Positions 1-22,192 of a stretch of 22,192 nt of DNA are shown here, one piece after another. The position numbers and the translations under genes are program-made. The stretch lies in IMG/VR virus record IMGVR_UViG_3300008119_000146, positions 1 through 22,192 of that record. One strand, written 5' to 3'. Each line of letters starts with the position of its first letter. Within the stretch, counting starts at the first letter, position 1. This stretch comes from a virus. The notes below the pieces were generated by a model. The model was not told where the DNA came from. It made no database searches and saw only the letters and a list, made by a program, of their open reading frames with translations.

Positions 1-939
1 GTTTTTAAGCGCACCTTTCTCAATTCCAACAGCCAAAGGTCGGTATTCCCGCATCTTCAACAAGATCGTTGCCGCAGTCTCACGGATGTCCCAACGCCCA
101 AAGACAATCTCTTTGACAAACCATTTGCCATCATCCGTTACCTTGACCACAGCAATAGCAGTCTGGTCTAGCCTTTTCTTAGAATTAGCCGCTTGTTTGG
201 CAACTTCCTCGAATCCTGCCAAGTCACAGGCTATGTAGTAACTTCCAAACTCAGGTTCAACCCCGTATTTAATCCACTCTTCCTTGAAGATGTCGCTACC
301 TGCATTGGTAAAGGATGCCATGTATTCTTGCTTGAAAGCAAAGGAAGACAGGGTTTTCTTGGCAGACTCAATCTCAGTAGGGTCAATCAGGGGGTTGTCT
401 TTTGTGGTGAAGTGCCAAGATTTCCAGTCCTTATCCTCTTCGCTTTCGCCCAATCGAAAGAGATCGTAAAACCAGTTTCTTCCTTTGGGAGTTCCGATAA
501 ACATGGCTCTTCCTTTTCTATCGGAGAGAGAGGCTCGGATAACTTGTTCCCACGCTTCGGGCTTAATGTCCGCAACTTCGTCAAGGACGGCGTAGGTGAG
601 GGAGACTCCACGGAGGGTATCGGGTCTATCAGCACCTCGGACGTAGATGGTTGCTCCGTTGATGGTGGTGATGTCTTGGTTGTTGATGTGGGCATTTTGG
701 ATAACTTCCCTTCCTAAATCCATTAGAACTTGCCAAATAATCTGTCTAGCCTGACCATTGGTAGGAGCAACATAAAGCACCGCAGAACCCGCAGGGCATT
801 TCAATGCTTCAATAAGTAAGGTGACTGCCGCCATACGGGACTTACCGCACCTACGACCAGCCGCAATTACCTTGAACCTAGTCTTATCCTTGAAGACTTC
901 TTCTTGCCAAGGCAGTAGGGAGAAGTTTAGATCACTCAT
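1..939 (-). CDS. terL: Terminase large subunit (partial, C-terminus beyond window)
   Basis: This is the ATP-driven motor and nuclease that packages phage DNA into procapsids. The first 313 residues are visible and the frame runs off the window at base 1. The sequence shows a Walker A motif (IAAGRRCGKS, residues 25-34), a Walker B motif (TYAVLDE, about 115-121), a coupling motif (FIGTPKG, 147-153), and the start of the RNase H-like nuclease domain with its first acidic residue in YYIACDLAG (D239). A GIEKGA segment near the edge also fits TerL nucleases. The ATG at 939 overlaps the end of the upstream gene by 8 bases, the usual TerS-TerL arrangement. Assignment is firm; the packaging type (cos, headful or direct repeats) cannot be told from what is visible. 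Confidence 0.95.
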   Translation of the reverse strand, partial: MSDLNFSLLPWQEEVFKDKTRFKVIAAGRRCGKSRMAAVTLLIEALKCPAGSAVLYVAPTNGQARQIIWQVLMDLGREVIQNAHINNQDITTINGATIYVRGADRPDTLRGVSLTYAVLDEVADIKPEAWEQVIRASLSDRKGRAMFIGTPKGRNWFYDLFRLGESEEDKDWKSWHFTTKDNPLIDPTEIESAKKTLSSFAFKQEYMASFTNAGSDIFKEEWIKYGVEPEFGSYYIACDLAGFEEVAKQAANSKKRLDQTAIAVVKVTDDGKWFVKEIVFGRWDIRETAATILLKMREYRPLAVGIEKGALKN

Positions 940-1309
940 TCTTAGCCTCTATGTCTTCAGCATCTATGGTTTCAGGGGTATGCGAAATCTCGCCTATTCC
1001 AGTAATGTTGATAGTTACAGCACTACGGGTTTTGCCTTCCTTCTCAAACATAGAGACAGGCAACATTCTGTCCATGCAGAGTTTGATGGCGGCTAGTTGG
1101 GCAGGGTGTTCATCATTCATGGCTATCTCTACCGCCTTATGGACTACTCTAGAACCTGCGCTGTTTATCAGGAGGTTCTTTAATTCTTTGAGTTGAGCAG
1201 TCTCAGTCTTGGGTAGAGTGATGAGTTCAGGCTTATCAGCATAACTGGTAAGGGAGAACTGTTTATTAGTAGAGCCTTTTGGTCTACCACGTGGTTTAGT
1301 TTCAGTCAT
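932..1309 (-). CDS. terS: Probable terminase small subunit
   Basis: This 125-residue protein lies directly upstream of the large terminase and overlaps it by 8 bases, the position expected of the DNA-recognition subunit of the packaging machine. It begins with a basic AT-hook-like segment (KPRGRPKGSTNK, residues 5-16), followed by a helical core containing HPAQLAAIKLCMDRMLPVS. That core resembles small-terminase-like phage proteins that open with GRPKGSTNK (the DUF5681 style). The C-terminal 25 residues are acidic (ETIDAEDIEAKNE). No strong ribosome-binding site is seen before the ATG at 1309. The function is inferred from position and general resemblance, since small terminases diverge too far for motif proof. 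Confidence 0.7.
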   Translation of the reverse strand: MTETKPRGRPKGSTNKQFSLTSYADKPELITLPKTETAQLKELKNLLINSAGSRVVHKAVEIAMNDEHPAQLAAIKLCMDRMLPVSMFEKEGKTRSAVTINITGIGEISHTPETIDAEDIEAKNE

Positions 1310-1754
1310 GTACTTTTGTCCACAAAGGGGAAGTTAGTTGTTGGTAACACGTCCACATAAAGCAGTGTATTTTTGAATTTGCACAACACATTTGGCTACG
1401 GCGCTAACCCGCATTACGCATTACCAACACGGCTGGAGACTGACTATCTAACCCGCCTCAATCAAAGTTTCCTAGGACTGTTGACTCTCAATTAGCGGGG
1501 CTACCAAGTCTTGCGGACTCGGGCTTCAATCTCCATGCGTCTTGGCAACTCTATTATGAACTAGATTTATTTGTTGAACAATAGGGTAATCCCTGATATA
1601 GTAAAGACAACGGGGGCATGACCCACCCCTCTATGCGGTTGAGCCGACCAAGTAGGATAAACGTGATGAACTAGGTGAGTCTCTAGTAGCCCTCTAAATG
1701 CTGTGAAGCAACATAGACAAGGTGGACGGGGCAATGTTACTTAGGCTTGATTGT

Positions 1755-1783
1755 TTGACAAACAGTCTTGTAATCTAGATAAA
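1755..1783 (+). promoter_or_regulatory. Sigma70-like promoter inside the intergenic region
   Basis: A perfect -35 box TTGACA (1755-1760) is followed after 17 bases by GATAAA (1778-1783), a 4/6 match to the -10 consensus. Transcription would start near 1790 and run rightward. The first likely gene is 570 bases downstream, so the transcript would carry a long leader or be a non-coding RNA. Confidence 0.45.
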
Positions 1784-1784
1784 C

Positions 1785-1971
1785 GAGAGGCTCTCTCTTC
1801 TTGAGATTTACCTGTATATACGGGTTACAGGCTATCGTCCGTAACACGTAAGTCAAGGACGGGAAGAAGGGAAGGGAAGTATTAGTTAATAGGACAAGTC
1901 CTTACGGACAGGACAAGTCTTTTCTAGCAATATCCTAAATTGGCTTTTCTTGTGGGGGAGAGGCTCCCACA
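1785..1971 (+). other. Hairpin-rich segment, candidate non-coding RNA or leader
   Basis: Downstream of the 1755 promoter lie consecutive short inverted repeats: GAGAG/CTCTC near 1785, CCTGTA/TACAGG around 1811-1831, CGTCC/GGACG around 1836-1862, and a bulged 8-bp stem TGTGGG(G)AG / CTCCCACA at 1951-1971 with loop AGG. None is followed by a convincing T-run, so I do not call a terminator. Whether these form one folded RNA is inference; no covariance evidence is available here. Confidence 0.25.
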
Positions 1972-2010
1972 AATATTACACAGCACGACTACCCCCTCCC
2001 CCCCATACAT

Positions 2011-2160
2011 AAGTAAGCACTAACTAACTTAGATGTTAGCAACCACTAACTTGTATGTTAGCAAGCACTAACTAACTATGTCAGCGTAAGTAAGTAAGCA
2101 CACACTAACTAAGTAGGTTAGTAGTTACTAACTTATTGGTAAGTGAGCACTCACTAACTT
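2011..2160. repeat. Array of six 20-bp imperfect palindromes
   Basis: Six copies of an imperfect palindrome with consensus ANGTNAGY-ANNN-ACTAACTW lie at 2011-2030, 2033-2052, 2055-2074, 2092-2111, 2115-2134 and 2141-2160. The right arm ACTAACTW is invariant; the left arm approaches its reverse complement AAGTTAGT. Start-to-start distances are 22, 22, 37, 23 and 26 bp, so several neighbours sit about two helical turns apart on one DNA face. A seventh copy lies at 9225-9244. The layout fits an operator or iteron array bound by a dimeric protein. It is not a CRISPR: spacers are only 2-17 bp and irregular. Confidence 0.8.
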
Positions 2161-2256
2161 AGTGTATATGGGTCATGCTGCATATGATACTTATTAGTTA
2201 CAAATAGTAATTGCCTATTAATAATGGTAAACCGATAGAAAAGATTATTATTTTAT

Positions 2257-2320
2257 TAGGGTTTATCCTAGTACTTAATTGTTGTTGCAACGTTATATTA
2301 TTGTTACTGGTTAGCAGTAA
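2257..2320 (+). promoter_or_regulatory. Promoter/operator region of the GP88 cassette
   Basis: The 17-nt motif TAGGGTTTATCCTAGTA (2257-2273, arms TAGG/CCTA) recurs with one mismatch at 6414-6430. A possible -10 box TATATT (5/6) lies at 2294-2299, and the shared motif falls where its -35 box would be; no good -35 is visible. Directly downstream is a perfect hairpin or operator, TTACTG-GTTAG-CAGTAA (2304-2320). The gene starts at 2361. Confidence 0.4.
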
Positions 2321-2360
2321 TCAGTAAACAATCAACAATTTTTTAATAGGTGAATTTAAT

Positions 2361-3119
2361 ATGCGTAACCCATACAAAACCCGATTAGCCGCTTTAGGGC
2401 TAACCTACAAAACGATTCTAGGTGAATCATCCACCAAAACGATCAAAGGGGAAAAATTAGGTTTTCTCACGGGTATCGTTTACCTAGTACCTGATTCCAA
2501 GATTTGTGCTCATGCCAAATTAGCAGGTTGTCTGATTCCGTGCCTTGCTACAGCGGGTAGAGGGGCTTTTAATAGTGTGCAAAATGCCAGGCAAGCGAAA
2601 ACCCAATTTTTCTACACAAACCAGCAAGCATTTTTATTGTCATTGGCCGCCGATATATGGTCGTTGCAAAATAGAGCGGCTAAATTAGGTTTTACCCCTT
2701 TAGTGCGACCAAATGGGACAAGCGATATCCCATACGAAAATTTACCAGTAGTGGACGGATTAAACATTTTCCAATTATTTCCACAGGTGCAATTCTATGA
2801 TTACACAAAACATCCAAGCCGCAATTTAACGGGTAAAACGTGTAATAACTATGATCTAACCTTTAGTTTTAGTGCTATCACACCAAAACCTATAAGCATA
2901 AAAGGGCTAACTAATCCGCATAATTCCCGTGTTGCTGTAGTTTTCCAAAAACGTGCCGATATCCCTAAAGTTTTCCGTGCTTGGCAAGTAGTGGATGGGG
3001 ATGATACGGACGTGCGACATATAGAGCCAAAATCCGTTGTAGTGGCACTCTATGCTAAAGGGAAAGCAAAACATGATACAAGCGGCTTCACTCAAATCAA
3101 AGGGGTGCATTATGCGTAA
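2361..3119 (+). CDS. GP88-like phage protein of unknown function
   Basis: The 252-residue protein resembles the phage 'gene product 88' family. It has a cysteine cluster after a glycine-rich strand (C49, C57, C61 in SKICAHAKLAGCLIPCLATA), an AGRG turn (65-68), an RPNGTSDI motif (116-123), FPQVQFYDYTK (140-150), and a late VVDGDDTDVRH (210-220) followed by AKGKAKHDTSGF (232-243). These blocks appear in the family order; the biochemical role of the family is not known to me. A weak ribosome-binding site (AGGTG) precedes the ATG. The gene heads an AT-rich rightward cassette set between leftward terminase and replication genes, preceded by the palindrome array and followed by a strong terminator, which suggests an independently regulated or acquired unit. 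Confidence 0.8.
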   Translation: MRNPYKTRLAALGLTYKTILGESSTKTIKGEKLGFLTGIVYLVPDSKICAHAKLAGCLIPCLATAGRGAFNSVQNARQAKTQFFYTNQQAFLLSLAADIWSLQNRAAKLGFTPLVRPNGTSDIPYENLPVVDGLNIFQLFPQVQFYDYTKHPSRNLTGKTCNNYDLTFSFSAITPKPISIKGLTNPHNSRVAVVFQKRADIPKVFRAWQVVDGDDTDVRHIEPKSVVVALYAKGKAKHDTSGFTQIKGVHYA

Positions 3120-3207
3120 TTTTTTCTATAACGCACTATCTTGCCTGGCATTTTGTACCCTGTGGGTATTGTGCTTGTTATCTTATTTTGACGTTTTAGT
3201 TTTTTAA
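3112..3207 (+). CDS. 31-residue putative membrane peptide
   Basis: A short frame starts at an ATG inside the end of the GP88-like gene (8-base overlap), with AAAGGGG about 8 bases upstream as a good ribosome-binding site. After MRNFFYNA the peptide is almost wholly hydrophobic (LSCLAFCTLWVLCLLSYFDV), consistent with a single membrane span. It ends just before the next gene's ribosome-binding site. It is not recognised; the overlap and ribosome-binding site are the main support. Confidence 0.45.
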   Translation: MRNFFYNALSCLAFCTLWVLCLLSYFDVLVF

Positions 3208-3216
3208 AAGGGGTTA

Positions 3217-3414
3217 ATGATGGATCATAAAACGCACTTATCCTATTCAATTGATAGGAAATGGATATTAATGCATGATGGATCACCATTGTGTGACTAT
3301 AAAAAAACTTATGATGAAGTAATGCTAGTAGTTAAACACTACAAAATTACTTTACCTGATTGCACTTGGAATGGTGATAGGGGTGATTGGGTTATTACAT
3401 CCACAATTCAATAA
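3217..3414 (+). CDS. Hypothetical protein, 65 aa
   Basis: The gene follows AAAAGGGG with suitable spacing and begins with two ATG codons in tandem (3217 and 3220); either could be used. The product is small, soluble and aromatic-rich, with YSIDRKWILMHDGS (10-23) and an ending of NGDRGDWVITSTIQ. No family was recognised. It is the third gene of the GP88 cassette, and its base composition is AT-rich like its neighbours. Confidence 0.6.
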   Translation: MMDHKTHLSYSIDRKWILMHDGSPLCDYKKTYDEVMLVVKHYKITLPDCTWNGDRGDWVITSTIQ

Positions 3415-3424
3415 AGGGGCAACA

Positions 3425-3559
3425 ATGCCAAAAATTATATTTAATCGTTTACTTAATGGCTGGTTTATTGTTAGGGGTAAACATCAAACCCCTATCGGTG
3501 GCCGTTTTGAAACAAAACAAGCGGCCATTGATCACCTAAATAAAAAGCGGGTGATTTAA
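3425..3559 (+). CDS. Hypothetical protein, 44 aa
   Basis: I chose the ATG at 3425 because it is preceded by AAAGGGG and begins 10 bases after the previous stop; a longer in-frame start at 3371 would lie inside the previous gene. The product is basic and compact, with FNRLLNGWFIVRGKHQTP and an ending KQAAIDHLNKKRVI that may form a helix. No family was recognised. Its stop codon overlaps the ATG of the next tiny frame (TAATG). Confidence 0.55.
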   Translation: MPKIIFNRLLNGWFIVRGKHQTPIGGRFETKQAAIDHLNKKRVI

Positions 3560-3612
3560 TGATCTACGCAACAATAGCATTAATCCTACAAATAATACTA
3601 AAAAGAAAATAA
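3559..3612 (+). CDS. 17-residue hydrophobic peptide (possible)
   Basis: The tiny frame overlaps the previous stop codon as TAATG and encodes MIYATIALILQIILKRK, a hydrophobic stretch with a basic tail, as in very small membrane peptides. It ends 6 bases before a strong terminator, so it would be the last gene of the cassette. At this length chance cannot be excluded. Confidence 0.3.
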   Translation: MIYATIALILQIILKRK

Positions 3613-3618
3613 ACCACT

Positions 3619-3640
3619 AACCCGCTTCGGCGGGTTTTTT
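3619..3640 (+). terminator. Rho-independent terminator of the GP88 cassette
   Basis: A perfect 7-bp stem AACCCGC / GCGGGTT closes on a stable TTCG tetraloop (3626-3629) and runs into a T-tract (3635-3640). This is a textbook intrinsic terminator for rightward transcription. Confidence 0.92.
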
Positions 3641-3721
3641 GTTGTCCAAAATAACCCATTAAATTTTAGCCCCTAGAATGCATTTTCTATGCTTGGTGCT
3701 ATCTACCCATTAACCCAATAG

Positions 3722-3754
3722 AAAAACGCCTATAAACTAGGTTTTAATGCGTTT
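3722..3754 (-). terminator. Probable intrinsic terminator of the leftward replication operon
   Basis: Read on the minus strand, AAACGC and GCGTTT pair (plus positions 3749-3754 and 3724-3729) around an inner AAAC-CTA-GTTT hairpin, and a run of five T residues follows. It lies just after the stop codon of the last gene of the leftward operon (3760), back to back with the rightward terminator. Confidence 0.6.
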
Positions 3755-3759
3755 GAATG

Positions 3760-3975
3760 CTAGTCATGCGGGTAATTGTCCGTAGTTGATACGGTTACTA
3801 GTCCCACAACGTTTAAATCCATGTCAGGGGTTAGCCCTAAATTGTGGAAATGAGCCGCCCACACAATTGCAATCCGAAAACCCTCGCTCATATTGCCGCC
3901 GCCTATGGTTGTCAGAATCTTATGATCATTTGGCGTAAATTTAACGTGTATCGCTTTTTTCTCTTGTTTTTCCAT
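3760..3975 (-). CDS. Small ribbon-helix-helix-like protein (possible DNA-binding)
   Basis: The 71-residue product starts with a basic strand-like segment (KKAIHVKFTPNDHKIL, 6-21), then a GGGNMSEGFRIAI turn-helix (25-37). This pattern resembles ribbon-helix-helix repressors, where a strand pairs across a dimer and a following helix starts after a Ser-Glu-Gly turn. The gene overlaps the end of the RuvC-like gene by 35 bases and is the last gene of the leftward operon. The fold is inferred by eye; an autoregulatory role would fit but is not shown. Confidence 0.55.
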   Translation of the reverse strand: MEKQEKKAIHVKFTPNDHKILTTIGGGNMSEGFRIAIVWAAHFHNLGLTPDMDLNVVGLVTVSTTDNYPHD

Positions 3976-4429
3976 TGATGCAATCCCGCCAATATTCAGC
4001 GATTAAAAGTGATTCTGCTATGTTTATATCTTTCTTTCTTTTCAATGGTGCTGTAGGCCATAGCATACGGGCGCAATCCAATGCTTCCCCTTTATCGCTT
4101 GTTAGGTGGAAATGCTTTTTCCATTTTTGAGGGCTAACCATATGCAATGGGTAATTAGTTAACTCGCATACCGCAGTAATCACACCCACCGCCCTACCAA
4201 ATTGGAAAGTGCTTGCCACACCCTGATTAGGCATTGAATGAACTAATTCACAGCATATTTCAGCACCCTCTTTTGGGTCAACCAGCCGCAGGATCATGTT
4301 TTTAAACACCATTGGCAGAATGTGCTTGTCTTGGTGTTCGATCATGAATGAATCCAAATAATCCCCATTTGAATCAACTGCACCCACAGCCCCTGAGACT
4401 GAGCCTGGGTCTATTCCTATGTAAATCAT
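3941..4429 (-). CDS. RuvC-like Holliday junction resolvase
   Basis: This predicted RNase H-fold endonuclease would cut branched DNA made during replication and recombination, clearing junctions before packaging. The N-terminal strand carries the catalytic aspartate in YIGIDPGSVSGAVG (D7), the second acidic site is E61 in CCELVHSMPNQG, and the C-terminal pair is seen in KKDINIAESLLIAEYW (D134, E139). At 162 residues it matches phage and bacterial RuvC length. AAGG precedes the ATG, which overlaps the upstream stop as ATGA. It belongs with the ERF/YqaJ recombination genes on the other strand. Confidence 0.88.
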   Translation of the reverse strand: MIYIGIDPGSVSGAVGAVDSNGDYLDSFMIEHQDKHILPMVFKNMILRLVDPKEGAEICCELVHSMPNQGVASTFQFGRAVGVITAVCELTNYPLHMVSPQKWKKHFHLTSDKGEALDCARMLWPTAPLKRKKDINIAESLLIAEYWRDCINGKTREKSDTR

Positions 4430-4623
4430 TTTTTAACCTTTTTCTTTGCTACTTTGAGGATATGTAAACGCTGATATTGCTTAATGGCATCTTCAGGGAC
4501 AACTCTCTCTTGCGTTGTAAATCGGTGCTGATTGCCACATTCTCTGCGCCTTGTATAGCCAAAAATAGTTGATTCTCTGCTTTCTTTGATTGTTGTCCAA
4601 GCACCACAAGTAGGGCATTTCAT
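4426..4623 (-). CDS. NrdR-type zinc-ribbon phage protein
   Basis: The 65-residue product matches the zinc-ribbon half of NrdR: MKCPTCG at the start (C3, C6), then TRRRECGNQHRFTTQERVV (C29, H33). The second metal pair is Cys-x3-His rather than the Cys-x2-Cys of bacterial NrdR, and the ATP-cone domain is absent. So it is not a full ribonucleotide reductase repressor; a small nucleic-acid-binding role is more likely. The C-terminus is lysine-rich (KVAKKKVKK). ATGA overlaps join it to both neighbours, implying translational coupling. Confidence 0.7.
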   Translation of the reverse strand: MKCPTCGAWTTIKESRESTIFGYTRRRECGNQHRFTTQERVVPEDAIKQYQRLHILKVAKKKVKK

Positions 4624-4898
4624 TTTGTCTCTTTCAATTTGTTCATTCTTAATCTAAGGTTATCCACAAATGCTTTCCCACGCTTCTTCTCCATCGATTC
4701 GACTATATCTCGCCACCAAGTCGATGCTTTGTGCTTCCCAATGAGGTTGATTTGTTTCATGTAACGCATCTTCCATTCTCTCGCTAGACATTGCAAAATC
4801 TCCTCTTGTGTCTCCGCAGACCCATAATGCTTGATTAACCTCTCTAGGTAGGCAGAGGAATCCTCGTTTTTGTCTATCAAGTAGTTCATGGGCTTCAT
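4620..4898 (-). CDS. Hypothetical protein, 92 aa (DUF7696-like)
   Basis: A small helical protein whose C-terminal part (IVESMEKKRGKAFVDNLRLR, 65-84) resembles short phage proteins with a 'YL-x2-VEKKRG-x-AA-x2-L' helix. I prefer this frame to an overlapping one at 4660-4908 because its ATG forms an ATGA overlap with the upstream stop and its own stop overlaps the downstream start, continuing the coupling seen through this operon. Function unknown. Confidence 0.65.
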   Translation of the reverse strand: MKPMNYLIDKNEDSSAYLERLIKHYGSAETQEEILQCLAREWKMRYMKQINLIGKHKASTWWRDIVESMEKKRGKAFVDNLRLRMNKLKETK

Positions 4899-5125
4899 TC
4901 TTGGTCATCTTCGCCTTCTGATTCGTAAAAGCCAGACCATGATTGACTTTGTTCTTGAATAAAAGCAGGTAGTTTGCTTAAAAGAATCTCGGTTTGGTCG
5001 GGGCTAAGCAGAAAAGTAACTTCTTTTCCGTATTCGTAAGAATCCTGCTGAATTACTAAAAATCCCCTATCAGAAACATAAAACTTTGTTCTAAGTGTTT
5101 CCATCGTGTTTATTACTTTGCTCAT
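4895..5125 (-). CDS. Hypothetical protein, 76 aa
   Basis: The product is acidic at the end (ESEGEDDQE) and has a strand-rich middle with RGFLVIQQDSYEYGKEVTFLL (positions 20-40). The ATG at 5125 overlaps the upstream stop as ATGA; an internal ATG at codon 8 is an alternative. No family was recognised. Its place between the replication initiator and small nucleic-acid genes suggests an early role. Confidence 0.6.
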   Translation of the reverse strand: MSKVINTMETLRTKFYVSDRGFLVIQQDSYEYGKEVTFLLSPDQTEILLSKLPAFIQEQSQSWSGFYESEGEDDQE

Positions 5126-5880
5126 TTTCTTAACCTTTCTAAAGCCAATTTAATCTCAGGTGGCATCGGAACACCCTCTTTTAGTTTTTGCTCAACAGCA
5201 ATCAAGGCTGGGTCACGCTCGAATCTACTTGGCACAGTAGTAAACACTTGGTCTGCTTTGTTCTCAGGTTTAGCAACCCATTCTGCCTTGAAAGACTGCC
5301 AATTACGAATCACAATTTCGTTTAAAGCATTTTCAAGTGTCCAGCCCGCCTTGTCTGCTTCTTTCTGTATTCCATCAATAACCAATTCTGTAACTTGTGC
5401 TCGCTTGGTTTTTCTCTGTTGGACAAATGAATCCCAAACAAGTTGTGATACGCCTTCAGGCGGTGTTTTAGTTTCTGTTTTAGTTTTAGTTTCGGTTTCG
5501 GTTAAAGGTGCATCTGTATGCAACTTGTATACATCTGTATGCACTTGTATACCATCGTCTGCAAGTGATGGATATTTGCTTTCTTTTGCTCTAGGAATGT
5601 TGTCCCATTTAGACATTTGTAATACATTTTTGCCAAAAGACTCATAAACAACAATCAAATTCTTGTTGACAAGTTCCTCAAGCAAATCTTTACACTTATT
5701 TATGCTCATTGAGTCTTTTATTGGAAAACAATTTGCTTTAATCATTGCAGGTCTTGCGTCAAAACGACCAAAATCATCGACTGTTACCAGTAAACGATAA
5801 AAAAGATTTTCTGCTTGGGGTGATAGGTTGTCGATGGCTTCGCTGTCACGGACACCTGGCTTTAGATACCTAGTAGGCAT
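5122..5880 (-). CDS. Phage replication initiator / replisome organiser
   Basis: The 252-residue protein probably binds the phage origin and recruits the host helicase. Residues 1-95 form the winged-helix-like domain common in phage replication proteins, with SPQAENLFYRLLVTVDDFGR (20-39) and DARPAMIKANCFP. A low-complexity linker (about 110-141, TETETKTKTETKT) leads to a helical C-terminal domain (142-252) likely to contact partners. AAGGA lies upstream of the ATG. The linker DNA contains iteron-like repeats described separately. It heads the coupled leftward operon that ends with the RuvC-like and RHH-like genes. No DnaC-type ATPase or helicase is seen in the window. Confidence 0.8.
   Translation of the reverse strand: MPTRYLKPGVRDSEAIDNLSPQAENLFYRLLVTVDDFGRFDARPAMIKANCFPIKDSMSINKCKDLLEELVNKNLIVVYESFGKNVLQMSKWDNIPRAKESKYPSLADDGIQVHTDVYKLHTDAPLTETETKTKTETKTPPEGVSQLVWDSFVQQRKTKRAQVTELVIDGIQKEADKAGWTLENALNEIVIRNWQSFKAEWVAKPENKADQVFTTVPSRFERDPALIAVEQKLKEGVPMPPEIKLALERLRK
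5466..5553 (-). repeat. Iteron-like repeats and A-rich tract inside the replication gene, candidate origin
   Basis: On the plus strand, CATCTGTATGCAACTTGTATA-type units stand in tandem at 5511-5531 (21 nt) and 5532-5551 (20 nt), identical except for one extra A. Next to them (about 5468-5505) lies a strongly strand-biased tract of TTTCGG and TTTTAG units. Direct repeats beside an AT-biased tract within the initiator gene recall the lambda origin inside gene O. Origin function is inference. Confidence 0.4.
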
Positions 5881-5956
5881 AATTTTCCTTCAGTCTGTCC
5901 TTCACTAACAAAAGAAACCTCGGCAGGCGGGAAGGCTCGCTTTTCATTCTGCTCAT
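5870..5956 (-). CDS. 28-residue basic peptide (possible)
   Basis: A short frame begins at the ATG at 5956 and ends inside the start of the replication gene (11-base overlap). It reads MSRMKSEPSRLPRFLLLVKD and ends RLKENYAY. The overlap would couple it to the initiator, but the ribosome-binding site (GAAG) is weak and the length is short, so this may be chance. Confidence 0.3.
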   Translation of the reverse strand: MSRMKSEPSRLPRFLLLVKDRLKENYAY

Positions 5957-5985
5957 GACTTCAGAATTAGCCGTGTTTCAAACTA

Positions 5986-6360
5986 TTATAGATAAATTCG
6001 TGGGTAGCGCAAATTCTCACCAAATTTACTTGGATATTTAAGAAAATCATACGCACCTAGTCTGGCACAGGTCTGCTTTAACTCTTTACCATCGTAGAAT
6101 TCAGTCGTAGTGCCGTTGCTCATTTTGGTAGGGGTTGCCACGTTCTTTTTCTCATGTAAAGCCGCCAATCCAAAGCCCGTGATATGCCATACCTCCTCGA
6201 TACAAACAACATAGCCAAAGTTCTGCACGTCATTGAGGTAATTCTCAAAGTGAACAGACACATTGCCAGCGTTGTTGTCCCCATGCGTAAACCCTTTTAG
6301 TGGGCTAGGTTTGTGTTCTAGCCTTCTGAGCATTTGCTTGTGATAAGTCTTTAAATACAT
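5986..6360 (-). CDS. Hypothetical protein, 124 aa, possible winged helix
   Basis: I start at the ATG at 6360 because AAGGGG lies 7 bases upstream; an in-frame ATG at 6381 lacks such a site. The first third is basic (YHKQMLRRLEHKPSPLKGF), then NVSVHFENYLNDVQNFGYVV and IEEVWHITGFGLAAL look like the recognition helix and wing strands of a winged-helix domain. It is the first gene leftward of the divergent promoter region and could be an early regulator. No named family was recognised. Confidence 0.6.
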   Translation of the reverse strand: MYLKTYHKQMLRRLEHKPSPLKGFTHGDNNAGNVSVHFENYLNDVQNFGYVVCIEEVWHITGFGLAALHEKKNVATPTKMSNGTTTEFYDGKELKQTCARLGAYDFLKYPSKFGENLRYPRIYL

Positions 6361-6381
6361 AATATCCCCTTGTTTTGTCAA

Positions 6382-6494
6382 GCAATGCTACCCCTAAATT
6401 TATTTTGTCAACCTAGGGTTTGTCCTAGTATTCAAACATTTATTTTCATTGACAATTCATACACCACAACAAGTGGGTTACTAAACAGGAGTTA
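6382..6494. promoter_or_regulatory. Divergent promoter region with shared palindromic motif
   Basis: This gap separates leftward and rightward early operons. For leftward transcription, TTGTCA (plus 6450-6455) and AATACT (plus 6427-6432) are 17 bases apart. For rightward transcription a weaker pair is TTGTCA (6405-6410) and TATTCA (6429-6434). The motif TAGGGTTTGTCCTAGTA (6414-6430), shared with the GP88 promoter region, overlaps both possible -10 boxes, so a protein bound there could switch both operons. Confidence 0.5.
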
Positions 6495-6776
6495 ATGATG
6501 ACAGTAAAAATAAGTGATTTCAAACATCAGATATGCGTCTACCTTGATGGAGTTGGCGAGTGCTTAGTGTGTTTCGACATACTGACGCCAGGCGATGAAC
6601 TTGACGCTGACCATTCAGATGACTATGAGATTGACTTTGCAGTATTTGACGAGCAAGACAAGCCCATCACTTACGACATTAGCAAAAGACACTACAACCG
6701 ATGCGAGAACAAAGCAACAGACGAAATGCTCGACATCACAACAGCATGGCGTAAAGACTGGGAGGGAGTTGTATGA
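6495..6776 (+). CDS. Hypothetical early protein, 93 aa
   Basis: The gene opens the rightward early operon and follows AGGAG; two tandem ATG codons (6495, 6498) could both serve. The product is acidic in the middle (DELDADHSDDYEIDF) and ends with a helical, aromatic segment (ITTAWRKDWEGVV). The first part (ICVYLDGVGECLVCFDI) looks like beta strands. No family was recognised. The stop overlaps the next ATG as ATGA. Confidence 0.65.
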   Translation: MMTVKISDFKHQICVYLDGVGECLVCFDILTPGDELDADHSDDYEIDFAVFDEQDKPITYDISKRHYNRCENKATDEMLDITTAWRKDWEGVV

Positions 6777-6940
6777 CACCAGAATACATATTCGTTGAAT
6801 CGGCCAAACCTGTTGGAAGTTGGGTTTTGTATCCACAGGTAACGCCATATATAAAATTTGCTGTTTATCACAAACCTACTGATGAACAGATAAAAAACAC
6901 AGAGGAACTTCTTGGTTGGAAATGGGAGGATTCTGTATGA
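6773..6940 (+). CDS. Hypothetical protein, 55 aa
   Basis: This small gene is joined to its upstream neighbour by an ATGA overlap, with GGGAGG upstream of its ATG. The product contains FVESAKPVGSWVLYPQVTPY and ends with a tryptophan-rich GWKWEDSV. It fills an otherwise unexplained gap in a tightly packed operon, and its stop overlaps the next possible ATG. No family was recognised. Confidence 0.6.
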   Translation: MTPEYIFVESAKPVGSWVLYPQVTPYIKFAVYHKPTDEQIKNTEELLGWKWEDSV

Positions 6941-6999
6941 CGGAATATAAATTTAAAGAACTGAGACAAGATGACCAGAAAGCAAATTCAAATGACTAA
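6937..6999 (+). CDS. 20-residue peptide (possible)
   Basis: A tiny frame starts at an ATGA overlap with the previous gene, preceded by GGGAGG, and reads MTEYKFKELRQDDQKANSND. It overlaps the start of the next gene. The good ribosome-binding site argues for translation, though it may mainly serve to deliver ribosomes to the next start. Confidence 0.3.
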   Translation: MTEYKFKELRQDDQKANSND

Positions 7000-7183
7000 G
7001 CACGAAATGATTAGTTTTTTACGCATGGCGGCAGTCGAGGAGAACACAGTTACCGCTATGTCAAACGCCTTCGATATGGGCGTAGAGAACGAGCGAGACA
7101 TCGTTTGTTCCATCATCTTTGGCATGATCGATGACCATGCTAAAGCCCAAACAATTGTAGATACCATCCGAATAAGGGAGTGA
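6971..7183 (+). CDS. Hypothetical helical protein, 70 aa
   Basis: The start is uncertain: ATG at 6971 or the in-frame ATG at 6992, neither with a strong ribosome-binding site. The product looks all-helical (KHEMISFLRMAAVEENTVTA, DMGVENERDIVCSIIFGMID) and acidic. It stands in a run of short early genes, a region where phages keep host-takeover proteins, but nothing in the sequence identifies its job. Confidence 0.55.
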   Translation: MTRKQIQMTKHEMISFLRMAAVEENTVTAMSNAFDMGVENERDIVCSIIFGMIDDHAKAQTIVDTIRIRE

Positions 7184-7186
7184 AAA

Positions 7187-7396
7187 ATGACGGATCAAGA
7201 AAAGTTAAACAAAGCCTTCCATGAACTTGATTATGAAGACGAACTGGCAGTCAATGTTGTCATGTATCAGACTGAGGCAGAGCATCTCAAAGCAGAGATA
7301 GTAGAACTACATCGCATCCTTGCTGAACATGAATTGCAGTTGCGAATCAAGAACGAGATGATTGCTGAAATTCACAAAGTATTGGGGACAATATGA
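7187..7396 (+). CDS. Hypothetical coiled-coil protein, 69 aa
   Basis: GGGAG precedes the ATG by a few bases. From about residue 28 the product has a heptad-like pattern of leucine, isoleucine and charged residues (AEHLKAEIVELHRILAEHEL and onward), predicting a coiled coil and therefore dimerisation. The N-terminal 25 residues are acidic. The stop overlaps the next start as ATGA. Function unknown. Confidence 0.6.
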   Translation: MTDQEKLNKAFHELDYEDELAVNVVMYQTEAEHLKAEIVELHRILAEHELQLRIKNEMIAEIHKVLGTI

Positions 7397-7578
7397 ACAT
7401 GAAATATACATTTGAGGATGTCTTAAAACGATACTCCCATGTGCATTACTGCTGTTATTGCTATGAGCCACAAGACGAGAAAATATCTTGTTGTCAGGAA
7501 AATCATTTCATCCAGTTGAAAGACTTTGACCATGAGACACAGATGGATATAGCAAAGGCAGAATACGATGATCAATGA
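7393..7578 (+). CDS. Cys-rich putative zinc-binding protein, 61 aa
   Basis: The product has two cysteine pairs that could hold zinc: HYCCYCYEP (C20, C21, C23) and ISCCQENHF (C33, C34, H38), followed by an acidic helix (KDFDHETQMDIAKAEYDDQ). This matches a small phage family often met in early regions, of unknown function. The ATG overlaps the upstream stop; the ATG at 7399 is an alternative start. GGGGACA upstream may serve as ribosome-binding site. Confidence 0.6.
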   Translation: MNMKYTFEDVLKRYSHVHYCCYCYEPQDEKISCCQENHFIQLKDFDHETQMDIAKAEYDDQ

Positions 7579-7765
7579 TTATTCAACATCACTTATGAAT
7601 ATCGAAAGATCAGTGAAAACCCTAGGTGAAATGTGCTTGAATAAGCAATATACTGGGTTCTATTCAGAGATAAATACCATCATTTCAAACCTGATTGGGT
7701 TATCACACTGGATAGGTCAAGAGCAAGTTAAACAGAGTCAATCTAATAGGAGTTACTCAAAATGA
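7568..7765 (+). CDS. Hypothetical helical protein, 65 aa
   Basis: The gene overlaps its upstream neighbour by 11 bases and its stop overlaps the start of the ERF gene as ATGA. The product looks helical (SLMNIERSVKTLGEMCLNKQ, EINTIISNLIGLSHWIG) with a polar, serine-rich tail. No family was recognised. Coupling to the ERF gene suggests, without proof, that it serves the recombination module. Confidence 0.55.
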   Translation: MINDYSTSLMNIERSVKTLGEMCLNKQYTGFYSEINTIISNLIGLSHWIGQEQVKQSQSNRSYSK

Positions 7766-8328
7766 ATGTATATCAAAAACTAAACGAGGCGAGAGCCAAG
7801 TTCCACAAGAAAGCCCTCAAGAAGTCTGGTCACAACAAGTTTGCTGGCTACAACTATTTTGAGTTAGGTGATTTCGTAATCCCCGCAATTGAGATATTTA
7901 ACGAGGTAGGTCTTACTTCCATCATCCGCTTTGGAAAAGAGATTGCTGAGTTCATTGTTGTCAATACAGAAAAGCCTGACGAGATCATTGTCTTCACAAG
8001 CCCAATGTCTTCAGCCGCCCTAAAGGGTTGCCATGAAGTGCAGAACCTTGGTGCTGTGCAAACCTACCTTTCCCGCTACCTTTGGGTGTCGGTGTTACAC
8101 ATAGTTGAGCATGATGCTTTGGACGCTACAACAGGCTCTAAAACAGTTGAGGAAGGCACTCCAGATGAGGGAAAGATGCTTGACTACATTGCCGCTATTG
8201 AAGCCACCACAACAGTTGACGAATTAAAGAACATCTACATCGAGGCATTTGCGGCTACTGATGGAAACAAAGCATGGCAGACCAAGATGATTGCCGCCAA
8301 GGATGCAAAGAAGAAGGTGCTGAAATGA
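7762..8328 (+). CDS. erf: ERF-family single-strand DNA annealing protein
   Basis: This protein would anneal complementary DNA strands in phage recombination, like P22 Erf. Family blocks are clear: SGHNKFAGYNYFELGDFVIP (22-41), FTSPMSSAALKGCHEVQNLG (78-97) and AVQTYLSRYLW (98-108), then VEHDALDA (115-122). The length (188 residues) is typical of the short Erf type, with a helical C-terminal tail ending in lysines. TAGGAG precedes the ATG. The stop overlaps the start of the exonuclease gene as ATGA, so the annealase and nuclease are translated together. Confidence 0.9.
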   Translation: MNVYQKLNEARAKFHKKALKKSGHNKFAGYNYFELGDFVIPAIEIFNEVGLTSIIRFGKEIAEFIVVNTEKPDEIIVFTSPMSSAALKGCHEVQNLGAVQTYLSRYLWVSVLHIVEHDALDATTGSKTVEEGTPDEGKMLDYIAAIEATTTVDELKNIYIEAFAATDGNKAWQTKMIAAKDAKKKVLK

Positions 8329-8945
8329 GTGATATAGAACAAGGAACACCAGAATGGTTTGCACAGCGTTGTGGAAAAGCAACTGCATCTCGCATCTCTG
8401 ACATAGTTGCTAAAACAAAGTCAGGTTATTCAACAAGTCGTGCTAATTACATGGCGCAGTTGGTAGTCGAGCGCATGACCAACCAAGTCGCTGAGTCCTT
8501 TACCAATGCGGCAATGGAGTGGGGCATCGAGAATGAAGGTTTTGCCCGTGCGAACTATGAGTCCAAGATGAACTTACTGGTAACAGAAACAGGTGCTATT
8601 GACCACCCAACCATTCCAATGTCTGCCGCTAGTCCTGACGGGCTTGTGGGTGATGATGGATGCTTGGAGATCAAATGTCCAAATACTGCAACGCACATTG
8701 ATACTGTGTTGGGTGGTGAGGTGGCAAAGAAATACTACGATCAGATGCAATGGCAGATGGTTTGTGCTAATCGTAGTTGGTGCGATTTCGTGAGTTTTGA
8801 CCCACGGATGCCAGAAGGACTTCAGTTGTTTATCAAGAGAATTGCCAGAGATGACAAGTACATTGCTGAACTAGAAGGAGAGGTTATTCAGTTCTTAGCG
8901 GAAGTGGATGACAAAGTTAATAAGTTAAATACTTTGAAAGGTTAA
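8325..8945 (+). CDS. YqaJ-type (lambda exonuclease-like) recombination nuclease
   Basis: This 5'-3' exonuclease would make single strands for the ERF protein to anneal. I start at 8325 (ATGA overlap with erf); a longer frame from 8274 would lie inside erf. It has the family's [20 protein letters not shown] (6-25), WGIENE (66-71), the PD-(D/E)xK core [18 protein letters not shown] (D105, E115, K117) and the YYDQMQWQM helix (138-146). At 206 residues it has the usual length. The order annealase, nuclease, SSB is a standard phage recombination cassette. Confidence 0.92.
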
Positions 8946-8946
8946 T

Positions 8947-9204
8947 ATGGAAAAACGTGATAACTCAGGTGTTCTTTTTAAGAACGACAAGAAGGAACAG
9001 GAGAAACATCCTGACTACAAAGGTAGCATCATGGTAGACGGAAACGAATACTGGTTGTCTGCTTGGATTAAAGAAGGCAAGTCTGGCAAGTTTATGGGCT
9101 TGGCAGTATCACCAAAGGATGCACAGCCACCAACAGGTAAAGTGCCTTATGGTCAAGGTGGAACTACAAAAGAAGGCCGTGATCTAGAAGACGTGCCATT
9201 CTGA
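8947..9204 (+). CDS. Putative single-strand DNA-binding protein
   Basis: The 85-residue protein starts one base after the exonuclease stop. It has a strand pattern ([20 protein letters not shown], 27-46; [10 protein letters not shown]) that could form a small OB-like barrel, a glycine-rich segment ([10 protein letters not shown]) and the ending DLEDVPF. This ending closely resembles the acidic C-terminal peptide (DDIPF type) through which bacterial SSB proteins recruit replication and repair partners. With ERF and YqaJ it would complete the recombination set. The OB fold is inferred; the tail is directly visible. Confidence 0.65.
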
Positions 9205-9224
9205 TATCAATACGGGGAAAGCGT

Positions 9225-9244
9225 AAGTAAGTACCCACTAACTT
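9225..9244. promoter_or_regulatory. Seventh copy of the 20-bp palindrome (putative operator)
   Basis: AAGTAAGT-ACCC-ACTAACTT is the most symmetrical copy of the element found six times at 2011-2160 (arms match at 7 of 8 positions). It shares 14 identical bases, AGCGTAAGTAAGTA (9220-9233), with 2083-2096 in the array. It lies 19 bases before the first start codon of the winged-helix gene. Confidence 0.65.
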
Positions 9245-9248
9245 AATT

Positions 9249-9296
9249 AACAGGAGTTCACAAATGAGTTTTAATAGGGATTCACAAATGAGTATA
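9249..9296 (+). repeat. 24-bp tandem duplication of a ribosome-binding site and start codon
   Basis: Units 9249-9272 and 9273-9296 match at 19 of 24 positions. Each holds a purine-rich site (CAGGAG or TAGGGA), the identical block TTCACAAATGAGT and an ATG (9264 and 9288). Because the unit is 24 bases, the two start codons are in frame. Confidence 0.75.
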
Positions 9297-9623
9297 TTAG
9301 ACAAAACATGGTTTGAAGGTGGAGTAGAGAAGTTCTTTGGTTCACAGTCATTCGTAAGGGCAAGGATCATTGATCCATTAACAAGCCACATGGCGGCTGA
9401 AAGCGTCACCAATGTAGCACCAGCCCACATTGAGGTCATCTACGCTTGTTTAAAGCGGTTTGGGCCACTAGGTAAGGATGGAATAGCAAAGCAAACTGGT
9501 CTGAGAAATGACCAAGTGTGGCGCAGGTTGCCAGAGATGCAGAAACTAGGAATGATTGGACTAACTGGTAAGACAGTTGCATCCAATTCTGGTAGACAAG
9601 AGCGTGAGTGGATCATCCTGTGA
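9264..9623 (+). CDS. Winged-helix-like DNA-binding protein
   Basis: The 119-residue product (111 from the second ATG) ends in a clear helix-turn-helix: HIEVIYACLKRFGPLGKDGI (55-74), AKQTGLRNDQVWRRLPEMQK (75-94), then a wing-like LGMIGLTGKTVASNSGRQER. The pattern fits a MarR/wHTH-type fold in which GLRNDQVWRRL is the recognition helix. The single palindrome copy at 9225-9244 sits right upstream, so this protein may bind the palindromes and control itself; that is inference. Two in-frame starts each have their own ribosome-binding site, so two forms could be made. Confidence 0.7.
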   Translation: MSFNRDSQMSILDKTWFEGGVEKFFGSQSFVRARIIDPLTSHMAAESVTNVAPAHIEVIYACLKRFGPLGKDGIAKQTGLRNDQVWRRLPEMQKLGMIGLTGKTVASNSGRQEREWIIL

Positions 9624-9724
9624 GCCTGTGGCGCAAACGCAACAATGTTCACCATAATGAACAAAAACCTGATCATTTGGTCAATATATTGCCCAATTTA
9701 AGTATCAAGTCGGAGGATTTAAGT

Positions 9725-9925
9725 ATGCAATCAAACATGATATGGGTTGATCCACCAGAGGGATGGAAGTATGGTTTCCCTGCCATATACGATCCAAACA
9801 CTGATGGTCAGATGAGTGAGTGGATTGTCAGAAAAGGCTATCCACTTCTGACAATTAAGGAATATGGTGAATCATGGGCGGTCAGGTGTTGGCCTGTGGA
9901 AGTGAAACCTTCCGATGAGTCTTGA
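9725..9925 (+). CDS. Hypothetical phage protein, 66 aa
   Basis: I choose the ATG at 9725 because CGGAGG stands 9 bases upstream. The product MQSNMIWVDPPEGWKYGFP resembles small phage proteins that begin MWVDPPxGWKYGFP, with a following MSEWIVRKGYPLLTIKEYGE. Function is unknown. The frame stays open upstream to a GTG at 9620 that overlaps the stop of the winged-helix gene, so a 101-residue coupled form is possible; the strong internal ribosome-binding site argues for the short one. Confidence 0.65.
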   Translation: MQSNMIWVDPPEGWKYGFPAIYDPNTDGQMSEWIVRKGYPLLTIKEYGESWAVRCWPVEVKPSDES

Positions 9926-9982
9926 TTGCGTACGTTATCTCGTACGGGTTATAAATGCACAAAATCATTTAAAGGAAATATT

Positions 9983-10084
9983 ATGTTAGAAACAGTCTTG
10001 TGGGTAGTGTTTTTAATTATGTTCGGGGCAGTAGGAGTCATTGCTACGGCTGTCGCAATCTTTATGCTATCGGAGGAAAAATGA
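9983..10084 (+). CDS. 33-residue single-span membrane peptide
   Basis: AAAGGA precedes the ATG by 8 bases. After MLET the peptide is hydrophobic for about 25 residues (VLWVVFLIMFGAVGVIATAV and on) and ends SEEK, consistent with one membrane span and a short charged tail. Its stop overlaps the next start as ATGA. It is not recognised; position and ribosome-binding site support it. Confidence 0.5.
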   Translation: MLETVLWVVFLIMFGAVGVIATAVAIFMLSEEK

Positions 10085-10272
10085 AAATAACTATCGAATT
10101 TGAGGATGCCATAGAAGCAAAACAGGCCATCCACGCACATGATGTGTGGACAGCCCTGCTAGACATCAATGAGGCAATGCGCTCACATACTAAACACGAT
10201 GTTTCTGAAACACAAACAATAGCCAGTATTCAGGAAATATTGTCAGATGTAAGCCAGTTGCTTTACTCTTGA
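10081..10272 (+). CDS. Hypothetical phage protein, 63 aa
   Basis: CGGAGG lies just upstream of the ATG at 10081, which overlaps the stop of the membrane peptide. The product starts with a strand (MKITIEFED) and continues as helices (AIEAKQAIHAHDVWTALLDI, IASIQEILSDVSQLL), a type seen in many small phage proteins of unknown role. It is the last gene of the rightward early operon and its 3' end overlaps the tail of the converging acidic-protein gene by 10 bases. Confidence 0.65.
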   Translation: MKITIEFEDAIEAKQAIHAHDVWTALLDINEAMRSHTKHDVSETQTIASIQEILSDVSQLLYS

Positions 10273-10511
10273 TCTTCGTCTTCTTCGTCTTCTTCTAACT
10301 CAAGCCACTCGTCTTCGTCTTCGTCATAGTACCAAGTCACACCTTCAGTGTCGGTGAATGACATCAATTCGATGTCTTCTTCGTCTTCCTCAGTCCAGCC
10401 GCACTCTTCTTGTTCTGCTATATACGCTTGCAACATAGCAACTTTGTTGAAGTCGTCTGTCTTGATGGTGATAGTCTCTTCCCAACCCAACTCAATTTCT
10501 ACTGTATACAT
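10263..10511 (-). CDS. Highly acidic protein, 82 aa
   Basis: AAAGGA precedes the ATG at 10511. By my count 34 of 82 residues are Asp or Glu and only two are Lys, with no Arg, giving a strongly negative protein. The N-terminal half looks folded (YTVEIELGWEETITIKTDDF), while the end is a run of acidic residues (WLELEEDEEDEDQE). Such charge recalls phage DNA-mimic proteins, but there is no motif to prove it. It is the last gene of the leftward late block and ends head-on against the early operon; no terminator is visible between them. Confidence 0.65.
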   Translation of the reverse strand: MYTVEIELGWEETITIKTDDFNKVAMLQAYIAEQEECGWTEEDEEDIELMSFTDTEGVTWYYDEDEDEWLELEEDEEDEDQE

Positions 10512-10520
10512 AAAAATCCT

Positions 10521-11390
10521 TTAAACATTGATGATCTGACCTCTAAACTCAACCTGATCCTCATCCCACTTGTGAACCAGTTCAGGCCATAACAGTTTCC
10601 CATTGTTAAATGTCAGAATTGCGAAACCTGACCGATGATTTAATGGATTGTCCTCGCCATAACTAAATTGTGGGCCGTAAGGCTCTGCCAGTGTACCCGT
10701 ATCTACACCAAATCGGTTGCCGTTATAGTCAGCATAAGGTGTTACTTTTAGGCTATGTAAATGCCCCGTTACAATACTTTTACCTGCTGTTGCGGTGTTA
10801 TTGTGGGTGGCATGAACGCCGCCCTTATATCTATGTTTGATAATCACATCGTCTGTTGCCCAACAAGTCATACAGAACTCCCAACTAGGAAAATGGTCTT
10901 CCAACTTAAACCCATAGGTTTCGGCAAACTGAGGTGCATTAGCCGCTAGACGGGCGTTAAAGCGAGCATCGTGGTTGCCCCATGTGTAGACCAGTTTGAC
11001 ATTGTGACGGGCTTCCTTGGCGGCTTCCTCGACCTCTGAAAGGCGTTCTTGGCAAGCCTTTAGTTCCTCAATAAGGGTAGGTTCTTTACCAGCCAAAAGA
11101 CCTTTATGAGCAGTTGTAACGATCCCAGGCCAATAGTGAGCATCACTAAACACAATTCCAACGCCATTCAGAACGCCTAACTGCTTGCGCTCGTATGCAC
11201 TTTTGGGTCTTTCAGGTCTTCCATTAGGGTTTTTGGCTTCCATTAACAGACCATATTTAGCCTCTAAACCTGCCCTACGCCTTTGAAGGGTTCGTAGATT
11301 ACCCCCTATTATTTTCTGTATAGCGGTTGTAGATTGATGTGTTTTCCACAACTCCATAAACTCAGCATCAGATACATTGGGGTTTGCCAT
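10521..11390 (-). CDS. Calcineurin-like phosphoesterase, apparently lacking the GDxxD motif
   Basis: I start at the ATG at 11390, which follows GGAG; a longer start at 11438 would overlap the GNAT gene. The N-terminal 45 residues look like a helix-turn-helix (LWKTHQSTTAIQKIIGG). The metallophosphoesterase domain shows FSDAHYWPG (D83, H85), TWGNHDARF (GNHD 138-141), H193/H196 and VTGHLHS (H210, H212). The second metal motif, normally a GDxxD between the first two, is absent: GLLAGKEPTLIEEL follows at once. The chain looks about 30 residues short there. The enzyme may be inactive, altered, or damaged by assembly. Substrate unknown. Confidence 0.82.
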   Translation of the reverse strand: MANPNVSDAEFMELWKTHQSTTAIQKIIGGNLRTLQRRRAGLEAKYGLLMEAKNPNGRPERPKSAYERKQLGVLNGVGIVFSDAHYWPGIVTTAHKGLLAGKEPTLIEELKACQERLSEVEEAAKEARHNVKLVYTWGNHDARFNARLAANAPQFAETYGFKLEDHFPSWEFCMTCWATDDVIIKHRYKGGVHATHNNTATAGKSIVTGHLHSLKVTPYADYNGNRFGVDTGTLAEPYGPQFSYGEDNPLNHRSGFAILTFNNGKLLWPELVHKWDEDQVEFRGQIINV

Positions 11391-11392
11391 AA

Positions 11393-11815
11393 TTACTCCA
11401 GTTTTAGTCGCCAGTAACTTGTGTGTTTTGTCATCCAAGGATTAGTTGGATCAAACATTTTGAACCCACAAGAAATGAGAGAATTTGCAGAAGCAGGGTT
11501 GTCGTAGGTGCTAGTGATTAACCAATTTAGACCTAACGCTTTCGCTTGTCGAATCCTGACCCGAATAAACTTCTTCTGTAAGCCGAATCCACGATGATCA
11601 GCCACAACACCACAACGTACAAGGTAGCCGCAATCAGCCCAGCGAGAACTATAAACAAGACCTGCGAAACCACAATCCACACCATCCTTAGTAGCAATCC
11701 ACCAATATCCATGATTTGTGTCGTAAGTTTTGTCATAAGGTAGGCACTTCTTCTGAAGTTGCGACAGTCTTGTCTGCACAGAGGATTGCCGTGTGTTTAC
11801 ACGCTGTATTTTCAT
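11393..11815 (-). CDS. GNAT-family N-acetyltransferase
   Basis: The 140-residue protein has the acetyl-CoA-binding core of GNAT enzymes: a strand CGYLVRCGVV (62-71), then ADHRGFGLQKKFIRVRIRQA (72-91), which holds the R/Q-x-x-G-x-G type loop, and YDNPASANSLISCGFKMF (104-121), the usual Asn-x-x-(S/A)-x-x-(L/F)-(Y/I)-x-x-x-GF block. The acceptor substrate is unknown. It lies between the endolysin and phosphoesterase genes, 2 bases from the latter. The ribosome-binding site is weak. Confidence 0.85.
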   Translation of the reverse strand: MKIQRVNTRQSSVQTRLSQLQKKCLPYDKTYDTNHGYWWIATKDGVDCGFAGLVYSSRWADCGYLVRCGVVADHRGFGLQKKFIRVRIRQAKALGLNWLITSTYDNPASANSLISCGFKMFDPTNPWMTKHTSYWRLKLE

Positions 11816-11847
11816 AGTGCGTATTAGGCGTTATCAATATGAACAAT

Positions 11848-12276
11848 TTATGAATAAGCCCGTGTACCAGCCTTGTCAATGATCAATGCTTGCTTGCGTG
11901 GTGTGCCTGAAGGTGCATTAGGAACAGAGATATGTGTCCAAGAATCAAACTCTCGAATGATTTGATCAAACTCTATTGGCGAACCAACGATGGCTTTGAC
12001 TACTTGATCTGGAGTAAGCCCAGGCACTCTAATGTCAGCCGCACAACCAACTCTGTGCTGTGATGTGTCTTTTGAACCCACAGCGTCATTTACGGCTTTT
12101 GACCTAAATGCAGAGTTAACCATGATCGGCTTGCCATCTAGCAAGTCTTTAACTTCTTCAAGCATTTCAGCCAAACGCTTCAAGTTGTTTATCTCAGAAC
12201 TATTAGGCGTGTTATCAAGCGACCTATGGTTAGTTACTGTAAGTTCTTCAAGGGTAAAGTGTGGTGTTAACAACAT
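11848..12276 (-). CDS. M15-family peptidase, endolysin
   Basis: This enzyme would cut the peptide part of peptidoglycan at lysis. It matches zinc D-Ala-D-Ala carboxypeptidase-like endolysins: VNSAFRSKAVNDAVGSKDTS (53-72), the zinc motif SQHRVGCAADIRV (H74, D81) and the final zinc ligand in WTHISVP (H115). The N-terminal segment HFTLEELTVT is also usual in this group. At 142 residues it is a single-domain lysin with no wall-binding domain and no signal peptide, so it should need a holin. The holin gene is directly upstream (2-base gap). Confidence 0.92.
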   Translation of the reverse strand: MLLTPHFTLEELTVTNHRSLDNTPNSSEINNLKRLAEMLEEVKDLLDGKPIMVNSAFRSKAVNDAVGSKDTSQHRVGCAADIRVPGLTPDQVVKAIVGSPIEFDQIIREFDSWTHISVPNAPSGTPRKQALIIDKAGTRAYS

Positions 12277-12278
12277 GA

Positions 12279-12752
12279 TTATTTCTTTCTCATTTCTGCA
12301 AGTTTCTCAACAGTCCTACCGCCAAAGTAAGCACCCATAATTAACATTCCCCACTGCCCCAACAAGGTTACATACGCCTCATTAGCGTTCAAGCCAAAGG
12401 CAGACATCATGGCAAACAGGAAGTAACCAGCAAAGATGGCTACAAGGCTCATAGGGCGAATGTTCTTGGACAACCAAGAGTCAGATGCCATGTCTGCGTT
12501 CCAACGGGTAGAGACATTGTTATCTTCGTTCTTCATAGCGTCTGCCGCTAACTTGGCAAAGTCTAATTCTGTTTCAGCAATCTTTTGAGCCGCCTGCGGA
12601 TCGCCTGCGATAGCCTTAGCAACAGCATCAACGGAATCAGAAACGCCAAACTTACTAGCCAAAGCGGTAATAGCCATGCCACCCAGAGGGCCAGCGACAG
12701 CAGTTGCCAACGTGGGTGCGACACCCTTGAGTAAATTGAGTAGGTCATTCAT
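12279..12752 (-). CDS. Holin (three-transmembrane type)
   Basis: The 157-residue protein resembles the Holin_3TMs family: a weakly hydrophobic N-terminal segment (APTLATAVAGPLGGMAITAL, 12-31), a charged middle, then two strong membrane spans (LVAIFAGYFLFAMMSAFG, 103-120; LLGQWGMLIMGAYFG, 130-144) and a basic tail. It would open the inner membrane to release the endolysin encoded next. Its ATG overlaps the stop of the small membrane protein upstream (ATGA), so the lysis genes are coupled. Confidence 0.85.
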   Translation of the reverse strand: MNDLLNLLKGVAPTLATAVAGPLGGMAITALASKFGVSDSVDAVAKAIAGDPQAAQKIAETELDFAKLAADAMKNEDNNVSTRWNADMASDSWLSKNIRPMSLVAIFAGYFLFAMMSAFGLNANEAYVTLLGQWGMLIMGAYFGGRTVEKLAEMRKK

Positions 12753-12901
12753 TTATTTCTCCAACAGATTTCTGCTTGCTTTTTATAGTAATCAGCCCGT
12801 TTGTCATGCTCACGCACAAACCAAGACGCACCAATTACCACCACTACTAGGAATATGGTGACAACAACCAAAACAGCGATTTCCCATATTAGTATCCCCA
12901 T
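12749..12901 (-). CDS. 50-residue membrane protein upstream of holin
   Basis: The frame starts at ATG 12901 (AGGGA 8 bases upstream; the in-frame ATG at 12907 has no room for that site) and overlaps the holin start as ATGA. A strong N-terminal span (ILIWEIAVLVVVTIFLVVVV) is followed by a charged tail (REHDKRADYYKKQAEICWRN). One span plus a charged helical tail next to holin and lysin is compatible with a small inner-membrane spanin or a holin regulator, but it is short for an i-spanin. It overlaps the upstream gene by 13 bases. Confidence 0.6.
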   Translation of the reverse strand: MGILIWEIAVLVVVTIFLVVVVIGASWFVREHDKRADYYKKQAEICWRNK

Positions 12902-13461
12902 CTCCATTCCCTGTCATACTCAACTAACCAAGTTAAAAACCAAGTAAACGTACACACATAAACAATTGCAATTAGTGTTGCTATGTATATATGTACTTTC
13001 TCTTTTATCCTTCTACGCTTCTCTTGTCTTTTAAGATATTCTTGTCTCTCAGCCGCTTGTTGTAGTTTTGTTATTGCTTTGGCTTCTTCAATCAGTTTGT
13101 CACGCTCTGCTTGAATTTCTACCCACAAGTCAGGCATACCCAACTCGTATCTAACCATGTGTTCTAAGTCTTTGTAATACTGCCTGATCTGCCTGACGTG
13201 CATTACATTATCAATCGCTTGCAGGGTTACATTCTTAACCTTGCCTTGCTTTGCTAACTCTTTTGTCTCATCCTGCTTCTTTTTGTAGTCTTCTTCTAAC
13301 TGGTCTTGACCATGAAAGAATTTCGAGAGTAACCCACCAACCTCACCAGCGATACCTGCAACCTCACCGCCAGTCTTCTTGATGTCTTGATAGGCTTGAA
13401 CTGCCGTCTTGATTCCTTCATAGGCAAGTTTGCATCCAGCAAAGATGGTGATTGGATCAAT
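12889..13461 (-). CDS. Virion-associated-type protein, frame without a normal start codon
   Basis: The coding-like frame runs from 13461 to 12889 (190 residues) but contains no ATG, GTG or TTG before the ATG at 13203, which would give only 104 residues. The upstream part reads like a true protein: DPITIFAGCKLAYEGIKTA, GGEVAGIAGEVGGLLSKFF, then charged helices. Many phage proteins of this kind begin MDPI; here the codon before DPITIF is ATT (13459-13461). The C-terminal half has a long coiled coil and one membrane span (VHIYIATLIAIVYVCTFTWF). Use of ATT, a -1 frameshift from the 703-residue gene, or a deletion of the true start are all possible. Its job may be in DNA ejection; that is inference. 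Confidence 0.6.
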   Translation of the reverse strand: MDPITIFAGCKLAYEGIKTAVQAYQDIKKTGGEVAGIAGEVGGLLSKFFHGQDQLEEDYKKKQDETKELAKQGKVKNVTLQAIDNVMHVRQIRQYYKDLEHMVRYELGMPDLWVEIQAERDKLIEEAKAITKLQQAAERQEYLKRQEKRRRIKEKVHIYIATLIAIVYVCTFTWFLTWLVEYDREWRWGY

Positions 13462-15407
13462 GGTTCGCCAAGTTGTGGTTGTGGTTGACCACCCAACTCA
13501 GGTGGAATTACCCACTCAGGAGTAGCAACAACGCCTTCTGGCAATTGATTAGACATCAAGCCGCCAGTTAACAATGGTCTAAAGTCATCTAACGACTTTC
13601 CAGACAACATAATGGCTCTACCTGCTTCTGTATCAAACGCAGAGCGAGACAACATTTCCATCAGCCTATTGGCTGGAACAGAAGCGATTGCCGCACCCGC
13701 AGGGCCACCTACGACAGAAGCCGCCGCCATCCTTGTTGCTTGAGAAGCCGCTTCATCTAAACCGCCATATGCGCCACCCTGACGAGTCATAGACTGAGAA
13801 AGGAAACTATATTTGTTTAACATAGTATCTAGATTTTCAGTAACAAATGGTTGAAGATTTTGTTTTCTAGACTGTAAGAAAGTAGAGAACTTGATTGGAT
13901 CAAAGTTACCTGCGGCATCAGTTGCTTGGGTGCGAGCAGTATTGAAAGTTGCCGCCGCTACATCAGCCTTTATATCTTCTGGCAATACCCTTGCAACCAT
14001 CATAGAAGCACGTTTTGCTCCTTCTTGACCAGTAGCCTCTGCGGAAACAATCTTTCCAACAAGTTTGGATATATCTGTCTTTAATTCACTAGAACTTGGG
14101 TCTTTAATCATTGCTACTGCTAAGTCAGCATCACGCAATGGAATAACATTACCTTTCCAGTAAGTTCTTGCGGCATCCCAAGCATCAGAGACAGTCTTGT
14201 TTTGTGCAACAGATTGGCCCCATTTATCAATGTCTCTATCCATAGCCTCAATAACTTCATTGATCCTAATGGCTTCCTTGCTACCAAGTTTATTTTGAGT
14301 CTTGGCGGCTTGCAAAGCATCCACAAGCCCTTCTCTAGCCTTACGAATATCAGAAAAAGTGAACTCTGCTGGCCCTTTAATCTCAGGAATAATTGGAACA
14401 CCAGACTCAGAAAGAATCAATCCAGCGGGTTGCTTAACTTCTTCTTTCCCAAGTTTTCCACCAAAAGAATTAAGTTTGGCTTCTAAACTTGGTCTTTCAA
14501 GGATTTTAAACAAGTCGCCATACTCAGATACAACATTCTTTACAGCCATCTCTGTTTCAGATGGAATAATTTTTGTTAAGTTGTTTTGAGTTGCAAGAGT
14601 GTCTAACTTTGTATATAACTTATTGCCTTCTCTTGTAACATCTGTATAGTTAGTTTGGATAGCCTTGGCAACATTTTCACCAGCCTTACCTGAATAAACC
14701 TTACCACCAGTTACTTTTGTTTCAATTGTTCCACCAGCGGTTTTTAACTGGTTTATGTTGTCTTTCAGCATATCCACAACGCCACCACCACGCGCTTTAC
14801 TAATGGCTTCAGCCGCACGAGTTGATTCGCTACCAGTAAAGTCACCAAGTAACTTAGGGCTAATTCCTAATGAGGCAGAAGCATCTTTAACCGCTTTAAT
14901 GTTCTCTTTGAAGTCGTAATGAGTTAGTTTTTCAATTGGTCTTCCAACTAACCCTAAAACAGCAGTTGCACCACCAGAGGTTACACCAGCCTGTGTTGCT
15001 TTCTGTCCTCTATCCTCTGTTGGTAATACGGGTTTTGTAAAGTATTCCCAAGCACCACCAAATAAACCTTGTTTTGTTATTTGTGCCAACTTTCCACCAG
15101 CACCAAACCAACCCATAGCAGAAGCGGGTGCGGCAATTGTCAGTTCGCCAACAATCTCACCCATTGCGCCCATTACTTTATTGTCGTAACTAAGACGATC
15201 AGGTTGTTGTGCAAGACGAGCATTTAACTTATCAAGTGTTTCTTGACGAGTTAATCCAGCCTTTACGCCTAGTTCCAATACGGATTGGACTAAGCCTTCA
15301 GCCATTTCTTTTCCCTTATTTACTTGACCTTTTTCAAAGTCACTAAGGTAAGTCTGTTGCATTTTTTCAGCATAAGACTTGTCTTTCCATTCATCAAATA
15401 AACCCAT
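13296..15407 (-). CDS. Large virion-internal protein (possible ejection protein), abnormal C-terminus
   Basis: This 703-residue protein is in the position of the internal virion proteins of podoviruses, which are injected with the DNA. AAGGCGG precedes the ATG. It is Ala/Gly/Lys-rich and mostly helical (MQQTYLSDFEKGQVNKGKEM, KVMGAMGEIVGELTIAAPAS, DIRKAREGLVDALQAAKTQN), with a late Ala/Gly-rich segment (AAASVVGGPAGAAIASVPAN). The last 45 residues or so (from MKESRRQF onward) have an odd composition with five AGA/AGG codons, and lie antiparallel in phase to a better coding frame (12889-13461). That tail is probably read-through into the next gene's sequence, so the original stop may be lost. 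Confidence 0.75.
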   Translation of the reverse strand: MGLFDEWKDKSYAEKMQQTYLSDFEKGQVNKGKEMAEGLVQSVLELGVKAGLTRQETLDKLNARLAQQPDRLSYDNKVMGAMGEIVGELTIAAPASAMGWFGAGGKLAQITKQGLFGGAWEYFTKPVLPTEDRGQKATQAGVTSGGATAVLGLVGRPIEKLTHYDFKENIKAVKDASASLGISPKLLGDFTGSESTRAAEAISKARGGGVVDMLKDNINQLKTAGGTIETKVTGGKVYSGKAGENVAKAIQTNYTDVTREGNKLYTKLDTLATQNNLTKIIPSETEMAVKNVVSEYGDLFKILERPSLEAKLNSFGGKLGKEEVKQPAGLILSESGVPIIPEIKGPAEFTFSDIRKAREGLVDALQAAKTQNKLGSKEAIRINEVIEAMDRDIDKWGQSVAQNKTVSDAWDAARTYWKGNVIPLRDADLAVAMIKDPSSSELKTDISKLVGKIVSAEATGQEGAKRASMMVARVLPEDIKADVAAATFNTARTQATDAAGNFDPIKFSTFLQSRKQNLQPFVTENLDTMLNKYSFLSQSMTRQGGAYGGLDEAASQATRMAAASVVGGPAGAAIASVPANRLMEMLSRSAFDTEAGRAIMLSGKSLDDFRPLLTGGLMSNQLPEGVVATPEWVIPPELGGQPQPQLGEPLIQSPSLLDANLPMKESRRQFKPIKTSRRLAVRLQVSLVRLVGYSRNSFMVKTS

Positions 15408-15418
15408 GATGTACCGCC

Positions 15419-16741
15419 TTAGTTAAGTAAGTTTTTTGACTTTAAAAACTCTTCTGCCTGTTGTCTTGTTGGTTTGCCATTATTTGCACGAATAAAAGCA
15501 TTTATTTTTTCATCCCTACTCAACTCTCCTGATTTTGCTTTTGATGGAGTGGGAGTAGTCGGGGCGGTTGGTTGTCCTTTTGACTGAAGTGTTTGTTTTT
15601 CAGTTATAAGTTCTTGCGCCAAACTTGTTTCAGCACGTTGCAAGTCTCGAATTGCACCAGCCATTCTTTCTGAACTTAAAAATGTTGATGGAGAAGCAAT
15701 TTGATCCTTTGCTCGTTGTGCGTCATCTTTTGCCTGAACGCCTTTGGCGGCATTTAGTACAGAATTAACCCTAGCAGTCAAAGCCCTTTGAATTTCATCT
15801 TTATCAATTTGTTTGCCAATTTCTTTTCCACCCCAAATTGGAGGAACAATAGAGCCAACAATATCGTATGCATTTGTTGCTAAGTTATATTTAACTTCCC
15901 CATTTTCAATCTTTGATAAAAACTTGTCTAGTTGAGGCGCACGATTTTCTATTTCTTTTAATTGCTTATCAATACCTGCAACATCTTGAATAACGCCAGC
16001 AGGTAAATTCCCTCTTGTTACTTGTTGAACAGTAGCAGTACCAGTTGTAGGCATTGATGGTCTAGCCGCTGTTGTTGATGGAGTAGTTGTTGCTCCTTCT
16101 GTTGGCGCAGGTGCTTGTTCTTGCGTTCCACTAAATCGCTTGAATGTCAATGGAAATGCTTTTGATGGATCAGTTGCTGGAATAACAACAGTTTGTCCAC
16201 TTGCTTGGTCAAAGAATGATCTTGGTTTTGCAAGCATTTGTGATGCAATATTTGCTTGAGATAAGTCATCATCAGAAGGCGTTTTTCCTTGACGCAAAGT
16301 GTTTTCAACACTACGCAGTTGTGCAATATATCTTTCATCACCAGTCAATTTGGGGATCATTGACGCTTTTAATGCTTGTGCTTCACGTAAATTTATTGAC
16401 GCTTCAGACTCGGCACGACTTTGTGCTAAGTTACTTAATTGCATAGCCCCTTGCACATCTCCAATCTGAGAAAGTTGAGATGCCGCCGATTGAAGGGCAT
16501 TTGGATCATTCATGTTTGTTCCACGCAAAATAGAATTTCTTGCGCTAATTATCTGTAACTGCGGGTCTTGTGCGCCTAATACGCCAGCCAACTGACGACC
16601 ACCATAAATAAGGCTAGTACGAGCAGATGTAAATGGGTCTTGTTGAGCCAATTCTGCTGACTGTGATAATGCCCTTCTGTTTTCTTGTGCTTGGTATGCT
16701 TCGGGAGTGCCAAACAAACCACCTACTATATCTGTTGCCAT
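15419..16741 (-). CDS. Virion structural/internal protein, 440 aa
   Basis: AAGGAG stands 7 bases before the ATG. The start MATDIVGGLFGTPEAYQAQE and the segment GGRQLAGVLGAQDPQLQIIS (47-66) are typical of large internal proteins of aquatic podovirus-like phages. The chain is helical and Gln/Ala-rich, with a Pro/Thr-rich linker (about 208-240, PAPTEGATTTPSTTAARPSM) and a Lys-rich C-terminal helix (TRQQAEEFLKSKNLLN) that resembles a small end-domain. With the 703-residue protein downstream it likely forms the ejection apparatus. No enzymatic motif seen. Confidence 0.7.
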   Translation of the reverse strand: MATDIVGGLFGTPEAYQAQENRRALSQSAELAQQDPFTSARTSLIYGGRQLAGVLGAQDPQLQIISARNSILRGTNMNDPNALQSAASQLSQIGDVQGAMQLSNLAQSRAESEASINLREAQALKASMIPKLTGDERYIAQLRSVENTLRQGKTPSDDDLSQANIASQMLAKPRSFFDQASGQTVVIPATDPSKAFPLTFKRFSGTQEQAPAPTEGATTTPSTTAARPSMPTTGTATVQQVTRGNLPAGVIQDVAGIDKQLKEIENRAPQLDKFLSKIENGEVKYNLATNAYDIVGSIVPPIWGGKEIGKQIDKDEIQRALTARVNSVLNAAKGVQAKDDAQRAKDQIASPSTFLSSERMAGAIRDLQRAETSLAQELITEKQTLQSKGQPTAPTTPTPSKAKSGELSRDEKINAFIRANNGKPTRQQAEEFLKSKNLLN

Positions 16742-16751
16742 CTGGTTCTCC

Positions 16752-17468
16752 TTAAAGATTAGCGTAGCCTAATGGTATTTGACCACCGCCATACACATCT
16801 GTATATGTTGGCGCAAGCATTGCTGAACTTGTTATTCCACCACCTGCGCCGCCATAGTTTTGTGATCTATTTCCACCAATTTGTTGAGCAAGATATGGAT
16901 TTGATCCAATGCCTTGTAAGACATTAGCCAAGGGGTTGTAAGCGTTTCCTGCTTGTGCAGTCTTAGCGGCACTTATTCCACCAGATAACAATGCTTGTCC
17001 AACATTAGCACCTGCCGTTGCAGACCTTCCACCTAATCCACTACCAATTTCAAGACCTTGTTGACCCATTTGTTCAATAGTTCCACCTAACCCCAAAGTT
17101 GTTTGGAATGGTGACAATGCGCCAACTTGACCTTGTTGGTACTGTCCAAGCAATTGTGAGCCACTACCAAACAATCCTGCACCAAATGCAGTTTGTTGTT
17201 GACCAGCCGCTTGAGCCTGTGCCGCCAACTGTGCATCTTGTTGTGCCAATGCGTTGTAATAGGCTTCTAATTCTGGATTAGACGCACCCAATCCTTGCGC
17301 TCCACTTGGTCTAGCACCAGTAGCACCAACTGACAAACCACCACGCCCTGTTTGGAATAGTTGGTTTTGCAACTGTGCATACTGTCTTTCACGGCTAGGA
17401 GCAAGCAAGTTTTGTTGCTGTTCTATGTACTTCTGAGCCGCCTCTTGAGGAGATTGATCCTGCGCCAA
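16752..17468 (-). CDS. Virion protein, C-terminal fragment of a split gene
   Basis: This 238-residue frame, openable only at a TTG (17468), reads as the later part of a known phage structural protein: LAQDQSPQEAAQKYIEQQQN, NLLAPSRERQYAQLQNQLFQ, TGRGGLSVGATG, NPELEAYYNALAQQDAQLAA, then Gly/Gln-rich repeats and TYTDVYGGGQIPLGYANL. The earlier part of the same protein lies upstream in another frame (17395-17667). In the family as I recall it, both form one chain with 50-60 residues between, so this looks like a deletion with loss of frame. No ribosome-binding site supports the TTG as a natural start. Confidence 0.6.
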   Translation of the reverse strand: MAQDQSPQEAAQKYIEQQQNLLAPSRERQYAQLQNQLFQTGRGGLSVGATGARPSGAQGLGASNPELEAYYNALAQQDAQLAAQAQAAGQQQTAFGAGLFGSGSQLLGQYQQGQVGALSPFQTTLGLGGTIEQMGQQGLEIGSGLGGRSATAGANVGQALLSGGISAAKTAQAGNAYNPLANVLQGIGSNPYLAQQIGGNRSQNYGGAGGGITSSAMLAPTYTDVYGGGQIPLGYANL

Positions 17469-17667
17469 TCAAATTACCTTGTGCATCCGTTTGGAAATTG
17501 CTTGACCCATAACGAGTAGTTACACCGACAGGACGGAATCTGGAGGCATCTGCCGCCATTCGAGCCGCTTCTCTTTGCCCCGCCGCAGATGTTTCAGCCG
17601 CACTCTTAGCGGATTCCCCCTGAAGGTATCCACCTAATAAACTAGCACCAGCAACATAAAATGGCAT
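17395..17667 (-). CDS. Virion protein, N-terminal fragment of a split gene
   Basis: The frame begins at ATG 17667 after AAGGGG and one base beyond the cupin stop. MPFYVAGASLLGGYLQGESA, an alanine-rich helix (AGQREAARMAADASRFRP) and TTRYGSSNFQTDAQGNLIGAG match the N-terminus of the structural protein whose later part lies at 16752-17468. After GAG the frame turns into SISSRGGSEVHRTATKLACS, which is the shadow of the second frame and ends at 17395. The switch occurs within TTGGCGCAGGA (minus strand, 17468-17458). The intact protein would be a helical virion component. Confidence 0.6.
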   Translation of the reverse strand: MPFYVAGASLLGGYLQGESAKSAAETSAAGQREAARMAADASRFRPVGVTTRYGSSNFQTDAQGNLIGAGSISSRGGSEVHRTATKLACS

Positions 17668-17668
17668 A

Positions 17669-17965
17669 TCAATTCCCCTTAATCAAAACTTCATCTACTT
17701 TTGACGGGTCTTTCTCGTCAGTAGCATGAACACAATACCAAACCACATCGGTGATGGCTTTTACACCATGATTCTCACCAGCCTTAATATCAATACAAGC
17801 AGGGGCTTCAACAATCTGAATGTCACCCTCTTTAACAACTACAACCTTACCTTTGGCAATAATCCCAAAATGGGAGTAATTGTGCTTATGTTGCATGAGC
17901 ATCTGCCCCGCACTAATGTGCGTTTCTTTGGCATACAGTCCATCAGAAAAGTGGTGTGTAATCAT
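17669..17965 (-). CDS. Cupin-domain protein
   Basis: The 98-residue protein has the two cupin motifs. The first is MQHKHNYSHFGIIAKGKVVV (24-43), with histidines H26, H28 and H32 as metal-ligand candidates; the second is DIKAGENHGVKAITDVVWYC (59-78), with H66. It would be a single small beta-barrel, possibly metal-binding. It lies between the tail-fibre gene (2-base gap) and the split virion gene, inside the structural block, so it may be a virion or fibre accessory; an enzyme for host metabolite or sugar change is an alternative. Substrate cannot be read from the sequence. Confidence 0.82.
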   Translation of the reverse strand: MITHHFSDGLYAKETHISAGQMLMQHKHNYSHFGIIAKGKVVVVKEGDIQIVEAPACIDIKAGENHGVKAITDVVWYCVHATDEKDPSKVDEVLIKGN

Positions 17966-17967
17966 TC

Positions 17968-18753
17968 TTATCTCAATTCAAACCAATAGGCAGGATTTTG
18001 ACCCGCACTAGACTGCACAGAATAAGTAGCACCAATTGGAACAATGAAGTCCACGTTAGCCCTTGGATATAAGTCTTGCTCTGTATAGTAAGCAGTAGCA
18101 CCATTAACAGTAGCCGTATAGTTACCATTTCCTGTTGCAGTCCATGCCACAGCCACCCAAATAGGCTTGCCAGTAGAGTTAGTGTATGTTGTATTCAAAC
18201 CACGACTGCCTAAGACATTCTGATAAGTTTGAGTTGAACTACCAAGAATATTGGTTGCATTGGTTGCAGTTGTTGCGTTTGTCACCGCAGTAGAGCCAAT
18301 AGCAGACACAATGTCAGAGGCAGAAGCCGCACTCAATGCGCTAGTTCCATTGCCTTTGACAATTGCACCAGAAGAGATTGATGTTGCCCCTGTACCGCCT
18401 TGCGGAACAGTCAAAGCAGTAGTTAGACCAGTAATCGAGGTAATGTCAGAGTTAGCACCAGAAGCCGCCGCACTCAGGTTTGTACGAGCATTTGCCGCAG
18501 TTGATGCACCAGTACCGCCATCAGCCACAGCCAAATCTGTAATGCCAGTAATAGTTCCTGCGCTAATTGCAACAGTTCCTATCGTTGTTGTGCCAGTAAA
18601 GGTAGGGCTTGTTGTGTCTGCCTTAGTAGCAATAGCCGTAGCAATGTTGTTGAACTCAGTATCAATCTCAGTTCCCTTGACAATCTTTAAAGCATTGCCA
18701 GAAGATAGGTTATCTTTGGTAGCAAAGTTCGTGCTTTTGGTGTAATCACTCAT
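17968..18753 (-). CDS. Tail fibre / appendage protein with Gly-Thr-rich repeats
   Basis: AAGGGA precedes the ATG, which overlaps the stop of the nozzle gene. The first 70 residues (VKGTEIDTEFNNIATAIATK) attach to the tail in such proteins, followed by collagen-like beta repeats TSPTFTGTTTIGTVAIS, VADGGTGASTAANARTNL and VPQGGTGATSISSG, then a C-terminal head (YQNVLGSRGLNTTYTNSTGK, ATVNGATAYYTEQDLYPRAN) likely to bind the host surface. At 261 residues it is short. The repeated GGTGA units are where recombination between phages often occurs. Confidence 0.85.
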   Translation of the reverse strand: MSDYTKSTNFATKDNLSSGNALKIVKGTEIDTEFNNIATAIATKADTTSPTFTGTTTIGTVAISAGTITGITDLAVADGGTGASTAANARTNLSAAASGANSDITSITGLTTALTVPQGGTGATSISSGAIVKGNGTSALSAASASDIVSAIGSTAVTNATTATNATNILGSSTQTYQNVLGSRGLNTTYTNSTGKPIWVAVAWTATGNGNYTATVNGATAYYTEQDLYPRANVDFIVPIGATYSVQSSAGQNPAYWFELR

Positions 18754-20309
18754 GATAGTTTCCCTTGTTTAGCCTGTATCTCAATCTTCTGAATAGACAA
18801 TGGTGTTCCATTTATGTCTGACTCATATCCAGTTTGAACAACCTTTCCAGCACCCGTTGCAGAAACAACAAGCGTTTGCAAAGCAATACCATCGCTGTAC
18901 TGAGCAATAGTTGTAGCATTTGCACCATACTCAGCAATCCCGTAATAGGACTCGCCCTGAGTAGGAATCGTGCTGTTGTCTGACAAGTAGTTGGTCTTAA
19001 AGTCAAATCCCCACTTAAATGTAACAGTCTGGTTGCTACCACCAATCACAACAATAGACAACTTCTTCAAGATAGATGTTTGATTCTGATCACCTAAATC
19101 AGCATGGTTTGTGTAATACAACATCCTATAAGAAGATGTGTAATCTTGATAAGTGCTATACAAGCCAATATAGCCATTCTTACCAATGTATAGACTTCCA
19201 TCTCTTCGAGATAACAATGCTGTTGGCTGAATAGAATCCCAAGTTGTTACCCTAGATGCGCCATTTTGCAATATGCCTTTTGTATCAAAGCAATACACAG
19301 CACCAATGCTAGGCGTAGTCAACAAGTAAAACGCTTCACGCTCAGAGTAGACAGACTTAATGTTGGCTAATGTCTCACCAGCAATAACGCTAGTTAAGTC
19401 ATTACGGATGTTCTTAGACAAGTCCCTCTCAGGCGCAGACTTCTCTTGGATCGTTCTCATCAATGAACGAACACCAGAGTTGGATAAAAACAACACATCT
19501 GTGCTTGTCGTCTGAATACTGTCTCTAGCAATGCAACCAATTCCTTCAACTGTGTCGCTCAAGGTCATAGTAGACGGGCTAGTAGCACCTGAATACACAA
19601 GAATCTGACGCATACCAAAGATGAACAAGAAGCCGTTATGAGCCGCCAAACCAGTAATCTGGTCAGCACCATTCACCCATACATTGTTGACATTCAAAGA
19701 ACCAGCAGTTCCTGTTGACCACACATGACCTGCAATCAAATCACTAAAGTAAACAGTAGCATTGTTAGAGGTAGTGTTAGCCGCCCACAAACGACCAAAT
19801 GCTGATATACAAATGTTTGCATCAGGCACAGTAGCCGCATAGCCTGTTTTCTCAGAAACTCGTCTATATGTAGTTGTACTTACGGCTGGGTCATATATCA
19901 ATGGGTTATAACCAGACTGAAAAAAGTAGGTTATTCCATTTAAAGAAGCACATTGCCAGTTACTTGCTGTGATAGTTGGGGCTGTGCCCCCTCCCCCGTA
20001 GGTGAGTTCTGTAACAACATTGGATGCACCCAACTTGAATAACTTATTGTTTCCAGCAAATAAAACAGTCAAAGTGCCATCAGCCTGAACTAACTCATGG
20101 ATAACTTTTACATCATTAGCACCCAAGTTGCCACTAGATGAGTTAACTCTTGACCAGCCTTTACGTGCGCCAATGCGTCCATATTGGTCAATGATGCAAT
20201 TTGTTGCAACCAAAGCATAGCCTTGGCCTAAGTCCAAAGGAGAATCTTGGGTGTTTAACCCGTAAAAGCCTGGTGCGCTTATGCTAGAGACTTGGATTCC
20301 TTGACTCAT
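18750..20309 (-). CDS. Tail nozzle / tubular protein (gp12-like)
   Basis: The 519-residue protein starts with SAPGFYGLNTQDSPLDLGQG (10-29), ATNCIIDQYGRIGARKGWSR (35-54), a hallmark of the T7 gp12-type nozzle group in podoviruses. The rest is beta-rich with propeller-like segments, such as ISAFGRLWAANTTSNNATVY and GFLFIFGMRQILVYSG. It forms the end of the short tail through which DNA leaves. It overlaps the adaptor gene by 4 bases (ATGA) and the fibre gene likewise, so adaptor, nozzle and fibre are translationally coupled. Confidence 0.8.
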   Translation of the reverse strand: MSQGIQVSSISAPGFYGLNTQDSPLDLGQGYALVATNCIIDQYGRIGARKGWSRVNSSSGNLGANDVKVIHELVQADGTLTVLFAGNNKLFKLGASNVVTELTYGGGGTAPTITASNWQCASLNGITYFFQSGYNPLIYDPAVSTTTYRRVSEKTGYAATVPDANICISAFGRLWAANTTSNNATVYFSDLIAGHVWSTGTAGSLNVNNVWVNGADQITGLAAHNGFLFIFGMRQILVYSGATSPSTMTLSDTVEGIGCIARDSIQTTSTDVLFLSNSGVRSLMRTIQEKSAPERDLSKNIRNDLTSVIAGETLANIKSVYSEREAFYLLTTPSIGAVYCFDTKGILQNGASRVTTWDSIQPTALLSRRDGSLYIGKNGYIGLYSTYQDYTSSYRMLYYTNHADLGDQNQTSILKKLSIVVIGGSNQTVTFKWGFDFKTNYLSDNSTIPTQGESYYGIAEYGANATTIAQYSDGIALQTLVVSATGAGKVVQTGYESDINGTPLSIQKIEIQAKQGKLS

Positions 20310-20953
20310 ACCGCTACAAATCCTTGGTTCTCAGGATAACGTGTGCCTTCCAATGCTATGTGGTCAGACAACATTGTTTTGTATAGCGCATAAGCCTCAG
20401 AGGAAGATAGTCCACCATCCTCACCACGCTCCACTAAAGCCCTTGCATAGGCGTTTTGAGCCACTAAAACATCAGGTACTTTGACCACAGTAGCATCAGC
20501 ACTCAAAGTGGCTTGTGGGACTGTTAAAGAGAATGGGATGCTATACACGCCATCAGGACGAGGATAGAGAGTTACTTTTGTATCACCATTACTATCTACG
20601 CCATCAAAAGCGAAATTTGTTGGAATACCATTTATAGGAGTAGAGAAATTTTGATACCGATTCATACTAACAAAGTCGATATTCTTCATACCAACATTGC
20701 TAGTGGCGTTAATCACATCCTGAACTTGGAACTTTTGACCAGAACCAGTTAAAGAGTAGGAATATGTGCCAGAAGTAGTAGATAGGGTAATTGTTGTGCC
20801 AAGGACATTCCAAGAAAAAGCATCTTCTACTTGACGCTTTGCATCATTGACAAACTTACCAATTAAAGTGGAATACGAGGTTTCGCTGTTCGTAGAGACA
20901 GTAGTCTCCCGTAACCGAATCAGTACATCGTTAATTAACTCTAGATAGGTCAT
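20306..20953 (-). CDS. Tail adaptor / tubular protein (gp11-like)
   Basis: The 215-residue protein matches T7 gp11-like adaptors that link the portal to the nozzle: MTYLELINDVLIRLRETTVS (1-20), YSTLIGKFVNDAKRQVEDAF (27-46), a beta-rich middle (SLTGSGQKFQVQDVI) and VLVAQNAYARALVERGEDGG followed by SSSEAYALYKTMLSDHIALE. Length and block order are usual for the family. Its start overlaps the upstream small gene by ATGA and its stop overlaps the nozzle start. Confidence 0.82.
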   Translation of the reverse strand: MTYLELINDVLIRLRETTVSTNSETSYSTLIGKFVNDAKRQVEDAFSWNVLGTTITLSTTSGTYSYSLTGSGQKFQVQDVINATSNVGMKNIDFVSMNRYQNFSTPINGIPTNFAFDGVDSNGDTKVTLYPRPDGVYSIPFSLTVPQATLSADATVVKVPDVLVAQNAYARALVERGEDGGLSSSEAYALYKTMLSDHIALEGTRYPENQGFVAV

Positions 20954-21258
20954 CTGCTTGCCTTTGCCTTATTCCTTGCGGAAATTGACTTGGCTTTTGC
21001 CTTTGCGTCAGCCTTTGAGGATGCACCCCATGCTTTAAGCGAAAGAAGCAGTCTAGTTGGTTCACCTTTCTTGTCGTACTCAGGGCCATCATTGCCACTC
21101 ATACGAGCCAAGAAACTTGCTCTGCGAGGATTATCCCCCGACTTTACTGGTGCTTTCAGATTGCCACCAGTTTCCGCATTATAAGATGATCTTCCCTTGG
21201 AGTTCAACCCTCCTTTAGGATTTTTACCTTCGGAGCGTTGCCAAGCGGGAGTTTTCAT
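20950..21258 (-). CDS. Small basic phage protein, 102 aa (DUF6321-like)
   Basis: The start is the ATG at 21258, which overlaps the upstream stop as ATGA; a GTG one codon earlier is possible. The product MKTPAWQRSEGKNPKGGLNS, RASFLARMSGNDGPEYDKKG, PTRLLLSLKAWG and a Lys/Ala-rich tail (SSKADAKAKAKSISARNKAK) matches a family of small basic phage proteins often placed near head and tail genes. The family has no known function; the basic tail suggests contact with DNA or the virion interior. Confidence 0.72.
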   Translation of the reverse strand: MKTPAWQRSEGKNPKGGLNSKGRSSYNAETGGNLKAPVKSGDNPRRASFLARMSGNDGPEYDKKGEPTRLLLSLKAWGASSKADAKAKAKSISARNKAKASR

Positions 21259-21416
21259 CACTTCACCTTTTTTGGTTTCTTTGCGGTTTTAGCAGACTCA
21301 ATAAACGCTTTGGCAGTTGGCGCACCTTTGCTACCAACTTTCCGCATACGCTCACCAGAGCCAGCCTTAATTCTTGCTTGTTTTGCATTGATATTGGAAT
21401 ATAAACCTTGTTTCAT
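21258..21416 (-). CDS. Small basic phage protein, 52 aa
   Basis: The frame has ATGA overlaps at both ends. The product MKQGLYSNINAKQARIKAGS, GERMRKVGSKGAPTAKAFIE and a Lys-rich end resembles a conserved family of tiny phage proteins (MKQGLYANI-x-AK-x-RI-x-AGSGE-x-MRK-x-GSKGAPTA) found beside tail and head genes. Function unknown. It is too short for many gene finders, but the overlaps and family look make it convincing. Confidence 0.75.
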   Translation of the reverse strand: MKQGLYSNINAKQARIKAGSGERMRKVGSKGAPTAKAFIESAKTAKKPKKVK

Positions 21417-21568
21417 TTCTTCTTCGCCTTTCCAGCCTCAGATAAAGCAATAGCAATCGCTTGCTTTTGAGACTTAACAACCTTACCACCCTTGCCTGAG
21501 TGCAAATCACCTGCCTTGTACTCACGCATGACTTTGCTAATCTTTGCCTGTGCTTTGGTCTTTTTCAT
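21413..21568 (-). CDS. Small basic phage protein, 51 aa (DUF6496-like)
   Basis: The product contains KVMREYKAGDLHSGKGGKVV and KSQKQAIAIALSEAGKAKKK, the signature of a small family in which a 'KVM-x-E-(F/Y)-K-x-G-x-LHSGKGG' motif precedes a 'KQAIAIALSEAGK' helix. The role is unknown; these proteins are common in aquatic phages and recur near structural genes. ATGA overlaps link it to both neighbours. Confidence 0.78.
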   Translation of the reverse strand: MKKTKAQAKISKVMREYKAGDLHSGKGGKVVKSQKQAIAIALSEAGKAKKK

Positions 21569-21750
21569 TTACCACGGCCTATTTTTTTCATCATGTTAGT
21601 TGCAGTGCGCTGACCACGCATAGGCATACCTTTTGGCTTACCAACAGCAACCATAATGGTCACAGGAAGACCTTTTTTCTTGCCATATTCTTTTGCTTCT
21701 TTTTCGCCTTTTTCAGAGTAGGCAAACTTCTTTTTTCCAACCATCGGCAT
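21565..21750 (-). CDS. Small basic phage protein, 61 aa
   Basis: The product starts MPMVGKKKFAYSEKGEKEAK, EYGKKKGLPVTIMVAVGKPK and ends TNMMKKIGRGK. It resembles a recurrent tiny phage family opening MPMVGKKKFPYTEKG. Very Lys-rich. A good site (AGGAG, part of CTAGGAGATTGCT) precedes the ATG, and the stop overlaps the next start. It is one of four small basic proteins coded in a row, which may be packaged with DNA; that is inference. Confidence 0.72.
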   Translation of the reverse strand: MPMVGKKKFAYSEKGEKEAKEYGKKKGLPVTIMVAVGKPKGMPMRGQRTATNMMKKIGRGK

Positions 21751-21772
21751 AGCAATCTCCTAGTTAATTAAC

Positions 21773-21976
21773 TTACTTCAACCACCTTGCGGCAAAGAAA
21801 CTTACTATGCCTGACAATGCAGAAGCAATGACCATTCCCATCCAAAAGCCACCTTTAGACTGATTTGCCAGTTCAAGTAAAGCACGAACATCACTGCTCA
21901 ACTGCGATACCTGACCATGTAAAACCTCTACTTGGGCTTCTAGTCGTCCAAAGTCTCTAGCGTCAATATCGCTCAT
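21773..21976 (-). CDS. Small coiled-coil membrane protein (XhlA-like), 67 aa
   Basis: AAGGAG precedes the ATG, which overlaps the upstream stop as ATGA. The first half is a coiled-coil-like helix (FGRLEAQVEVLHGQVSQLSS, DVRALLELANQSK), the second a single membrane span (GGFWMGMVIASALSGIVSFF) with a short basic end. This plan is shared with XhlA-type haemolysin-like proteins and small phage membrane proteins near holins. Here the holin is 9 kb away, so a second lysis or a host-membrane role is open. Confidence 0.65.
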   Translation of the reverse strand: MSDIDARDFGRLEAQVEVLHGQVSQLSSDVRALLELANQSKGGFWMGMVIASALSGIVSFFAARWLK

Positions 21977-22170
21977 AACTGCTCCTTACGGGGTCTACCC
22001 ATAGGCTTTTTCAGCGTTAATGTCTGCCTTGTTCCATCAACCTTTGCCACCTCTACAACAGCAGAAGTATCAACCTCTGTGTATTCTGGGTGTCTACGCA
22101 TCTCAGCAATGTCAAAGTCTTGTCTAAACTCGACCACATTACCTGATTGATTACATCGAAACAAAGCCAT
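21973..22170 (-). CDS. Hypothetical phage protein, 65 aa
   Basis: AAGGA lies before the ATG at 22170. The product MALFRCNQSGNVVEFRQDFD, IAEMRRHPEYTEVDTS, then QTLTLKKPMGRPRKEQL resembles short phage proteins that start MPIYRCNQSGN and end with an AT-hook-like GRPRK. It could bind DNA through that end. Its stop overlaps the next start as ATGA. It is the first complete gene of the leftward late block inside the window; 22 bases remain upstream. Confidence 0.68.
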   Translation of the reverse strand: MALFRCNQSGNVVEFRQDFDIAEMRRHPEYTEVDTSAVVEVAKVDGTRQTLTLKKPMGRPRKEQL

Positions 22171-22192
22171 ATTTATCCTTAAAAGAAAGGGG

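Follow-up and report, generated by a model that had tools for sequence, protein, structure and literature searches.

Lambda O iterons and the operator sets of phage repressors consist of imperfect palindromes spaced along a control region. Among host proteins, SlmA binds DNA as a dimer of dimers (PMC5519180, PMC4117426), and its E. coli site has the consensus GTGAGTACTCAC, with about 50 sites per genome and none in Ter (review, PMC3116907). DNAs that bind SlmA include SBScons (AAGTAAGTGAGCGCTCACTTACGT), SBS17 and SBS12 (PMC4423959). Binding to its site (SBS) activates SlmA against FtsZ (PMC4117426). In E. coli, tandem SlmA sites on a multicopy plasmid impose a lethal, SlmA-dependent division block, and the plasmid that does so carries two sites (PMC3573117, PMC4117426).

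The window analysed here, an IMG/VR virus record of 22,192 bases, carries seven 20-bp palindromes, six of them at 2011-2160 and the other at 9225-9244. The array is placed in a long non-coding stretch, with the divergent small terminase gene on one side and the GP88 gene on the other, and is followed by an AT-rich stretch. The features are as follows.

932..1309, minus strand: candidate small terminase (TerS) gene, from its position beside TerL and synteny; the Pfam match is only weak
1331..1350: weak and uncertain candidate site before TerS, AAGTTAGTTGTTGGTAACAC (matrix score 12.1)
1574..1602, plus strand: sigma70-like promoter, TTGAAC-N17-TATAGT, preceding the conserved non-coding RNA region
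1604..1990, plus strand: conserved structured non-coding region, a candidate RNA upstream of the array; a neighbour, not part of the sites
2011..2030: site 1, AAGTAAGCACTAACTAACTT (reading and matrix score)
2033..2052: site 2, ATGTTAGCAACCACTAACTT (reading and matrix score)
2055..2074: site 3, ATGTTAGCAAGCACTAACTA, with an overlapping ladder register at 2059 (reading and matrix score)
2092..2111: site 4, AAGTAAGCACACACTAACTA, with an overlapping ladder register at 2088 (reading and matrix score)
2115..2134: site 5, AGGTTAGTAGTTACTAACTT (reading and matrix score)
2139..2160: site 6, given as the 20-mer 2141-2160 in an earlier note on this DNA (matrix score and comparison with SBScons)
2361..3119, plus strand: GP88 (PF17338) gene, first of the cassette after the array (Pfam match)
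9225..9244: dispersed site, AAGTAAGTACCCACTAACTT, between the SSB gene and a winged-helix-like gene (reading, matrix score and position kept in relatives)

Sequence reading and a symmetric 20-bp weight matrix both find the seven copies, and their matrix scores are far above chance: leave-one-out scores were 19.0-24.8, and 100 simulated 22-kb sequences gave at most 18.0. The earlier note had described these seven copies as one operator family. They do form a genuine family of protein-binding sites, with an array and dispersed copies at fixed places, but the assignment to a phage regulator is not supported, as discussed below. The 14-nt identity it saw between the two loci is borne out, with AGCGTAAGTAAGTA present near 2083 and near 9221, and its spacing of about two helical turns for several copies is corrected to start-to-start distances of 22, 22, 37, 23 and 26 bp. 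Scanned with the matrix, the window has no other strong copy. The best site outside the array and the 9225 copy is that at 1331-1350, 22 bp before the small-terminase start, and chance alone is expected to give 0.2 scores as high as its 12.1 per simulated window.

A ladder of GTNAGY and RCTNAC half-sites describes the copies better than palindromes do. Inward half-site spacings in the window array are 0 (two cases), 4 (seven), 8 (three) and 12 (one). A motif-only pattern scan of IMG/VR returned at least 120 stretches, from which 101 array regions were taken; in these, the inverted pair GTNAGY...RCTNAC has spacings of 0 (289), 4 (649) and 8 (190), with almost nothing else below 17, and direct half-site repeats are spaced by 4 bp (245). 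RNA hairpins were considered and rejected as an explanation. The 4-base spacer fits, but mismatches between the two halves recur at fixed positions (AAGTAAGY opposite ACTAACTT, by inspection), and hence protein binding fits better.

More than 100 other IMG/VR phage contigs have arrays of the same motif, and in most of them the terminases are unrelated. Relatives of the window's large terminase were found in only 13 of 115 motif-scan loci, many of which are partial; most array contigs are fragments. All of 105 arrays lie clear of long ORFs. The arrays are intergenic, mostly between divergent genes (49 of the 80 loci in which both neighbours were scored), and in many phages they adjoin terminase genes, while single sites are placed just before genes or at gene ends. 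In one locus (L227) the sites are regular, exactly 23 bp apart. The TerS of another (L228) shows no similarity to that of the window, and the motif is common to both. Sites shared by phages that share no phage gene point to a host protein as the binder. No SlmA homolog was found by tblastn at E<=1 in the viral loci examined. As a separate observation, arrays in phages with unrelated terminases are often near GP88 genes or possibly related DUF7227 genes, on the opposite side from the terminase (L266, L356, L292 and the window).

The ladder is also that of the published SlmA sites. Inward half-site spacings are 0, 4 and 8 in SBScons, 4 and 8 in SBS17, and 0 and 4 in SBS12, and the 0/4/8 pattern of the window and the phage arrays is consistent with binding by a dimer of dimers. 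Furthermore, window positions 2139-2158 (GTAAGTGAGCACTCACTAAC) agree with the SBScons core (GTAAGTGAGCGCTCACTTAC) at 18 of 20 positions; 5 mismatches was the minimum in 200 simulated sequences. Of the twelve best matches to the core in the window, nine fall in the array and two at the 9225 site, the remaining one, with 8 mismatches, lying elsewhere. Site 4, read at 2090-2109, has 4 mismatches to the published consensus core; sites 2, 3 and 5 fit its spacing-4 part, not the full core. Matches with at most 4 mismatches were present in 96 of the 115 motif-scan loci, compared with 1 of 19 control loci. Identification of the array as a set of sites for the SlmA of the host is, in our view, well supported.

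Similar-looking arrays turned up in a genome scan, on chromosome contigs of Clostridia and Treponema (L363, L407, L399 and L433), where GTTAGC-N4-GCTAAC palindromes recur at intervals of about 34 bp. We do not count these as the same element: their spacing is almost only 4 (114, versus 7 at 0 and 5 at 8), and hence they are probably operators of another regulator.

Bacterial genomes give a second line of comparison. In a sample of 275 genomes from one GTDB class, 59 have SlmA above the NCBIfam cut-off and 216 do not. The ladder GTNAGTRCTNACTNAC is present in 13 of the 59 slmA-bearing genomes versus 8 of the 216 that lack slmA (Fisher p=3e-5), and the ratio of ladder matches to matches of a reversed-pattern control is 19:4 in the former and 8:18 in the latter (p=4e-4). 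The looser pattern GTNAGTN4ACTNAC (spacing 4) was not enriched over its control in slmA-bearing genomes (113 vs 116, hand tally), and GTTAGTN4ACTAAC-only and spacing-4 patterns were weak discriminators across the 275 genomes, except for G110 and its sole family mate, G304. In these two genomes a ladder site lies directly before dfp, the start of a dfp-dut-...-slmA gene cluster. Over 17 loci with the dfp-dut-...-slmA arrangement, the radC-dfp spacer upstream of the cluster shows about 39-fold enrichment of ladder-like sites, and 7 of these loci have such a site there; this enrichment counts overlapping registers of one site separately, so that its nominal p-value overstates the evidence. Ladder sites were seen in this spacer in several slmA-carrying genomes (e.g. 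L504:1553-1572 and L510:3734-3757), and none was found in the radC-dfp spacer of E. coli. Binding of a host regulator ahead of the cluster that encodes it would have the appearance of autoregulation, and the radC-dfp sites suggest that SlmA may regulate itself. By eye, the recognition-helix region of G110 SlmA is nearly identical to that of E. coli SlmA.

Relatives of the window show where the sites are kept. In 9 near-complete relatives, strong sites are found at three places only: after the non-coding RNA, at the cassette end just before the terminator, and after the SSB gene. The last of these, the 9225-type site, is kept in two relatives (G005 and G006) in which the gene that follows it is not homologous to that in the window. 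Conservation of the post-SSB block GGGGAAAGCGTAAGTRAGTACCCACTAACTT (window 9215-9246 and relatives) extends to its spacer and holds even where the downstream genes differ; a further group of relatives has unrelated sequence in its place, with no more than a half-site. At the cassette end of many relatives, the stop codon of the last gene lies within a perfect or near-perfect site, and an intrinsic terminator follows at once (L089:3201, L208:4141, L224:4841, L112:2939 and others), and the window has at this place only the remnant CACTAAC, at about 3615, before a terminator at 3619.

The array itself is variable. The 95 distinct relatives that share the non-coding region have between 0 and 6 array sites. 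There is no array site in 9 of 22 loci whose TerS is at least 90% identical to that of the window; L003 has a TerS 100% identical over the aligned part, yet lacks an array site. Since it is absent from relatives with near-identical TerS and the same non-coding RNA region, the array is an accessory element, required neither by the terminase nor by the flanking RNA region. For the same reason the suggestion in the earlier note that the array could be a replication site is disfavoured. Replication probably does not depend on it, although the origins of the many relatives that keep the flanking region and are missing the array may differ. A BLAST search with the array sequence against records of cultured phages found nothing, and the array was not found in the stretches examined of Limnohabitans phage DC31, three Manatee Spring phages, DSL-LC05, Venkman and a Pseudomonas phage. 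DSL-LC05, closely related in its terminase, bears a label that gives Gammaproteobacteria as its hosts, and its lack of an array counts against the explanation proposed below.

The region upstream of the array deserves separate mention. At 1574-1990, the sigma70-like promoter, an equivalent of which is present by eye in relatives, is followed by a strongly conserved non-coding region, and a 26-mer from the latter, GGTTGAGCCGACCAAGTAGGATAAAC, is exact in at least 119 IMG/VR stretches. For 67 non-redundant sequences, the consensus fold has an energy of -80.9, versus a mean of -20.3 in column-shuffled alignments, with compensatory changes in 21 of its 60 pairs. An Rfam search with the region gave no match. 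We regard 1604-1990 as a candidate new structured phage RNA. On the other side of the array, the AlphaFold model of GP88 has a mean pLDDT of 62.5.

What would SlmA sites do on phage DNA? The best explanation, to which we assign a probability of roughly 60%, is that the array carries host SlmA sites and blocks division through antagonism of FtsZ. SlmA, a host TetR-family nucleoid-occlusion protein, would bind the sites gathered as an array on phage DNA and would thereby be activated to antagonise FtsZ. Replication of the phage genome would carry SlmA activity throughout the cell, preventing septum formation and keeping the host undivided during phage production. A replicating phage with seven sites would be comparable to the two-site multicopy plasmid and could stall division. 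We infer the presence of SlmA in the host, its binding to the copies, and division block as the outcome in preference to regulation or tethering.

The phage array resembles the chromosomal SBS of E. coli and its relatives in its GTNAGT/ACTNAC half-sites and 4-bp ladder, and the SBS consensus core is within 2 mismatches of window 2139-2158. Those sites are dispersed and single, about 24-50 per genome with none in Ter (PMC3116907), whereas the phage sites form tandem arrays. The synthetic SBS plasmids pHC534 and p2SBSK likewise place several SlmA sites on multicopy DNA, but they are laboratory constructs with two sites and a lethal SlmA-dependent block (PMC3573117, PMC4117426), whereas the phage array is natural and its effect on division is predicted. 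Division block during infection, which is only proposed for the array, is a property of lambda Kil-type FtsZ inhibitors (PMC3961180); these are proteins, whereas the array would act as DNA and recruit an inhibitor made by the host. In contrast to lambda O iterons and repressor operators, with which it shares spaced imperfect palindromes, the window array is dispensable among close relatives, has no shared candidate phage binder and matches the site of a host protein.

The main rival of division block also has SlmA as the binder, which would either control the divergent promoters of TerS and the GP88 cassette or tether the phage DNA away from the division site or to the membrane, without a general division block. 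The intergenic location of arrays, mostly between divergent genes, and that of single sites, shortly ahead of genes or at gene ends, is in keeping with this, and SlmA is known both to activate the chitobiose operon in Vibrio cholerae (PMC5519180) and to bind lipid membranes (PMC7468209). However, the change from 0 to 6 copies between relatives with near-identical flanks is unusual for a promoter operator, and SlmA sites placed upstream of a promoter had no effect in a lacZ test in E. coli (PMC3573117). We regard a regulator or tether as unlikely, although it is the alternative to be taken most seriously.

Explanations that place the binder in the phage fare less well. The earlier note suggested that one phage protein links control of the GP88 cassette with the early operon, and operators of a phage-encoded regulator, such as the 3760-3975 or the 9264-9623 product, would account for the recurrence of sites at three fixed places in the near-complete relatives. 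By eye, the 3760-3975 product resembles a small ribbon-helix-helix protein, and the 9264-9623 product gives weak wHTH-type matches, but neither has a Pfam match, and homologs are present in only 6 and 2, respectively, of the 115 motif-scan loci, many of them partial. Persistence of the 9225-type site before a different downstream gene also argues against this proposal, which would leave unexplained the match to E. coli SlmA sites and the slmA-linked chromosomal sites; we consider it improbable. Still less credible is a packaging (TerS-binding) site or a set of replication-origin iterons. Proximity to terminase genes in many phages, the regular spacing in L227 and the AT-rich stretch after the window array would suit such a role, but not the loci with near-identical TerS and no array site. 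A packaging site is further opposed by the dissimilar TerS proteins of L228 and the window, which share the motif, and by the distance of the 9225 and cassette-end sites from TerS.

We found no earlier report of phage SlmA-site arrays in the open-access literature searched. Division block by SlmA sites may extend well beyond the window: we tentatively propose, at somewhat less than even odds, a widespread class of freshwater phages in which tandem SlmA-site arrays act as a protein-free, DNA-encoded division inhibitor, recruiting SlmA against FtsZ throughout the cell. If this is true, phages would subvert cell division by DNA alone, supplying activating sites for a host nucleoid-occlusion factor and no protein, and nucleoid occlusion would gain a role in phage infection. 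The recurrent terminase-adjacent array in many unrelated aquatic phages would be explained, and the array would be a sequence mark that predicts slmA-carrying hosts.
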